Assembly (NCBI GenBank): GCA_019192445.1
Contig: JAHCMK010000002.1
Span: 248,001-312,000 of the forward strand
Direction: 5' to 3'
Origin: Oceanococcus sp. HetDA_MAG_MS8
Lineage (GTDB): Bacteria > Pseudomonadota > Gammaproteobacteria > Nevskiales > Oceanococcaceae
Length of the DNA: 64,000 nucleotides
The notes below the pieces were generated by a model. The model had not been told where the DNA came from. It saw nothing but the letters and a program-made list of their open reading frames with translations, and did not search any database. Below are positions 1-64,000 of the stretch, piece after piece (positions within the stretch are counted from its first letter, which is position 1; every line of letters begins with the position of its first letter). Made by a program: the position numbers and the translations under genes.

Positions 1-1778
1 GCTTCAATCTGGACCACGGCACCGACTTTGCCACTTTCGTGGATGGCATGCCGGTCAACATGCGCAGCCATGGCCACGGCCAGGGCTACACCGACTTAAA
101 CTTCCTGATTCCCGAGACTGTTGCCGCATTGGCCTACCGCAAAGGCCCGTACTACGCTGATGTTGGCGACTTTAGCGCTGCGGGTAGCGCGGACTTTTAT
201 CTGCGCAGCCAGGCAGAGCAGCCCCTCGCCAGCGCAACGCTGGGCGAGTTCGGCTACCGACGCTTACTGGGCATGACCAGCATCGAGCAAGGATCCGGGC
301 AATGGACCATTGCTGCCGACCATGTACGCTACGACGGCCCCTGGGTTCTGGACCAAGACCTGCAATCCTCCCGGTTGTTCACGCGCTACAGCCGCGGCGA
401 CGCCAGCAATGGCTGGGACCTCACACTGATGGCCTACGACAGTGAATGGACGGCGACCGACCAAGTCCCGCAACGCGCCATTGAAAGCGGCCAAATTGAT
501 CGACTGGGCTTTATCGACCCTACCGTCGGTGGGGACACCCAGCGCTACAGCTTGTCGTTCCAAGGCCGCGGACGCAATGACGATTCCAGCTGGGATTACT
601 CCCTCTATGCGATCGACTATGCCCTAGACCTGTACTCCAATTTCACCTATTTCCTGGCCGACCCTGTCAACGGCGACCAATTTGAACAGCTGGACGAACG
701 GCGTATTTATGGGGGGCGAGCGCATCGCCATTGGCCCCTAAGCCTCGCCGGTCGCAGCGCGGAATGGGAGCTTGGTGGAGAGTGGCGGCATGATGCCATC
801 AGCGATTTAGGTTTATTCGCCACCCGCGCACGGCAGCGACTTTCGACGATTCGTCGTGACCAGGTCGACCAAAGCTCAGCGGCGGCCTATGCTCAGCTAC
901 GCTTGGAACTGAATACCGAGTGGACACTCATTAGTGGGCTCAGGCTGGATGCCTACCGCTTTGATGTAGACGCCGACATCGCCGAGAACAGCGGTAATGT
1001 CACCGACGTTTTCGTCGCCCCCAAACTCACACTGCGTTACCAACCCAGCTCGGAAACGCAAATGTTTTTGAACTACGGCCGAGGCTTCCACAGTAACGAT
1101 GCCCGCGGAGTCACTATTGGCGTGGACCCAACCACACCAGAGCGCAGCCCTGTTGACCCGGTTGAGCCCTTGGTGGCTGCGGATGCCATAGATGTGGGAT
1201 TGAGCCACCGGCTCGGCGCGCGTACCCAAGTCAATGCCTCACTGTGGGCGCTGCAATTGGATTCCGAGCTGGTGTATGTAGGCGACGGCGGAGCCACCGA
1301 AGCCAGCGATGCGAGTGAGCGCTACGGCGTTGAGTTGGCGATGTTCAGTCAGCTGCGCCCCTGGTTGCTCTTAGACTTGGACTATGCCTGGTCCCATGCG
1401 CGATTCGATGTCGATAGCAATGAGGACCGCATTCCCAACGCCGTGGAAGAGGTGGCCTCAGTCGGCCTCACCCTCACCGAATGGAAGGGCTGGTCTGCCG
1501 GGGCGCGACTGCGCCATTTTGGCAGCGCACCCTTAATAGAAGGCAACAGTGCACGCTCACCCTCCACAACCATCCTGAATCTGCGTATCGACCGCCAATT
1601 GGCAGAGCAGTGGCGAGTGAGCCTCGCTATGTATAACGCGCTTGATAGTCGTGACAACGACATTACTTACTTTTACGCCTCCAGACTCGAAGGCGAGCCA
1701 GCCAGCGGTGTAGAAGACTTCCATCTGCATCCTGTGGAACCTCAACAGCTGCGCCTCACCCTGGAGTGGACGCCATAA
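1..1778 (+). CDS. TonB-dependent outer-membrane receptor, 5'-truncated by the window edge
   Basis: The reading frame is already open at base 3 and runs into the first internal ATG at 39, so the gene starts upstream of the window. The opening residues (DHGTDFATFVDGMPVN) look like the end of a plug-domain strand. The rest (about 590 residues) is an alternation of short aromatic-rich strands typical of a 22-strand barrel, with a late ITYFYASRLEGEPASGV segment of a kind I associate with this receptor class. These proteins take up iron chelates, cobalamin or other scarce ligands using TonB energy. The ligand cannot be read from this sequence. No TonB/ExbBD genes and no Fur-like site are visible next to it. 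It ends 169 bp before the next gene on the same strand. Confidence 0.88.
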   Translation, partial: FNLDHGTDFATFVDGMPVNMRSHGHGQGYTDLNFLIPETVAALAYRKGPYYADVGDFSAAGSADFYLRSQAEQPLASATLGEFGYRRLLGMTSIEQGSGQWTIAADHVRYDGPWVLDQDLQSSRLFTRYSRGDASNGWDLTLMAYDSEWTATDQVPQRAIESGQIDRLGFIDPTVGGDTQRYSLSFQGRGRNDDSSWDYSLYAIDYALDLYSNFTYFLADPVNGDQFEQLDERRIYGGRAHRHWPLSLAGRSAEWELGGEWRHDAISDLGLFATRARQRLSTIRRDQVDQSSAAAYAQLRLELNTEWTLISGLRLDAYRFDVDADIAENSGNVTDVFVAPKLTLRYQPSSETQMFLNYGRGFHSNDARGVTIGVDPTTPERSPVDPVEPLVAADAIDVGLSHRLGARTQVNASLWALQLDSELVYVGDGGATEASDASERYGVELAMFSQLRPWLLLDLDYAWSHARFDVDSNEDRIPNAVEEVASVGLTLTEWKGWSAGARLRHFGSAPLIEGNSARSPSTTILNLRIDRQLAEQWRVSLAMYNALDSRDNDITYFYASRLEGEPASGVEDFHLHPVEPQQLRLTLEWTP

Positions 1779-1947
1779 GTAGACCGCCGCTGAGCGCCGC
1801 CAGGGTATTGAACGCCAGCCAAATCACTGCCATGGTCCTGGCTTCTGTCATTTGCGTCTTTGGCCATTGACGCAGGGGCCCGGTGCACAGTACAACCCCC
1901 CTTAGAACCCTGGGGCGCGGTCGCGTCCGCTACATTGAGGCAGAACC

Positions 1948-2955
1948 ATGCTCCGAGTGCACACCCTTGCGCCTCTGACGCGCGCGGCTGTAACCCGACA
2001 GTGGGCGCGTTACAGCTTAATGGCTTTGGCATTACTGAGCCCCTCTACGGTGACTGCAGCCTTCCTGCAAGGCCCGCAGGTACAGGCCAAACCCTACGTT
2101 CATATTGCCTTTGCGAGCAGCGAACGCGTGGTGCAGAAAGGTCAGGTCGACAGAAATGGAGACTGTCTGTTCCCCATAGACCACAGCTTTGCACCTGGTG
2201 ATTTACCCGAAGGCTACAGCTTCGTCAGTGTGCAGCGCGAACTGGACCCGATAAATTGTGTGGAGCTGTCCGATCAAGGCCTCGTTGCCACCAGCGACCT
2301 ACCCACAGTGCCGCTCGGGCCTGCCGAGGTGCTCAGCGCACCCGTACGCCAGCTTCGCCAAGGATTCCTGCGCGGACGCCGTCAGATGGCCGAACCTCCA
2401 ACCTATAGAGCCCACATCCAGGTCTATTACACCGATGCTGGCAATCCTATTTGGGACAGTATTCCGGCCTTGGAGTTGTTCCAACCGTCGACCCGCCAAA
2501 GCCTGGGGGCCATTGAACTGATCTGGTCGCCACCTTCATTTTGTGACCCACGGTTCAGCACGAATGGCTCGGCCCGTAGCCGCGTACACGACGAATTTCA
2601 GCAGCCCTTCTGGACTCGTGCCCAGGATCGCCGCGTAGACCTGATAGCCCCCAGTTGCGACAACCGCCTGACCGGCCGTGTCGAATTCCGCGCCAGCCAT
2701 GCCAATAGCAGTAATGTTGGGCCGATTTACAACTGTGATCGTTTTGGTGGCGCCAGGGCTGACTATCAACCCTTAGTTGTCACAGGACGCAGCGACGGTA
2801 GCATGTCCACCTCCGGTAGCTTCTACCGTCTTCTTGGCCCCTTCAACGCATGCACTGAATATATGACCCGCATTGTGGTCATCGGCTTCGGGGAAATGCC
2901 CTACCCAGACCTCATCTCCGTGTCCATACCCAGCATTGACGGGCGTGCGGATTAA
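1948..2955 (+). CDS. secreted protein of unknown function
   Basis: A 335-residue protein that I do not recognise. The start is supported by GAGG seven bases before the ATG. A positively charged N-terminus is followed by a hydrophobic stretch (SLMALALLSPSTVTAA, about residues 26-41), which reads as a signal peptide. The mature part is rich in beta-forming residues and has several cysteines (in GDCLF, INCVE, SFCDP, SCDNR, YNCDRFGG and NACTEY) that could form disulfides after export. It follows the TonB receptor on the same strand, so co-transcription is possible but a functional link is not shown. The long coherent frame and good ribosome site make it a real gene; the function is unknown. Confidence 0.7.
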   Translation: MLRVHTLAPLTRAAVTRQWARYSLMALALLSPSTVTAAFLQGPQVQAKPYVHIAFASSERVVQKGQVDRNGDCLFPIDHSFAPGDLPEGYSFVSVQRELDPINCVELSDQGLVATSDLPTVPLGPAEVLSAPVRQLRQGFLRGRRQMAEPPTYRAHIQVYYTDAGNPIWDSIPALELFQPSTRQSLGAIELIWSPPSFCDPRFSTNGSARSRVHDEFQQPFWTRAQDRRVDLIAPSCDNRLTGRVEFRASHANSSNVGPIYNCDRFGGARADYQPLVVTGRSDGSMSTSGSFYRLLGPFNACTEYMTRIVVIGFGEMPYPDLISVSIPSIDGRAD

Positions 2956-3108
2956 GCAAGGCTTTTAAAGCACAAAGGCGGTCTGGCCTGAGCCAATCAG
3001 CCCCTGGCGTACAACTAACGCGGCGTACGAAGCAGGCGGGAAGGCGCCAGCCCAGTTATTCTGATCTGCTGCCTTAGGCAGGCGACAAAAATGCCCTGCG
3101 CCGCCAGC

Positions 3109-3141
3109 GCCGCTGGGCCGTTCGAGGAGTAGCCCAGCGGC
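3109..3141 (-). terminator. possible hairpin terminator after the MoxR gene
   Basis: Perfect 10-bp inverted repeat (3109-3118 with 3132-3141; arm GCCGCTGGGC) with a 13-base loop, just past the stop of the minus-strand MoxR gene in a convergent gap. The nearest T run on that strand (3091-3087) lies 18 bases beyond the stem, so it is not a textbook intrinsic terminator. The remainder of 2956-3156 shows no gene. Confidence 0.35.
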
Positions 3142-3156
3142 CGGTCGCGGATGGTC

Positions 3157-4005
3157 TTAGGTGTTGCGACGCGCCATGAACATCAGCCGCTCGAACATAT
3201 GAATGTCTTGCTCGTTTTTGAGCAAAGCTCCATACAGCGGCGGCAGGGTTTTTTGCGAACTGGAGTTTTGCAGCGTTTCGGCCGGAATATCCTCAGCCAG
3301 AAGCAACTTCAGCCAATCCAGCAGTTCTGAGGTAGATGGCTTTTTCTTGAGACCGTTGACCTCGCGCAGACCAAAAAACACCTCCATGGCCTGCTTGAGG
3401 AGCTCCTTCTTAATGCCTGGGAAATGAACATCCACGATTTGCTGCATGGTGTCCTTGTCCGGAAAGGCAATGTAGTGGAAGAAGCAGCGGCGCAAAAATG
3501 CGTCCGGCAGTTCTTTTTCGTTATTGGAGGTAATGATGATGATGGGCCGATGCTTGGCCTTCACCGTCTGCTGGGTCTCGTAAACGAAAAACTCCATGCG
3601 GTCTAGCTCGCGGAGCAGGTCGTTGGGAAACTCGATGTCGGCTTTGTCAATTTCGTCAATCAGCAATACTGGCTGCTCATCCTGCTCAAAGCAGCGCCAC
3701 AGCGATCCTTTGACAATGTAGTTGCCGATATCCTGGACTTTGCCATCACCCAGTTGCGAGTCGCGCAAACGCGATACGGCGTCGTACTCATACAAGCCCT
3801 GCTGGGCTTTGGTGGTGGATTTGATATGCCATTCAAATAAGGGCTTACCCAGGCCCTTGGCCACCTCTTCCGCCAGCATGGTCTTGCCGGTACCGGGCTC
3901 ACCTTTGATTAGCAAAGGGCGCTGCAGCGTGACCGCAGCGTTTACCGCCAACTTCAGATCGTCGGTAGCAACGTACTGCTCCGTACCTTCAAAACGTGCA
4001 CTCAT
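3157..4005 (-). CDS. MoxR-family AAA+ ATPase
   Basis: A 282-residue AAA+ ATPase. Walker A is GEPGTGKT (residues 35-42) and Walker B is VLLIDEIDKAD (about 112-122). A sensor-1-like IIITSNNEKELPDAFLRRC segment lies near 155-173, in the order expected for MoxR-type chaperones. MoxR ATPases usually work with a von Willebrand A-domain partner to mature or insert metal into a client complex, and this compact form often sits beside a CoxE-like VWA gene. No such partner is present here: downstream is a convergent gap and upstream (185 bp away) is a DEAD-box helicase gene. The family assignment is firm; the client is unknown. Confidence 0.9.
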   Translation of the reverse strand: MSARFEGTEQYVATDDLKLAVNAAVTLQRPLLIKGEPGTGKTMLAEEVAKGLGKPLFEWHIKSTTKAQQGLYEYDAVSRLRDSQLGDGKVQDIGNYIVKGSLWRCFEQDEQPVLLIDEIDKADIEFPNDLLRELDRMEFFVYETQQTVKAKHRPIIIITSNNEKELPDAFLRRCFFHYIAFPDKDTMQQIVDVHFPGIKKELLKQAMEVFFGLREVNGLKKKPSTSELLDWLKLLLAEDIPAETLQNSSSQKTLPPLYGALLKNEQDIHMFERLMFMARRNT

Positions 4006-4190
4006 GAGTTATTGGCTTCAACGCGAATCAGCTCGCATTGTAGTGGGGACGGTAGCCGCCGTGCTGAAACCGCCCGCCGCACAAGACGCTTTGTGGGCAA
4101 GCGGCCACACTGGGCTTCCGGCAAGCCCACCGAACTTCAGCCAAAGACGCCAGCCACGCAGCCGCAGCGAGCGACTGATACTGCTCGCAG

Positions 4191-5999
4191 TTAGCTTCGT
4201 GGCGGCTTCGCCCGCGGCCCCGAGCGTGGCGGTTTGCCCCGGTGCGGTTTGGGCGGACGTTTGGGGCCAGGCCGACGCGAGCCGCGGCGATCGTCTCCAT
4301 CGCCGCGCTGGGGCGGGTGCTCAGACCAGCGCCGTATTTGTAGCTGCTGGCCTGCTACCCAGGTCTTCTTCAGTTCCTTGAAGATATCTTTGGGCATGCC
4401 GGCAGGCAGATCGACCAGGCTGTAATCCTCCCGAATATCAATCCGCCCAATATAGGCGCTATCCAGGCCGGCTTCGTTGGCGATGGCGCCCACAATATTG
4501 CGGGGCTCCACCTGGTGCTGACGGCCCACAGCAATGCGGAAGGTTTCCATGGGCGGCATGTCGCCATCGTTCTCCGGACCCTGAGCTTTGGGCTTACGCG
4601 GACGCTCCTCACGCTCGGAGCCTTCGCGCTTGGGCACATCACGGTCACGGCGTTCAGGGCGCGCAGGTTTTTGTAAGAGCATGGACTGCTCGCCCTGAGC
4701 CAAACGCACCACCGCCGCCGCAACATCCAAAGGATCCACGTCGTCCGCCTGCGCCACTTCGGCGACCAAGCGCCGATACAGCTCCCGCTCGGGATCATTA
4801 TCTTCGGCCAGCGCGGCACGCAGCCGCTGCTGGAAATCGGTCATGCGCCGGTCATTAATGTTCTCCACCGTGGGCAAATCCATCACATCAATGGTTTGCC
4901 GGGTGGCGCGCTCGATGGCGTAGAGCAAGCGCCGCTCACGCGGAGCCACGAATAAGATGGCTTCACCCTTGCGCCCAGCCCGGCCGGTGCGACCAATGCG
5001 GTGCACATAAGACTCGGTGTCGTGCGGGATATCGTAGTTGATGACGTGGCTTACGCGGTCCACATCAATGCCCCGTGCCACGACATCCGTGGCCACCAAA
5101 ATGTCGAGCTTGCTAGCCTTGAATTGGTCGATGGTGCGCTCACGCGCCTTTTGATCCATGTCGCCATTAATGGCCGCCGCTTCATGGCCACGTGCGGCCA
5201 GTTTGTCCGCCAGTTCTACGGTGGCCAGCTTGGTGCGCACGAAGATGATGACGCCATCAAAGTCCTCACCCTCCAAAATGCGCGTCAGAGCATCCAACTT
5301 GTGCATGCCCCGAGCCACCCACATGCGCTGCCGAATATTCTGCGCCGTGGAGGTTTTGGCCTTTATTTTGACCTCAACCGGATCGGTCAGGTGTTGGCGC
5401 GCAATGCGCCGAATGGCATCCGGCATGGTGGCCGAAAACAAGGCGACTTGGCGGGTTGCTGGGGTTTGGGCAAGTACCCATTCCACATCGTCAACGAAGC
5501 CCATCCGCAGCATTTCATCGGCCTCGTCCAACACCAGACTGGTGAGGTTGTCGAGCTTGAGCGTGCCACGCTTGATGTGGTCAACAACGCGTCCTGGTGT
5601 CCCCACCACCACGTGCACACCGCGGCTCAGAGCCTTGAGCTGGCCCTGATAGGCTTGGCCACCGTAGATGGGCAGAATATGAAAATCAGGGAGCTTGGCC
5701 GCATAGGTCTGCAGCGCTTCAGCCACCTGTATGGCCAATTCACGGGTGGGCGCCAGAATCAGGCTTTGTGGTCGACGCTGCGCTAAATCAATGCGCGACA
5801 AAATCGGCAGGGCGAAGGCCGCAGTCTTGCCAGTCCCGGTTTGCGCTTGGCCCAGCACATCGCGCCCCTCGAGCATGGGGGGAATCATGGCCGCTTGAAT
5901 GGGCGATGGGTTTTCGTAACCCACGCTTTCCAAGGCCTTCAGCACCAAAGGGTGCAGGCCCAAAGCAGAAAATGGGAGGGGGGATTCGGGTGCGGTCAT
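4191..5999 (-). CDS. deaD: ATP-dependent DEAD-box RNA helicase, DeaD/CsdA type
   Basis: A 602-residue helicase. It has a Q-motif region, motif I AQTGTGKT (about 51-58), APTREL, TPGRV, the DEAD box at residues 158-161, SAT near 189, and the C-terminal ARGIDVDRV and HRIGRTGRAGR motifs. A charged linker is followed by a DbpA/CsdA-type RNA-binding domain (about 480-555) and a basic R/P/K-rich tail. DeaD remodels structured RNA in ribosome assembly and translation, particularly in the cold. The ATG at 5999 gives a proper N-terminus (MTAPESPLPFSALGL). The 206 bp before it hold no gene and may include a long 5' leader, as in E. coli; no cold-shock element was identified. Confidence 0.94.
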   Translation of the reverse strand: MTAPESPLPFSALGLHPLVLKALESVGYENPSPIQAAMIPPMLEGRDVLGQAQTGTGKTAAFALPILSRIDLAQRRPQSLILAPTRELAIQVAEALQTYAAKLPDFHILPIYGGQAYQGQLKALSRGVHVVVGTPGRVVDHIKRGTLKLDNLTSLVLDEADEMLRMGFVDDVEWVLAQTPATRQVALFSATMPDAIRRIARQHLTDPVEVKIKAKTSTAQNIRQRMWVARGMHKLDALTRILEGEDFDGVIIFVRTKLATVELADKLAARGHEAAAINGDMDQKARERTIDQFKASKLDILVATDVVARGIDVDRVSHVINYDIPHDTESYVHRIGRTGRAGRKGEAILFVAPRERRLLYAIERATRQTIDVMDLPTVENINDRRMTDFQQRLRAALAEDNDPERELYRRLVAEVAQADDVDPLDVAAAVVRLAQGEQSMLLQKPARPERRDRDVPKREGSEREERPRKPKAQGPENDGDMPPMETFRIAVGRQHQVEPRNIVGAIANEAGLDSAYIGRIDIREDYSLVDLPAGMPKDIFKELKKTWVAGQQLQIRRWSEHPPQRGDGDDRRGSRRPGPKRPPKPHRGKPPRSGPRAKPPRS

Positions 6000-6205
6000 G
6001 CGCAGTTCTCAACAGCTCTATAAAAATGCCAGGAACATCCAACAGAGCCCAGGCGACCGCATAGCTTGACGGGTTTGAGGCTGCCTGTCATGTGCCTGCG
6101 TTTTTGGGTGAGCTCGCATATCCGCTTTATTGCGAATGAGCCGGGCCCGGCCAGCCTAGCTCGCGGCTACGGCAACATCATTGACGGCCACGCGATCACC
6201 CGCAG

Positions 6206-6958
6206 TTAGTCTTCGTCGCGCGCTACCGACCAGCCAGCCCAAGCCTGACAGGTGGGCATCACCTCGACGGTATTAATGTTCACGTGCGGTGGTCGGCTCG
6301 CGATCCAATACACGGTATCGGCGATGTCCTCAGCGCTTAGCGACTGCGTGCCTGCGTACACCGCATCGGCCTTGCTTTGGTCGCCCTTAAACCGAGTCTT
6401 GGAGAAGTTGGTATTCGCCATACCCGGCTCCACATTGCTCACGCGCACCGGCGTTCCCACAAGGTCAGCCTTTAGATTACGCGTGAACTGAGCCACAAAG
6501 GCTTTGGTACCACCATAGGCATTACCGCCGGGATAGGGCCAACTGGCCGCGGTTGAGCCAATATTGATGATATGACCGGCGGCGCGCTCCACCATGCCCG
6601 GCAAAACCGCATGCGTGAGTCGCATGAGCCCCTTGATGTTGGTGTCGACCATGGTTTCCCAATCCTCAAGATCGGCTCGCTGTGCAGGCTCGGTTCCTAG
6701 TGCTAGGCCCGCATTATTGACCAGCACTTCGATCTCCGCGAAGTCTTGAGGGAGGCGCTGCGGAAGGCCAATTACGGCTTCCCGATCCTGCATATCGCAG
6801 ACATCAATATGCACCGGCACCGGCAGTGAGTCGGCCAATTCCTGTAGACGATGACCGGACCTCGCCAGTAACACTAAAGAGTGCCCTGCGGCAGCAAAGC
6901 GGCGGGCGCAGGCCGCACCAAAACCCGAGGACGCGCCAGTGATCAAGGTGATATGCAT
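6206..6958 (-). CDS. ydfG: NADP-dependent SDR oxidoreductase, YdfG type
   Basis: A 250-residue classical short-chain dehydrogenase. It has the Rossmann motif TGASSGFG (7-14), NNAG (81-84), and the catalytic Ser135, Tyr148 and Lys152 in GSTAASWPYPGGNAYGGTK. The run NNAGLALG, followed by EDWETMVDTNIKG and VLPGMVER, closely matches E. coli YdfG as I recall it. YdfG oxidises L-allo-threonine and related 3-hydroxy acids and reduces malonic semialdehyde with NADP(H). It is cytosolic. It stands alone, 206 bp from the helicase start and divergent from the globin gene. The subfamily call rests on remembered sequence similarity, not a search. Confidence 0.88.
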   Translation of the reverse strand: MHITLITGASSGFGAACARRFAAAGHSLVLLARSGHRLQELADSLPVPVHIDVCDMQDREAVIGLPQRLPQDFAEIEVLVNNAGLALGTEPAQRADLEDWETMVDTNIKGLMRLTHAVLPGMVERAAGHIINIGSTAASWPYPGGNAYGGTKAFVAQFTRNLKADLVGTPVRVSNVEPGMANTNFSKTRFKGDQSKADAVYAGTQSLSAEDIADTVYWIASRPPHVNINTVEVMPTCQAWAGWSVARDED

Positions 6959-7128
6959 GGACGCTATTCTGGCCCAGATTGAGGAGCAGCGCTGCGCAAT
7001 TGGTGGTTCTGGTGAGAAGAAGCGCCGAGGGCGCTGGGTCGCTTGCCCCGCACCAGCTTTACGCCAGCTTCACCTGAGCAATGCTTGGCTATCCGTAGAG
7101 ACAACACAATAAAGGCCAAGACAGTACC

Positions 7129-7545
7129 GTGACTCCCGATCAAATTCGCTGCGTCCAAGAGTCTTTCGACAAACTGGCCCCGCAAGCAACCGCCATTGGC
7201 CGCGCATTTTACGACCGACTCTTTGCATTAGCTCCAGAAGTGCGCCCACTCTTTCGTGGAGACTTGCATGCCCAGCAGACCATGCTGGTCAACACCCTGA
7301 ACTTGGTGGTCAACAATCTGCACACGCCCGACAAAATCTTACCTACGGTTCAAAACCTCGGCGCTCGACACGCCGGCTATGGCGCAGACCCCGAACACTA
7401 TTCGGTCGTCGGCCAAGCGCTCATCGACACCCTGCGAGATTTTCTAGGTTCTGAGTGGAGAGCCGAGGAGCAACAGGCCTGGACAGCAGCCTATGGCTTA
7501 CTGGCCGACCTGATGGTTCAAGCCCAAACTGGAGCAGCGGCCTAA
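7129..7545 (+). CDS. single-domain bacterial globin
   Basis: A 138-residue protein starting at a GTG with AAAGG about 15 bases upstream. It has the helical layout of a Vitreoscilla-type haemoglobin or the globin domain of flavohaemoprotein. There is FYDRLFALAPEVRPLF in the B-C-D region and a proximal-histidine segment GARHAGYGADPEHY, where the first His is the likely haem ligand. A C-terminal EEQQAWTAAYGLLADLMV completes the G-H helices. No reductase domain follows, so it is a stand-alone globin. Likely roles are oxygen binding or nitric oxide handling. Its TAA stop overlaps the stop codon of the convergent yjbQ gene. Confidence 0.88.
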   Translation: MTPDQIRCVQESFDKLAPQATAIGRAFYDRLFALAPEVRPLFRGDLHAQQTMLVNTLNLVVNNLHTPDKILPTVQNLGARHAGYGADPEHYSVVGQALIDTLRDFLGSEWRAEEQQAWTAAYGLLADLMVQAQTGAAA

Positions 7546-7955
7546 AGCTGAAGCAGGCTCAAAACCACCTGACGTTGATGCGGAGCCAAGCGGTGCTCCC
7601 ACAAAAATATGCCCTGCCATGTTCCCAAGGCCAGCTCGCCATTGACCACCGGCACACTGAGGCTGCTCGCCGTGAGCACACTGCGAATATGCGCCGCCAT
7701 GTCGTCGGGGCCTTCGGCGGTGTGAATGAAACGCGGATCACCATCGGGCACTAAGTCGCTAAGGTAGCGCTCCAGATCTACCAGCACATCAGGATCGGCG
7801 CTTTCACACAGGATGAGCGATGCCGACGTGTGCCGGCAAAACACATGCACTAGGCCGGAGGCCACATTCTGCTCCCGCACCCAGCCCCGGCACTGGCGCG
7901 TCATGTCGAACAATCCTCGACCAGGTGTCTGGATACGCAATTCTTGCTGTGGCAT
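7542..7955 (-). CDS. yjbQ: YjbQ / UPF0047 family protein
   Basis: A 137-residue protein of the UPF0047 family, sometimes annotated as secondary thiamine-phosphate synthase because members have weak activity of that kind. The family core is clear: VFCRHTSASLILCESADPDV, DGDPRFIHTAEGPDDMAAHIRSVLT, and a GTWQGIFLWEHR segment near the C-terminus. The ATG at 7955 (MPQQELRIQTPG) gives the normal family length. A longer upstream frame would add 49 basic, non-conserved residues and was rejected. Its TAG stop (7542-7544) overlaps the globin TAA. The physiological role is not established. Confidence 0.9.
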   Translation of the reverse strand: MPQQELRIQTPGRGLFDMTRQCRGWVREQNVASGLVHVFCRHTSASLILCESADPDVLVDLERYLSDLVPDGDPRFIHTAEGPDDMAAHIRSVLTASSLSVPVVNGELALGTWQGIFLWEHRLAPHQRQVVLSLLQL

Positions 7956-8022
7956 GTGCGTTATTGTCCTCCGCCGCAACCGCCGACACCAGCGACACTT
8001 GGAGATCCACCGACCATGTCGA

Positions 8023-8973
8023 CTAAAGGCCGGCTTGCTCCGCCGCAGACAAGCTGTCCAAAAAACCCTGATAGAACTGCGCGGTTTGCGCCGGCCGCTC
8101 AATCATAGGCAAGTGCCCGGTATCGTCCAGGATCACGCTGCGTGACTCCGGCCGCAGCTCGGTCATGACCTCGACTGCACTCACATCAAGCACTCGGTCT
8201 TGACGCCCCCACAGGATAAACACCGGAGGCTGAATCTGAGCAAAGACCGGCTCCAATCCATCGCTACGATCCGATTTGTACTGCTCAAAAATGTAGGCAT
8301 TGAATTCGCGCGCCTCCAGCGCCTTATTCGCCACATAAGGCTTCACCGGCCAAGGTACAAAGGGCTGCACCTGCGTGGTGTAGGCCAAAATCCGGTCAAA
8401 ATCAGCCACCGACTGAGTGAGCAGAGGGTTCTCGCCCTGCGCCAAACGCTGCTCCATGTCCGAGGGCTGAGGAGAGTCGATGCCGGCATTGTTGAATAGT
8501 CCTGCACTCAGGACTTGTTCCGGATAAGCCAGGCTGTAAAGCGCCGTGATGTGACCGCCCATGGAGTTCCCAACGAGGTGAAAGGACTCCAAATTCAGGG
8601 CGCGTGCAAAAGCATGCAGTCGGGCCACTTGAGCGCCCAGCCGATAATCATGATCGGGAATGCGCTTTTGGTCTCCAAAGCCGGGCAAATCCGGCGCAAT
8701 CACGCGGTAATCGTCAACGAAATGGCCGGCGAAGCGCACCCAGTTATCTTTGTCGGCAGAGAAACCATGCACCATTACAATCACCGGTGCATTGGCGGGG
8801 CCGCCTTCCAAATATGGCCAGTTGCGCTCGCCCACCTGAAGCTGCTTGAGCTCCAAGCCATTGCGACTGCGCTCCAGCGCAATCAAGCGCTCTGCCGTGG
8901 CATCTGGAAATGACCACACCAGTGCCGCCATACCCAGTAGCGCCACCACAACCAAAGCCCCCAAGCTTTTCAT
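8023..8973 (-). CDS. membrane-anchored or exported alpha/beta hydrolase
   Basis: A 316-residue alpha/beta hydrolase. GAGG lies seven bases before the ATG at 8973, which fixes the start over an upstream alternative. The N-terminus (KSLGALVVVALLGMAALVWSF) is a signal peptide or anchor. Oxyanion and strand motifs HGFSADKDNW and DLPGFGDQ are present. The nucleophile Ser is in GNSMGG, the acidic residue is in WGRQDRVLD, and the His is in DDTGHLPMIERP. This is the layout of lipases and esterases of the hydrolase/monoglyceride-lipase type. The gene is 67 bp upstream of yjbQ on the same strand. The substrate cannot be predicted. Confidence 0.85.
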   Translation of the reverse strand: MKSLGALVVVALLGMAALVWSFPDATAERLIALERSRNGLELKQLQVGERNWPYLEGGPANAPVIVMVHGFSADKDNWVRFAGHFVDDYRVIAPDLPGFGDQKRIPDHDYRLGAQVARLHAFARALNLESFHLVGNSMGGHITALYSLAYPEQVLSAGLFNNAGIDSPQPSDMEQRLAQGENPLLTQSVADFDRILAYTTQVQPFVPWPVKPYVANKALEAREFNAYIFEQYKSDRSDGLEPVFAQIQPPVFILWGRQDRVLDVSAVEVMTELRPESRSVILDDTGHLPMIERPAQTAQFYQGFLDSLSAAEQAGL

Positions 8974-9163
8974 CGTTAACCTCAGCTTCCTACCATTCTT
9001 AGCCGCGCAGATTAACAACCCCGCATTTCTGTCTGCCAACAAGCGTTGTCAGATACTCACTGAAGTATCGCTGTTGTTGGGATAAGCACGCTGCTCAACT
9101 CAACAGCATTAGGGACCCGAGCACACGCCAGCTAGCGCTGATCCCCGCTAAGCTATAGGCCTG

Positions 9164-10240
9164 ATGACAAGGCCGAAGGACAAGACGCGCGGCACCACGC
9201 AGCACCCACACAATCGCTTTGCGCAACGCTCATGCCATAGCGTCGATGACGGTTGGGGTAGCCTGGAGATGCTCTATGAGGACGCCGAGCCCCTTCAGAC
9301 TCAGGTGACCGAGTTGCACGCACGCAGCGTGATCAGTCGTAATCAGTCTCCGGATGTGCCCTTTGAGCAATCCCTGAACCCCTACCAAGGTTGCGAGCAT
9401 GGCTGCATCTATTGTTTTGCTCGCCCCAGCCATGCCTTTCATGACCTCAGCCCCGGTCTGGACTTTGAAACCCAGCTCTACGCGAAGACGAACGCCGCCA
9501 AGATCTTAGCCGCAGAGTTTGCCAAGCCCGGATACACGCCCAAAACCTTGGCACTGGGCATGAACACGGACGCTTATCAACCCGTAGAGGCACGCTATGG
9601 CATCACCCGCCAGATTTTGGAGGTCTGCCTGGAGCATCGCCATCCGGTCAGTATTGTGACCAAGGGCCGACTGATACTGCGGGACCAAGACCTATTGCAA
9701 GCGTTGGCGCGCGACAACCTCATTCAGGTGATGGTCAGTCTCACCAGCATGGACCCAGCCCTGAAACGCAGTCTGGAACCGCGAGCGGCAGGCCCACAGG
9801 CACGTTTGCAAGTGATTCGCCGGCTTCGTGACGCGGGCATACCCGTGGGCGCGCTTCTAGCGCCAATCATTCCGGCAATAAACGATCACCAGATCGAATC
9901 TTTAATTGACGCTGCCGCCGATGCTGGCGCCGAGCAAGTTGGCTGGGTGTTGCTGCGCCTTCCCTTAGAGGTCGCGCCTCTGTTCCGCGATTGGCTAGCG
10001 CGTCACTATCCACAGCGCGCGGCGCATGTGATGAGCTTGATCCAACAAGCTCATGGTGGAAAGGATTACGATGCTCGCTTTGGCCACCGGATGCGTGGCA
10101 ATGGACCATATGTGGCCCTGCTGAAACAACGTGTGCTCCTGCGTGCGCGCAAACACGGCCTTAGCGTTGAGAGCGGCCGCAACAGCCTGAATACCCAAGC
10201 TTTTCGACGCAGGCCCAACCAGAGCGAACTACCGCTTTAG
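9164..10240 (+). CDS. radical SAM protein, PA0069 family (spore-photolyase-like)
   Basis: A 358-residue radical SAM enzyme. The iron-sulfur motif CxxxCxxC is at Cys77, Cys81 and Cys84 (NPYQGCEHGCIYCFARPSHAF). It is followed by GMNTDAYQPVE, a TKGRLILRD strand and a VSLTSMDPALKRSLEPRAAGP segment. This pattern matches the PA0069/SplB-like family of unknown substrate. Members use a [4Fe-4S] cluster and S-adenosylmethionine to start radical chemistry. The gene starts 190 bp from the divergent hydrolase start and converges on glrR with a 14-bp gap. The family call is strong; the reaction is not known. Confidence 0.88.
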   Translation: MTRPKDKTRGTTQHPHNRFAQRSCHSVDDGWGSLEMLYEDAEPLQTQVTELHARSVISRNQSPDVPFEQSLNPYQGCEHGCIYCFARPSHAFHDLSPGLDFETQLYAKTNAAKILAAEFAKPGYTPKTLALGMNTDAYQPVEARYGITRQILEVCLEHRHPVSIVTKGRLILRDQDLLQALARDNLIQVMVSLTSMDPALKRSLEPRAAGPQARLQVIRRLRDAGIPVGALLAPIIPAINDHQIESLIDAAADAGAEQVGWVLLRLPLEVAPLFRDWLARHYPQRAAHVMSLIQQAHGGKDYDARFGHRMRGNGPYVALLKQRVLLRARKHGLSVESGRNSLNTQAFRRRPNQSELPL

Positions 10241-10254
10241 GCTCAGAAGCTGGC

Positions 10255-11601
10255 TTAGTCACTACGGCGTTTAAAGCTTTTAGGCTCCAGATCATACTTC
10301 TTGAAGAGCTTGTACAGATCTGTGCGGTTGCGTCCGGCCAAGCGCGCCGCCTGACTGACGTTACCTTGAGTAATCTCTAGAACCTGGCGCAAGTAATCAC
10401 GCGTGCATGCATCCCTTGCGGCATCCAAGGTACTGACACCGCCGCTGCTGGCTACGGGGCTACCCAAGGCCTTTTCGACTTGGCCCACGCTGATGACCGA
10501 GTCCGCTGCTAAGGCGACGTTTTGCTCAACGACATTGAACAACTGGCGAATATTTCCAGGCCACTGCGCGGCCACCAGTGTGCTCATGGCCTCGGGTGCA
10601 TACACGCGCTTTGGAGCACCGGCCTGCTGTAATTGCTGTAGCTTATGCTGGACTAGAGCCGGAATATCCTCGCGACGCTCTTCCAGGGCTGGAATACGCA
10701 AACGGACCACATTGAGGCGGTAGAACAAGTCCTCCCTGAACTCCCCCGCTGCGATCTTATCTTCCAAGTCTCTGTGCGTGGCCGACAACACGCGCACGTC
10801 AACTGCGACCGTGCGTGACTCTCCCACAGGGCGCACCTGGCGCTCTTCCAAGACTCGGAGCAGCTTCACCTGCAGCTCCGCTGGCATATCACCAATCTCG
10901 TCGAGCAGGATGGTGCCGCCCTCGGCAGCCCGGAACAGTCCCAAATGATCACTTGTTGCTCCGGTGAAGGCCCCCTTCTTATGACCAAAGAGCTCACTTT
11001 CCAATAATTCGGCCGGCATTGCCCCACAGTTCATAGCAACGAAAGGACGCTTTGCTCGGGGGCTCTGCGCATGAATGTAGCGGGCGAGTACCTCTTTGCC
11101 TGCTCCGCTAGGGCCGTTAATCAACACTGTGCAATCACTGCTGGCAATCTGCTTGGCATCGCGCAGAAGCTCCAGCATGCGGGGGTTGCGGCTAAGCCCC
11201 TCACCCTCGTCATCCCCCTCAGCCTGCGTAGCAACCGCATCGGGCATCGGCATGTATCGCTGCAGAGCCTCTTCCAGCTGTTCCCGCGATATAGGTTTGG
11301 TCAAAAAGGCCACCGCCCCTTCTTGAGTGGCGCGAACAGCCTCAGCCACATCCCCATGTGCAGTCAGAATGATCACCGGTAGAGCCGGACGGGTAATTTG
11401 CAAGCGCTGCAACAGCTGCAAACCATCCATTCCAGGCATTCTTAAGTCGCTCAACACCAAATCCGGCTGAGCGGTATCCAAATTCTGCAATGCGGCTTCT
11501 GCACTCTCTACATCGCTCACATCAAAGCCCAGAGCGGTAAGCCGCATGCTCAGTACACGCCGCAGTTTTTGGTCATCATCAACAAGAAGAATTCTTGCCA
11601 T
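10255..11601 (-). CDS. glrR: sigma-54-dependent response regulator GlrR (QseF)
   Basis: A 448-residue enhancer-binding protein. It has a receiver domain with phospho-acceptor Asp52 (LVLSDLRMPGMDG) and a TAHGD switch region, then an AAA+ domain with NGPSGAGKE (Walker A), the sigma-54 contact loop GAFTGA, and GTILLDEIGDMP (Walker B). A Fis-type helix-turn-helix ends the protein (NVSQAARLAGRNRTDLYKLFKKY). The receiver and output resemble E. coli GlrR/QseF. It would activate sigma-54 promoters after phosphorylation by GlrK, whose gene lies 20 bp upstream. Candidate operators are the TGTC-N10-GACA sites at 13190 and 13128 in front of the divergent BON-domain gene. Confidence 0.93.
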   Translation of the reverse strand: MARILLVDDDQKLRRVLSMRLTALGFDVSDVESAEAALQNLDTAQPDLVLSDLRMPGMDGLQLLQRLQITRPALPVIILTAHGDVAEAVRATQEGAVAFLTKPISREQLEEALQRYMPMPDAVATQAEGDDEGEGLSRNPRMLELLRDAKQIASSDCTVLINGPSGAGKEVLARYIHAQSPRAKRPFVAMNCGAMPAELLESELFGHKKGAFTGATSDHLGLFRAAEGGTILLDEIGDMPAELQVKLLRVLEERQVRPVGESRTVAVDVRVLSATHRDLEDKIAAGEFREDLFYRLNVVRLRIPALEERREDIPALVQHKLQQLQQAGAPKRVYAPEAMSTLVAAQWPGNIRQLFNVVEQNVALAADSVISVGQVEKALGSPVASSGGVSTLDAARDACTRDYLRQVLEITQGNVSQAARLAGRNRTDLYKLFKKYDLEPKSFKRRSD

Positions 11602-11621
11602 TAGGAAATCTCGTAATCGGT

Positions 11622-13118
11622 TCAGTTGGGGACAGACGAAGGGGGAGTGTCAGCCTCGCTGGACTTTGGGTCATCGGCCATTTTTGGGGCGGGCCATTGA
11701 CAGACAAACCGGGCCCCAGGGTGGGCATCTTCTACATGCACGCCGCCCCCTAGTTCGTTACAAATTTCCGCCACAATGGCCAGGCCTAAGCCAGAGCCGC
11801 GCAAAGTCGTCTCCTCAGGCTGGCTGCCTTGTTCAAATGGATGGAATATTCGTTCCTGCTGCTCTGCAGGCACGCCGGGACCACGATCGCGTACACGTAT
11901 TTCGCACACCCTGCCACGTTCGCGGTCCATGCAGCCCAAGGTGACATCCACCTGCGATTCAGCGGGGGCAAACTTCAGCGCATTGCTTAGGAGATTATCC
12001 AGCACTTCCAGAATTGCCAACCGGCGTCCGTATATAAAAGGAGTATCCAGATTCAGCTCAAAGGTCACGCTCTTGGCCTGACGCAGCATCGCCGTTGGTG
12101 CCAAAGCCTCTTCCAGCAGGGGCTGCAACTCGTGCCATTCAGGGCTGTCCTGGCGACGCTCCAGGCGCCACTCGGCATAGCTCAGCAAGCGCATAATCAT
12201 CTGCTCTTGGTCCTGGGTGGACTCCTTAAGAATGTCGACCACCTCAGCCTGCTGCGGATTCAAGGTACCAAGGCTCGCATCTGCGAGTAGCTCTGTACCT
12301 TCCTTCAGGCTTGCTAAGGGTGTTTTAAGCTCATGAGTCACATGACGCATGAACCGCTCTTTATCCGCTTCCAAATTGGCCAGACGACGACGCAACCACT
12401 CCAATTGCGCTCCCAATGTGCTGAGCTCTTCGGGGTAGCTGATTCGTATGGGTTGGTCGAATTGACTGCGTCCCAGTTGCAGTATTTGCTGCCGAGCTTG
12501 CCGCACCGGGCGGGCGATGATGCCGGCCAACCCGTAGCCCAGCGCGACGGTTAAGGGGATCAGCCCACCCACCGCGAACACGATCACCCATCGCGCTCGA
12601 CGTACGGCTGTGAACAAGACTTTCTCCTCAGCCAACAAGGCCTGCGTCCCAGCCTCAATCATGACCTCCGCCTTCTCCTGGGCCCCGGCAATCAGCGTCA
12701 GGGGCTCACTTAAGGCATAGCCCTCGCGAAGAAGCTCTTCCCAGCTTCCACGCGCGTCAATCAAGGCCTGGCGCACGCCCCTGATCTCATCCTGATAAGC
12801 GCGACTCATATCCATGGCCTGCATCGACTCCATGGCGTCGATAGCCGCATCCGCACGCTGGTAGAAGCGCTGCAGATCGCTGGCTTGACCACTGCGAATA
12901 TAGTCCTGCGCGAGGTCATCTAGATCATCAATTCGCTCCCTGAGCTGCTGACCTAATCGACTCACCAGAATACCGTCCTGGAGTAACCGATCTGCGTGCT
13001 GGCTGAGTGAGTTCAAGGTGTTCAACGCCAGAATCAATGCCACCGCCAGGGGTAGCGCCGCAGCGAAAAAGCCGGCTGCGATCAATCCAGAAATGGAGCG
13101 CGGCAAAAGTCTAGCCAT
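11622..13118 (-). CDS. glrK: sensor histidine kinase GlrK (QseE)
   Basis: A 498-residue inner-membrane kinase. TM1 is at about 11-32, followed by a helical periplasmic sensor (33-175) and TM2 at about 176-200. A HAMP segment follows, then the phospho-acceptor His262 in HVTHELKTPLASLKEG. The ATPase domain has DNLLSNALKFAP, DRGPGVP and GSGLGLAIV. The Ala/Pro-rich C-tail is typical of nothing in particular. It pairs with glrR (20 bp apart). In enterobacteria the kinase responds to envelope conditions and a QseG lipoprotein gene sits between kinase and regulator; here there is no qseG. The start is 226 bp from the divergent BON gene, and the shared gap carries the operators described separately. 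Confidence 0.92.
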   Translation of the reverse strand: MARLLPRSISGLIAAGFFAAALPLAVALILALNTLNSLSQHADRLLQDGILVSRLGQQLRERIDDLDDLAQDYIRSGQASDLQRFYQRADAAIDAMESMQAMDMSRAYQDEIRGVRQALIDARGSWEELLREGYALSEPLTLIAGAQEKAEVMIEAGTQALLAEEKVLFTAVRRARWVIVFAVGGLIPLTVALGYGLAGIIARPVRQARQQILQLGRSQFDQPIRISYPEELSTLGAQLEWLRRRLANLEADKERFMRHVTHELKTPLASLKEGTELLADASLGTLNPQQAEVVDILKESTQDQEQMIMRLLSYAEWRLERRQDSPEWHELQPLLEEALAPTAMLRQAKSVTFELNLDTPFIYGRRLAILEVLDNLLSNALKFAPAESQVDVTLGCMDRERGRVCEIRVRDRGPGVPAEQQERIFHPFEQGSQPEETTLRGSGLGLAIVAEICNELGGGVHVEDAHPGARFVCQWPAPKMADDPKSSEADTPPSSVPN

Positions 13119-13127
13119 GAAGTGACC

Positions 13128-13145
13128 TGTCTGCGTTTGGCTACA
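13128..13145. promoter_or_regulatory. second, imperfect GlrR-type operator
   Basis: TGTC-N10-TACA, one base from the TGTC-N10-GACA consensus and embedded in the longer inverted repeat ACCTGT-N12-ACAGGT (13125-13148). Its centre is 62 bp upstream of the perfect site, about -180 from the predicted sigma-54 start, and next to the glrK start codon. The symmetry supports a dimer site. Confidence 0.5.
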
Positions 13146-13189
13146 GGTTACAACGAAATGCCTGGATTAGCAGGGCGATACACGCAATT

Positions 13190-13207
13190 TGTCGGCAAAT
13201 GCAGACA
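13190..13207. promoter_or_regulatory. GlrR-type operator (upstream activating site)
   Basis: A perfect match to TGTC-N10-GACA, the consensus described for GlrR binding upstream of glmY in enterobacteria. It is centred about 118 bp before the predicted sigma-54 transcription start at about 13317, the usual distance for an enhancer-binding protein. It lies between glrK and the BON-domain gene. Confidence 0.7.
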
Positions 13208-13291
13208 TTTTCTACCTTAGGCCAAAGCTAAGCACCTCCACTTTCGCGCAGAACGCCCGTATTCCATTGTTTTATTTAACTTTTTTAGATT

Positions 13292-13306
13292 TGGCACAGG
13301 CATTGC
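13292..13306 (+). promoter_or_regulatory. sigma-54 promoter of the BON-domain gene
   Basis: TGGCAC-N5-TTGC at 13292-13306, with the GG (-24) and GC (-12) dinucleotides ten bases apart as required. The predicted start is near 13317, giving a 28-base leader before the ATG at 13345. It is preceded by an A/T-rich tract (13266-13291), which could help bending between activator and polymerase. Confidence 0.78.
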
Positions 13307-13344
13307 CCTAGACATCATGCCTTTCTTTCAATCGGGAGTAAGCC

Positions 13345-14028
13345 ATGACAATGACCCACGATGAACAATTGAAATTAGCCAGCTCGAACCGTCAAACCAC
13401 GACGCGTGAGTTGAGTCTGTTCGCCGGAACAACCTTGTTGATGAGCAGCTTAGCGCTACCGGCACTGGCGGCCGATAAAGACCACAACTCAAGCTCGTCG
13501 GTCGCTTCACAGGCGATGGAAGCCACGGGTGAGGCCTGGAACGACACCAAAATGGCTGCCAGCGACGCTTACATCAAAGGCCGACTGGTCACTGCTTACA
13601 CATTATCCGAACACCTCAACCCCTTCGACATTGACGTTAGCGTCAGCGATGGAGTGGTGCGCCTGACGGGGGCCGTGAGCGACGATATCGCTCGCGACTT
13701 AGCCACCGAAATCGCGCAAGGGATTGAGTCTGTTAAGGACGTTGATTCTCAGCTACGGCTGGATGAATCGCTGACCGAGGACGCTGCCGAGCAAGATGGT
13801 GACTCTTTCGCCGCATCATTCACCGATGCCACCATCTCCGCGCGGGTGAAAACCCAGTTGTTATGGAACAACAACATTGAGGGCCTTGGCATTGATGTAA
13901 GCACGCAAGAGCGCGTGGTCACCCTCAGCGGCGAGGTGGAGACCGATGCCCAAAGCGCCCTGGCCGAGCAAATCACTCGCAACACTGACGGGGTCGCTTC
14001 GGTCGTGAATGAACTCAACGCCTCTTAG
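13345..14028 (+). CDS. periplasmic BON-domain protein (OsmY-like)
   Basis: A 227-residue exported protein. GGGAG lies six bases before the ATG. An unusually long N-region (about 24 residues) precedes a hydrophobic SLFAGTTLLMSSLALPALAA signal ending near residue 43. Two BON domains follow, at about 74-141 (IKGRLVTAYTL ... VRLTGAV) and 162-227 (ISARVKTQLLW ... VVTLSGEV). BON proteins associate with membranes or lipids, and E. coli OsmY is a stress-induced periplasmic chaperone. Promoter context suggests sigma-54/GlrR control. The csbD gene follows 61 bp downstream, probably in the same transcript. Confidence 0.88.
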   Translation: MTMTHDEQLKLASSNRQTTTRELSLFAGTTLLMSSLALPALAADKDHNSSSSVASQAMEATGEAWNDTKMAASDAYIKGRLVTAYTLSEHLNPFDIDVSVSDGVVRLTGAVSDDIARDLATEIAQGIESVKDVDSQLRLDESLTEDAAEQDGDSFAASFTDATISARVKTQLLWNNNIEGLGIDVSTQERVVTLSGEVETDAQSALAEQITRNTDGVASVVNELNAS

Positions 14029-14089
14029 AGCTGCTCCTTAGCAGAACTCCCTCACAGCACTACATTCACTTTTTACAGGAGAAATAGAT

Positions 14090-14305
14090 ATGAGTAACTC
14101 CGACAAACTCAAAGGTCAATGGAAACAGATCAAAGGTGACTTACGCGAACGTTGGGGCAAATTGACCAACGACGAAGTCGAACAGATCGATGGCCAAGAG
14201 CAAAACCTCGTTGGCAAGATTCAGGAAAAATATGGCATTGCCAAAGAAGAGGCTCAAAGCCAGGTCAACAACTTCTTATCCAAGTTGAATTCCACCGTGG
14301 AATAA
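14090..14305 (+). CDS. CsbD-family stress protein
   Basis: A 71-residue, highly charged helical protein with the CsbD pattern: KLKGQWKQIKGDLRERWGKL, then EQIDGQEQNLVGKIQEKYG. A strong site (AGGAG) precedes the ATG. CsbD-like proteins are small soluble general-stress proteins of unknown mechanism (E. coli YjbJ is the best-known relative). Its position after the BON-domain gene and before a strong terminator makes a two-gene stress unit likely. Confidence 0.92.
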   Translation: MSNSDKLKGQWKQIKGDLRERWGKLTNDEVEQIDGQEQNLVGKIQEKYGIAKEEAQSQVNNFLSKLNSTVE

Positions 14306-14367
14306 CGCCGACTGACCTTCAGGCTCACCCTCGTGAAAAGCCTGCCAGGGCCCTTTGGCCAATCATC

Positions 14368-14402
14368 AGCACCCGCCCTCGTGGCGGGTGCTTGTGTTTT
14401 TG
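14368..14402 (+). terminator. intrinsic terminator after csbD
   Basis: Perfect 10-bp stem (arm AGCACCCGCC, 14368-14377, with 14383-14392), 5-base loop, then a TGTGTTTTT-type U-rich tail. It lies 63 bp after the csbD stop and should end the BON-csbD transcript. Confidence 0.9.
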
Positions 14403-14405
14403 CTT

Positions 14406-14466
14406 CCCTGAGGAGGCGCTGAAGACATTCGCGAGCACAGCGAATTATTCCTCGTGTCCTTAAGGG
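14406..14466. repeat. degenerate copy of the CTAG-bounded dispersed repeat
   Basis: Imperfect palindrome (CCCT...AAGGG outside, ATTCGC/GCGAAT inside) sharing the GAGGCGCTGAAG and GCGAGCACAGCGA words with the copy at 40695-40776. It has no intact CTAG ends. It lies between csbD and the convergent acetyltransferase gene. Confidence 0.5.
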
Positions 14467-14533
14467 CAATACGGACAACTGCTGTTGAGGAACACGAGCA
14501 ACCTGCATGGATTGACTCGGCGGATGAAGCGAG

Positions 14534-15322
14534 TCATTCACCGGCCTCTTGGAGCCGCTGAACGCTTTCAAGCTGCCATCGTCCTGCTCCTTGCTCTTGC
14601 ACCACATAGCTAGAACTCTGCAGCCGGGTGAGCGTACCGGAACGGCTCGCCTCTTCGAGCCGGTCTAAACAGTCATCAACACAAGACCAATCGAGTTCAC
14701 CTCGCCAAGGCCGCATGTCGTAATCCCACCAGCGCAGGGCCAGCAATCGCTCCACCTGCGCCTCGGGGAGCCGCAGTCGCTTGACTCGCGCTGGCTGGCC
14801 CACAGCAATGGCGTAGGGCGGAATATCCTCCAATACCACGCTGCGCGCACCAATGATGGCCCCGTCACCAATGTTGACCCCACGACGGATAAAGCTACCA
14901 GCCCCGATCCACACATCGTTACCAATGACTGTCCGCTGCGGTTGCTCTTCCGCCCAGCCGCTGCCAGCGTCCGCCGTTGGAGCCACGGCAGCAAACTCAG
15001 GAGACTCGTAAAAGCCAGGGGTGAGATGCGGGCGGGTAAAGGCCACCAAATGTGTGGACAACCAATCCGTAGGATGTTCAGGGGGAGCAATGATGCAGCT
15101 CTCACCAATCTGGGCATAGCGGCCCAGATCTGTCATATAGGCACTACTCGCTCCAGCGGCATTGAAGTACGCAAATGCGCCCATGCGGCAGTTCTTAAGC
15201 CTATGCCCGCGCACCCATACCGGGCATTCAAAGCTCAGTGTCCCCAAAATGTGAGGCTGCCGCGAGTCCACATGCAAACCGTAGTCTGCAAGCGACTCCG
15301 TTGGCACCAACTTGGCATCCAT
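14534..15322 (-). CDS. hexapeptide-repeat acetyltransferase (xenobiotic acetyltransferase-like)
   Basis: A 262-residue left-handed beta-helix protein. Hexapeptide repeats run through [14 protein letters not shown] and [31 protein letters not shown]. The [16 protein letters not shown] ending and a WWDYDM helix match the CatB/Vat-like group that uses acetyl-CoA. Whether the acceptor is a drug or a cell-surface sugar cannot be told, and relatives include many non-resistance enzymes. The ATG at 15322 is chosen because GGAG lies six bases before it; a GTG four codons earlier is the alternative. The C-terminal 60 residues are not part of the repeat. Confidence 0.82.
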
Positions 15323-15377
15323 GCCCGGCTCCACAAAGTGTGTTGGCCATTATGCAGGGGTGCTGAGCTGCAGATTG

Positions 15378-17579
15378 TCAGACCAACACCACAGCCTTGA
15401 CAGTCCTGCCGCGCCCTTGGCCAAGCAGCAGACACAGCATGAGCAGAAGAAGGCTCCACACTCCTATAGCGCCGCCGGCAACGGCTGGTGCAGCATTCCG
15501 CGCGGCAACACCGGTGGAGGCAGCCGCAACGACAAATCTGTGCTGTAAGCGATGTTGTGCTTGCGCATCCGTTTCTGAACTGATCAGCAAGGCCAGCTGC
15601 GTTTGCGACCGTGCTTGAGCCTGCGCCGGCACCTGCAAGTAAACGCTGAGCTCGCGTGACTGTCCTGGCTCCAGCGCAATGACCTTATGGGTCACATGCG
15701 TGCGCCAACCTTGCGGGTGCTGGGGCTGCAAACGCACAAGATCGGTACGGGTGCCTTGGTTGGTCACGCGATACCTTAGCTCCGCCACGCGGCCAGGACT
15801 GGCCGACGTCTGACCCAAGGCCTCCAGCTCCAACGCAGACCGATAGCCGCTGGCATCTTCGGCGGCTCGCACCCCCACTTCATAGGTACGTACGCCACGG
15901 TCGTCCACTGTGGTGTCTAACACATAGAAATGCAGACCATTCGCGGCATCGACATACTCGCTCACCACACCCGGGCCGGTCCCTGCATGAAATAAGGCGT
16001 CTGCAAGCTGGCGGGCGTCACCCGGGGAAATGGGCACGGGTTCTCCTTCGCCTGGCTGTGGCCAACGGGGTTTTTCTGGCACCTGAACCGGACGCAAAAA
16101 GTCGAAGATCAGTTGGTCCTGGTTCGGCGGCGGGGGAACACGGGTGTTGATATCTTCCGGGTGGGCATCAATGGCCCAAATAAATGGCGGAAGATCGACC
16201 ACATCCTTGTTCTTCGCAAGCAGCACGCCGTGGTCCGGGGTAAAAGAGTCAAAACCGATACGATCGATGACTTCAATGGTGTAGCTGGTGTAGCCACCTC
16301 CATCACAGTCGAATTGTGTGGCCGTGTCACACGCGGGTGAGCGGTCCAGCCCCATAGGAATATGCACACCGTGCAAACCAATGTCGTTGGTGACCGGCGC
16401 CAAGGGATACGCACGTGGGTAAATGGTGGCCACAACCGGGCCGCTCAGCGCCAAGATATCGCGGGGCACCACCAGCACCTCATTGGGTTTGATAAAGCCC
16501 AAGCGCATCTTGTTACGCAACATATGGTGCGAGCCCATGGTCGTCGCCAAAGTCGCAGGAATGCGCCAGCGTTCGTGCGTCCCGCCGGGGCCGTTGAAAG
16601 TGCCGCGTGACAGCATGGCCCAGGTACCGGTGTACGAGCGCCGTGGGGGGTCGCCGAAGGGGTTGTTGTAGTTGTCCAGCACACCAAAGATATGGCTGAG
16701 TTCGTGGGCGTAAACCGATTGGCCGCTGGCTTCGGCTTGGGTTGAGGTCACACCCGGAACAGCACTGCTCCAAATGGCCTCGCCTGCCGTGAAAGAGGTC
16801 CAGTCGATGTAACGTGTTTCCACCCAATTGGGCTTGTCGGCATCCGGATTGCCAAAGGTGTCGCTGACATCCTCTGGTGTGGGGAACATCATTTCCCCGA
16901 ATTCCTGCCATAAGCCCGATTCGTCATAACCAGCATGCAGGAAGAAGCGAAAGGCGTAGTCCTCGCCGCCATTGGCCACGATACCGGCGGTCACATCGAC
17001 GAGGCTGGCCTCCAGAAGTTCATTGGTGAAGTTTCGGCCGCAGGTGTCACCTGCTGGGCAGCGATCCAGACCGCCTCCTACATCGCCTAGGCCATATTCA
17101 TGCTCCTTGCCTTCCATGCGGTAGGGCCCAAAAGGAGTGGCATCTACGCCAATCAACCCGTAGGAGTCCTCCAACCAATACTCATTGACGGTATGGAAGT
17201 GGTTGAGCTCGCTGGGCTTCGTGATCAGGAACTCTGCATAGAACTTGCCCACCTCTTCGCGAGGAATCGAACCAATGCCAATGGGATTGTGCTCGCCGTT
17301 CACGCCGACATCGTCACTTCCCGGCGGCTGGGTAATGATGAAGTCGCGATCGGCAAAGTCGGCCACAACCAAGGCAGCTCGAAGCTTTTTCGGAGGCTGA
17401 TTTTCCGGCGCCGTCCAATCCACTTCTGGAATGGGGCGATAGTCTTCCCAAGTCATCCACTCGGGCAGCACCCAGCTCTGTGGGTCCACCGGTTCCGGAA
17501 AATCATCCAGACCGGACTGCGCCAAGGCGCTCCCCATAGCAAACACGCCCAGCACAAACAGCCGTCTTACAGCGACCAC
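15378..17579 (-). CDS. exported M6-like metalloprotease with C-terminal membrane anchor
   Basis: A 733-residue secreted protein starting at GTG 17579, with AGGAG six bases upstream. The signal peptide is at 1-21 (RRLFVLGVFAMGSALAQ). The zinc site HELSHIFGVLD gives HExxH at 292-296 with Asp302 as a probable third ligand, as in M6/immune-inhibitor-A peptidases. The region after about 590 looks like a beta-sandwich found in extracellular proteins (LRYRVTNQGTRTDLVRL). It ends in a short Gly/Ala segment, a hydrophobic span (GVWSLLLLMLCLLLG) and basic residues. That tripartite tail resembles a protein-sorting signal of the GlyGly-CTERM kind, although the Gly-Gly is imperfect. Confidence 0.8.
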   Translation of the reverse strand: MVAVRRLFVLGVFAMGSALAQSGLDDFPEPVDPQSWVLPEWMTWEDYRPIPEVDWTAPENQPPKKLRAALVVADFADRDFIITQPPGSDDVGVNGEHNPIGIGSIPREEVGKFYAEFLITKPSELNHFHTVNEYWLEDSYGLIGVDATPFGPYRMEGKEHEYGLGDVGGGLDRCPAGDTCGRNFTNELLEASLVDVTAGIVANGGEDYAFRFFLHAGYDESGLWQEFGEMMFPTPEDVSDTFGNPDADKPNWVETRYIDWTSFTAGEAIWSSAVPGVTSTQAEASGQSVYAHELSHIFGVLDNYNNPFGDPPRRSYTGTWAMLSRGTFNGPGGTHERWRIPATLATTMGSHHMLRNKMRLGFIKPNEVLVVPRDILALSGPVVATIYPRAYPLAPVTNDIGLHGVHIPMGLDRSPACDTATQFDCDGGGYTSYTIEVIDRIGFDSFTPDHGVLLAKNKDVVDLPPFIWAIDAHPEDINTRVPPPPNQDQLIFDFLRPVQVPEKPRWPQPGEGEPVPISPGDARQLADALFHAGTGPGVVSEYVDAANGLHFYVLDTTVDDRGVRTYEVGVRAAEDASGYRSALELEALGQTSASPGRVAELRYRVTNQGTRTDLVRLQPQHPQGWRTHVTHKVIALEPGQSRELSVYLQVPAQAQARSQTQLALLISSETDAQAQHRLQHRFVVAAASTGVAARNAAPAVAGGAIGVWSLLLLMLCLLLGQGRGRTVKAVVLV

Positions 17580-17753
17580 ATTCCTCTCCTGATTGACACC
17601 CCAAGGCTGTGCTCAGACTGCCCTGAAACAACAGGGTTTGGCAAATGTAGCAGCGGCGTGTCCGCCTCTCAGGCCCTGCTGCGTATTTGTTCAGCGACCG
17701 GATAACAAACCGGCACAACCGACACAAACCATTGTTATTGGAGGGTTTTTACC

Positions 17754-18008
17754 ATGATTAAATCTATCGCCAGCCTGCTCCTTGTGGTCGCAACCAGCAC
17801 GGCTTTTGCAGGCCAGGTCAACATCAACACCGCTGACACTCAAACCTTGGATGTAGAGCTGGTTGGAGTGGGTCCTGTCGTCGCTCAGCGCATTGTGGAT
17901 TACCGCATACAGAACGGAGAGTTTGCTAGCGCAGAAGACTTAACCAAAGTGCGCGGGATCGGTGAGCTCACCCTGGCCAAAAACATCGACAGCATTGTGC
18001 TGAAGTAA
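17754..18008 (+). CDS. ComEA-like exported helix-hairpin-helix protein
   Basis: An 84-residue protein with GGAGG eight bases before the ATG. The signal peptide (1-19, ending AFA) is followed by a single ComEA-type domain: VNINTADTQTLDVELVGVG, then VVAQRIVDYR, then LTKVRGIGELTLAKN. The two helix-hairpin-helix units contact DNA backbone non-specifically. Relatives bind incoming DNA in the periplasm during natural transformation, though many small versions have no proven role. No other competence gene is adjacent. It is divergent from the M6-like protease. Confidence 0.9.
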   Translation: MIKSIASLLLVVATSTAFAGQVNINTADTQTLDVELVGVGPVVAQRIVDYRIQNGEFASAEDLTKVRGIGELTLAKNIDSIVLK

Positions 18009-18018
18009 AGCCTGCGCT

Positions 18019-18043
18019 GCCCGGATGGCGCCGCCATCCGGGC
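18019..18043. terminator. strong hairpin after the ComEA-like gene
   Basis: An 11-bp perfect stem (GCCCGGATGGC with its complement) and a 3-base loop, 10 bp after the stop codon. There is no U run on the plus strand (AAATGCTTG follows), so it may be an RNA-stabilising hairpin or an atypical terminator. Confidence 0.5.
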
Positions 18044-18079
18044 AAATGCTTGTGGATCATTGGGCTAAGGAGCATCACC

Positions 18080-18292
18080 ATGCATAACAAAGCACAGCAT
18101 CGACGCATTCAGGGCGCTTGGACCGAGCTTTGGCAGCAGCGTAACCCCGCGCTTCGCTCTCAATCGGCAGCCAAGGACTATGTTGTTACCCATGGTCTGC
18201 CATCCGGCTGGGCCGGCTTTGCGACCGGCCGCACCTTAGACCTGGGCCAGGTTGCCCTGGCGCAGCAAGATCAAGCCGGCCGCGCGTTCTGA
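18080..18292 (+). CDS. small hypothetical protein (70 aa)
   Basis: The start at 18080 has a good AAGGAG seven bases upstream, and the frame is open for 70 residues: a basic N-terminus (MHNKAQHRRIQGAW), then a W/Q-rich stretch and a Gly/Asp C-terminal part. No signal peptide or membrane span is evident and I know no family. Its last 22 bp overlap the convergent sterol-desaturase gene. The ribosome site is the main argument for it. Confidence 0.42.
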   Translation: MHNKAQHRRIQGAWTELWQQRNPALRSQSAAKDYVVTHGLPSGWAGFATGRTLDLGQVALAQQDQAGRAF

Positions 18293-19200
18293 TCCAGGTC
18301 TTGCTGAGCCGTTTGTCGCTGCCATTCCGGTGGTCGCCAGAGATGGGCAAGCCGGTCCCACACGCGACCTGGCTTCCCAACATCCCGCCACATATCGCCG
18401 AACTCATGAAAATTCAGCGTGAAAATGTTGTGGCTGGTGGGCTGGCGCTCCAAGGGAATGCCGTAGTCCACCGGCTCGCTCTCTTCCACATAGGTTCCAA
18501 ACCAACGGTCAAAGCAGATCAACACACCGCCGTAGTTGCGGTCTATGTACTGCGGGTTACGGCCATGATGCGCGCGGTGGTTGGAGGGTGTATCAAACCA
18601 ATACTCCAGCCAGGGGTGTAGTTTGCCCACTGCGTCGGTGTGGATGAAGAACTGGTAGGCCAGATCCACGCCGTACATAAAAAACACCACGGCGGGGTGC
18701 ACGCCCAGTAAGACCAGCGGCATGAAGAACAACCACCAGCCGGTGATGGAATACAGCAGGCTTTGCCGCATAGCCGTGGACATATTCATGGTTTCACCGG
18801 TGTGATGCACCACATGCGCTGACCAGAACCAGCGAATGCGGTGGCTGCCGCGGTGGAACCAGTAGTAGCAAAACTCTACCGCCACAAAAATGGGCAACAC
18901 GGTCCAGATGTTGACCGGGATGGTGAAAAAGCGGTGCTCCCAAAACCACGCTACGGCGGCGGCTGTCACCAGGGTATGAGCCACAATCTCAAATAGGCTG
19001 TAGCTGGCGCCCAAGCCCATGTTCGTGAGAATGTCGCGCAGGTTGAACTGACGCATTTGGCCACGCTTTTTCATCACCGCCCATTCCACACCAAAGGCCA
19101 CCAAAAATATGGGCGTCATAAAACTCAGCACCACGGCCTTCCAATCAATATGCGGGCCGAAGGCGGTCTGAATGAGTTGCTGCAGGGCGTCCCAGCTCAT
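18271..19200 (-). CDS. sterol desaturase / fatty acid hydroxylase family membrane enzyme
   Basis: A 309-residue membrane protein with four to six hydrophobic spans and the di-iron histidine clusters of the family: HRGSH (116-120), HVVHH (129-133) and HRAHH (208-212). These enzymes hydroxylate or desaturate lipids at the membrane using O2. Bacterial members act on sterols, carotenoids, ornithine lipids or alkylglycerols, and the substrate here is not determinable. The ATG at 19200 has GGAG seven bases upstream; a TTG nine codons earlier was rejected. An AraC-type regulator is divergent, 123 bp away, and may control it. Confidence 0.9.
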   Translation of the reverse strand: MSWDALQQLIQTAFGPHIDWKAVVLSFMTPIFLVAFGVEWAVMKKRGQMRQFNLRDILTNMGLGASYSLFEIVAHTLVTAAAVAWFWEHRFFTIPVNIWTVLPIFVAVEFCYYWFHRGSHRIRWFWSAHVVHHTGETMNMSTAMRQSLLYSITGWWLFFMPLVLLGVHPAVVFFMYGVDLAYQFFIHTDAVGKLHPWLEYWFDTPSNHRAHHGRNPQYIDRNYGGVLICFDRWFGTYVEESEPVDYGIPLERQPTSHNIFTLNFHEFGDMWRDVGKPGRVWDRLAHLWRPPEWQRQTAQQDLDQNARPA

Positions 19201-19323
19201 AGGCGGTCTCCACCAATTAAAGCTCAATTACAGGTCAAATAATGCCTGCCCCAGCAAGGCCTGTCTTGACGCCGGCCGCCAGAAAATTAACAGTTTCAGC
19301 CACAACCAAGCGGAGACTCTAGG

Positions 19324-20316
19324 CTGAACAAGGCCTCGCCACTGCTGCCCGGCTTCATTCCCGGCCCATACGCCGGGCTGCTGGATGATTATGTCCGCGC
19401 CCAGGCCTTAGCGGGCTGGGAGCCGCTGCAGCCCATACCAGACCGCTTGGCGATGGAAGTTTGGCGCGATCGCCTACAGCAGGCCAGCGAGGAATTGCAC
19501 GACCCTTTGCTGGGTTTGCACCTGGGCCAAACCATCCGTCCCTCCCATTTCGGGGTCCTGGGGTTTGTGTTTCATGCTTGCGCCAACATGGGCGCCGCGC
19601 TTGCTCGCCTGGAGCGCTATCAACGTCTGGTCTATGACTTCAACCCATTGCATCTGCAGATGCGCGCAGACGCCGTGGAGTTGATCTGGAGTACAGAGCG
19701 CGGGCGCCCAGGACCACTGGTGGATGAATGCGCAATCACGGCCCTGATAACTCTGGCCCGCCACCTCAGCGGACAGCACCTACAGCCACTCAGAGTGGAA
19801 TTTGTGAACCCACCACCATTATTAAATCACTGGCCGGAGTATCACGCGGTTTTGGGCCCAAACTTGCGCTTCGAACAAGCGCAGACCGTGGTCGCCTTTC
19901 CCCTGGAGTGGCTGAGTCAGCCCCTACAGCACCCGGACACCAATCTCCTGGCCATTCTCGAGACCCAGGCCGATGCCCTGCTCGCCGCGCTGCCCCCTAG
20001 CGCCACCATCAGCCAGCAACTCACCCGGCTCATCACCCAGCAGCTCCGCCATGGGCTCCCCGATCAAGCCAAGCTGGCTGGGCAATTAGGACTGTCCAGC
20101 CGCAGCCTGCACCGCAAATTAGCCGCCGAAGGCCAGAGCTTTCGTGAACTCCTCGCCAGTGCCCAGCAGCAACTGGCCCGGGACTATTTAAATGACCCCA
20201 GCCTGCAGCTCACCGAGATAGCCCAGCTCTGCGGCTACACCGAGCACAGCGCCTTTAGTCGGGCCTTCAAACAATGGACGGGTCAAAGCCCGGCAGCTTA
20301 CCGTCGCCGACCATAG
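19324..20316 (+). CDS. AraC-family transcriptional regulator, probably starting at CTG
   Basis: An AraC-type regulator with an N-terminal Arabinose_bd-like domain (LGLHLGQTIRPSHFGVLGFVFHAC and LERYQRLVYDF) and a C-terminal double helix-turn-helix (LAGQLGLSSRSLHRKLAAEGQSF, then LTEIAQLCGYTEHSAFSRAFKQWTGQSP). The frame stays open upstream of the first ordinary initiator (TTG 19447) to a stop at 19288-19290, and the extra residues look coding (PLLPGFIPGPYAGLL, then DDYVRAQALAGWEPL). The only start that restores the usual length of about 330 residues is CTG 19324, with GGAG eight bases upstream. The sterol-desaturase gene is divergent and is the likely target. The 3' end overlaps the convergent protease gene by 19 bp. 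Confidence 0.82.
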   Translation: MNKASPLLPGFIPGPYAGLLDDYVRAQALAGWEPLQPIPDRLAMEVWRDRLQQASEELHDPLLGLHLGQTIRPSHFGVLGFVFHACANMGAALARLERYQRLVYDFNPLHLQMRADAVELIWSTERGRPGPLVDECAITALITLARHLSGQHLQPLRVEFVNPPPLLNHWPEYHAVLGPNLRFEQAQTVVAFPLEWLSQPLQHPDTNLLAILETQADALLAALPPSATISQQLTRLITQQLRHGLPDQAKLAGQLGLSSRSLHRKLAAEGQSFRELLASAQQQLARDYLNDPSLQLTEIAQLCGYTEHSAFSRAFKQWTGQSPAAYRRRP

Positions 20317-21737
20317 CCTCGGGAGAGCCCAAGCATGAGCAACAGCCAAAGCAGAGAAAGACTTCCTGCACTGGTCCCCATCCGACTGTCGACAGGCTCA
20401 TCGCCAACACCAGCCGCTTCCTCTTCTGCAGGTACGAGGGGGTCCGCGCCGTCCAGAAACTCAGCTCCGGTGTTCAGAGGGTCAAGGTGCGTAGCCACCG
20501 AGGTCAACTGCCCCGGAAAGCCAAACCAATTGGTGTGCATACGCCCGTACCAATCTGCTGTCTGCGATGAACAAGAGGCAAAACCACCAGACAACTGACC
20601 CACAATATGACGATCAGCAGACCACAGCCCAGAACCTGAGGACCCTCCCTCGGTCGTTCCTAAGTCCCAGTCAGCGATTTTCAAATGGGTATCCGTCTGC
20701 CCGAGCAGATCTGGTTCGCCAGCCTCACCGAGATAGGCCGTAATTTCCGTGGCGCCGTTGAAGAAGCTGATGCGCTTTTCGTCACCGGCAGGGTGGTGAA
20801 TGGTCGTCACATCCTCGTAAGCAATATCGCGGTTGTCCCAGCCAGCCCAGTACACATTGAAGTCCTCCGGAGGGGCTTCCGTCAGCTCCACAAGGGTGAA
20901 ATCCGGACCGAAGTCTGTGGCCAACAAAGAACCGGCAAGAAACTGGGCACCGGCCGTGCTTTGCTCCAGGCTCCCGTCTGGAGTACCACCACAGGTGGAG
21001 GTTTCATAGTTCCAATAAAACACCATCGTTGCGGGCTCGAGGGGCGTCTGCACGCAATGACTGGCCGTCAGGAAGAGTGGCCGGAAATCCTGCGCGGTGT
21101 TGTTCACCATCTGCCCGCTGCACAAGAAGGCCCCGTTGACGGTATACCGCGCGACCGAGCGAATCTCGTCACGCCATTCGTCGGCCACCTCGCACACCAC
21201 GTCGATGTTGCAGCTACCAGATTTGGTGTAAGCGTCGTCAGCTCCGAAGCCCCGAAACCCGTGATTGACTGCTGCCACTTGAAGCTCAACAGGCGGGCCT
21301 GGAGGTGTGGTCAAAATCAAATCTACGGTATCACCGCGCAGCACCCTGGACCAATACTCCCCCCGAATTCCATGCTCACCGCCCTCGATCATTTGCTGAT
21401 CCTGGGCGGACTCCAGCACCAACTCGGCTTCGGGCGGCAATTGCAACTGCGCGAAGTGGAAGTTCAAAGAGGTGGCTTGAGCGCTGCGCACCCGCATGGA
21501 CCATTGCCGTCGTCCATCCGCCAACGTCTTCCATAAGCCATGGGTTTGCGGACGAATGTTGACCCGCACAGGAACGGCAAACTGCCACCGCGCAGGTGCC
21601 GCCTTATTGTCTTGGGCGAGCGCAGCGCGGACATCCACCGCTGGCAAAATCAGGGTTTCCAAAGCAAGGGCTGGAGTGGCGGGCAAAGCCAGCGCGCACA
21701 GGGCCAACACCTTGGTGAGGTTGTTTAAGGTTCTCAT
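20298..21737 (-). CDS. exported trypsin-like serine protease with C-terminal anchor
   Basis: A 479-residue S1-type protease. The signal peptide is 1-26. An N-terminal domain of about 150 residues precedes the chymotrypsin fold. The catalytic triad is visible as His227 (LFLTASHC), Asp279 (GPDFTLVEL) and Ser367 (EGGSSGSGLW). The GGSSGS motif and the several cysteines recall lysyl endopeptidase. The C-terminus has a Ser/Gly segment, a hydrophobic span (SLSLLWLLLMLGL) and a basic end (SRGYGRRR), the tripartite layout of a GlyGly-CTERM-like sorting tail. The nearby M6-like protease (15378-17579) ends the same way. It acts at or outside the cell envelope. Confidence 0.86.
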   Translation of the reverse strand: MRTLNNLTKVLALCALALPATPALALETLILPAVDVRAALAQDNKAAPARWQFAVPVRVNIRPQTHGLWKTLADGRRQWSMRVRSAQATSLNFHFAQLQLPPEAELVLESAQDQQMIEGGEHGIRGEYWSRVLRGDTVDLILTTPPGPPVELQVAAVNHGFRGFGADDAYTKSGSCNIDVVCEVADEWRDEIRSVARYTVNGAFLCSGQMVNNTAQDFRPLFLTASHCVQTPLEPATMVFYWNYETSTCGGTPDGSLEQSTAGAQFLAGSLLATDFGPDFTLVELTEAPPEDFNVYWAGWDNRDIAYEDVTTIHHPAGDEKRISFFNGATEITAYLGEAGEPDLLGQTDTHLKIADWDLGTTEGGSSGSGLWSADRHIVGQLSGGFASCSSQTADWYGRMHTNWFGFPGQLTSVATHLDPLNTGAEFLDGADPLVPAEEEAAGVGDEPVDSRMGTSAGSLSLLWLLLMLGLSRGYGRRR

Positions 21738-21864
21738 TGACGTTCTCCAGTCCCAGCCTCTTCAACGAGGCGGCGGGACTAGAGCTTAAACGTAAATGCT
21801 CTGCGCGTCTGCCCCATCAACCTTATTCGGCAGAGAATGACGCCAGGGGCATCTGCCGCACCCG

Positions 21865-22275
21865 CTACGCCGCCTCACCGCGATGAATATCGTCAATCTG
21901 GTCATTCAATGTGCACCAGTCATACAGAATGCCTAAGCCCAGCAGTCCCACGGTAAACAAGTAGATCAGGCCAGTCACCCACTTGCCCATGTAGAAGCGA
22001 TGGATTCCAAATACCCCTAAGAAGGTAAGCAATACCCAGCTCAGGTTGTAGTTGATGTCACCATCCAAGTAGCGGCGGTCAGCCGCCTCATCCATACCTG
22101 GAATCAGGAATAGGTCAACAATCCAGCCAATGAAGAACAGACCTAGCGTAAAGAAATAAATGACACCGCTAATGGGCCGCCCATAGTAAAAACGGTGCGC
22201 TCCCATAAAGCCGAAAATCCACAAAACATAGCCAATGATGATGCTATGGCTATTGCCACCTGTTTCCCGTGTCAT
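21865..22275 (-). CDS. TM2-domain membrane protein
   Basis: A 136-residue integral membrane protein with two copies of the TM2 pattern: GYVLWIFGFMGAHRFYYGR..GVIYFFTLGLFFIGWIVDLFL and WVLLTFLGVFGIHRFYMGK..GLIYLFTVGLLGLGILYD. Each copy contains a GxHRFY turn between two transmembrane helices. TM2 proteins are widespread and of unknown function. The ATG at 22275 follows a GGGGAAGG ribosome site; an earlier start would add 16 poorly conserved residues. It lies 100 bp downstream of the YcgL gene. Confidence 0.9.
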   Translation of the reverse strand: MTRETGGNSHSIIIGYVLWIFGFMGAHRFYYGRPISGVIYFFTLGLFFIGWIVDLFLIPGMDEAADRRYLDGDINYNLSWVLLTFLGVFGIHRFYMGKWVTGLIYLFTVGLLGLGILYDWCTLNDQIDDIHRGEAA

Positions 22276-22375
22276 GACCTTCCCCTCGGCGAAATGGATG
22301 AAACCTTGACTAGGATGCCGCAAAAGCGCGCACCCTTGCTGCGTAGCTCAAGTCTGCACAAGAGTCACTGTGGGA

Positions 22376-22657
22376 TTAGTCGCCCCAGTGCATGGCAGCT
22401 TTGAGAGCCTCCGGAGGCGGCATCTGCAAGAACCAGCCTTGATCCTCCAAAGCTTGCATCACCGTGTCCACAGATACCCGCGCTAGAGGACGCTGCGCAT
22501 GCAGCTCCAGCTGCATGACCTCAGTCAGTTTGCCGGTGCGTTGCAACAGTTCAGCTGGCACAACTTGATGATCGTCTGGAGCCAGCCCGGCACGCAGGTA
22601 GAGATACATCTCAGGCTGCCGGCTACAGCGATAGACGGTGCAGGACACCACGTTCAT
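22376..22657 (-). CDS. YcgL-domain protein
   Basis: A 93-residue cytosolic protein matching the YcgL family: CTVYRCSRQPEMYLYL at the start, VPAELLQRTGKLTEVMQLEL in the middle and VMQALEDQGWFLQMPPPE near the end (E. coli YcgL has ALTEQGYYLQLPPPPE). The family is confined to gammaproteobacteria and close relatives and has a known alpha/beta fold but no firm function. It often sits near rnd (RNase D), which is not seen here. Confidence 0.93.
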   Translation of the reverse strand: MNVVSCTVYRCSRQPEMYLYLRAGLAPDDHQVVPAELLQRTGKLTEVMQLELHAQRPLARVSVDTVMQALEDQGWFLQMPPPEALKAAMHWGD

Positions 22658-22741
22658 AAATGCGCTTCGACAGTTGTTGTTGTGCGCAAAGCATAGCGCC
22701 CATGCCGCTTATTGGGCGGCTCACCTGCGTTGGCATTCACC

Positions 22742-22797
22742 CTAGGAAGCCGCTGAATAAATCGTTGCGCTCGCGGATTTCTTCAGCGTTTCCCTAG
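22742..22797. repeat. dispersed palindromic repeat bounded by CTAG (short form)
   Basis: A 56-bp imperfect palindrome beginning and ending with CTAG. Arms of the type CTGAATAAATCG and CGGATTTCTTCAG flank a small centre. Its reverse complement aligns with both arms of the 82-bp copy at 40695-40776. It is non-coding, between the YcgL gene and the small gene at 22842, and is probably a MITE-like element. Confidence 0.72.
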
Positions 22798-22841
22798 AGC
22801 CGCAGCAACCATGCTCTTACAAACTCCACCCAGAAAGACAC

Positions 22842-25251
<2,410 letters not shown>

Positions 25252-25310
25252 TCAGAGCAGTACACTCGGGCGTACGGAACCGTTACGCAAACACACCTCA
25301 CACTTCACTC

Positions 25311-25727
25311 GTGTCGAACTCACGCAACATACTGGACCAGCTAGATGCCTCTATTCGAGCCATCGAGACCCATCGTGGTGCGCAACAGGAAAAAGTAGAG
25401 GCGACCCGTCAGCAGATTGATGCTTGCTGGAAAGCCGTGCTCAACGCTGCTGAAGAGTTACGCCCGCGGGTGACTGGCCATGCGCAACTGCGCTATTTCA
25501 CCATCGCGCGGGACCGCATGAGCGTGACGGTGAGCTTTCATGCCGGTGGCAAAGGCGGGCGCGGGGAGTTGCTACTGATGGGCCGTGAACACCCCGAAGG
25601 AAAATACCCCGCAACTCAAGCAGTATGGGTGCGCGAGGCCAGCGCTGAGGATCGGCGCATCACCGACCAAGACGAGGCCGTAGAGTGTTTAGTGCGCTTT
25701 TGTGCAAGGAACTTGGCGCGCAGCTGA
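25311..25727 (+). CDS. hypothetical protein (138 aa)
   Basis: Divergent from thiC. The GTG at 25311 has no convincing ribosome site, so initiation could be weak or leaderless. The protein has a helical N-terminal half (LDQLDASIRAIETHRGAQQEKVEATRQQIDACW, likely coiled) and a beta-rich C-terminal half (LRYFTIARDRMSVTVSF, then VWVREAS). No signal peptide is present and I recognise no family. The even amino-acid use across the frame supports a real gene. Confidence 0.55.
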   Translation: MSNSRNILDQLDASIRAIETHRGAQQEKVEATRQQIDACWKAVLNAAEELRPRVTGHAQLRYFTIARDRMSVTVSFHAGGKGGRGELLLMGREHPEGKYPATQAVWVREASAEDRRITDQDEAVECLVRFCARNLARS

Positions 25728-25771
25728 GCGGGTCGCCGACAGCTTGTGCGCTTCCAAAGGCAACGCCAGCG

Positions 25772-25900
25772 CTAAGCCTCGGAGGGCTCCCAAAACCGGT
25801 TGTGATCCCGCACCCAGCGGCTGCAGCTTGCAATGAAGCTGATGCCCGCGAAACCCAAGCGAATTAACGCCACCGCAAGAAAGGATTGGAGTTGTTGCAT
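25772..25900 (-). CDS. small membrane protein (42 aa) behind the LpxH-like gene
   Basis: A short frame with GGAGG six bases before the ATG at 25900, starting 21 bp after the stop of the LpxH-like phosphoesterase gene on the same strand. The product has one hydrophobic span (about residues 7-25, FLAVALIRLGFAGISFIAS) and a charged C-terminal tail (RWVRDHNRFWEPSEA), a good candidate single-pass inner-membrane small protein. No family is known to me. The strong ribosome site and the operon-like position are the evidence. Confidence 0.55.
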   Translation of the reverse strand: MQQLQSFLAVALIRLGFAGISFIASCSRWVRDHNRFWEPSEA

Positions 25901-25921
25901 CTGATCCTCCGCAACTAGGGC

Positions 25922-26767
25922 TCAGGCCACCTGGGCTGTATCGAGCGGCACCACCTTCGGCGCCGACTCACTCAGCTCCTTACGGCCAATGGCTTCATTA
26001 GGCCATTCAATCAGCCGAATTTGGCCATTGAAGTCCTCGACGAGAGCGGTGCAGCTTTCGACCCAGTCACCGCAATTGAAATATTGAATATCTTCGATGG
26101 GCCGAATTTGTGCGTGGTGAATATGCCCGCAGACAATGCCGTCAACTTCACGGCGATGGCACTCGCGAATAACCGAGTCCTCGAACTCCGTCACGATATT
26201 CACGGCAGCCTTCACCTTCTTCTTGGCGTAGGCGGATAAGGAAAAGTAGGGCAAACCCACACGGCGGCGCACATTATTGAAGTGACGGTTTGCCACCATC
26301 ATGGCGTTGTAGGCCAAATCTCCGGCGGAGGCTACCCACTTGTGATACCGCGTAATCACATCGAACATGTCGCCGTGTAAAACCAAGAGCTTGCGCCCGT
26401 CTGCGGTTACGTGAATGAGCTCATTCACCAAGCGGATGTTGCCAATCTCTAGCTTGTAGTCCACGAACTTGCGCAGAAACTCATCGTGGTTCCCGGTGAC
26501 GTAGTACACCTGCGTTCCACGCTTGGCCCGGGTGAGAATCTTGCGCACCACATTGGTGTGCTCTTGCGGCCAGTAGAAATTTTGCTTGAGGCGCCATCCG
26601 TCGATGATGTCGCCGACGAGGTAGAGGTTCTCGCACTCATGCTTGCCCAGGAAATCCGCCAATGCCACAGCTTGGCAGCCCGGTGTGCCCAGGTGAACGT
26701 CCGAAATCCAAATACTGCGGTACTTGGTTTTGGACTTGGAATTCGTGCTTGCGGTTTTCTTATCCAT
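25922..26767 (-). CDS. LpxH-like UDP-2,3-diacylglucosamine diphosphatase / metallophosphoesterase
   Basis: A 281-residue calcineurin-type phosphoesterase. The five metal-site blocks are in order: DVHLG, GDIIDGW, GNHDEF, HGDMFD and GHIHHA. Its length exceeds E. coli LpxH (about 240), and it carries a central MVANRHFNNVRRRVGLPYFSLSAYAKKKVK insertion typical of a related group that databases also label UDP-2,3-diacylglucosamine diphosphatase. If that label is right it makes lipid X for lipid A, but activity for this group is less certain than for LpxH. The ATG at 26767 has AAGG eight bases upstream; a GTG three codons earlier is possible. Confidence 0.85.
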   Translation of the reverse strand: MDKKTASTNSKSKTKYRSIWISDVHLGTPGCQAVALADFLGKHECENLYLVGDIIDGWRLKQNFYWPQEHTNVVRKILTRAKRGTQVYYVTGNHDEFLRKFVDYKLEIGNIRLVNELIHVTADGRKLLVLHGDMFDVITRYHKWVASAGDLAYNAMMVANRHFNNVRRRVGLPYFSLSAYAKKKVKAAVNIVTEFEDSVIRECHRREVDGIVCGHIHHAQIRPIEDIQYFNCGDWVESCTALVEDFNGQIRLIEWPNEAIGRKELSESAPKVVPLDTAQVA

Positions 26768-26887
26768 GCCCGTCACCTTAGGAGCCCGCTGTGAATGCGC
26801 GGTGACGCCGCGATGACAATGTCATGACAACGCAGCGGGAGCCCGTCCAGTAACATGCGCGGCTCATTCTCTTGTTCCTGCTCTGCC

Positions 26888-28174
26888 ATGAAAGTCTTGA
26901 TTGTGGGTAGCGGCGGCCGCGAGCACGCCCTAGCCTGGAAAATTGCGCAATCTCAACGTGTGAGCGAGGTATTGGTCGCTCCGGGTAACGCCGGCACTGC
27001 AGCTGAACCCAACATGTGCAATGTGAACTTAAGCGCAGACGACTCCAGCGCCGTGGTGGGGTACTGCCAAGAGAACGATATCGGCCTAGTGGTCGTTGGC
27101 CCAGAAGCTCCGCTGGCTGCAGGCTTGGTGGACGCCTTGGAAGATGCCGGCATTCGCGCATTTGGCCCACGCCAAAATGCAGCCGAACTAGAAGCCTCTA
27201 AAGCCTTCACCAAAGATTTTCTAGCGCGGCACAACATCCCTACTGCCGCCTACGGCAACTTCACGGAGGTAGAGCCTGCGCTAGCCTTCCTCGACACCAT
27301 GCCCACGCCTTATGTCATCAAAGCGGATGGACTGGCTGCCGGTAAAGGCGTGGTCTTAACCGAGGATCGCGGCGAAGCCGAGGCCACCATTCGCGACATG
27401 CTCAGCGGCAATAAATTTGGTGAAGCCGGCTCTAGGGTGGTCATCGAAGAATTCCTACCGGGAGAAGAAGCCAGCTTCATTGCCATCGTCGATGGGGAGG
27501 ACATCCTGCCCATGGCCAGCTCTCAAGACCACAAACGCATCGGTGAAGGCGACACTGGCCCCAATACAGGCGGCATGGGAGCCTATTCTCCCGCTCCCAT
27601 ACTCACTGCCGATATCGAGCAGCGGGTCATGGAAGAAATCATGCGCCCTACCGTCAAGGGTCTGGCTGCAGAAGGCCGTCGTTTTCGCGGCTTTTTGTAC
27701 TGTGGTTTGATGATTGCCGCAGACGGCACGCCAAAAGTCGTCGAATTTAATGTGCGCTTTGGCGACCCCGAGACGCAGCCCATCATGATGCGCTTGCAAT
27801 CTGACTTGGTTGAGGCGCTGGAAGCCGCCATTGATGGCACCCTCAAGGACCTCACTCTCAGCTGGACCCCGCAAAGCTGCGTTGGTGTCGTTCTGGCCGC
27901 AGAGGGCTATCCCGACAGCCCGGCCAAGGGCGATGTCATTAGCGGTCTAGATTGGAAATTAGGCTCCTTGGCCAAGGTCTTTCATGCGGGCACCAAAGCC
28001 ACTGAAGATGGCATTGTGACCAGCGGTGGCCGAGTCCTTTGTGCTTGCGGGCTGGGGGATGATCTAGCAGCAGCGAAGGCCCAAGCCTATTCAGCCGTGG
28101 AGCGTGTGCAGTTCCGCGGCATGCAATTTCGTCGTGATATCGCCGACAAGGAGCTGGCGCGGCAATCGGCTTAA
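26888..28174 (+). CDS. purD: phosphoribosylamine-glycine ligase PurD
   Basis: A 428-residue ATP-grasp enzyme that joins 5-phosphoribosylamine and glycine in purine synthesis (E. coli PurD has 429). It begins MKVLIVGSGGREHALAWK. ATP-grasp elements include KADGLAAGKGV, EEFLPGEEAS and DHKRIGEGDTGPNTGGMGAYSP, and the metal-binding FNVRFGDPETQP segment is present. The start at 26888 has no clear Shine-Dalgarno sequence. It is divergent from the LpxH-like gene. purH, its usual neighbour, is not seen next to it. Confidence 0.97.
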   Translation: MKVLIVGSGGREHALAWKIAQSQRVSEVLVAPGNAGTAAEPNMCNVNLSADDSSAVVGYCQENDIGLVVVGPEAPLAAGLVDALEDAGIRAFGPRQNAAELEASKAFTKDFLARHNIPTAAYGNFTEVEPALAFLDTMPTPYVIKADGLAAGKGVVLTEDRGEAEATIRDMLSGNKFGEAGSRVVIEEFLPGEEASFIAIVDGEDILPMASSQDHKRIGEGDTGPNTGGMGAYSPAPILTADIEQRVMEEIMRPTVKGLAAEGRRFRGFLYCGLMIAADGTPKVVEFNVRFGDPETQPIMMRLQSDLVEALEAAIDGTLKDLTLSWTPQSCVGVVLAAEGYPDSPAKGDVISGLDWKLGSLAKVFHAGTKATEDGIVTSGGRVLCACGLGDDLAAAKAQAYSAVERVQFRGMQFRRDIADKELARQSA

Positions 28175-28268
28175 GTCGTTCATGGTGCGTGCCAGGCTGG
28201 CGTGCCAGAAAATGGCCCGTCCTGCTTCCGCGGACTCGTCGCTACGGCTACTCCGGCACCAGTCGGGG

Positions 28269-28319
28269 CCGCCAGACGGGGCTCCTGCCCCGGCTGGCGG
28301 GAGCGGGCGTCCTGCCCGC
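28269..28319 (+). repeat. double-hairpin module, copy 1 (purD / gor convergent gap)
   Basis: First hairpin: outer stem CCGCCAG/CTGGCGG, an opposed A and G, inner stem CGGGGC/GCCCCG, loop TCCT. Second hairpin after a short linker: GCGGGC/GCCCGC with loop GTCCT. The same plan recurs at 47270-47324 and 59640-59695 with different stem bases. It lies 95 bp after the purD stop in the sense orientation. The rest of 28175-28429 is GC-rich and contains another inverted repeat (GGCCTGAT at 28329, ATCAGGCC at 28372) but no gene. Confidence 0.7.
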
Positions 28320-28429
28320 CCCCCTGCGGGCCTGATCCGCCTGGTGCCGGGCCTTCGCGAATGTCCGCTCCATCAGGCCACGCCATTACTGACGGTGCCG
28401 CCGCAACACGCTCTCGGCGCACATTTGCC

Positions 28430-29776
28430 CTAGCGCAGCGTCACGAACTCCTCCGCCGCTGTGGGATGAATGGCGACAGTGGCATCGAAATCGGCTTTGG
28501 TGGCGCCGCACTGCATGGCCACTGCAAAGCCTTGCAGCATCTCATCGCTGCCCATACCCAGGGTATGCAAGCCCACGACTTTGTCATCCGGCCCGGCACA
28601 GATCATTTTGACCACGCTGTTCACTTTGTTGTCCAGCACACCGTAGTACAAGGCACGGAACTGCCCACGATAGCAGCGCACATTGGCCTCGCCATACTCC
28701 GCAACGGCCTGCTCCTCGGTTAAGCCCAGCATTCCACAAGCCGGATGGGAAAACACCACCGTGGGAATGTAGGGCTTGCCAAACTTGGCCTCATCCTGGC
28801 CGCCAAAGAGCCGGTCGGCGAGCAGCCGGCCCTGCTTGATAGCGACCGGAGTCAAACCATAGTCGCCGGTGACATCACCCACCGCAAAAATATGCGGCAC
28901 GCTGGTCGCCTGCCATTCGTCTACGCTAATCGCACCACGCGGCCCCGGCTCTAGCCCAGCCTCAGACAGGCCAAGTTGCCCAGTATTTGGGCTACGCCCG
29001 GTGGCCCAAATCAGAGCATCTGCATTCGCAGTTTCACCATCGTCGAGGCTGAGCTTGAGAGCATTGCCATCGGGCTCTACCGACTCAATACGCCGACCCA
29101 CGCGGATTTCCACACCGCTGTCGCGCATGGCGTCCTCAAGAGCATTGCTAATGTCCCGCTCGAAGTTTTTCAGTAAGCGTTCACCGCGCAGCAGTAAGCA
29201 CACCTGACTGCCCAAGGCCCGCAACACCCCGGCGAGCTCCACGGCAATGTAGCCTGCCCCCACCACTACTACATGTTGAGGACGTTGCTTCCACCCGAAG
29301 AAGCCATTGGAATCCACACCATGCTCCGCGCCAGGAATAGTGGGCTTGTCTGCTGTCGACCCCGTCGCTATCAAAATGCGCTGCGCGCGAATATGGCGAC
29401 CATCCACCTCTACGGTATGCGCATCCACAAACCGAGCAAAACCGCGGACAAGTTCAACCCCACTCGCTTCAAGATTTTTCCGATAGATGCCGTTCAAGCG
29501 CTGAACATAAGCCTCTCTACGGCTTACCAGCCTTGACCAGTCCAGCGTGGCGTCGATGTCGCCAAAACCATAATCTGGCGCATCGTGAAAACCCTCGGCG
29601 AGCTGCGCCGCATGCCACATCACTTTTTTAGGCACACAGCCTACGTTGACGCAGGTCCCCCCCAAAGCACCACCCTCCACCAAAATGGTTTTGGCGCCGT
29701 ACTGAGCGGCTCTGCGCGCACTCGCAATTCCACCGCTGCCGCCGCCTATGACCAACCAATCGCAATCCCAGGACAT
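28430..29776 (-). CDS. gor: glutathione-disulfide reductase
   Basis: A 448-residue FAD/NADPH disulfide reductase. It has the FAD motif GGGSGGIASARRA and the redox-active disulfide GGTCVNVGCVPKK. NADPH binding is at VVVGAGYIAVELAGVL, and FAVGDVTGDYGLTPVAIKQGR precedes the dimer interface, which ends in HPTAAEEFVTLR with the catalytic His. The GGTCVNVGCVPKK motif, short C-terminus and arginine placement fit glutathione reductase rather than dihydrolipoamide dehydrogenase. It keeps glutathione reduced in the cytosol. The ATG at 29776 (MSWDCDW) is preferred to a GTG five codons upstream; neither has a clear ribosome site. Confidence 0.93.
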   Translation of the reverse strand: MSWDCDWLVIGGGSGGIASARRAAQYGAKTILVEGGALGGTCVNVGCVPKKVMWHAAQLAEGFHDAPDYGFGDIDATLDWSRLVSRREAYVQRLNGIYRKNLEASGVELVRGFARFVDAHTVEVDGRHIRAQRILIATGSTADKPTIPGAEHGVDSNGFFGWKQRPQHVVVVGAGYIAVELAGVLRALGSQVCLLLRGERLLKNFERDISNALEDAMRDSGVEIRVGRRIESVEPDGNALKLSLDDGETANADALIWATGRSPNTGQLGLSEAGLEPGPRGAISVDEWQATSVPHIFAVGDVTGDYGLTPVAIKQGRLLADRLFGGQDEAKFGKPYIPTVVFSHPACGMLGLTEEQAVAEYGEANVRCYRGQFRALYYGVLDNKVNSVVKMICAGPDDKVVGLHTLGMGSDEMLQGFAVAMQCGATKADFDATVAIHPTAAEEFVTLR

Positions 29777-29835
29777 CGTCTTTACATTCACGTGGAGTAG
29801 ACTGGGCGGTATAGCACAAAGTTACGGGAGAACTC

Positions 29836-30426
29836 ATGGAGGCTGATACCGGACCCGCTCTGAGCACCTGGATCATGGGCGGGTTGCTGCTCGCAGCCGG
29901 CTTATATGCCGTGTTGATTTACAACAACCTCGTCAACCTCAAACATCAGGTGTCTAAGTCCTGGGCCAACATTGATGTTTTGCTCAAACAACGGCACGAC
30001 GAGTTGCCCAAGCTGGTGGAAACTTGCAAGCAATACATGCAGTTCGAGCAAGACACCTTGGAAAAAGTGATGCAAGCGCGTGCCAACGCGCACAGCGCAC
30101 GCGGGAAGGGCGATGTACGCGGTGTCGGGCAGGCGGAGTCACAAATGCGCTTGGGCCTGGGGCAACTCTTTGCGGTGGCAGAAAACTACCCCGACCTCAA
30201 GGCCAACCAATCCTTCCAACAGCTACAAGCGCGCATTTCCGGACTGGAAAATGCCATCGCGGATCGCCGCGAGTTCTACAATGAAGCAGTGAATATCAAC
30301 AACGTTCGCATTGAACAATTCCCGGATGTACTCGTAGCACGCATGTTCAACTTCAAGGACGCAGCGCTGCTGGAGTTTCAGGAAAGCGAGCTCAAAGACC
30401 CCGACATCAAAAGCCTGTTTGCTTGA
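29836..30426 (+). CDS. LemA-family membrane protein
   Basis: A 196-residue protein with an N-terminal membrane span (about 12-31, IMGGLLLAAGLYAVLIYNNL) followed by long helices typical of LemA: VNLKHQVSKSWANIDVLLKQRHDELPKLVETCKQY, then RREFYNEAVNINNVRIEQFPD. The C-terminal helical bundle is expected in the periplasm or cytosol depending on topology. LemA proteins have no settled function. Here the gene is 42 bp before a GIDE-domain gene, a common pairing, so the two probably act together at the inner membrane. Confidence 0.93.
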   Translation: MEADTGPALSTWIMGGLLLAAGLYAVLIYNNLVNLKHQVSKSWANIDVLLKQRHDELPKLVETCKQYMQFEQDTLEKVMQARANAHSARGKGDVRGVGQAESQMRLGLGQLFAVAENYPDLKANQSFQQLQARISGLENAIADRREFYNEAVNINNVRIEQFPDVLVARMFNFKDAALLEFQESELKDPDIKSLFA

Positions 30427-30468
30427 GGCCTCGCAGTAAGTAGGTCCGAACTAGCGCCTGGATGAGGC

Positions 30469-31401
30469 ATGTCCGACTTCGCACTCTATCTGCGTTCCCT
30501 GCCCCCCAATGAGGCGCTCATTGCCGCCGGGCTCTGCTTGCTAGCGGCGGCAGGTGGTGGCTATTTTTGGTGGGTGGGGCTGAAGCGCTCACGGCTCATG
30601 GCTGATACCCCCACCTCGAAGCTACGCTCTGCGGCGCAGGGTTTTGTGGAACTCCATGGAGATGCGCACTGGCTCAAAGGTGATCGCATCCACTCCCCAC
30701 TCAGCGGCCAAAGCTGTGTGTGGTGGGACTACAAAATCGAGGAGAAGCGCCAGCGTTACTCAAATAAGGGAACACGGACCCAATGGGTGCGTGTGGCCGG
30801 CGCGAGGAGTACCGAGATATTTCTGCTCGACGACGGCACCGGCGAAGCCGTCATTGACCCCTGTGGCGCCAAAATTTATGGCGCACAGTCGCGCACCTGG
30901 CATGGCAACACCCCTCGACCCCAAGGCCCTCCCCGCCAAGGTTTTCGCTTCGGTCTGGGGCGCTACCGCTATTCAGAGTCCTGGCTGCCAGTCGGCAGCG
31001 ATCTCTACGCCCTGGGCTGGCTGCGCACCGACACGGCCCGCGCAGACCCCATGCAACACCGGGAAGAAATGCGGCTGTGGTTAACTGAGCTCAAAGCCGA
31101 TCAACAACGCCTGCTCCGCGAGTTTGATCACAATCAAGATGGCGAAATCGACCAAAGCGAATGGGAGCAGGCGCGCGAGGTGGCCCGCGCCGAAATTGAT
31201 GCCAAATTACTAGAGCGCTCGCTGGCGCCCGGTGTAAGCGTGCTCGGTCGCCCGCCCAGCGGCCAGGATTATGTGCTCTCTACGCACAGCGAGGAGCAGC
31301 TGCTCAAACGACTGCGCTGGAAGAGCCGCCTAGGCTTTATAGGCCTAGCCGCCGGTGCCAGCACTATGCTGTATATGGCCATGGCCCGCGGCTGGATCTG
31401 A
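30469..31401 (+). CDS. GIDE-domain membrane protein with an EF-hand loop
   Basis: A 310-residue protein with a membrane span near 16-36 and another close to the C-terminus (about 290-307). Between them is a GIDE-type domain (SAAQGFVELHGDAHWLKGD, then SPLSGQSCVWWDYKIEEK, then IFLLDDGTGEAVIDPCGAKI), as in eukaryotic MULAN-like proteins but without the RING finger. Residues 220-231 form a canonical calcium-binding EF-hand loop (DHNQDGEIDQSE) between helices. It follows lemA closely. A calcium-responsive partner of LemA is an inference; the domain assignments come from pattern recognition. Confidence 0.82.
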   Translation: MSDFALYLRSLPPNEALIAAGLCLLAAAGGGYFWWVGLKRSRLMADTPTSKLRSAAQGFVELHGDAHWLKGDRIHSPLSGQSCVWWDYKIEEKRQRYSNKGTRTQWVRVAGARSTEIFLLDDGTGEAVIDPCGAKIYGAQSRTWHGNTPRPQGPPRQGFRFGLGRYRYSESWLPVGSDLYALGWLRTDTARADPMQHREEMRLWLTELKADQQRLLREFDHNQDGEIDQSEWEQAREVARAEIDAKLLERSLAPGVSVLGRPPSGQDYVLSTHSEEQLLKRLRWKSRLGFIGLAAGASTMLYMAMARGWI

Positions 31402-31458
31402 GCCAAGAAGGCCGGCAATGCACTGAGCAGCCCCACACTCAAAATTGAGCGTCGCAGG

Positions 31459-33711
31459 TCAGCAACCCCCGCGAATAACCCGCGCAGGGCCATCCGAGTT
31501 CACTTCGATCTGGGCCCGACAGCTCAGCCCCGCTGCCTGCATATCCACCCTCACCTCAGCAATGTTCTGCAAGTTAATGCGCAGCACATTGCGCAGGTCT
31601 GCATCGCCAAGCTCTCCCTGCCACTCCTGGCTTTCCGCCAAGTAGCCGATGGCGCCGAAGGTGCCCGGCTGCAAAAGACCGGGCGCAGCGGTGCGAGTGG
31701 CCGCCTCCGGGCCCAGGCTCGGAGGCAGCGCCAAACTCTGCGCTTCCACCATGCCGGTGAGCAAACTGGGGTCCCGCAACTGAATATCGGCCAGCCAATA
31801 CGCATGGTCGGCAACAATGCCTGCCGCCGGAAAGTCCATCTGCGGGTTGCGCTTGAAGACGATAGTGCGCGGCCGGGTCACCACTTGGGCATCACCCAGA
31901 AACTCGGCGGCCGGTTGGTATTGGTCATGGGCAGCTAGGGTCAAATGCTCGGCTGGGGCGAAGGTCCAAAACTCGCTGCGATAACCCAACTCGAACAAGC
32001 GATCCGCCTGCGCTCGCGGGCCTGGATAAGGCACGAGTTGGTCGGCACTGGCCACCCAATTTTGAATGGGCACATGGTAGAGCGACTCCAGCGCCTCGAA
32101 GGTATTGGATGCCGGGCCCGGATTGGTGAGCGGCGGCACCCAAACACCAACAGCTGGCGGCCCCACCACTGTTTGCACCCGCGCGAACAAATCCGGAAAT
32201 TGGGTGGCGAAACGGAAGCTGCCATGACCACCCATGGAGTAACCGCTAATGCTGGTGAAGGCCGGGTTCAAGGGGTAATGCGTGCGCACATCGGCCCAAG
32301 CCTCAAAGGTGTCGGCGCCGGCATATTCCACATACCATCCATCGGGTCCTCGCCCACTGGTGCTCAGCACCAAGTGGCCTCGCCCGCGCTCACCGAATTG
32401 CTGCTGATGAGCACTAGCGTGGTACTGGTTGTAGTTGCCCCCCAGCGAATGTAGAAGCAGGGTCAAACCCCAGCCACCCTCTGGCACTGGACGATTGGGC
32501 AGGTAGAGGGAATAAGGCTGCAGTTGCCCCACTAAGATGCCCGTACAGCTCTCAGCATTCCCGCAGCCTTGGCTGAAGTCCACGCCCTGACCAAAGCTAA
32601 AGCGGCTACCGTAAATCCGGTTAATAGGACCAAAGGTCGGCACACCCTGAGGCTGATTAAACTGGAAATCTGTGAGGCCAGCTTGCAGTTTGGTGAAATC
32701 GACCTGGGCACGAAACTGCCCCGCTTCTCCCAAGGCCAAGGCCTCCGCTTGAGCCGCATCGCGCCACCAGCGCGGGATGATCACAGCGCCCACGCCCAGC
32801 TGGCCGGCAATATCGGGCTCTGGCTCGGCAAAGCGGAAACCCAGGTTAAAAAATGCGGGGGCGGTACCCAACAAGCCCGCGCCGCCGGGCTGCGTGGGCG
32901 AGCGAGAAAGCGCCGGCGCTAGGTAGGTATCAGCCTCGGGATCCCACAGTCCCAAGCCCAGCCATAGTGTTTGCTGCGAGCCTCGCAGGTCCAGTACGGA
33001 GTCGGGCAGCCGAAGTTCCATCTGCCGCCGTTCCATGTCTACACGCAGGCCCAAATTCGCGAGTTCCACCCCAGTGTGATCGCGCACAACGGCCCGGCCT
33101 TCTGCCCAAGTCATGGAAATGGCATGGTCCAAGCTCACGTTGGCTCCGGCGGGCAAGGGGCTAGGCGTTCCGGTGGTACCTAAGGTGAGAGTCGCAGCCA
33201 CTCGGTCGGGGTCTAGCAGTGTGTTCAGGCTGATTCGGAAGAGTGTGGCCGCCCCACTCCGCTTAACGCGAAACTCCAGCAGATCCGCCGCATTGTTCGC
33301 ATAAACGGGGTCGTCGGGATAGGTGTAGGTGCCGGCATAACGGGAAAAAATTCCGTCTGCGACCGCGCCATTAAGCAATCCTGCTGCAGGATCGACCGGA
33401 TCGGGCAAGCCTCCGTTGGCGCCGTGATCATCGTAAATCCAGTCCTGGTACAGAAACTCCCCCTGCACGTAGGCAGAAGCACCCGAAACCTTCAACGGCT
33501 GCGCCTGCCAGACACCCGTATTTTCGAACTGAGGGACGCGCGGCGGCGCAGCGTACAAGATGTCCGGGCCGGCGGCCCCAGCAGCGCTTTGTGTTCGCGC
33601 CACCACCTCCGTCCCCAGGCGACCCCCTTCGCAAGCGCTCATTATTCCCGCGCAAACCAGCAATCCCGAGGTGCAAATACGAAGTGGCATGGAGCTGTTT
33701 TCCGCCGTCAT
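31459..33711 (-). CDS. large secreted esterase with alpha/beta-hydrolase domain
   Basis: A 750-residue exported protein. The N-terminus has a hydrophobic stretch with a possible lipobox (GIMSAC, Cys27), though Met at -3 is atypical. Residues about 50-380 form a beta-rich domain unlike any I can name. The hydrolase domain is at about 400-600 with nucleophile Ser in GYSMGGHGS (about 488), Asp in SADQLVPY (about 553) and His in PAEHLTLAAHD (about 588). It resembles PHB-depolymerase/prolyl-oligopeptidase-like esterases. A C-terminal beta domain with two cysteines ends the protein. Likely substrates are extracellular polymers or esters, which is inference. A second ATG (33690) is an alternative start. 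Confidence 0.78.
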   Translation of the reverse strand: MTAENSSMPLRICTSGLLVCAGIMSACEGGRLGTEVVARTQSAAGAAGPDILYAAPPRVPQFENTGVWQAQPLKVSGASAYVQGEFLYQDWIYDDHGANGGLPDPVDPAAGLLNGAVADGIFSRYAGTYTYPDDPVYANNAADLLEFRVKRSGAATLFRISLNTLLDPDRVAATLTLGTTGTPSPLPAGANVSLDHAISMTWAEGRAVVRDHTGVELANLGLRVDMERRQMELRLPDSVLDLRGSQQTLWLGLGLWDPEADTYLAPALSRSPTQPGGAGLLGTAPAFFNLGFRFAEPEPDIAGQLGVGAVIIPRWWRDAAQAEALALGEAGQFRAQVDFTKLQAGLTDFQFNQPQGVPTFGPINRIYGSRFSFGQGVDFSQGCGNAESCTGILVGQLQPYSLYLPNRPVPEGGWGLTLLLHSLGGNYNQYHASAHQQQFGERGRGHLVLSTSGRGPDGWYVEYAGADTFEAWADVRTHYPLNPAFTSISGYSMGGHGSFRFATQFPDLFARVQTVVGPPAVGVWVPPLTNPGPASNTFEALESLYHVPIQNWVASADQLVPYPGPRAQADRLFELGYRSEFWTFAPAEHLTLAAHDQYQPAAEFLGDAQVVTRPRTIVFKRNPQMDFPAAGIVADHAYWLADIQLRDPSLLTGMVEAQSLALPPSLGPEAATRTAAPGLLQPGTFGAIGYLAESQEWQGELGDADLRNVLRINLQNIAEVRVDMQAAGLSCRAQIEVNSDGPARVIRGGC

Positions 33712-33826
33712 GATGAAATCAGGGCCGCATGATACGAGGCTGGGCGGTCACTGTGAATGGATGACGTCCGTGGGCTTGCGCAAACCCCAGCTGCCGCAGG
33801 TACCATGCAATCAGATTCGATGACAT

Positions 33827-34387
33827 ATGGCCACACTCATGGCAAACGCTGATACCCGTGACACTAACGCGACCTGGGGTTGGGGGATGCTCATCGCGCT
33901 CCTCGTGGTGACGGCCGCCGCCCGACTTCTACCGCACCCACCGAATCTCACGCCGGTCATTGCATTGGCTTTGTTCTGCGGTGCAGCCCTGCCTCAGCGC
34001 CTGGTGGCTACCGCAGCCCTGCTTACACTGATGTTTTTGACAGACTTGCTCCTTGGCCTGCACAAGGGCATGCCTGTGCTCTACGCCGCCCTGGCTCTGA
34101 TCTGCGTCATGGGTAGCGGCCTGCAACTGCGCAGCCCGGCTAGCGCCATTGCTGGGCGAGGCCTGCTGGCCGCCAGCCTGTTTTTCCTGCTGACGAATCT
34201 CAGTGTGTGGGCCTTTTCAGGAATGTACGCACATACCTGGGCAGGGTTGACCCAGTGCTTCGTTCTGGCCATCCCCTTCTTCGGCAACACTTTGCTGGGA
34301 ACGGCCATCTACGGTGCCCTGTTGTTCGGCCTGGGTCGACAGCTGCCCCAGACCGCCCTACGCGGAGTCGCGCCAGTCACGGCATAA
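33827..34387 (+). CDS. DUF6580-like multi-pass membrane protein
   Basis: A 186-residue protein with about five transmembrane helices. The pattern RLLPHPPNLTPVIALALFCGA, followed by DLLLGLHKGMPVLYAALALI and SVWAFSGMYAHTWAGLTQCFVLAIPFFGNTLLGTAIYGALLF, matches a small integral-membrane family I know as DUF6580, related in layout to vitamin or cobalt transporter S-components (inference). The ATG at 33827 lacks a clear ribosome site; an ATG at 33839 is close by. tRNA-Gly follows 13 bp after the stop. Confidence 0.75.
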   Translation: MATLMANADTRDTNATWGWGMLIALLVVTAAARLLPHPPNLTPVIALALFCGAALPQRLVATAALLTLMFLTDLLLGLHKGMPVLYAALALICVMGSGLQLRSPASAIAGRGLLAASLFFLLTNLSVWAFSGMYAHTWAGLTQCFVLAIPFFGNTLLGTAIYGALLFGLGRQLPQTALRGVAPVTA

Positions 34388-34398
34388 TGAGGGTCACT

Positions 34399-34474
<76 letters not shown>

Positions 34475-34541
34475 TGTCGTTGTTGCGATTAGACATCCGC
34501 CAACGGCGACATTTTCGCTTGTTCGCGCACTGGGGAATCGC

Positions 34542-34745
34542 ATGCTGACCATTCAACTCAATGGCAGCCCGCATGAATGCGAGGCGCCGCTCACTGTCGC
34601 CAGCTTATTGGAGCGCCTGGGCTTGCAGCACCGCCGCGTGGCCGTTGAAGTCAACGCTCGTATTGTCCCCCGTAGCCAACATGACCAGACCGATTTGCAG
34701 GATGCAGATCGCGTAGAAATCGTACACGCCATCGGCGGAGGTTGA
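34542..34745 (+). CDS. thiS: sulfur carrier protein ThiS
   Basis: A 67-residue ubiquitin-fold protein ending in the required Gly-Gly ([10 protein letters not shown]). It begins [28 protein letters not shown], and [14 protein letters not shown] follows the ThiS pattern. Its C-terminal thiocarboxylate donates sulfur to ThiG for the thiazole ring of thiamine. It sits three bases upstream of thiG, and the GGAGG that ends thiS serves as the thiG ribosome site. Confidence 0.96.
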
Positions 34746-34747
34746 GC

Positions 34748-35530
34748 ATGCATGACCCCTTAATCATCAGTGGCAAAGAGTATCGCTCGCGTTTGCTCGT
34801 TGGGACCGGGAAATACAAAGACTTAGTGCAAACCGCCGAGGCCATTGATGCCAGTGGCGCCGAAATTGTCACCGTCGCCATCCGCCGCACCAATATCGGC
34901 CAAAACCCCAATGAGCCCAACCTGCTGGACGTGTTGCCGCCAAGTCGCTACACCATCCTTCCGAACACGGCGGGTTGTTTTACTGCCGACGATGCCGTGC
35001 GTACCTGCGAGCTGGCCCGTGAGCTTCTGGATGGGCACCAGCTGGTCAAGCTCGAAGTATTAGGCGATGACAAAACCCTCTACCCGGACATCCCCGCCAC
35101 TTTGGAGGCCGCCAAGAGTTTGGTGAAGTCAGGCTTTGAAGTAATGGTCTACACCAATGACGACCCCATTGTGGCCAAACGCCTGGAAGATCTTGGCTGC
35201 GTCGCGGTCATGCCCTTAGCCGCGCCTATTGGCTCGGGTCTGGGCATTCAGAACCGCTACAACATCATGACCATTGTCGAGAATGCCCAGGTTCCGATTC
35301 TGGTCGATGCCGGCGTGGGCACCGCCTCGGATGCCGCCATTGCCATGGAGCTTGGTTGCGATGGCGTGCTTATGAATACCGCCATTGCTGCCGCTAAGCG
35401 TCCGGTACTGATGGCAGCGGCGATGCGTGATGCGATTCAAGCAGGCCGGATGGCCTGTTTGGCCGGCCGTATGCCGCGCAGACGCTATGCCTCCGCCTCA
35501 TCCCCACTGGATGGTCTGAGCAGCAGCTAA
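34748..35530 (+). CDS. thiG: thiazole synthase ThiG
   Basis: A 260-residue TIM-barrel enzyme forming the thiazole phosphate of thiamine from deoxyxylulose phosphate, dehydroglycine and ThiS thiocarboxylate. Signatures are [47 protein letters not shown] and [32 protein letters not shown], six bases before ATG 34748, fixes the start. The order thiS-thiG-trmB is common in gammaproteobacteria. ThiO or ThiH, needed for dehydroglycine, is not in the window. Confidence 0.97.
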
Positions 35531-35541
35531 GAGCCCCGTAC

Positions 35542-36267
35542 ATGAGTGCCACCAAGACCCCGCTAGATGCCACAGCGGAGCAGCCTGCTGAGCGCCCCTA
35601 CTGGCGCCGAGTGCAAACCTTTGTCCGCCGTGAAGGTCGCACCACTGTGGCCCAGGCGCGCGCGCTCGAAGAGCGCCTACCGCATTGTGATTGGCCGGCA
35701 GGCTGCCACCACCCAGACACGGTTTTCGGGCGATCAGCCCGCTGCGTGCTCGAAATTGGGTTTGGCGCAGGGGAAAATCTGCTGGCCCTGTGCCAAGCTC
35801 AGTCGGATACCAACTTCATCGGCCTTGAGGTCCACCGCCCTGGCGTGGGCCAGCTGCTTCATCGCGCCCATGAGGCCAATGTGAACAACCTCCGGGTGAG
35901 CTCAGAGGACGCCTTGATTTTCCTGCGTGAGCGTGTGCCAGCCGGCAGCCTGGACCAAATCCAAATTTGGTTTCCAGACCCCTGGCACAAGAAGCGGCAC
36001 CACAAGCGACGCATCATCCAAGCTGCGCACTTGGACCTGATGGCGACTGCACTCAAACCCGAAGGGATACTGCTAGTCGCCACAGACTGGGAGGAATATG
36101 CCGAGTGGATGGATGCTGAGCTCAGCGCCCATGATCAATTCCAAAACCTCGCCGCACCCGAACGCTTCGCCCCGCGCTGCCCTGATCGCGTGCTCACCCG
36201 CTTCGAAAAACGCGGGCAGCGGTTGGGCCACGCGGTTTTTGATTTCCGCTATCGGCGCAAGGCCTAA
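35542..36267 (+). CDS. trmB: tRNA (guanine-N7-)-methyltransferase TrmB
   Basis: A 241-residue SAM-dependent enzyme that methylates G46 of tRNAs. The SAM-binding motif is VLEIGFGAGENLL. The family motifs IGLEVHRPGVG, IQIWFPDPWHKKRHHKRRI and a late TRFEKRGQRLGHAVFDFRY are all present. It begins 11 bp after thiG, so it is probably co-transcribed with thiS-thiG and followed by prkB. Confidence 0.97.
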   Translation: MSATKTPLDATAEQPAERPYWRRVQTFVRREGRTTVAQARALEERLPHCDWPAGCHHPDTVFGRSARCVLEIGFGAGENLLALCQAQSDTNFIGLEVHRPGVGQLLHRAHEANVNNLRVSSEDALIFLRERVPAGSLDQIQIWFPDPWHKKRHHKRRIIQAAHLDLMATALKPEGILLVATDWEEYAEWMDAELSAHDQFQNLAAPERFAPRCPDRVLTRFEKRGQRLGHAVFDFRYRRKA

Positions 36268-36270
36268 GGC

Positions 36271-37170
36271 GTGTCGGCACGCCATCCCATCATTGCTGTG
36301 ACTGGTTCTTCCGGAGCCGGAACCAGCACTGCGCGGCGCGTCTTCGAGCAGCTCTTTGCATTGCTCAAGGCCAAACCCGCCTATGTGGACGGCGACGCTT
36401 TTCACGCCTACAACCGTGAGGAAATGCGTGCCGGCATCCAACGGGCGCGTATTCGCGGCGAAAACTTCAGTCACTTTGGCGCAGCGGCGAATCATTTCGA
36501 CCGCTTGGAAGCCCTGTTCGCCGAATATGGAAATAGTGGTCAAGGCCAAAGCCGGCACTACATTCATAACGCCGACGATGCGGCGCGCTATGGTGGCGAG
36601 CCGGGTGAGTTCACCGCGTGGGAAGCCCTGCCCGAGAATACCGACATCTTGCTCTATGAAGGTTTGCATGGCGGCGTGGTCACAGAGAACCATGACGTCG
36701 CTGCGCATGTGGATCTACTCATCGGCATGACGCCGACGATTAACCTGGAATGGGTGCAGAAACTACGTCGAGACGTGGACGATCGTGGGCACAGTCCTGA
36801 AGAGATCAGCCGCACCATTCTGCGGCGCATGCCCGACTATGTGAACTTTCTGATCCCGCAGTTTTCGCGCACTCACATCAACTTTCAACGGGTTCCGTTG
36901 GTAGATACCAGCAACCCCTTTACTGCCGAGCGCATTCCCACAGCCGAAGAATCCATGATGGTGATTCGCGTGGCACGCCCAACCGCCGTTCCCGTCGACC
37001 TTCCGTATGTGCTGTCGATGGTCACGGGGTCCTGGACCTCGCGCCCCAACACCCTTGTGGTGCCCGGAGCCAATGGCGCGCTTGCTATGGAACTGGTGCT
37101 ACGCCCCGTGGTGGAAGGCCTATTGGCCCGTCGGCGTGAGGCTCTCAGCGAAGCCAAAGAGACCCAATAA
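36271..37170 (+). CDS. prkB: phosphoribulokinase-like P-loop kinase PrkB
   Basis: A 299-residue kinase starting at GTG, 3 bp after trmB. The P-loop region is VTGSSGAGTSTARR. The phosphoribulokinase family motifs YVDGDAFHAYNREEM, ILLYEGLHGGV, VQKLRRDVDDRGHSPEEI and INFQRVPLVDTSNP are clear. It resembles E. coli PrkB, whose substrate is unknown. No RuBisCO or Calvin-cycle gene is nearby, so CO2 fixation should not be inferred. The stop overlaps the tas start by one base. Confidence 0.92.
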   Translation: MSARHPIIAVTGSSGAGTSTARRVFEQLFALLKAKPAYVDGDAFHAYNREEMRAGIQRARIRGENFSHFGAAANHFDRLEALFAEYGNSGQGQSRHYIHNADDAARYGGEPGEFTAWEALPENTDILLYEGLHGGVVTENHDVAAHVDLLIGMTPTINLEWVQKLRRDVDDRGHSPEEISRTILRRMPDYVNFLIPQFSRTHINFQRVPLVDTSNPFTAERIPTAEESMMVIRVARPTAVPVDLPYVLSMVTGSWTSRPNTLVVPGANGALAMELVLRPVVEGLLARRREALSEAKETQ

Positions 37171-38207
37171 TGGAATACAGAAAACTTGGCCGCAGTGGCC
37201 CTGAAGTGAGCTTAATTGGCCTGGGCACCATGACCTGGGGCGAGCAAAACACCGCGCAAGAAGCATTTGCTCAGCTGGACGCCGCCGTCGCGGCCGGCGT
37301 GAATCTCATCGACGTGGCGGAAATGTATCCGGTGCCGCCTCGCGCCGAGACCCAGGGCCGCACCGAAGAAATTGTTGGTGAGTGGATCCAGCGCCGCGGC
37401 CATCACAATGATGTGGTTATTGCCACCAAGGTCGCCGGAGGTGCCGATTGGCTGCCCTGGATTCGCGGGGGCCCCAAGCTGGACGCAAGCAGCATTCGGC
37501 AAGCCTGTGAGGATAGCCTGCGACGCCTGCAGGTGGACTGCATTGACCTGTACCAAGTGCATTGGCCCGACCGCAAAACCAACTTCTTCGGCCAGCTGGG
37601 CTACACCCAGGCCGATGTGGAGCATGGCACGCCGATTCGTGAAACACTGCAGGCCTTGGCCGAGCTGCAACAGGCAGGCAAGATCAAGCACGTTGGTATC
37701 TCCAATGAAACACCGTGGGGCCTGAGCAGCTACCTCCGCCTCGCCGAACAAAACGACTGGCCGCGTGTGGTCAGCGTGCAAAACCCCTATAACCTACTGA
37801 ATCGGAGCTATGAGATTGGCTTGGCCGAGTTCGCCCCTCGCGAGCAAGTGGGGCTGCTCGCCTATTCCCCACTGGCTTTTGGAGTGCTTAGCGGCAAGTA
37901 TTTGCAGGGCGCACGCCCGGACGGAGCCCGCCTCACCCTATTCCAACGATTTGCTCGATACACCAACCCGCAGGCGGAAGCGGCAACCCAAGCTTATGTG
38001 GATTTGGCTGCCGAGCATGGATTAAGCCCGGCGCAAATGGCACTCGCCTTCGTCAATGAGCAACCCTTTGTGACGAGCAACCTCATTGGTGCAACTTCGA
38101 TGACGCAACTCGAGCAGAATCTGGCAGCCATCGAGCAGCGCTTGAGCCCGGAGCTGAAAAAGGCCATAGATGCCATTCACACGGCTCACCCTAATCCTGC
38201 CCCCTAA
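37170..38207 (+). CDS. tas: aldo/keto reductase Tas
   Basis: A 345-residue NADP(H)-dependent aldo/keto reductase of the Tas group. It opens MEYRKLGRSGPEVSLIGLGTMTWGEQNT. Further motifs are LIDVAEMYPVPP (catalytic Asp and Tyr), DLYQVHWPDRKTNFFG (catalytic His), VGISNETPWG and SNLIGATSMTQLEQN. In E. coli, Tas was found as a suppressor of tyrosine auxotrophy under starvation; its natural substrate is uncertain. It overlaps prkB by one base and is the last gene of the thiS-thiG-trmB-prkB-tas run. Confidence 0.93.
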   Translation: MEYRKLGRSGPEVSLIGLGTMTWGEQNTAQEAFAQLDAAVAAGVNLIDVAEMYPVPPRAETQGRTEEIVGEWIQRRGHHNDVVIATKVAGGADWLPWIRGGPKLDASSIRQACEDSLRRLQVDCIDLYQVHWPDRKTNFFGQLGYTQADVEHGTPIRETLQALAELQQAGKIKHVGISNETPWGLSSYLRLAEQNDWPRVVSVQNPYNLLNRSYEIGLAEFAPREQVGLLAYSPLAFGVLSGKYLQGARPDGARLTLFQRFARYTNPQAEAATQAYVDLAAEHGLSPAQMALAFVNEQPFVTSNLIGATSMTQLEQNLAAIEQRLSPELKKAIDAIHTAHPNPAP

Positions 38208-38610
38208 TCGCCATGGGAGCAGCTGCGGCCTTGGCTCGACCTGTTTAGGGGCCAGGGGATAACCGGCCCCTCGCCTTGCAGCGCAAACCACCAACTTCTA
38301 CGACCCCACCAGGATGCCCACCCCATGCCTATGGGGTCTGGGTGGACTGCGTTCCACCTCTGAACGCACAACCGGCCAAGTCGATAAATCCCCCATATAA
38401 ACATTGACTTATGGGATAGGCCTTGCAAGGCTGACTAGCTGCCACATGCAAGTTCTTGAGCTTAAACCGGCTTTGGGCACAGCACTTGCACTCCCTTCAA
38501 AGGCGGCGTATACCGCATAGACAGCGCCTTTTGCACTGGCGACTGACCAAGTTGCGATTGCAGATTTGCAGCCCTGCTTTGGCAGCCGCACATCAGAGGA
38601 GATGTACAGC
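38208..38610. other. 403-bp gap with two hairpins and a possible sigma-54 promoter
   Basis: No gene is visible. It holds ACCCCAT/ATGGGGT (38320-38337, loop GCCT) and TGCGTTC/GAACGCA (38348-38368, 7-base loop). Farther on is a sigma-54-like element at 38476, listed separately. The hairpins could end the tas transcript, but neither has a U run. Confidence 0.5.
38476..38490 (+). promoter_or_regulatory. possible sigma-54 promoter upstream of the DUF6763 gene
   Basis: GGCAC-N5-TTGCA with the GG and GC dinucleotides ten bases apart; only the leading T of the consensus TGGCAC is replaced by G. The predicted start is near 38500, about 110 bp before the ATG. No TGTC-N10-GACA site is seen upstream, so any activator is unknown. 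Confidence 0.38.
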
Positions 38611-38913
38611 ATGATCGGAATCTTCGAAGGTATTGAAGTTGGTGCTTGGTACCGCGGGGCAGGCACAGAACCCTTTGAAATTGTTGCTCTGGATTTGCAC
38701 AACGAGACCATTGAGATCCAGTACTACGACGGCAGTGTGGAAGAACTGGACTACGATGGCTGGCTAGAGCTCAGCGCTACGCCAACAACCGGGCCGGATG
38801 GCTTTGATGGTGCTCTGGATTTGGCTCATGAGGATTTGGCTTCGCTCAATGATTCGGCCTATTCAGATGAGCGCCAATGGGCGAACGCCCAGCAGCTACT
38901 GGAGCGCTTTTAA
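38611..38913 (+). CDS. DUF6763-like small acidic protein
   Basis: A 100-residue, very acidic protein beginning MIGIFEGIEVGAWYRGAGTEPFEIVALDLHNETIEIQYYDGSVEELDYDGW, a layout I recognise as DUF6763. The start is fixed at 38611 because GAGGAG lies nine bases before it; an ATG at 38602 abuts that site and is too close. The N-terminal half looks like a small beta barrel, and the C-terminal half is helical. No function is known. Its long 5' region may carry a sigma-54 promoter. Confidence 0.8.
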   Translation: MIGIFEGIEVGAWYRGAGTEPFEIVALDLHNETIEIQYYDGSVEELDYDGWLELSATPTTGPDGFDGALDLAHEDLASLNDSAYSDERQWANAQQLLERF

Positions 38914-38934
38914 ACCCTACCGCAGGCTACCGCG

Positions 38935-39135
38935 CTAGCCCTTAGCCCAGCGCCAGCTCCCGTGTAGCTCCTGGAGGTGCTGCTGACAGATTAAGGCGGG
39001 GGGCGCAGGAGTCTGCCCATCATTGCCTGAGTGTTGCTGCTTGCCATCAGCGCAAGCGTCTGCGATTGGGGAATAAAACCTACGACGCCCTTGCGCGCCG
39101 CGCATTCGCCGCAGCACTTTGAAGCTGAAACTCAT
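38935..39135 (-). CDS. small hypothetical protein (66 aa)
   Basis: An open frame with AGAGG seven bases before the ATG at 39135, on the strand opposite to its neighbours. The product has a basic N-terminus (FKVLRRMRGAQGRRRFYS) and two cysteines, and ends GSWRWAKG. No family or membrane span is evident. The ribosome site is good but coding character is only moderate. Bases 39136-39258 hold the divergent promoters. Confidence 0.38.
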   Translation of the reverse strand: MSFSFKVLRRMRGAQGRRRFYSPIADACADGKQQHSGNDGQTPAPPALICQQHLQELHGSWRWAKG

Positions 39136-39258
39136 AAAGGTGCCTCTCTTCGCTCTGCCCGCGCGCGTCAGGTTTTGCTACTGTTGCGGCTCGGGACTGT
39201 TTTAGCCGCTTTTGCAAAGCCACACTCCCAGTGATGGGGATGGGGAGACGAGAACCAC

Positions 39259-40641
39259 ATGAAAACGATGATTGTCGGAGCCAGCCTGCTATGGGCGGGC
39301 TTTATAGTGCCTGCCTACGCTGCAGTCAGTGCAGAGCAAGCCGCCAAACTGGGGCAGGAACTCACCCCAACCGGAGCCCTCAAGGCGGGCAATGGGAAAA
39401 CGGACCCCACAGCCGCGATTCCAGAATGGACGGGGGGATACATTTGGCCCCAAGAGGTCCCCGATAACCGCAAACGTTACCCAGAGTCCTATCCCGGCTT
39501 GGCCGACAAGGACCCGATTTTTGTCATCAGTCGCTCCAATTTGGATCAGTATCGCGACCGCCTCAGTCCTGGCCAAATTGCCATGCTGGAGACTTACGAC
39601 ACCTACAAACTGCCGGTGTATGCCTCCCAGCGTAGCTTTAACGCCCCCGACTTCTACTACGAGGCCACCAAAGAGAACGCTACAAAGGCCCGCTTAGAAA
39701 ACTTTGGAGAGTCCTTGGTCGACGCCATTACCGGCGTTCCCTTCCCCATACCGCAGTCTGGCCAGGAAGTGATCTGGAATCACAAAACTCGCTATCGCGG
39801 TCAAAGCATCACCCGTTACAACACCCAGCTCGCGGTACAAACCAGTGGCAGCTATACCGAGCTTCACCTGCAAGAGGATGTGCTCTTCAGCTACAACCTG
39901 CCGGATGCCAAACCGGAAAATCTCGACAATGTGATGACCTATTTCCTGCAGCTCACCACCGCGCCGCCGCGGATTGCAGGTCAAATTTTGCTGGTTCACG
40001 AAACCATGGATCAGCTGTTGGATACCCGCCGCGCATGGCTTTACAACCCCGGCCAACGCCGCGTACGGCGCGCCCCCAATGTGGCGTATGACAACCCTGG
40101 CTCTGGCTCCGATGGGCTGCGTACCAATGATCAGCTCGATGTCTTCAACGGCGCCACTGACCGCTACGAATGGAAGTTAGTCGGGAAAAAAGAAATCTAC
40201 ATTCCCTATAACGCCTACAAGCTGGTCGATAACCGGGTGGGTTATGACGATCTCACCATTGAGCGGCATGCCAACCAAGACCATATGCGTTATGAGCTGC
40301 ACCGCGTTTGGGTGGTGGATTCCTTCCTGCGTGAAGGCACCAGTCACATCTACAAACGTCGCACCTTTTACATCGACGAAGACTCCTGGACCATTGCTCT
40401 GGTCGATATTTACGATGCCCGTGACCAGCTCTGGCGTGTGCAGGAATACCATTCGGTCATGCTCCCCTGGCTAAAAAGCATTGGCCCCGCCGGCGGAATT
40501 GTTTACGACCTACAATCCGGACGTTATCTGATGATGGAGCTGTCTAATGAGCAGCCCTTATTCGAGGTCACGAATTTCGATCAAAGCCACTTCCGCACGC
40601 AGAATATGGTGCGGATCGCTCGCCAGGGTCGGCGCCGCTAG
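39259..40641 (+). CDS. exported DUF1329 protein (LolA/LolB-like fold)
   Basis: A 460-residue protein with a signal peptide (1-22, ending AYAA). The DUF1329 pattern is clear: KLGQELTPTGALKAGNGKTD, then IPEWTGG (near 55), YPESYPGLADKDPIF, ISRSNLDQYRDRLSPGQ, LDTRRAWLYNPGQRRVRRAPN and RRTFYIDEDSWTIALVDIYDARDQLWR. The family is thought to have a lipoprotein-carrier-like beta fold. In many proteobacteria it sits beside a DUF1302 barrel and RND-type exporters linked to lipid or steroid metabolism; no such partner is adjacent here. It is periplasmic or outer-membrane associated. Confidence 0.9.
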   Translation: MKTMIVGASLLWAGFIVPAYAAVSAEQAAKLGQELTPTGALKAGNGKTDPTAAIPEWTGGYIWPQEVPDNRKRYPESYPGLADKDPIFVISRSNLDQYRDRLSPGQIAMLETYDTYKLPVYASQRSFNAPDFYYEATKENATKARLENFGESLVDAITGVPFPIPQSGQEVIWNHKTRYRGQSITRYNTQLAVQTSGSYTELHLQEDVLFSYNLPDAKPENLDNVMTYFLQLTTAPPRIAGQILLVHETMDQLLDTRRAWLYNPGQRRVRRAPNVAYDNPGSGSDGLRTNDQLDVFNGATDRYEWKLVGKKEIYIPYNAYKLVDNRVGYDDLTIERHANQDHMRYELHRVWVVDSFLREGTSHIYKRRTFYIDEDSWTIALVDIYDARDQLWRVQEYHSVMLPWLKSIGPAGGIVYDLQSGRYLMMELSNEQPLFEVTNFDQSHFRTQNMVRIARQGRRR

Positions 40642-40665
40642 GCGACTCAAAAGTCAACAGATTTC

Positions 40666-40689
40666 AGGGCGACTTCGGTCGCCCTTTTT
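40666..40689 (+). terminator. intrinsic terminator after the DUF1329 gene
   Basis: An 8-bp perfect stem AGGGCGAC/GTCGCCCT closed by a TTCG tetraloop and followed by TTTTT, 24 bp after the stop codon. A classic rho-independent terminator. Confidence 0.95.
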
Positions 40690-40694
40690 CATTG

Positions 40695-40776
40695 CTAGGG
40701 AGGCACTGAAGAAATCCGCGAGCAAAGCAAGGTAGCCGGCCGTCGGAGCACAGCGATTTATTCAGCGTCTCCCTAG
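40695..40776. repeat. dispersed palindromic repeat bounded by CTAG (long form)
   Basis: 82 bp from CTAG to CTAG. The ends are near-perfect inverted repeats (CTAGGGAGGC.CTGAA with TTCAGCG.CTCCCTAG) enclosing GAAATCCGCGAGCAAAGC and CGATTTATTC. The arms match the 56-bp copy at 22742-22797; the centre (GGTAGCCGGCCGTCGGAGC) is extra. The rest of 40777-40932 shows no gene. Confidence 0.75.
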
Positions 40777-40932
40777 GCCAGCTCAGTAGACTACGCGCAG
40801 TCGAGCAGCCCCCCCCCTTGGTATTGGGTTGTCAGACTCAGGAGTAGCGTGAGGCCAATGCCCTCTTGCGATCCAGCGAGTGTCCCTATCGCATGGAAGG
40901 GGCTCGCATCAATGTGCCGCATTCAATACAAT

Positions 40933-40947
40933 TGAGATTCATTCGCA
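40933..40947. promoter_or_regulatory. Fur-box-like site upstream of hmuT
   Basis: TGAGATT-C-ATTCGCA matches the 7-1-7 Fur consensus TGATAAT-N-ATTATCA at 10 to 11 of 14 symmetric positions, and the surrounding sequence is A/T-rich. It lies 16 bp before the hmuT GTG, where it could cover the promoter. This fits iron control of haem uptake. Confidence 0.55.
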
Positions 40948-40962
40948 TTTTTAGAGCCTGGC

Positions 40963-41853
40963 GTGGCACAGCTTTTTGTTGACGTCATACGACACACCCG
41001 CGTCTGGGGGAGTGCCCTGAGTATGGCGATCCTACTGCTCTCGAGCGCACCTGCCTGGGCGCAGCAGCGCATAGTGACCGTTGGCGGAGATGTCACGGAG
41101 ACAGTGTTCGCTCTAGGGGCCGGCCCAAAGGTGGTTGCCACGGATACAACCTCGCACTACCCCCTTGCCGTCGAAGATCTACCCAAAGTGGGGTACCTGC
41201 GCGGCCTCAGCGCCGAAGGTTTGCTGTCAATCCGCCCGGACCTCATCATCATCAGCGGAGCTGCGGGGCCCGAAACCACATTGGAGCTATTACGCGGATC
41301 GGGGGTAAACATTGTGGAGTTTGCCAGCGAGTATCACCCGCGGATCATTCATCAAAAAATCGACGGTATCGCTAAAGCTCTCCAGCGCACTGCAGCAGCA
41401 CCAGCCATACATCGACAAGTCGATACGGATTTACAACGCCTAGCCCAGGCCACTCCCCAACTCGGCAGTGACCGAACGATGCTGTTCTTTGCCACCCTGA
41501 GCGATGGCGCTCCGCGCGCGGCTGGCCGCGACACCGCAGCACAGGGGTTGATCGATTTGCTCGGTGGGACGAACGTTTTTGCGCAACGCAGCGGCTATCA
41601 ATCGCTGTCCCTGGAAGCTGCGGTGCAGGCTGAGCCCGACTGGATCTTTGTACTGCGCAATTACGCCATGCAAGACAGCAGCGCCGCACAAGCCGCTCGT
41701 CATCCCGCCTTGGCGCTCACCCGCGCTGCCCGCGAAGGACGCATTTTCATGGTGGATGTCGAGCCTTTATTGCAGTTCAGCCCTCGCACGCCTGCCGCAG
41801 CCCTGGAGCTACTGCAGACCATGCTGCGGCAAAAACCACCCAGTCAACGATGA
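40963..41853 (+). CDS. hmuT: haem ABC transporter substrate-binding protein HmuT
   Basis: A 296-residue periplasmic binding protein starting at GTG. The signal peptide ends near Ala33 (SAPAWA). The sequence RIVTVGGDVTETVFALGAGPKVVATDTTSHYP, then VGYLRGLSAEGLLSIRPDLII, is characteristic of HmuT/PhuT/ShuT; Tyr78 in VGYLRGL corresponds to the haem-ligand tyrosine of ShuT. It delivers haem to HmuUV. The stop overlaps the hmuU ATG (ATGA). A Fur-like box lies upstream. Confidence 0.94.
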   Translation: MAQLFVDVIRHTRVWGSALSMAILLLSSAPAWAQQRIVTVGGDVTETVFALGAGPKVVATDTTSHYPLAVEDLPKVGYLRGLSAEGLLSIRPDLIIISGAAGPETTLELLRGSGVNIVEFASEYHPRIIHQKIDGIAKALQRTAAAPAIHRQVDTDLQRLAQATPQLGSDRTMLFFATLSDGAPRAAGRDTAAQGLIDLLGGTNVFAQRSGYQSLSLEAAVQAEPDWIFVLRNYAMQDSSAAQAARHPALALTRAAREGRIFMVDVEPLLQFSPRTPAAALELLQTMLRQKPPSQR

Positions 41854-42941
41854 CCACCGTAGCCCCAAGTGTTTCAGCGGCCTTGCTGAGCTCACAGCGA
41901 CGCCGCCAAGGGCAATGGGTACTTGGCACATTAGCCTGCAGTGTGCTCATTGCAACTGCGGCGGCCGTGGCTGTGGGGCCTATTCGGGTTGATCTACTGA
42001 GCCTGCTGCACATCGGTTTGCAGGCAATAGGCATAGGTGATCAGCACCAGATCGACCCCATCGTGACTGGTGTTGTACAAAGTATCCGCGCGCCCAGAGC
42101 CGTTCTGGGCTTACTGGCCGGCGCCAGCCTCGGCATTGCCGGCGCAGCCATGCAAGGCTTTTTCCGTAACCCTCTCGCAGACCCCGGTTTGATTGGCGTA
42201 TCGGCAGGCGGAGCGCTCGCCGCGGTTGCAGTCATCGTGCTGGGCGGAGGTGCCCTGGCCGGAGTGGCGCTCAGTACGACTTTACTTCCGCTGGCCGCCT
42301 TCGTCGGTGCTCTAGCCACAGTCGCCTTGATCTACGGCCTTTCGCTCTGGGATGGTCGGGTCATCGTGGCCACCATGCTTCTGGCCGGCGTGGCCGCCAA
42401 TGCTTTGGCCTTTTCCGGCATTGGCTATCTCACCTTTTTGGCCGACGACAACCAGCTCCGCGATCTCACCTTTTGGACCTTAGGCAGTTTGGGTGGAGCA
42501 ACATGGGCACGGGTTATGCCGGCGGCGCTTGCGATGGTGGTCGCCATTGCCGGCCTGCTCAGGCTCCAGCGACCACTCAATGCCCTACTGATGGGAGAAA
42601 CGGACGCACGCTGCTTAGGGGTTGATGCCGAATCCACCAAGAGACAAGCGGCCGTCTTCACCGCTCTGGGGGTGGGAGCCGCTACCGCAGTGTGCGGCAT
42701 AGTGAGCTTTGTTGGCTTGGTGGTACCCCACTTGGTGCGACTGCTCGCTGGCCCAGACCATCGCGTAGTGCTACCGGGCTCGGCCTTACTCGGCGGCAGC
42801 CTCATCCTCGGCGCTGATCTCATCGCGCGCATAGCAGTGGCCCCTGCCGAACTGCCCTTAGGGGTGGTCACCGCCGCCTTGGGGGCTCCGTTCTTTTTGT
42901 GGCTGCTGTTAAGAAACAAACGCCACGGAGGCCTAGGATGA
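41850..42941 (+). CDS. hmuU: haem ABC transporter permease HmuU
   Basis: A 363-residue FecCD/BtuC-type permease with about nine or ten transmembrane helices. Motifs include RAPRAVLGLLAGASLGIAGAAMQGFFRNPLADPGLIGVSAGGALAA and GIVSFVGLVVPHLVRLLAGPDHR, the site that docks the ATPase. It forms the inner-membrane channel for haem with HmuV. It overlaps hmuT and hmuV by four bases at each end, so translation is coupled. Confidence 0.95.
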   Translation: MTTVAPSVSAALLSSQRRRQGQWVLGTLACSVLIATAAAVAVGPIRVDLLSLLHIGLQAIGIGDQHQIDPIVTGVVQSIRAPRAVLGLLAGASLGIAGAAMQGFFRNPLADPGLIGVSAGGALAAVAVIVLGGGALAGVALSTTLLPLAAFVGALATVALIYGLSLWDGRVIVATMLLAGVAANALAFSGIGYLTFLADDNQLRDLTFWTLGSLGGATWARVMPAALAMVVAIAGLLRLQRPLNALLMGETDARCLGVDAESTKRQAAVFTALGVGAATAVCGIVSFVGLVVPHLVRLLAGPDHRVVLPGSALLGGSLILGADLIARIAVAPAELPLGVVTAALGAPFFLWLLLRNKRHGGLG

Positions 42942-43708
42942 GCCTGGAGCTACGACACATTCAGGTCCGCCGCGGCGGCCGCGACCTACTCCGGGTTTCC
43001 CGCCTGCAACTCGAGGCCGGTGTGTTCACCGCTTTTTGCGGCCCCAATGGTGCCGGGAAATCCACCGCTCTCTCCCTGCTCAGCGCCAGTCTTGAGCCCG
43101 ACCAGGGAAGCGTCTACCTGGACCAGGTCAGTCTTCAGAGCTGGCCAGTCCAAAAGTTGGCCCAGAGGCGCGCCATGGTCTCCCAACACAACCCCTTGAA
43201 CTTCCCCTTTCAAGTTCACGAGGTTGTGGCTATGGGACGGATGCCGCATCAAAGTGATAGCCGCGCCCAGCGAGACTCCCAAGTCATTGACCAATGCATG
43301 GAGTGGTGGGACCTTACGCCACTGGCAGGGCGGAATATCCTCACGCTTTCGGGTGGAGAGAGGCAACGCGTGCACCTTGCGCGCGCCTTAGCGCAAGTGT
43401 GGGACACCCCCAGCAACACACCCGCCTGGCTGTTGCTAGACGAGCCTACAACCGGCTTAGACCTTAAGTATCAGCTCCGACTCTTCGACGTACTACAAAC
43501 GCTAGCCAAGCGCGGCTGGGGTGTTGTGGCCGTACTCCATGAGCTGCATTGGGTCCGCGAACATGCCCAGCGGGTTGTGCTCTTTGAGCAAGGACGCATC
43601 GTCGGTGACGGCAAGCCACAGTCCTGCCTCAGCCCGGAACGTATTCAAAGCGCTTACGGCTTAGCGCAACCTTATGAGGTTCCTGCCCCCTTGAACACGC
43701 GGGGGTAA
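42938..43708 (+). CDS. hmuV: haem ABC transporter ATPase HmuV
   Basis: A 256-residue ABC ATPase with Walker A GPNGAGKST, Q-loop VSQHN, signature LSGGERQRVHLARAL, Walker B WLLLDEPTTGLD and switch His in AVLHELHW. The ATG at 42938 follows GGAGG by six bases and overlaps the hmuU stop; an in-frame earlier start inside hmuU is rejected. It powers haem import through HmuU. The gene converges on the IsdG-like gene with a 34-bp gap. Confidence 0.96.
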   Translation: MSLELRHIQVRRGGRDLLRVSRLQLEAGVFTAFCGPNGAGKSTALSLLSASLEPDQGSVYLDQVSLQSWPVQKLAQRRAMVSQHNPLNFPFQVHEVVAMGRMPHQSDSRAQRDSQVIDQCMEWWDLTPLAGRNILTLSGGERQRVHLARALAQVWDTPSNTPAWLLLDEPTTGLDLKYQLRLFDVLQTLAKRGWGVVAVLHELHWVREHAQRVVLFEQGRIVGDGKPQSCLSPERIQSAYGLAQPYEVPAPLNTRG

Positions 43709-43742
43709 GATCACAGCCTCACAACGACCTTGGCTAGTCGGG

Positions 43743-44060
43743 CTACTCAGCGGCCGAGGACAAGACCACCGTAAAGCCTTCAAACTGCGGATGGCCGATG
43801 TACATATGCCGGTTATCCCCGGCATTTTTATGCGCCTCACGGAAGGCTTCGGAGTGCGTCCAGTCCACAAAGGCCTGCTCGGACTCCCAGACCGTATGCG
43901 AGGCATATAACGTGTGGTCGTCATGCTCGGGTCCGCGCACCAAATGAAACTCCACGAAACCGGGAACTTGGTCCAAGCGGGTTTGCCGCTGCTCCCACAG
44001 CACCTCGAATTCCTGGCCGGCACCAGGAACGATTTGGAAACGGTTCATGGCGATGTACAT
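43743..44060 (-). CDS. IsdG-like haem-degrading monooxygenase (ABM fold)
   Basis: A 105-residue antibiotic-biosynthesis-monooxygenase-fold protein. The segment TVWESEQAFVDWTHSEAFREAHKN lines up with the active-site region of S. aureus IsdG ([24 protein letters not shown]). The catalytic triad is present at equivalent places: Asn6, Trp67 and His77 (Asn7, Trp67 and His77 in IsdG). It would open haem to release iron, using an outside reductant. AAGGA seven bases before the ATG fixes the start, and a Fur-like box is immediately upstream. It faces the hmuTUV operon, which supports the role. The usual bland annotation would be antibiotic biosynthesis monooxygenase. Confidence 0.85.
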   Translation of the reverse strand: MYIAMNRFQIVPGAGQEFEVLWEQRQTRLDQVPGFVEFHLVRGPEHDDHTLYASHTVWESEQAFVDWTHSEAFREAHKNAGDNRHMYIGHPQFEGFTVVLSSAAE

Positions 44061-44075
44061 CGCGCAATCCTTAAT

Positions 44076-44090
44076 TGATAATGGTTCTCA
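44076..44090. promoter_or_regulatory. Fur-box-like site upstream of the IsdG-like gene
   Basis: TGATAAT-G-GTTCTCA matches the 7-1-7 Fur consensus at 12 of 14 positions. It lies 15 to 30 bp before the start of the IsdG-like gene, inside the short gap to pip. This is the better of the two Fur-like sites in the window. Confidence 0.7.
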
Positions 44091-44102
44091 ATACTATCAG
44101 GG

Positions 44103-45056
44103 TTAGGTGCTCGCGCGGAACCGATCGGTAGCGGCCACCAAGGCTTGTGCAATTCCCGTTTCACCTGCGTTGTGGCCTGCGTCTTCCACCATAATGAACT
44201 CTGCCTCAGGCCAGGCTTGATGCAGCTCCCACGCTGTTTCTGCGGGGCAGACCAAGTCATATCGCCCTTGCACAATCACACCTGGAATGCCGGCTAATCG
44301 GTAAGCATTCGCAATGAGCTGATCGTCGCTATGCATCCACCCACCGTGCACAAAGTAGTGGCATTCAATCCGCGCAAAGGCTAATGAAAAATCGTCCTCA
44401 GCGAAGTTCTTTTCAAAATCCGGGTCGCGCTGAAGCTTAGACAAGCGCCCCTCCCAGACCGCCCAAGCCTTAGCCGCACTGTTGCGAACGGCCACATCAT
44501 CGCTACATAAACGCCGGTAGTAGGCGCTGATGATGTCGCCACGCTCATTGCTGGGAATAGGCGCCACAAAGTCTTGCCACAAATCAGGGTACAGCCGGGA
44601 CGCGCCCTCTTGGTAAAACCAAGTGAGCTCGCGTCGACGCAAGGTGAAAATTCCGCGCAAAATCAGTCCGCTCACACGCTCGGGATGAGCCTGGGCATAA
44701 CTCAAGGCCAGAGTAGAGCCCCAAGACCCGCCAAAGACCAGCCATCGGTCTATGCCTAGGTGCTCGCGCAGAGTTTCGAGGTCGGCCACCAAATGCCAGG
44801 TGGTGTTATCCACCAAACTGGCGTGTGGCCGCGAGCGACCCGCCCCCCGCTGGTCCAACAAAATAATGCGGTAATGCGCCGGGTCGAAAAACCGCCGAGC
44901 CATGGCATTACTTCCCCCGCCGGGCCCGCCATGCAAGAACACCACCGGCTGCCCCTGAGGATGGCCGCATTGCTCCACGTACAACTCATGCCCTGAGCCC
45001 ACCGCCAAGTATTCCGTGGTGTAGGGCTCAATTTCGGGGTACAAAGCGGTTGTCAT
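44103..45056 (-). CDS. pip: proline iminopeptidase
   Basis: A 317-residue alpha/beta-hydrolase peptidase (family S33) that removes N-terminal proline from peptides in the cytosol. Signatures are VVFLHGGPGGGSN (oxyanion hole), LDQRGAGRSRPHA, nucleophile Ser in FGGSWGSTLAL, Asp in GRYDLVCP and His in EDAGHNAGE. The ATG at 45056 has GGAG seven bases upstream; the open frame extends 70 codons farther but those residues are not family-like. It is divergent from the hydrolase at 45265. Confidence 0.95.
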   Translation of the reverse strand: MTTALYPEIEPYTTEYLAVGSGHELYVEQCGHPQGQPVVFLHGGPGGGSNAMARRFFDPAHYRIILLDQRGAGRSRPHASLVDNTTWHLVADLETLREHLGIDRWLVFGGSWGSTLALSYAQAHPERVSGLILRGIFTLRRRELTWFYQEGASRLYPDLWQDFVAPIPSNERGDIISAYYRRLCSDDVAVRNSAAKAWAVWEGRLSKLQRDPDFEKNFAEDDFSLAFARIECHYFVHGGWMHSDDQLIANAYRLAGIPGVIVQGRYDLVCPAETAWELHQAWPEAEFIMVEDAGHNAGETGIAQALVAATDRFRAST

Positions 45057-45264
45057 TGGGGTTCTCCAACAAGGTTTTCGGGCAATCTTGGCAGATTCGG
45101 CCTCACAACCGTAGGCGGAGGCCAAGCTGCATTCAAGACGCTTGCTAAACCACGCGCTAGGAATGTGAACACGCGGCAAGGCCAGCAGTGGAATAATCTC
45201 GGCTGGCGGGTATCGGCCTTGGCGCAGCTCAGTGCTATGTACTTCAGAGGAGAGACGCTCAAAC

Positions 45265-46170
45265 ATGACATCGACGCGACCCTATTCCGTAGATCTGTCA
45301 CAGCTGCGTTTGCACCTAGAAGACAGTGCCATTGGCACTGCGCAGCAGCCTGTGGTGATCTGTCTACACGGCTTTCCCGACAGTCCGCGAACCTGGGATC
45401 AGCTGCGACCGGAGCTGGAGGCTCAAGGCTACCGGGTCATCGTGCCGGCACTACCTGGCTACGCCCCCAGTGGGCTACATGCCCAGGGCGACTACCGGGT
45501 TCCGACATTGGCTCGCATTTTTGTAGAGCTACTCGATGCATTGGAGCTGGAGCAAGTGCACCTCGTGGGACATGATTGGGGAGCGGTGATTGCCTATGCG
45601 CTAGCCAACCTCACTCCGCACAGAATCATCAGCATGCTCACAGCTGCTGTTCCACACCCGCGAGCACTCAGGCCCCACCCGGCCCAGCTCAAACGGTCCT
45701 GGTACATGGGCTACTTTCAATGGCCCGGAGCGGCCAGAAGGGTGGCCGAGAACAATCTTGCGTTCTTGGACCAACTCTGGCGCAGCTGGTCGCCACATTG
45801 GGCTTACTCGCAGGCCGATATCCAGCCCGTCAGGGAGGCATTGGGCTCGGCCGCGCACCTTCAAGCTGCGCTGAATTACTACCGCGCGATCCCTCAGGCC
45901 TTGTTCTCCACAACAGCCCTCAGCGACCTACGATTAGTCTTCGGGCGCACCGCCGTGCCCACGCGCTGCGTGGCGGGCGTGGATGATGGCTGCATGCGAC
46001 TGGCCAGTTTTGAGCATAGTGCGCCAGCATTTACTGGCCCCTTTGATTTGCTGCGCATGCCGGACGCTGGCCACTTCATGCACCGGGAGCAGCCCGCTGC
46101 TTTTGCCGCTGCCGTAATCGACTGGTTCGGGCAATATCCACACCATACTGCCAAGCAGCAATCTTCATGA
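45265..46170 (+). CDS. epoxide-hydrolase-like alpha/beta hydrolase 1
   Basis: A 301-residue alpha/beta hydrolase. HGFPDSPRTWDQL is the oxyanion-hole HGxP motif typical of epoxide hydrolases, and VGHDWGAV carries an Asp nucleophile rather than Ser. The catalytic His is in DAGHFMHREQP. Asp-nucleophile members are epoxide hydrolases, haloalkane or fluoroacetate dehalogenases; the substrate is unknown. GGAG lies about ten bases before the ATG. The stop overlaps the next ATG (ATGA), forming a two-gene operon of similar hydrolases. Confidence 0.85.
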   Translation: MTSTRPYSVDLSQLRLHLEDSAIGTAQQPVVICLHGFPDSPRTWDQLRPELEAQGYRVIVPALPGYAPSGLHAQGDYRVPTLARIFVELLDALELEQVHLVGHDWGAVIAYALANLTPHRIISMLTAAVPHPRALRPHPAQLKRSWYMGYFQWPGAARRVAENNLAFLDQLWRSWSPHWAYSQADIQPVREALGSAAHLQAALNYYRAIPQALFSTTALSDLRLVFGRTAVPTRCVAGVDDGCMRLASFEHSAPAFTGPFDLLRMPDAGHFMHREQPAAFAAAVIDWFGQYPHHTAKQQSS

Positions 46171-47090
46171 ATACACTTCCAGCGCCCCATACCCACTCTG
46201 TGAGCCGAGGCTCCGTACGGCTGCACGCACGCAGCTGGCCACAGGCCAAAGGCCCCTGGCTGGTTTTCGTCCATGGTTATCCCGATAACAGCCATGTCTG
46301 GGATGGGGTTATGGCGGAACTCGCTGCCGACTATAAGTTGTTGGCGTATGACGTCCGCGGTGCCGGCGCATCCAGCCGCCCCAAAGCAGTATCCGACTAT
46401 GCGCTGGCAGAGCTGCAGGCTGACTTTGAGACTGTATTGGATGCAGTTGTTGGCTCAGAACCAGTGCACTTGATTGGCCATGATTGGGGCTCGGTGCAAA
46501 GCTGGGAGTTCGTAACTGACCCCAAGTTGCAATCTCGCATTCTGAGTTTCACCACCATGTCAGGGCCTTGCTTAGACCATATTGGTCATTGGGTCCGGAA
46601 CCGCTGGACCAACGGGCGCAGCGCTGACCGCTCGGCGGTCATCAACCAACTGCTGCACTCCTGGTATGTGGGTGCTTTTCAAGTTCCAGGCATAGCTCCG
46701 GGCATTTGGAAACTGGGGCTGGACCGGCTCTGGCCGAAGCTACTCGCCCGGCTGGAGGATATGCCCCAGCCGCCAGCGGCGGACCCTCACCAAAAGGCCG
46801 ACGGCATCCACGGCATTAAGCTCTATCGGGCCAATGTGCCGGGCTGTTTGCGTGCGCCTCGCCAGCGGCACACCCAGGTACCGGTGCAGCTACTGATCGC
46901 CACGGAGGACCCCTTCGTTTCACCAGCCATGGTCAGCGACACACATCTGTGGACTCGGTCTTTGCAAACGCATGAGCTACCGGGTGGCCATTGGCAAATG
47001 CTGCAACGGCCGCAACCTGTAGCCAACCGCATTCGGCGCTTTGTGACCAGCCTCAGTGTAGACAGTCGCCGAGACGCCGCGTCTCCATGA
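46167..47090 (+). CDS. epoxide-hydrolase-like alpha/beta hydrolase 2
   Basis: A 307-residue relative of the preceding protein. It has HGYPDNSHVWDGV, DVRGAGASSRP, an Asp nucleophile in IGHDWGSVQSW, and a catalytic His in PGGHWQMLQRP. The region after the core (SFTTMSGPCLDHIGHWVRNRW) is like hydrolases that are fused to, or paired with, short-chain dehydrogenases in fatty-acid or hydrocarbon catabolism; no such dehydrogenase is adjacent. It is translationally coupled to hydrolase 1, so the two may act on related substrates. Confidence 0.83.
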   Translation: MNTLPAPHTHSVSRGSVRLHARSWPQAKGPWLVFVHGYPDNSHVWDGVMAELAADYKLLAYDVRGAGASSRPKAVSDYALAELQADFETVLDAVVGSEPVHLIGHDWGSVQSWEFVTDPKLQSRILSFTTMSGPCLDHIGHWVRNRWTNGRSADRSAVINQLLHSWYVGAFQVPGIAPGIWKLGLDRLWPKLLARLEDMPQPPAADPHQKADGIHGIKLYRANVPGCLRAPRQRHTQVPVQLLIATEDPFVSPAMVSDTHLWTRSLQTHELPGGHWQMLQRPQPVANRIRRFVTSLSVDSRRDAASP

Positions 47091-47507
47091 GCGTCGGCAC
47101 TTAGCTTCTACAAGATTGGCGCCGGCGCACCAAACGACGAGCCGCTCAGCAAAGTGGACTGCGGGGCATGCAGGGCCGTCACAGAGCCGAAGCGTCTGGC
47201 GGCTAAACCCGCGCCTGTGTCCTCCGCGCCGCTTCGCGGTCCCCTGCGGGGCGCGCTGTTCTGGGGGGCGTCTCGACGCAACGTCCTGTTGCGGCGAGAC
47301 TCAATCCGGCGTCCTGCCGGATTGTCCCCCGCCACAGCACACCCCTCCGGCGCTCCCCCTTAATCAGGCGCGAGCTTAGCCACCAGCCGCTCCACAGCCC
47401 CCCTGAAGTCTCCTCGGCCTCTCCCGCCGACATCAGAAACCAATGCTTTATGAAATGGAACAGTCGCCGAACTCCAGACCATGCAGGCGGCAGCTCTGGC
47501 CTTGGCT
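47091..47507. other. 417-bp convergent gap, rich in hairpins
   Basis: No convincing gene. It contains the second copy of the double-hairpin module (47270-47324), itself bracketed by GGGGG (from 47263) and CCCCC (to 47330), and further GC-rich palindromes around 47226-47260. A 40-codon open frame on the minus strand near 47482 is noted under rejected items. Confidence 0.6.
47270..47324 (+). repeat. double-hairpin module, copy 2
   Basis: First hairpin: outer stem GTCTCG/CGAGAC, an opposed A and G, inner stem CGCAAC/GTTGCG, loop GTCCT. One T later comes the second hairpin, CAATCCGGC/GCCGGATTG with loop GTCCT. Every stem differs in sequence from the copies at 28269 and 59640 but keeps pairing. 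Confidence 0.8.
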
Positions 47508-50500
47508 CTACGGCGTCTCCATGGCCTCGAGCTGCTGCTCCAACCTCTGGGCAACAGCACCGGGCGGCTGAGTTCGGCGCGCCAGCAGAGCATAGGCTGC
47601 GGGCACTACAAACACCGTGAACACCGTTGCCGCTACTACGCCACCCACGACCACCACACCGATGGCAAAGCGCGTTTCGGAGCCTGCCCCAGAGGACAGC
47701 AACAATGAGGCTCCACCGGCAGCAGTCGTGATACCAGTCATGATGATAGGACGGAGACGAATGGCGGCAGCGCTACGAATGGCCTGATCAAACTCCTGGC
47801 CCTCATCACGGAGTTGGTTAATGAACTCCACAATGAGGATGCCGTTTTTGGCCGCGAGGCCCACCAGCATCACCAAGCCAATTTCGCTGTAGATGTTCAG
47901 GCTGCCATCGGTGAGCCAAATCGCCGCCAGGGCGCCGGCTATGGCCAGGGGCACGGTCAACATGATCACCAGGGGGTGTAGCCAATTCTCAAACTGCGCG
48001 GCCAGCACCAAGAACACCACGAACATCCCCAACACGAATAAGAAGACCACATCATCGCCGGCCTCCTGTAAGTCTTGGGATTGTCCCTTAAAGTCGATGA
48101 CGGCGGTATCAGGCAAAACCTCACGCGTTAATGCCACGAGTTCGTCCAAGGCCTCCCCCAGAGTTGTCCCTTCTGCGAGGTTGGCCGATAAGGTCACGGC
48201 CCTGACGCGGTTATAACGGTTCAGGGTATTTGCACCGGTGGTTTCATCAATTTGCACGAGGTTGGCCAAGGACACCAATTCCCCACTGCGCTGGGAGCGC
48301 ACCGGAACAGCCGCTAAATCTTGCGGAGTAGAAAACTCTGAACGCACCCCAGACACGATCACGTCGTACTCTTCACCGCGATCAATAAAGGTGGTAATGC
48401 GCCGAGTCCCCAACAGGGTTTGCAGCGTCAGACCTATGTCTTCCACGCTCACGCCTAGTTGCGCGGCCTGGTCACGGTCAATACGCAGCTGCAGCTGAGG
48501 CTGGGTGTCTTCGTAATCGAAGTCCACTCCCTGCAAGGGCAGGCCGCGCTCTGCGATGGCCTCGCTGAGGATTTGGCTCCACTCGGACAGTTCCTCGTAG
48601 GTGCCTCCACCAACCACGAACTGCACCGGCTGCCCAACTCCGCGCCCGAAGCCCTGGCGCATCACTGGGAACACCGTCACGCCGGATAGGTCCGCCACGC
48701 GCTGACGAACATCGGCCATGACCTCCCAGGCGCTACGCCGCTGCCCCCAGCCACTCAGGATGACAATACCGATAGCATCGTTAAAGCGCTGTACCGAGAA
48801 GCCCCGCGGCACGCGAATGAGCAAACGCTCAATTTCGCCCTCGTCCACCAGCGGCATCAGCCGATCTTCGATCTGCTGGGCGTAGTCGGCCATGTAGTCG
48901 TAAGTCGCCCCTTCCGGCCCATTAATCAACATAAAAAAGGCCCCGCGGTCTTCAGCGGGTGCGTACTCACTGGGCAGAATTTTGTACAGGCCTATGCTGG
49001 CCACAAGCAAAATACCAAAGCCAGACAGCACCCAAGCCGGGTGTCGCAACATCGACTGCAGCAATCGGTCGTAACCTGCCGCCAAGCTGCGAAAGGCGCG
49101 ATCAACAATGGGCGTTGATTGATCATGAGCCGCTGTTTTGAGCAGCTTGGAGCACAGCATCGGGGACAGTGTCAGCGCCACCAGCGTGGAAAAGAACACC
49201 GCCGCAGCCATGGTCAGCGCAAACTCGGTGAAGAGCCGGCCCAAGCTTCCGGTGAGAAAGGCAATAGGCACGAAGACGGCGGTGAGCACTACCGAGGTCG
49301 CCACGACCGCAAAAGCCACCTGCCGCGCCCCCAGATAGGCTGCTGCCAAGGGCGCTTCACCCTCTTCGGTGCGGCGGTGGATGTTTTCCAGCATGACGAT
49401 GGAGTCGTCTACGACCAGGCCCACTGCCAGGACTAAGGCCAGTAGCGTGAGCAAGTTCACCGAGAACCCTAAGGCCAGTAATGCAATGAAACTGCCAATT
49501 AAGGAGACGGGGACTGTCACGGCAGGAATCAGCATGGCCCGCCAGCTACCCAAAAACAGATAAATCACAACCACAACTAGCCCCACGGCTAAGGCGAGGG
49601 TTTTCCACACCTCTGCAATGGCAGCGCGGATGAAAACACTGGTGTCGTAGCTTTGTTTGATCGCCATGCCTTCAGGCAGCGTGGGGTTAATGCGTGCGGC
49701 GAGAGCACGACCCGCCGTCGCCACATCCAAGGTGTTTGCCGTGGACTGTTTGATCAACCCTAAGCCCACCATGGCCACCGTGTTGCCGCGGAACAGGGTG
49801 CGATCTTCGATGGCGCCTTGTTCGATACGAGCAACGTCTCCCAGCCGTATCAGGCTGCCATCAGGGGCTGCCCCTAACACCAAATCTTCAAAGTCAGCTG
49901 GCGCGCGATAACTCCGCTGCACCCTCGCGGTAAAAATTCGCTCACTAGACTCCAGCTGGCCGGCGGGCAGCTCAATATTTTCCCGCTGTAATGCGCTGAC
50001 AACCGTTTGCACATCCAAGCTGCGCGCCGCGAGTGCATCTGGGTCTAGCCATACTCGCAGGGCGTATTCCAGGCCGCCGCCAACGCGCACACGTGCTACG
50101 CCAGGCAAGGTGGAAAACCGATCCTGCAGATAACGCTTGGCGTAATCGGTTAACTCCAGAACGTTCATGCCCTCTGCGGTGAGATTCAGCCACATGATCA
50201 CGTCAGAGTCGGAGTCTTCTTTTTGCACCTCCGGCGGGTCTGCCTCCTCGGGAAGATTATTCAGCACACCAGCGACCCGGTCGCGCAAATCATTGGCCGC
50301 CCCATCAATGTCGCGGTCGGTGGTGAACTCCACACGAATATTGGATCGCCCGTCCTGAGAGGTGGAGGAGATAAAGCGAATGCCCTCCACCCCAGCGATA
50401 CGGTCTTCAATGGGCTCGGTAATTTGGCGTTCCACGACGGCGGCCGAAGCGCCGGGATAGTTCACCCGAATGGACACCACGGGAGCATCAATATCCGGGT

Positions 50501-50609
50501 ACTCACGTAATGACAAACGGTCAAAACTGACCAAGCCAAAGGCCACGAGCAAAATGCTGAACACACTGGCCAACACCGGCCGACGTACAGCTGTGTCCGT
50601 TAGCGTCAT
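47508..50609 (-). CDS. RND efflux transporter, inner-membrane permease (HAE1/AcrB type)
   Basis: A 1033-residue RND pump subunit with 12 expected transmembrane helices and two large periplasmic loops. The proton-relay residues are visible: Asp-Asp in LAVGLVVDDSIVMLENIHRR (TM4) and Lys in LVGLAAKNGILIVEF (TM10). The start MTLTDTAVRRPVLASV is typical; the ATG at 50609 overlaps the stop of the adaptor gene (ATGA). It would export drugs, detergents or toxic lipids with the adaptor upstream and an outer-membrane TolC-type channel encoded elsewhere. Confidence 0.95.
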   Translation of the reverse strand: MTLTDTAVRRPVLASVFSILLVAFGLVSFDRLSLREYPDIDAPVVSIRVNYPGASAAVVERQITEPIEDRIAGVEGIRFISSTSQDGRSNIRVEFTTDRDIDGAANDLRDRVAGVLNNLPEEADPPEVQKEDSDSDVIMWLNLTAEGMNVLELTDYAKRYLQDRFSTLPGVARVRVGGGLEYALRVWLDPDALAARSLDVQTVVSALQRENIELPAGQLESSERIFTARVQRSYRAPADFEDLVLGAAPDGSLIRLGDVARIEQGAIEDRTLFRGNTVAMVGLGLIKQSTANTLDVATAGRALAARINPTLPEGMAIKQSYDTSVFIRAAIAEVWKTLALAVGLVVVVIYLFLGSWRAMLIPAVTVPVSLIGSFIALLALGFSVNLLTLLALVLAVGLVVDDSIVMLENIHRRTEEGEAPLAAAYLGARQVAFAVVATSVVLTAVFVPIAFLTGSLGRLFTEFALTMAAAVFFSTLVALTLSPMLCSKLLKTAAHDQSTPIVDRAFRSLAAGYDRLLQSMLRHPAWVLSGFGILLVASIGLYKILPSEYAPAEDRGAFFMLINGPEGATYDYMADYAQQIEDRLMPLVDEGEIERLLIRVPRGFSVQRFNDAIGIVILSGWGQRRSAWEVMADVRQRVADLSGVTVFPVMRQGFGRGVGQPVQFVVGGGTYEELSEWSQILSEAIAERGLPLQGVDFDYEDTQPQLQLRIDRDQAAQLGVSVEDIGLTLQTLLGTRRITTFIDRGEEYDVIVSGVRSEFSTPQDLAAVPVRSQRSGELVSLANLVQIDETTGANTLNRYNRVRAVTLSANLAEGTTLGEALDELVALTREVLPDTAVIDFKGQSQDLQEAGDDVVFLFVLGMFVVFLVLAAQFENWLHPLVIMLTVPLAIAGALAAIWLTDGSLNIYSEIGLVMLVGLAAKNGILIVEFINQLRDEGQEFDQAIRSAAAIRLRPIIMTGITTAAGGASLLLSSGAGSETRFAIGVVVVGGVVAATVFTVFVVPAAYALLARRTQPPGAVAQRLEQQLEAMETP

Positions 50610-51649
50610 GCCTCCGGGCTCCATTGCGAAGCCAGCACCGTCATACCGGGGCGTAAACGCTCGGCGCCACGCACCACCACTTTTTCGCCGGCAGTCAGAC
50701 CATCGAGCACTTCTACCGTCCCCGGTTTGCGTAGCCCAATGCGCACCTTGCGGCGTTGTGCCTGGTCTTGCTCATCCACCACATAAACAAACTGCTGCCC
50801 ACCGCGAGGCAGCAGCGCTGCCTCGGGCACGCTCAAACTACGATGTGGCTGCGAGCGCACCGTCACGGTCGCAGCGAGGCCTGGTCGCAAGGGAGGCGCC
50901 GCATCGCGTATCTGCGCCCGCAAAGGTAGAGCACGGCTTTGAGTCTCCAGAGCGACGGCGTCAGCATCGATCTGCCCCGTCCAGCTCTGTCCAGCCAGAC
51001 CGGCCACTTCAACCTGCACCTCGTGGGGCTGGCTTAACAGTAACCACTCGGTTTGCGGTAGCGAGAAGCTCACCCGCAAAGCATCCACGCTGTGCAACTG
51101 AGTGATGATGGTGCCCGATTCGACAATGGCCCCAGGAGAAACCTGCCTCAAGCCCACCTGGCCCGCAAAGGGGGCGCGCAAAATACGCTCATTCAGAGCT
51201 GCTTGGGCCGCGTCCACTTCGGCTTGCGCCACGGCCTGACCGACCAAGGCTTCATCCAGGCCGGCATCGGCTAGCAACTTCTGGCGCTGCAAAGAGGCCG
51301 CGCGTTTCACCGCCAAGTCGGCTTCGCGCAAACGTGCTTTGGCCAAAGCCAATTGGGCCTGCTCTTGAGCTTGTTCCAACTCAACCAGTATTTCGCCCGC
51401 AGCAACCTTCGCACCCTCTTGGAAATGCACCTTGGTCACGCGCTCGGTCACGGTTGGTGCCAGGCGAACGCTATCGACGGCTTCGATGGTGCCGGTGACC
51501 TGCACCTCGCGCGCCCAGGACGATTCAGCCACCGCCGCCACTTTCACCGGCAAAGCGCGGCCACTCTGGGCATGCGCCAGGCCGTGCACCAGCAGCAGAC
51601 TCAGGGTCCAAAATCCGACCCACGACAGGCTTCGCAAGCGCTCGTACAT
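50606..51649 (-). CDS. RND efflux periplasmic adaptor (membrane fusion protein)
   Basis: A 347-residue adaptor. A signal peptide or anchor is at 1-28. A lipoyl-like half (VTGTIEAVDSVRLAPTVTERVTKVHFQEGAKVAAGEILVELE) is followed by a helical hairpin (about 85-135), the second lipoyl half (LRAPFAGQVGLRQVSPGAIVESG) and a C-terminal beta domain (VPEAALLPRGGQQFVYVVDE). It links the RND permease to an outer-membrane channel. It overlaps the permease gene by four bases and starts 6 bp after the hydrolase gene upstream. No regulator gene is adjacent. Confidence 0.94.
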   Translation of the reverse strand: MYERLRSLSWVGFWTLSLLLVHGLAHAQSGRALPVKVAAVAESSWAREVQVTGTIEAVDSVRLAPTVTERVTKVHFQEGAKVAAGEILVELEQAQEQAQLALAKARLREADLAVKRAASLQRQKLLADAGLDEALVGQAVAQAEVDAAQAALNERILRAPFAGQVGLRQVSPGAIVESGTIITQLHSVDALRVSFSLPQTEWLLLSQPHEVQVEVAGLAGQSWTGQIDADAVALETQSRALPLRAQIRDAAPPLRPGLAATVTVRSQPHRSLSVPEAALLPRGGQQFVYVVDEQDQAQRRKVRIGLRKPGTVEVLDGLTAGEKVVVRGAERLRPGMTVLASQWSPEA

Positions 51650-51655
51650 GTGTTT

Positions 51656-52555
51656 TTAATCCTCGACTTGAAGCGACGACTCGGCCAGACATTGGCGCAT
51701 GCTCTGGGCCAACAAATGCGTCGCCTCCATAGGTAGAAAGTGGCTGTGCTGCTCCCAGGTCTGCAGCATCAGATTGCGTCCGCGCCGACGCATCCAGCGG
51801 CGTAAGTATGCGCCTGTGGTACTGCTTTGTACCTCTCCCAGATGCACGGCGATGGGGCAGCGAATCTGTTTGAGCCAACGCTGGGGCCACAGTGGCGTCG
51901 CGTCGAAGCTACTGGACTCAAAAGCCGGGTGGCAGCGTAAGCGCCATTCACCTTCATATTCGACCAGAGCATGATCGACGTAAGCATCCAACCAAGCCTG
52001 TGGCCAGGTTTTGAAGGCGCCTCGGCCGCGGTAGGCGCTGCGCGCCTGATCCGGGCTGGAGAAGCTTGGACGGCGACGTGCCGCACCGGCTGCAATAGGG
52101 ATGTAAGGAGGCCGTCGAAACCGCTGCGACCACCACAGATAACTGGATTGCAGGGGCCCAAGCAGAACAGGCTCAATCAAAATGAGCCCGCGTACATGCT
52201 GCGGCTGACGGGCGGCCACCATGGCACTGACAGTGGCGCCCACCGAATGCCCAGCAAGCCAGACAGGCTGCGGCTGGGCCAAGACCCAAGCCTCCAAGTC
52301 GGCCGCATAACTCGCCCAACTATGCAGCCGTGCTAAAGGCTGGCCATCAGCGGAGTAGCCATGCCCGCGCATATCCCAAGCAGCCAGCGGAATATCGTCT
52401 AACTCAGCAAATAGTGGCGCATAAGTATGTGCGTGAAACCCCGTAGCATGGGCAAAGTGCAACACCACCTCCTGTTGGCCGTGGGGGTACCACATGCACA
52501 GATGGCGATGATCTGGAGTGGTAATGTGTTCCTGATCCCAAAATGAGGCGCTCAT
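51656..52555 (-). CDS. alpha/beta hydrolase upstream of the RND pair
   Basis: A 299-residue hydrolase with HATGFHAHTY near the oxyanion region, WDMRGHGYS, nucleophile Ser in LAGHSVGATVSAM and a probable His in EQHSHFLPME. The start is taken as ATG 52555 (MSASFWDQEH), although no strong ribosome site is seen and an earlier start (52606) is open. Six bases separate it from the adaptor gene, so it probably belongs to the efflux operon, but a functional link is not shown. Confidence 0.78.
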   Translation of the reverse strand: MSASFWDQEHITTPDHRHLCMWYPHGQQEVVLHFAHATGFHAHTYAPLFAELDDIPLAAWDMRGHGYSADGQPLARLHSWASYAADLEAWVLAQPQPVWLAGHSVGATVSAMVAARQPQHVRGLILIEPVLLGPLQSSYLWWSQRFRRPPYIPIAAGAARRRPSFSSPDQARSAYRGRGAFKTWPQAWLDAYVDHALVEYEGEWRLRCHPAFESSSFDATPLWPQRWLKQIRCPIAVHLGEVQSSTTGAYLRRWMRRRGRNLMLQTWEQHSHFLPMEATHLLAQSMRQCLAESSLQVED

Positions 52556-52652
52556 CGCCGAATTGTGGCACGCGGCGTTGACCTGCTCTTGGTCAGGCAT
52601 TGACACAATGTGAACATGTGTTTACTTTGGGTGCTAGACACACGACGCGCAT

Positions 52653-53909
52653 ATGCCTCGGACGCCGCCCATGTTGACGAACACACCGAACCAGCCAACC
52701 ACAGCCCATGCGACCGAAGACTGGTTAAACACCGTACAAGGCTGGAGTGAACAGCTGCGTCAAACGCTGCCTTGGCTACAGCGCGCCAGCGCAGGTGCGT
52801 CATTAGGCTTTGGCTTGGGCCGTGACATTGTCGGCCTGACCGAGTCTCTGCACGGCACTATTGCTGGCGCTCGGCACCCCTTCAAATCGGCACCGGCCCA
52901 GCGCACGCGCGGACTCACCGGCTTGGTGTACCGCTGCGTGCACCAGGGTTTTGCTAGCACTGAGCAGGCCTTGGCCACGATTAGTCAGCAGTTTCCCCAG
53001 CCGGCACAGGCCAGCGATCCACTGCATTGGCAGCATGTGCATGCGGCCCTTAATGGCGTCCTCGGCGACCGCCTCCATGCTCGCGGTAATGCATTAGCCC
53101 AGGGCATGACACTCATTCCTGCCCACGGCGAGGACTCCGAAGCTCAGGGCGATCGGCCGCGTTGGATCTTTGTGCATGGACTCTGTATGCATGAAGGTGG
53201 CTGGCAGCGCTCGGCCCATCAAGGTTTTATAGACGAACTACAGAATTCCGCCGTTGCTAGCAGCTACCTTCGGTACAACACCGGGCGACACATCTCGGAG
53301 AATGGCTGGGACTTTCACCTGCAGATGCAAACCGCATGGGAGCAAGGCCAGCGCAGCCCACTGTGGCTGGTCGGCCACTCTATGGGCGGGCTGGTGATCC
53401 GCTCAGCGATGGCCCAGGCCCAAGCCATTGATGCCGATTGGCTGAACCGCGTCCAGGCGTCTGCCTACCTGGGCAGCCCGCACCATGGCTCTCCGCTGGA
53501 GGTCTGGGGCAATCATGCCAATCGTTTACTCGGCATCACCGCCTATACGGCGCCGTTTATGCGCTTGGGGGGTGTTCGCTCGGCAGGCATTCAAGATTTA
53601 CGTCATGGAAACTTAATGCATGCCGACTGGCAAAGCCGTGAGAGCGATGACGATACCCGCGACTTGCGCCAGCCCTGCCCTTTACTGCCCGATATCCCGC
53701 ACTTGCTCATCGCGGCGCGCCGCCAGGGCGAACTACAGGGGCTGGCTGGGGACGATTATTTGGTTCCGGTCCGTAGCGCGCTTGCAGAACATGCTCAGCA
53801 CCGGGTCCATGCACCGCGAATCGTGCGGCAGGTTGTGGAAGAGCGCCATCACATGGATCTCCTTGGCGACCCGCAGGTCTACGCAGCCCTGCAGGGGTTG
53901 CTGCGCTAA
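52653..53909 (+). CDS. esterase/lipase-like alpha/beta hydrolase with helical N-terminal region
   Basis: A 418-residue protein. The first 160 residues are mostly helical (WLNTVQGWSEQLRQTLPWLQR and others) and may contact membrane; the hydrolase domain follows. WIFVHGLCMHEGGWQ is the oxyanion region and the nucleophile Ser is in LVGHSMGGLVIRSAM, followed by AYLGSPHHGSPLE. The late GDDYLVPVRSA and ERHHMDLLGD probably carry the Asp and His. The pattern is that of triacylglycerol lipase or PGAP1-like esterases. No signal peptide is evident. It is divergent from the hydrolase at 51656. Confidence 0.82.
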   Translation: MPRTPPMLTNTPNQPTTAHATEDWLNTVQGWSEQLRQTLPWLQRASAGASLGFGLGRDIVGLTESLHGTIAGARHPFKSAPAQRTRGLTGLVYRCVHQGFASTEQALATISQQFPQPAQASDPLHWQHVHAALNGVLGDRLHARGNALAQGMTLIPAHGEDSEAQGDRPRWIFVHGLCMHEGGWQRSAHQGFIDELQNSAVASSYLRYNTGRHISENGWDFHLQMQTAWEQGQRSPLWLVGHSMGGLVIRSAMAQAQAIDADWLNRVQASAYLGSPHHGSPLEVWGNHANRLLGITAYTAPFMRLGGVRSAGIQDLRHGNLMHADWQSRESDDDTRDLRQPCPLLPDIPHLLIAARRQGELQGLAGDDYLVPVRSALAEHAQHRVHAPRIVRQVVEERHHMDLLGDPQVYAALQGLLR

Positions 53910-54041
53910 GCATCGCAACCATCTGCATGGGGGCAAGGGCGTGCAGTCGGCCCATCAATCGCTCACTGCATCGGGGGAACCGTCCACGGCGTATACAGTC
54001 CTAGGCCCAGACACTTCTCGTTTGTGACAAGGACAATGCGC

Positions 54042-54542
54042 ATGACTCGACGCCAAATTCTGGCTGGAATGGCCGCCAGCTTTGGTCTTGCCAAATTCGG
54101 CATCGCTCAAGCCCAGAGCGGTTTCGAGCCGCTGGAGAAAACCAAGGCGCAATGGCGTGAGCTGCTCGCCAACGACGCGGCCTACCGCGTTCTGTTCGAA
54201 GAGGCCACCGAGCGCCCGCGGAGCTCCGCTTTGAACCAAGAAAAGCGCGAAGGAACCTACATTTGCCGAGCCTGCTACCTGCCCTTGTTTGAGTCAGGCT
54301 GGAAATATGAATCGGGCACGGGATGGCCCAGTTTCTACGACGCCATCCCCGGCCATGTCGACACCAAAACCGACTTCAAGTTGCTGTACCCCCGCACCGA
54401 ATATCACTGCGCCCGTTGCGGCGGCCATCAAGGTCATGTCTTCAAAGATGGCCCTAAGCCGACGGGCCTGCGCTACTGCAACAATGGTGTTGCTCTGAGC
54501 TTTATCCCGGCGGGTGAAGAACTGCCGGCCCTGCGGAGCTAA
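54042..54542 (+). CDS. msrB: exported peptide-methionine (R)-S-oxide reductase MsrB
   Basis: A 166-residue MsrB. The N-terminus MTRRQILAGMAASFGLAKFGIAQAQ has a twin arginine followed by a hydrophobic region, consistent with Tat or Sec export. Zinc cysteines are CRAC (75, 78) and CARC (123, 126). Catalytic Cys146 is in LRYCNNGVALSF, and HVDTKTDFKL is present. AAGGA eight bases before ATG 54042 favours this start over ATG 54036. It reduces the R epimer of methionine sulfoxide in proteins. msrA follows 2 bp downstream, and both carry export signals. Confidence 0.93.
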   Translation: MTRRQILAGMAASFGLAKFGIAQAQSGFEPLEKTKAQWRELLANDAAYRVLFEEATERPRSSALNQEKREGTYICRACYLPLFESGWKYESGTGWPSFYDAIPGHVDTKTDFKLLYPRTEYHCARCGGHQGHVFKDGPKPTGLRYCNNGVALSFIPAGEELPALRS

Positions 54543-54544
54543 GG

Positions 54545-55204
54545 ATGGATGGACTGCGCTGGCGGCTAGCGCCGCGACGTTGGGCTACGCTGGGCCTGAC
54601 ATTGTGTTTGGCAGTGCTGGCTTGGCAACCTTGGAACCAAGCCCCTGCGCAAAGTGATAAGCCTGCACTCCCTGCCGAGCAAGCCGATGGGATGCTCAGT
54701 GCCATCTTCGCCGGTGGCTGCTTTTGGTGCATGGAGGCCGACTACGAAAAGCTACGGGGCGTGCTGGATGTGGTGTCTGGCTACGCAGGCGGCCCCGAGA
54801 AAAACCCCAGCTACAAAGAGGTCAGCCGGGGTCAAACGGGGCATGCCGAAGTTGTGCAGGTGATGTACGACCCAGAGCAAGTGAGCTACACTGAGCTTCT
54901 CGATCACTTCTGGAAGAATATCGACCCCACCACACCCAATCGTCAGTTCTGTGACAGCGGGCGCCAATACCGACCGGCACTGATGCCCTTGGGGCCAGAG
55001 CAAGAAGAGCTAGCACGCGCCAGCCTGCAAGAGGTCATCGACAGCGGACGCTTCGACCGCGTAGCCGTCAGTATCGAAGCCCCAGGCCGCTTCTGGATAG
55101 CTGAGGATTACCACCAGGATTACTACAAGAAAAACCCCATTCGCTACGGCTTTTACCGCAGCCGTTGCGGCCGCGATGCCCGTCTGGAAGAGCTCTGGGG
55201 CTAG
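54545..55204 (+). CDS. msrA: exported peptide-methionine (S)-S-oxide reductase MsrA
   Basis: A 219-residue MsrA with an N-terminal hydrophobic signal (about 14-30, WATLGLTLCLAVLAWQP). The catalytic motif is GCFWCMEADYEKL (Cys59, resolving Cys probably later in the chain), followed by GYAGG, GHAEVVQV, HFWKNIDPTTPNRQFCDSGRQYR and AEDYHQDYYKKNP. It reduces the S epimer of methionine sulfoxide. Directly behind msrB, it should form a periplasmic repair pair. The 3' end is 6 bp from the convergent DUF3604 gene. Confidence 0.94.
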   Translation: MDGLRWRLAPRRWATLGLTLCLAVLAWQPWNQAPAQSDKPALPAEQADGMLSAIFAGGCFWCMEADYEKLRGVLDVVSGYAGGPEKNPSYKEVSRGQTGHAEVVQVMYDPEQVSYTELLDHFWKNIDPTTPNRQFCDSGRQYRPALMPLGPEQEELARASLQEVIDSGRFDRVAVSIEAPGRFWIAEDYHQDYYKKNPIRYGFYRSRCGRDARLEELWG

Positions 55205-55210
55205 CTCAAC

Positions 55211-57481
55211 TCAGCGCCGCTGCGGGTAGTCTAGGTAGATGGGAGAGGACCAGGCCCGCTCTGCCTCCAAAGCAGTGCAGTCATCCTGCAAGCCGGTTCG
55301 GTCGTCGCCAAAGCAAGGGTTCACGGCAATGCACTCGCCCTCAGCATTGCTATCACAGCGAAGCTGGTCCCCATTGATGGTGGGAGTGGGCGCCTGCAAG
55401 GCGCGCACGTAGTACAGGGTGTCGCGGCGGTCACGCCCATAGTCCGGGTCGCTGAACTCCACCACACAACCATTGCCATCCGCCGGACAATCTAGGCTTT
55501 GCCATACATCCTCCACCAACTTGGCGGTATCTTCACCCGGCAGCACCCGCGGCCGAATACGCACCACTTCAATGTGAGTGATGGGCTTACGCACATCGCC
55601 TGGGTTGTCGCACTCCCCACCACAGAGGCTTTGCACCCGCTCGGCTCCCAGGGCCTCCCAGGTACTTTGCGGGCAGCCCGGCTTTTGCTCAAAAGCGCCT
55701 AAGGCACGCACACGAAACCGTGGCGGCTCCTGCATGGCAACCTCCTGCCCCATGCTGACCTCGCCATCAGGACCATTGAGCAGATCGAACCAAAGCAAGA
55801 TGCGCTCGCCTGAAGTCGCATAGGTTTGACGAGCCATCATGCCCTCCCAAATACCATCACGGCTGCGCTCTGGCGCATGAACGGCCACCAAGCCACCGGT
55901 ATAGAAAAAAGAACCTAAGCGTTCCGACTCTGCATACTGGAAGAGATTGAAGTGGGTGTTTTTACGGTCAAAGGGGACGCTGACATCCGACTCGCCCCCG
56001 CGCTTGGCCACATCCGAAAACCGCATCCGCGTCAGGGTGTCAGAAGGACCAAAGGCTTCGGTACTCTGGTGGCGCCCGGTCTCTTTAAAACCTGTTCCTG
56101 GCTGCGCAGCATGATTATCGGAAGAGGCGACAAACCCAAATTGAAAGCGACGCGGGTCGCCATCGGCCTCGCGCTGCACGAAATCGCTCTGGGTCAACAT
56201 CGATTGCACACTGTTTCCAGGCCGATAGTTGAGCGCTGGGAGATAGCAATCATTGCACTGCCCACAGTTCAACCAATCTTCGGGCTGCGCACCAGGCACC
56301 ACCAAGTGGCCGGCCACACCAGCCTCTAAATAGTCCACCTTGGCCTGAGCCACCTTTTGTTCACAGTCGGTGGAGTTGGGGTCGGCGCAACGTTGGCGAA
56401 TCAACTCACCTGCCTGATGACAGCAGGGTAAGTAGCCGGGGCTAGGTGCGGGACAGCTCATGTTGCCGGCTTCATCAAAGTCCACTGCGCGGAAGTCGCG
56501 ATACTCCTCAGAATTTCCGTGCCCCGAAAACACCTCCACCAAGCGTTGATACTGCGGGTTGTGCAAATCGCCTTGAATTTGTTTATCGAAAGTGGTCCCC
56601 GGGGGAGTGTAGAAGCCCCAGCTAGTGCCGTGGGGAATGGCCAGTACGTCCCCACCCCATTCGGCGAACTTACGCCACAAGGCATCCGGGGTTTCGGCGG
56701 ACTCCACGCAGTCGGCCGGCAAGTCGCGGGTATGAATACCCTCCGGGCAGTAGGGCACGCTGCGTAGTTCTTCTTGCTTGGCAAACTGGTTGCGCATCGC
56801 TTGGCGCGATTCCGCTGGAAATAGCCACGGCGCAATGCGCTCTTCCAATGGGCTCATGGCCCGGCGGCGCATATGCTTGAGCGGCAAACCACCCGAGGTA
56901 ATCGGGCGGGCCGGCACCTTATCGGCATCGATCTCCTTGAGGACGACGTTGCGGTGGCCGTAATGGGTTGCTGGAGTCTGCCCCACCTGGGTCCATTCCC
57001 AGCCCAAGTATGTAACTAGGTCTGGATTGTCGGGGTTGGTGAGGGCGTTGCAGTCGCGCACCATCTGCTGAGTGTTGCTCCAATGACGGGGCGTCAGCGC
57101 TTCGGCATGGTCGGTGATGGCCCAAAAATCTAAGTTGGAGCAGTAACGCGCGTAATCGCAGGCATCGGCGGGGGGGTGCAATCCCGATCCATGCATCATG
57201 GGCAAACTCCACAAAAACGCATCCATGGAGTAAGTGCTGTGCACATGCAGGTCGCCAAAGACGATCTGGGCCTTGGGTCGCTGCGCTTGGGTATCCAGTG
57301 CTACGACATCTTTGGCATCTTGCTGCCAACGCTGAGCCAGCGCCTCGGGCGAGCGGGCCGCACCCTGAATAACGCCGGGTTGCTCCAGCTCCCCTTCTGG
57401 GCTGAGCCATACCAGAACGAACACTCCAGCCAGCATAATGCCGACCACACCCAGAGCCCATTTTAGGAATCGCCGCAGCAT
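55211..57481 (-). CDS. membrane-anchored DUF3604 protein with PHP-like metal site
   Basis: A 756-residue protein with an N-terminal membrane segment (about 9-26) and a large extracytoplasmic domain. FGDLHVHSTYSMDAF (His79, His81) and WAITDHAE (Asp124, His125) are the first metal-binding blocks of the PHP phosphoesterase fold. Further motifs NPQYQRLVEVFSGHGNSEEYRDF and VASSDNHAAQPGTG match DUF3604 as I know it. At least ten cysteines in the loops suggest disulfides. The start codon shares two bases with the divergent SurA-like gene. A secreted metal-dependent hydrolase is inferred; the substrate is unknown. Confidence 0.88.
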   Translation of the reverse strand: MLRRFLKWALGVVGIMLAGVFVLVWLSPEGELEQPGVIQGAARSPEALAQRWQQDAKDVVALDTQAQRPKAQIVFGDLHVHSTYSMDAFLWSLPMMHGSGLHPPADACDYARYCSNLDFWAITDHAEALTPRHWSNTQQMVRDCNALTNPDNPDLVTYLGWEWTQVGQTPATHYGHRNVVLKEIDADKVPARPITSGGLPLKHMRRRAMSPLEERIAPWLFPAESRQAMRNQFAKQEELRSVPYCPEGIHTRDLPADCVESAETPDALWRKFAEWGGDVLAIPHGTSWGFYTPPGTTFDKQIQGDLHNPQYQRLVEVFSGHGNSEEYRDFRAVDFDEAGNMSCPAPSPGYLPCCHQAGELIRQRCADPNSTDCEQKVAQAKVDYLEAGVAGHLVVPGAQPEDWLNCGQCNDCYLPALNYRPGNSVQSMLTQSDFVQREADGDPRRFQFGFVASSDNHAAQPGTGFKETGRHQSTEAFGPSDTLTRMRFSDVAKRGGESDVSVPFDRKNTHFNLFQYAESERLGSFFYTGGLVAVHAPERSRDGIWEGMMARQTYATSGERILLWFDLLNGPDGEVSMGQEVAMQEPPRFRVRALGAFEQKPGCPQSTWEALGAERVQSLCGGECDNPGDVRKPITHIEVVRIRPRVLPGEDTAKLVEDVWQSLDCPADGNGCVVEFSDPDYGRDRRDTLYYVRALQAPTPTINGDQLRCDSNAEGECIAVNPCFGDDRTGLQDDCTALEAERAWSSPIYLDYPQRR

Positions 57482-58280
57482 GTCCTCTCCCAGATCGACT
57501 GTCTCCCAAAGCGCAGCCTACGCCAAATGGGGGCCATGGTGGGCGTTGGCGCTCGGCAGCCTGCTCGCCATCGTCAGCGTATGGCAGAGTCGACCAGCGG
57601 ACCTGCCGCCCGGAGCCGTGGCTATGGTGAACGACACGCCGATCTCCACGCAGCAATGGCAACAAGCCATTGCTGCGGTGAACCAGGATCGCCGCACGGC
57701 CCTGGATCGCGCTGGTGAACTGCGCATACTGCAAACCCTCATCGACGAAGAGCTATTGCTGCAGCTAGCTCAGGACATGCAGCTCACGCATAGCATTCCC
57801 GAAGTCCGCGGGCGCTTGGTACAGGCCACCATGGCCGCCTTAAGCCAGGGCCTGCATACAGACCCCAGTGATGCGCAGCTGCAAACTTTCATAAAGGAGC
57901 AGGCGCACTTATTCCAAGAACCCGAGAAACGCCGGGTGCGAGCATGGCGCCAAGTCAAGAACCAAGAGGCTCAAGCCCTGCCTATTCCAAATGAGCTGAT
58001 GAGCCAGCGCCAGTTGCAACGTTGGCTAGGCCAAAGCCTGGCGCAGGCGGCATTTGCAGCCCCCACAATCGGGCCACTGGATGAGCCTATGCGCCTCGGC
58101 GAAGCCGACTATCACTTAGTGCTCGAGGCTATACAAGCCCCGCAACCACTGACGCTTGAGGCTATAGACCGTGAGCGGGCGCTGCGCTCGTATCAGCGCG
58201 AGCAGGAAGAGGCTCAGCTGGCGCAGGCCTTAGAGCGCCTGGCTAGCGAGGCCCGCATTGTGCGCCGCTCCGCACCATGA
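57480..58280 (+). CDS. SurA/parvulin-like exported protein
   Basis: A 266-residue protein with an N-terminal membrane segment (about 18-35, WWALALGSLLAIVSVW). A SurA-N-like helical domain follows (VAMVNDTPISTQQWQQAIAAVNQD, then LQTLIDEELLLQLAQDM, then RLVQATMAALSQG). The region where a parvulin isomerase core is expected (about 150-230) is short and lacks recognisable catalytic residues, so chaperone-type function is likelier than prolyl isomerisation. The ATG at 57480 shares its AT with the ATG of the divergent DUF3604 gene. The stop overlaps the next gene by four bases. Confidence 0.75.
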   Translation: MSSPRSTVSQSAAYAKWGPWWALALGSLLAIVSVWQSRPADLPPGAVAMVNDTPISTQQWQQAIAAVNQDRRTALDRAGELRILQTLIDEELLLQLAQDMQLTHSIPEVRGRLVQATMAALSQGLHTDPSDAQLQTFIKEQAHLFQEPEKRRVRAWRQVKNQEAQALPIPNELMSQRQLQRWLGQSLAQAAFAAPTIGPLDEPMRLGEADYHLVLEAIQAPQPLTLEAIDRERALRSYQREQEEAQLAQALERLASEARIVRRSAP

Positions 58281-59410
58281 AGCGGTATGTTCTGATGGCA
58301 TTTGGTCTTGTGCTGAGCCTCGGGGCTCAGGCTCATACGGCAGGCACCCAATCCTATGCGCAGCTGCAAAGGGATAGTGCTGGGCACTGGCTATGGAGCT
58401 GGCGAGTTCGACCTGCGGATTTTCGTGCTCAGCCCGAAGCCGGCTCCACCAAGGCACTCTCCCTATGGCTAGCGGACCAAACGCAGATGCGTGGCGCCGA
58501 TGACAACTGCCTGAAAACGCAGCTGCAACCGGCCAGGCTACGCGATGGTTGGCTGCATGGCCTATGGGAAGTTGCCTGTGAGCCCCAGCACATTCAATTG
58601 CATTGGCTCAGAACCTTACCCGGCCACCTGCATATGCTGCAGGCCGCTGGCGAGCTTCATTTACTGCGCGGAGGTGCTGGCCACAGCTTGGCGCTGGAGC
58701 CAAGGTTTGTTCAGCCTTCGACCAACTTCAGTGCCTTTTTGCCTCAATGGCAGCAGGGTCTGCATCATATTGTGCTGGGCTGGGACCACCTGGCCTTCTT
58801 GCTCGGGCTACTGCTATGGGCGAGCAGCCTGCGCGCTCTGTTGGGTTTAGTCACCGGCTTCACCATCGGCCACAGCTTGGCGCTACTCCTGACCGTGCTA
58901 GCTCAGATACAACCGCCAGCGGTCAGTATTGAGCTGGTTATTGCTGCCAGCATCATTTTTGTGGCTCTGCCTCAACACGGGTTAACACAGCGACGACTGA
59001 GTTCGTTGGTGATTCTGGGCTGCAGCCTGCTCGCTGCCTGGCTGAGCGCCCTGTCCCAAATGCTTTGGGCTGGCATAGCTTTACTGGCCCTAGGCCACCT
59101 CTGGCAAATCAAAGGCAACGATACCCAAGCTCTGCTCGGCGGCCTGATACTGGCCGCGTTGTTTGGACTATTGCACGGCTTTGGCTTCGCCGGCGCCGTC
59201 CTTGAGGCCACCCAGCAGGCCACCCAAATTTGGCCAATCATTCTGGGCTTTAACCTGGGGGTAGAGACGGGGCAGCTCTTCATTGTCATTCCAGCCTGGT
59301 GGCTATTGCAGCGCTGGCGCCATGGCGCTCCTATGCTGCCCGCCGCACAGGCCCTGAGTTGTGGACTGGGAGCCTACTGGTTCTGCCAACGGCTGCTGGC
59401 GCTCCAGTAA
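58277..59410 (+). CDS. HupE/UreJ-like membrane protein
   Basis: A 377-residue protein with a signal peptide (1-19), a beta-rich extracytoplasmic domain (about 20-150) and six or seven transmembrane helices (about 160-375). The membrane part carries HupE/UreJ hallmarks: GLHHIVLGWDHLAFLLGLLL, GFTIGHSLALLL, ELVIAASIIFVAL, FGLLHGFGFAGAV and GFNLGVETGQL. HupE proteins are linked to nickel or cobalt uptake; this longer form has no proven role. It is coupled to the SurA-like gene and likely belongs with the divergent DUF3604 gene. Confidence 0.87.
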   Translation: MKRYVLMAFGLVLSLGAQAHTAGTQSYAQLQRDSAGHWLWSWRVRPADFRAQPEAGSTKALSLWLADQTQMRGADDNCLKTQLQPARLRDGWLHGLWEVACEPQHIQLHWLRTLPGHLHMLQAAGELHLLRGGAGHSLALEPRFVQPSTNFSAFLPQWQQGLHHIVLGWDHLAFLLGLLLWASSLRALLGLVTGFTIGHSLALLLTVLAQIQPPAVSIELVIAASIIFVALPQHGLTQRRLSSLVILGCSLLAAWLSALSQMLWAGIALLALGHLWQIKGNDTQALLGGLILAALFGLLHGFGFAGAVLEATQQATQIWPIILGFNLGVETGQLFIVIPAWWLLQRWRHGAPMLPAAQALSCGLGAYWFCQRLLALQ

Positions 59411-59576
59411 AGCACTTACAACACCTGGAGTGTCAGCCGGCTTGCGCACCGTCGAAACATCGAAGCGTTAGTAGGCTATGTCTCCGGAGAGCCCGATCCG
59501 CACTCATGAAAGGGCAAGAAGCGGTACCGCAGGTAGACGGATTTACCGCTCGCTTTGGTCGCGACAGGTGCTGAGA

Positions 59577-59748
59577 GCGTGCTGGTCCGCTGCGGTCGCA
59601 GTCGGCCGCAGCGCCGGAGGAAACTGCTGCGACTGTGATCAATCGGCCATGGACGGCCGATTGAGGCTTGCCGAGACAGGATGTCTCGTCAAGCCGACCA
59701 CACCAAGCAGCAGTTGCGGAGGGTAGCGACCGCAGCGGACCAGCACGC
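59577..59748. repeat. 172-bp fold-back element with 23-bp perfect terminal inverted repeats
   Basis: The arms 59577-59599 and 59726-59748 are exact reverse complements. Inside, AACTGCTGC (near 59624) and GCAGCAGTT (near 59707) add a second paired layer, and the double-hairpin module fills the centre. No target-site duplication is apparent, and no transposase frame exists inside. Confidence 0.8.
59640..59695 (-). repeat. double-hairpin module, copy 3
   Basis: Read on the minus strand: outer stem GGCTTG/CAAGCC, an opposed A and G, inner stem CGAGAC/GTCTCG, loop ATCCT, a single T, then CAATCGGCC/GGCCGATTG with loop GTCCAT. This is the same plan as 47270-47324, with compensating base changes in each stem. 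It is in the sense orientation relative to the barrel gene that ends at 59927. Confidence 0.8.
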
Positions 59749-59876
59749 ACCAACCGATGGCCGCCTACCCGCCCTGCCACCAAGACCCTAATAGACCGAT
59801 GTGGTCTTCCTTGCCTCCACCAAACTTGCTGTGGCAAAGATCATCGCAGCACAGCTGCTGCGTTTCTGGGGCGTCG

Positions 59877-59907
59877 CACAAAAAAGGGCGGCTCGCAGCC
59901 ACCCTTT
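59877..59907 (-). terminator. intrinsic terminator after the barrel gene
   Basis: On the minus strand: stem AAAGGGTGGCT/AGCCGCCCTTT (one G-U pair), loop GCG, then a run of six T (59885-59880). It lies 19 bp after the stop at 59927. Confidence 0.92.
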
Positions 59908-59926
59908 GAATACTTGCTACAGGCCC

Positions 59927-60649
59927 CTAGAACCCAAAGCCCAAACGTAAGTTGTAGCTGGTGTTGTCACCCGTTTGGTCCAATTCGGCCGTTGCCTTAA
60001 ACAGCAGCAGCGAGAAACGCACACCGGCATAGAACTTATTTTCGTTAATGTCGGCTTCGCTCAAGGTCGTAATACCCTGCGGGTCGGCTGTGCCGAACAC
60101 GCGGCCAGCGCCCACATAAGGGGTCACCAGCGGGAAGCCCTTAGATACCGACACATCCACGCTGGTGGTATCGAATTCCAAGTCGTCCACGCCTTCCACC
60201 CAGGTATGCGCCAAACGCAGGCCTACCGCTGGAGTGGCAATGCCGCCTTCCATAAAGGCATAGCGAATCTCGGCCCCATAGAGGCTGACGTTGGTATCGG
60301 GCACATCGGCAATGAAGGCACCCACATCAATACCCAAAGGCAAGCCCTTGGTCGCGGCCAAGGCGATCATGCCCAGGTCGTCGAAGTCTTCACCAGTGAT
60401 GTTGCGCCAGGCCTGCTCGTTTTCGATGCCGGTATAGCTGGCCACAATACCCAGGTTGAAACCCAAGGTTCCGGCGGGCTCAGCCGGCTGCAAGGGCTTG
60501 TAGGAGAACGCGGCCGTGAGGTCCTGCATGGCCGCTTCAAAGTCGCCTTGGGTAGCGAAAGGCTGCAGGTTAATGTCTGCCGCTTGAGCAGATAGCGTCG
60601 CGCCGGCCATTCCAGCCACAACTAGGAGACGAGCAAAGGGTTTCAGCAT
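59927..60649 (-). CDS. small outer-membrane beta-barrel protein
   Basis: A 240-residue protein with a signal peptide (1-23, ending SAQA). The mature part has alternating hydrophobic strands (LGFNLGIVASYTGI, VSLYGAEIRYAFM, TPAVGLRLAHTWVEG, TPYVGAGRVFG, NKFYAGVRFSLLLF) and a terminal Phe (NLRLGFGF), the usual Bam signal. It is probably an 8- or 10-strand barrel of unknown role. The ATG at 60649 is chosen because the signal peptide begins there; the open frame extends 73 codons upstream without coding character. A clear terminator follows. Confidence 0.85.
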   Translation of the reverse strand: MLKPFARLLVVAGMAGATLSAQAADINLQPFATQGDFEAAMQDLTAAFSYKPLQPAEPAGTLGFNLGIVASYTGIENEQAWRNITGEDFDDLGMIALAATKGLPLGIDVGAFIADVPDTNVSLYGAEIRYAFMEGGIATPAVGLRLAHTWVEGVDDLEFDTTSVDVSVSKGFPLVTPYVGAGRVFGTADPQGITTLSEADINENKFYAGVRFSLLLFKATAELDQTGDNTSYNLRLGFGF

Positions 60650-60723
60650 TGTGCAACCAGGGTGTTCATGTGGGGCCCCAGTGTAGTGCTTGACCGCGAC
60701 ACTTGCGTGAACTGCAGCCCAGC

Positions 60724-61383
60724 TCAGATCACTGCGCGCAGAAAGTCCTCGGTAAAGGAACGTACTGCGGGTAGTTCCCCGTGAAAAAAATGCCCTACGC
60801 CGGGTAGTACCTGTAGCTGCTCGGGTGGCCGCACAGCAGCCTTGGCTCGGCGCAGCGTGTCGGCACAATCCACCACATCATCAGCATCGCCGTGAATTAA
60901 CCACCACGGTGCCTGCGGATTAGGTAAGGGCTCATCACCGGCATAAGCCAAAGGCGGCGCCACCGTCAGCACCCCCTTAGCCTGCAATGGCGCACATTGC
61001 GCCAGTGCCTGGTAAGAGCCAAAAGAAAACCCCGCCAAGGCTAGAGGAAGCTGCGGCAGGGCCTCACGCAGATACGCAGCGACAGCGGCCAGGTCTTCCT
61101 GCTCACCGGCTCCGTGTGCATGCTGACCTGCACTACGCCCCACGCCGCGGAAATTGAAACGCACTGCCAAACAGCCAGCGTCTTGGGCACCGCGGGCCAC
61201 GCTATACACCACCTTGTTGTCCATGGTGCCCCCATGCAGCGGGTGGGGATGTGCGATAAGAGCAATACCGTGAGTATCCGGGGACTTAGGCGCTTCGACG
61301 AGTAATTCCAAGGCCCCAGCCGGGCCATTGATGAGTGACCGGCCCTGCTCTAGAGCCTGGCGCAGTTCGGCAGTGTCCATCAT
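60724..61383 (-). CDS. alpha/beta hydrolase, COG2945 type
   Basis: A 219-residue cytosolic hydrolase. AHPHPLHGGTMDNKVV is the diagnostic motif of this short family. RFNFRGVGRSAG, nucleophile Ser in LAGFSFGSYQAL, Asp in HGDADDVV and His in PGVGHFFHGEL complete the active site. Activity is undetermined; relatives are called predicted esterases or dienelactone-hydrolase-like. Its ATG overlaps the stop of the antiporter gene (ATGA), so it is the second gene of an operon. Confidence 0.88.
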   Translation of the reverse strand: MMDTAELRQALEQGRSLINGPAGALELLVEAPKSPDTHGIALIAHPHPLHGGTMDNKVVYSVARGAQDAGCLAVRFNFRGVGRSAGQHAHGAGEQEDLAAVAAYLREALPQLPLALAGFSFGSYQALAQCAPLQAKGVLTVAPPLAYAGDEPLPNPQAPWWLIHGDADDVVDCADTLRRAKAAVRPPEQLQVLPGVGHFFHGELPAVRSFTEDFLRAVI

Positions 61384-63332
61384 TCGCTTTGAGTGGGTGG
61401 GGATTCCGCTGGCGATTCACCGGGCAGAGCCTGCGGCGGGCTGTCCTCGCTGCTGGCCTGCTCAGCGACATTCTCCGCTCGTTCCGCCTTGGCGGTTTTC
61501 TTCTTCGCGGTTTTGCGGTTGTCTTCGGGCGGAATGTAGCTGATCACCACATCATCGGCCCGTGGCCGCAAGGGGTTCTTAGGAGCGTGAAAATGCAGGT
61601 TCCGCCCTTCACGAATCACCGCAATCAGCAAGGCTTTCCCCGACACATCAGCCAGGTAGTTTTCCCAGCTGTAAGTGTCGGTAATGCGCGTTTTGGTGAA
61701 ACTCCAACCCTGCACATGACGCCGCCATAGGTTTTCATAGTCGGCGTCGCTCGCGAAGGCCAACACACCGGTTAAGGGGCTGGCTACGGCGCGCTTGGCG
61801 ATCTTTTTATCGTCCTGTCCAGACACGCCATACAAAGGCAACTGGTAAACCTTCTCTCGGCCCAAGTCTGAGGCAAAGTGCCGACACGACAGCGCGTTGT
61901 AAGCATCATTACTAGTGGCGGCCAGCACACAGCGAATGCCCGCCAGTTCCAATGATTGCTGCACTTCCTCGGAAAGTATTTCGCCATACAGTACCGGCAT
62001 CCCGGCCAGGCGAGCCTCGCGCAGACGATGCCATGAGCTATCCACCAAAATCACTGGTATATCTAGCTCTTTGTGCAGCATGCGGCAGAGGTCAATACTC
62101 CACGGGGATGCACCGACCACCATCACCGTATTCGCCGGCACAGTTAGCTCCAGCCAACGGGCCAGCGGGCCGATGGTGAAGCCATGTGCCACCACCGTGG
62201 CCATCACCAACACAAATACCAAGGGGGCCAGCAGCTCTGCGTCCGGATAACCCGCAGCCAACATCTCGGGACCAAAAACCCCAGCCACGGCTGCCGCCAC
62301 AATTCCGCGCGGGGCAATCCAACCCAACAGCAGGCGATCCTGCCAACGTAAGTCGGTGCCAATGGTGGCCAAACCAATCGCCAGTGGGCGGACTACAAAC
62401 ATCACCGCCACAATCAAGGACAGCGTCTTAAAGTCCAAACGTCCCATCAGGGCGGGATCAAGATCTGCCGTGAGCATCACAAAAACGCTGGAGACCAAGA
62501 TGAGTACGACGTACTCTTTGAACCGGCGCAGCTCATCCATACTGGGCAGGTCGGAATTACCCAACACCAAACCCATGACGGTCACCGATAACAGCCCAGC
62601 CTCATGCTGCACGTGATTGGAGATCACAAACACGACCAACACCGACGCCAACATCACCGGCGCCTTCAAAAACTCTGGCACACCACCCGAGTGATAAGCA
62701 CGAATCAACAACCAAGCTGCCCCACCACCGAGAGCAACCGCTGCAACGAGCGCCATTAATAGGCCGCCCAAAACCTGCTCCCCAGCCGCTTTCTCGGAGA
62801 TCACGAAATACTGGAACAGCAACACCGCTGCCAACGCCCCAATGGGGTCATTGATGATGCCTTCCCATTTCAAATAGGCGGCCGTGCGCTTATTCAGCTT
62901 GGCTTGGCGCAGCATGGGAATAATGACTGTGGGGCCGGTAACAATGATGATGGCCGCAAACACCAATGCGGTAGGCCATTCCAGGTCACCGATTCCATGC
63001 GCGGCCAGCGCGCCCAAGCCAAAACTAAATAGCGCCCCTAAGGACACAAGTCGCTTAACCCCGGCAGCGGCGGTTTTGAGCTCGTGCCAATGCAGGGACA
63101 ATCCGCCTTCAAAGAGAATAATGGCCACACACAAAGACACAACCGGGCGAAAAATATCCCCCAGTGTTTCGCTGGGAGTGATCACGCCTAGGGCCGGGCC
63201 GAACAGAATGCCCGCCACGCAGAACAGCACGATGGCGGGCAGGCGCAAGCGCCAGGCCACCCACTGCGATGCCACTCCCAAGCCCAGGATTAAAACCAGG
63301 GCGTCTGCTATTTGCTCAAATTGGCTGTCCAA
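61380..63332 (-). CDS. CPA1-type cation:proton antiporter with TrkA-N domain
   Basis: A 650-residue membrane protein. About 12 transmembrane helices (1-405) carry antiporter motifs such as VAIILFEGGLSLHW, ITGPTVIIPMLRQAK-like VTGPTVIIPML, EGIINDPIGALAAVLLF with the key Asp, and GWIAPRGIVAAAVAGVF. A Rossmann TrkA-N-like domain follows (VMVVGASPWSIDLCRML, about 410-530), then a TrkA-C-like part and a low-complexity charged tail (about 600-650, Lys/Glu/Ser/Pro). It would exchange Na+ or K+ for H+, with nucleotide control through the Rossmann domain. The start is 110 bp from divergent tatD. Confidence 0.92.
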   Translation of the reverse strand: MDSQFEQIADALVLILGLGVASQWVAWRLRLPAIVLFCVAGILFGPALGVITPSETLGDIFRPVVSLCVAIILFEGGLSLHWHELKTAAAGVKRLVSLGALFSFGLGALAAHGIGDLEWPTALVFAAIIIVTGPTVIIPMLRQAKLNKRTAAYLKWEGIINDPIGALAAVLLFQYFVISEKAAGEQVLGGLLMALVAAVALGGGAAWLLIRAYHSGGVPEFLKAPVMLASVLVVFVISNHVQHEAGLLSVTVMGLVLGNSDLPSMDELRRFKEYVVLILVSSVFVMLTADLDPALMGRLDFKTLSLIVAVMFVVRPLAIGLATIGTDLRWQDRLLLGWIAPRGIVAAAVAGVFGPEMLAAGYPDAELLAPLVFVLVMATVVAHGFTIGPLARWLELTVPANTVMVVGASPWSIDLCRMLHKELDIPVILVDSSWHRLREARLAGMPVLYGEILSEEVQQSLELAGIRCVLAATSNDAYNALSCRHFASDLGREKVYQLPLYGVSGQDDKKIAKRAVASPLTGVLAFASDADYENLWRRHVQGWSFTKTRITDTYSWENYLADVSGKALLIAVIREGRNLHFHAPKNPLRPRADDVVISYIPPEDNRKTAKKKTAKAERAENVAEQASSEDSPPQALPGESPAESPPTQSE

Positions 63333-63442
63333 ACTCGGGCAGGTCCAAAAGTGCGGTAGAGCAGTCTAGCAGGATGGGTGCCAGCAACCAGAGTCGCCAT
63401 GTCGTACTACACTGCGCAGCCTCATCCCTGTGCTTTCAACGC

Positions 63443-64000
63443 ATGTACACCGATATTGGTGCCAACCTCAGCCACGAGAGTTTTGACCACGATTTCGACG
63501 CAGTTCTGAACCGCGCAGCGGACGCGGGCGTGAGCCGCATCCTGCTCACCGGCTCCTGCATCCAGAGCACCCAACACGCTGTGGCCCATGCTGGCATGCG
63601 CGGAGGCGTACAGCTCTTCGCCACCGCAGGTCTTCACCCGCACTATGCCAGTGATTGGAACCGGCAACATGAGGAGCTATATCGCAACCTAGGTGCGCAA
63701 GGCCAGGTGGTCGCCATTGGTGAAGCTGGGCTGGACTACAACCGCAACTACTCCCCGCATGCAGACCAGAAGCGGGCTTTCACCGCCCAACTGGCCATGG
63801 CAGCCGAATTGAACCTGCCCATGTTCTTGCACCAACGCGATGCGCACGCCGACTTTCTGCACCTACTGGACCCTTGGCTGGAACGCCTGCCTGGCGTTGT
63901 GGTGCACTGCTTTACCGGCACCCGCGCAGAAATGGCCGATTACATCCAGCGAGACTGTTACATCGGAATCACTGGCTGGATTTGCGACGAGCGCCGCGGC
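63443..64000 (+). CDS. tatD: TatD-family metal-dependent deoxyribonuclease, 3'-truncated by the window edge
   Basis: The first 186 residues of a TatD DNase; the frame is open to the last base. It begins MYTDIGANLSHESFD. Family motifs are ATAGLHPHYASDW, VVAIGEAGLDYNRNYSP, LPMFLHQRDAHADF, VVHCFTGTRAEM and YIGITGWICDERRG, the last nearly identical to E. coli TatD (YIGITGWVCDERRG). It is a cytosolic TIM-barrel 3'-5' nuclease linked to DNA repair and turnover, and it is not part of the Tat translocon. No tatABC genes are seen in the 63 kb upstream. Confidence 0.95.
   Translation, partial: MYTDIGANLSHESFDHDFDAVLNRAADAGVSRILLTGSCIQSTQHAVAHAGMRGGVQLFATAGLHPHYASDWNRQHEELYRNLGAQGQVVAIGEAGLDYNRNYSPHADQKRAFTAQLAMAAELNLPMFLHQRDAHADFLHLLDPWLERLPGVVVHCFTGTRAEMADYIQRDCYIGITGWICDERRG

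Follow-up and report, generated by a model that had tools for sequence, protein, structure and literature searches.

A predicted GlrR-sigma-54 promoter module beside glrK in Oceanococcus, with near-constant spacing and output genes that differ between lineages

Most work on the two-component system GlrKR (QseEF) comes from enterobacteria, in which it is understood in terms of the small RNA GlmY, rpoE and QseG. NtrC-type regulators act on sigma-54 promoters by looping from sites about 100 bp upstream; at E. coli glmY, the control of which uses IHF, paired sites are thought to help activation. The E. coli glmY promoter was found by experiment to depend on QseF/GlrR and on sigma-54, the QseF/GlrR consensus was given as TGTN12ACA, and the kinase QseE requires QseG (PMC6075780). 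The K-12 sequence of glmY contains three TGTC-N10-GACA sites, the proximal one 106 bp from the -24 element and the next one 63 bp farther up. For GlrR control of BON, CsbD, DUF1328 or alginate genes, no report was found in the open-licence PubMed Central literature.

The window analysed here, a stretch of 64,000 nucleotides from Oceanococcus sp. HetDA_MAG_MS8, contains glrR (10255-11601, minus strand), which encodes an NtrC-type response regulator with receiver, sigma-54 activation and Fis-type HTH domains (Pfam), and glrK (11622-13118, minus strand), which encodes a membrane sensor kinase with HAMP, HisKA and HATPase domains (Pfam). Divergent from glrK lies an OsmY-like BON gene (13345-14028, plus strand) whose product matches PF04972 twice and carries an apparent signal peptide, judged by eye; against the OsmY model it reaches 77 bits, under the cut-off of 174. 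A gene for a CsbD-like stress protein (14090-14305, plus strand; PF05532, 65 bits, cut-off 40) starts 62 bp 3' of the BON gene on the same strand. The genes agree with a preliminary description of the locus, which had named an OsmY-like protein and CsbD as the adjacent output. Near this unit, a minus-strand gene at 15378-17579 encodes a large protein that resembles M6-type metalloproteases, with a score of 91 bits that falls short of the 110.8-bit cut-off.

The top NCBIfam model for the glrR product was GlrR, with 545 bits and thus under the curated cut-off of 763. Its identity to E. coli GlrR was 52.8% over 447 columns, compared with about 40% for the other regulators of the comparison. In a tree that took in E. 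coli GlrR, NtrC, AtoC and ZraR together with six NtrC-type paralogues of the same Oceanococcus genome, the window protein and E. coli GlrR formed one clade with support 100/100. It is this tree, and not membership in the NCBIfam model, that identifies the window regulator as a GlrR orthologue. Aligned over 301 columns, the kinase and E. coli GlrK share 33.6% identity; the kinase also matched PDB chain 9m08_C, titled only 'histidine kinase', over nearly its full length.

The 226-bp gap between glrK and the BON gene (13119-13344), flanked by the two divergent genes, contains three candidate regulatory elements. The proximal GlrR-type site TGTCGGCAAATGCAGACA (13190-13207, no strand assigned) is a TGTC-N10-GACA site with perfect palindromic half-sites. 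The distal site TGTCTGCGTTTGGCTACA (13128-13145, no strand assigned), which lies 62 bp away and ends 9 bp before the glrK start codon, has one mismatch to TGTC-N10-GACA and none to TGTN12ACA. The sigma-54 promoter match TTGGCACAGGCATTGCC (13291-13307, plus strand) has its -24 GG at 13293-13294 and its -12 GC at 13305-13306, from which transcription is predicted to start at about 13318; A+T reaches 83% over the 30 bp 5' of this promoter. All three elements were thus found as preliminarily described, with one adjustment: the promoter had been placed about 118 bp downstream of the perfect site, a figure that spans both the site and the promoter in full, whereas the start-to-start distance from the site to the -24 element is 101 bp. 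IHF consensus matches with at most one mismatch were absent from the spacer in the window, and perfect ones were present in two of the promoters of other genomes described below (G061 algD and the G002 outer-membrane protein promoter). Another sigma-54-like match, at about 13103-13118 towards glrK, was discarded as it lies inside the coding start of that gene, and several pattern matches within genes were taken as chance.

Taken singly, each motif is common. The window holds 20 TGTC sites with at most one mismatch, compared with 20.2 expected, and 37 loose sigma-54 matches, compared with 56 expected; perfect TGTC-N10-GACA sites number 34 in the whole genome and 29 for a reversed control. Genome- or window-wide motif counts were set aside as uninformative. 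Among 20,000 dinucleotide shuffles of the 226-bp gap, a perfect site appeared in 18, two TGTN12ACA sites in 11 and, with both strands considered and no more than one mismatch allowed, a sigma-54 match in 338. All three elements together appeared in none of the 20,000, and their co-occurrence in this order inside the gap is therefore not due to chance.

A scan of related genomes found the operator-promoter arrangement conserved. For this comparison, glrK loci were collected by the kinase protein, blind to the motifs, from the four genomes of the family and from 35 of 85 genomes of the order, and 30 loci were read. At 12 of the loci read, a sigma-54 promoter points away from glrK and its TTGG lies 101-104 bp from a TGTC-type site; a second site, where one is near, is usually 62-69 bp farther up. 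In 200,000 simulations, no set of twelve distances drawn at random from 40 to 300 bp was confined to a 3-bp range, a result that serves as a guide only because the genomes are related and not independent. Modules that were found by pattern or by neighbourhood (G061 algD, G063, the outer-membrane protein genes of G002 and G003, and G040) have spacings of 101-103 bp; since the pattern search was preset to about 98-110 bp, those that came from it are not independent evidence on spacing. All four family genomes have one or more sites and a promoter before BON or CsbD; in G001, from the same genus, the -12 element is degenerate and there is no BON gene at this place. Roughly half of the glrK loci examined show no module, and these include nearly every locus of family f6. 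No GlrKR of this type lay near the BON homologues of Gilvimarinus, Thiohalocapsa and Halochromatium, and convincing sites were likewise missing there. A strict pattern search across the class found only 8 places in 7 of 370 genomes, compared with 4 matches for the reversed control, and this pattern is therefore too narrow for mapping the spread of the module.

The likeness to the glmY module of Enterobacteriaceae extends to the orthologous regulator, the half-sites, the adjacency to glrK, the distance between paired sites (62-69 bp, 63 bp in E. coli) and the distance from the proximal site to the -24 element (about 103 bp, 106 bp in E. coli). The module differs in that its output here is a protein-coding BON-CsbD unit divergent from glrK, in the lack of QseG and in having two sites instead of three. 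We judge it to be orthologous in kind to the enterobacterial glmY module. The proposal that GlrKR is wired to a divergent sigma-54 promoter for BON and CsbD has good support from orthology, from conservation within the family and from the glmY-like geometry.

The gene behind the glrK-adjacent promoter differs by lineage. It is BON followed by CsbD in the window, CsbD alone in G001 and BON in G002 and G003. In the sister family f4, alginate-type operons led by algD or by algA/algC stand directly divergent from glrKR (L138 4573-14701; L134 6115-15600). A mannose-1-phosphate guanylyltransferase/isomerase is the first gene in G050 and G045 (algA-type, by model or reading) and in G046, G013 and G026 (by reading; G026 without the fixed spacing), and an AlgD-type nucleotide-sugar dehydrogenase in G034 and G035. 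The G034 operon continues with GT2, PilZ-HlyD, Sel1 repeat, alginate export and MBOAT proteins, which is the order of an alginate operon, so that the operon behind the module reads algD-alg8-alg44-algK-algE-MBOAT; in G050, the guanylyltransferase is followed by a phosphomannomutase, a dehydrogenase and later PilZ and Sel1 proteins. G061 has two perfect sites and a promoter before its AlgD-type gene, though its glrK is on another contig; the AlgD-like gene of the Oceanococcus genome under study has no such sites. Elsewhere the output is a TackOD1-GGDEF protein (G053, L140 8602-10017; by resemblance also G054 and G063, L141 and L153), which hints at a link to c-di-GMP. The earlier expectation of a different local target was correct and understated, as the module also faces alginate operons and a GGDEF gene, and like promoters face DUF1328, csbD and outer-membrane protein genes. 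This distribution suggests that an old control unit has repeatedly been fitted with a new output gene. Two further observations concern less familiar genes: in G040, which has no GlrK match at E 1e-60, the module precedes a 498-aa ORF (L146 7341-8837, minus strand) with no Pfam or NCBIfam match, and in G265 and G156, from other families of the class, small secreted-looking proteins, seemingly of EF-hand type by eye, stand behind module-like promoters (L125, L126).

The alginate operons raise the question of whether the regulator of the sister family is really AlgB, with KinB as its kinase, in which case the alginate link would be known biology under another name. AlgB of P. aeruginosa is indeed an NtrC-type regulator, whose action on algD depends on RpoN (PMC4064291), and NtrC-type two-component control of alginate, as exerted by KinB/AlgB in Pseudomonas, is what we predict for f4; the target predicted in Oceanococcus is BON/CsbD and not alginate. 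The alginate-linked regulators are, however, 52-56% identical to E. coli GlrR and, in the tree with NtrC, AtoC, ZraR and the six paralogues, nest within the GlrR clade, and their loci have a lipoprotein gene at the position of QseG between kinase and regulator. We regard the AlgB identity as unlikely and favor GlrR as the regulator in both families.

Further promoters of this type occur in the family away from glrK. The second GlrR-type promoter of the Oceanococcus genome under study (G000:C3:208000-208500; L001 5038-5498), which combines a sigma-54 match with a pair of perfect sites at a distance of 63 bp, likely serves the DUF1328 gene downstream, which is followed by two small membrane-type genes. 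Sites and promoter also precede DUF1328 in G002, where a small gene and csbD follow, and in G003, whereas G001 has one weak site only; in total, DUF1328 genes with such sites were seen in three of the four family genomes, compared with none of 26 loci from other families of the order. The spacings of the DUF1328 promoters differ (169 and 134 bp). G001 has a second csbD with two sites and a perfect sigma-54 match, downstream of an apparent transporter gene that by eye resembles the neighbour of the DUF1328 promoter of the genome under study, and in G002 and G003 the module also stands before an outer-membrane beta-barrel gene. In the same genome as the window, an ABC-transporter operon is preceded by a perfect TGTC site and, 60 bp after it, a sigma-54 match (L008 3801-3894); this arrangement was excluded because it could belong to another activator. 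In E. coli, BON and DUF1328 genes are adjacent as osmY-ytjA, and proteins of both kinds are predicted targets here. E. coli osmY is an osmotic, RpoS-type gene; no link of it to GlrR was found in the open-licence PubMed Central literature. In Azotobacter vinelandii, the regulon of AlgU (sigma-22) places alginate, CsbD and a BON protein under one envelope regulator (PMC10651043), and the pairing therefore has a precedent under another regulator, an ECF sigma factor there as opposed to the GlrR and sigma-54 predicted here.

With at least six further NtrC-type regulators in the genome, the sites and the promoter might be real and yet serve another activator of this type, the proximity of glrKR being incidental. 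The half-sites and the spacing match those of E. coli glmY, a GlrR-activated promoter, and at least 12 genomes retain the module next to glrK despite differing downstream genes, which makes another activator quite improbable compared with GlrR.

The position of the distal site points to an additional role. In each of the four family genomes, 9-10 bp separate its end from the glrK start codon, although it lies anywhere from 62 to 119 bp from the proximal site; because of this fixed position, it is probably tied to glrK itself. The distal site is thus probably not only an enhancer for BON, and we infer autoregulation of glrKR. That the sites serve mainly this autoregulation, with BON-CsbD transcribed from an ordinary stress promoter, e.g. 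of the RpoS type like that of E. coli osmY, is suggested by the same constant position and is nevertheless very doubtful, as the proximal site holds its distance to the -24 element and not to glrK, the sigma-54 promoter points to BON, and trans copies at algD, DUF1328 and csbD lie far from glrK.

The genus also differs at the kinase-regulator junction. The interval between glrK and glrR is about 20-24 bp in the genome under study and -22 bp in G001, the other genome of this genus, compared with 330-520 bp at all loci examined in other genera, nine of which were seen to carry a short ORF with a lipobox in this interval. For one of these QseG-position lipoproteins, the YfhG/QseG model gave a weak match of 18.9 bits (cut-off 27); such proteins (e.g. 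L149 10272-10919, L134 3680-4327) have no Pfam family of their own. E. coli QseG used as a query gave no match in the window, and the QseG-position lipoprotein of G002 gave none in the genome under study and only matches with E>=0.19 in G001. The preliminary remark that qseG is missing therefore stands, and among the loci examined the lipoprotein appears absent only from this genus, where it would have been lost.

Taken together, we consider it very probable that the gap is a GlrR-sigma-54 module that drives BON-CsbD with near-constant spacing and whose output gene has been exchanged between lineages. Phosphorylated GlrR would bind the proximal site as an enhancer and, through a looped spacer of about 100 bp, open the sigma-54 promoter at 13291-13307, so that BON-CsbD would be transcribed. 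The distal site would assist, in the way presumed for the paired sites at E. coli glmY, and, just before the glrK start codon, would probably also feed back on glrKR. Orthology, sites, spacing, conservation and the nature of the downstream genes are read directly from the sequences, and GlrR binding, sigma-54 dependence, activation and autoregulation are predicted from them. An envelope-stress reading of GlrKR is supported, with an envelope-stress signal as the presumed input, though the wider result is a single rigid module with exchanged outputs.

What is new are the outputs and their apparent exchange behind one rigid module; the kind of system is already known. Beyond the locus, we lean with some reserve towards the view that GlrKR is an old gammaproteobacterial envelope regulator with a portable module that was kept by glrK while its outputs were replaced (glmY sRNA, BON/CsbD, alginate operons, a GGDEF gene), so that glmY would be just one output, and that its kinase is QseG-free in this genus. 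The locus would then offer a clean case of constant promoter architecture with exchanged outputs, and a natural QseG-free kinase would provide a system for asking what QseG does. If true, the placement of alginate and small envelope-stress proteins under GlrKR would make defence of the cell envelope and capsule the ancestral role of this system.
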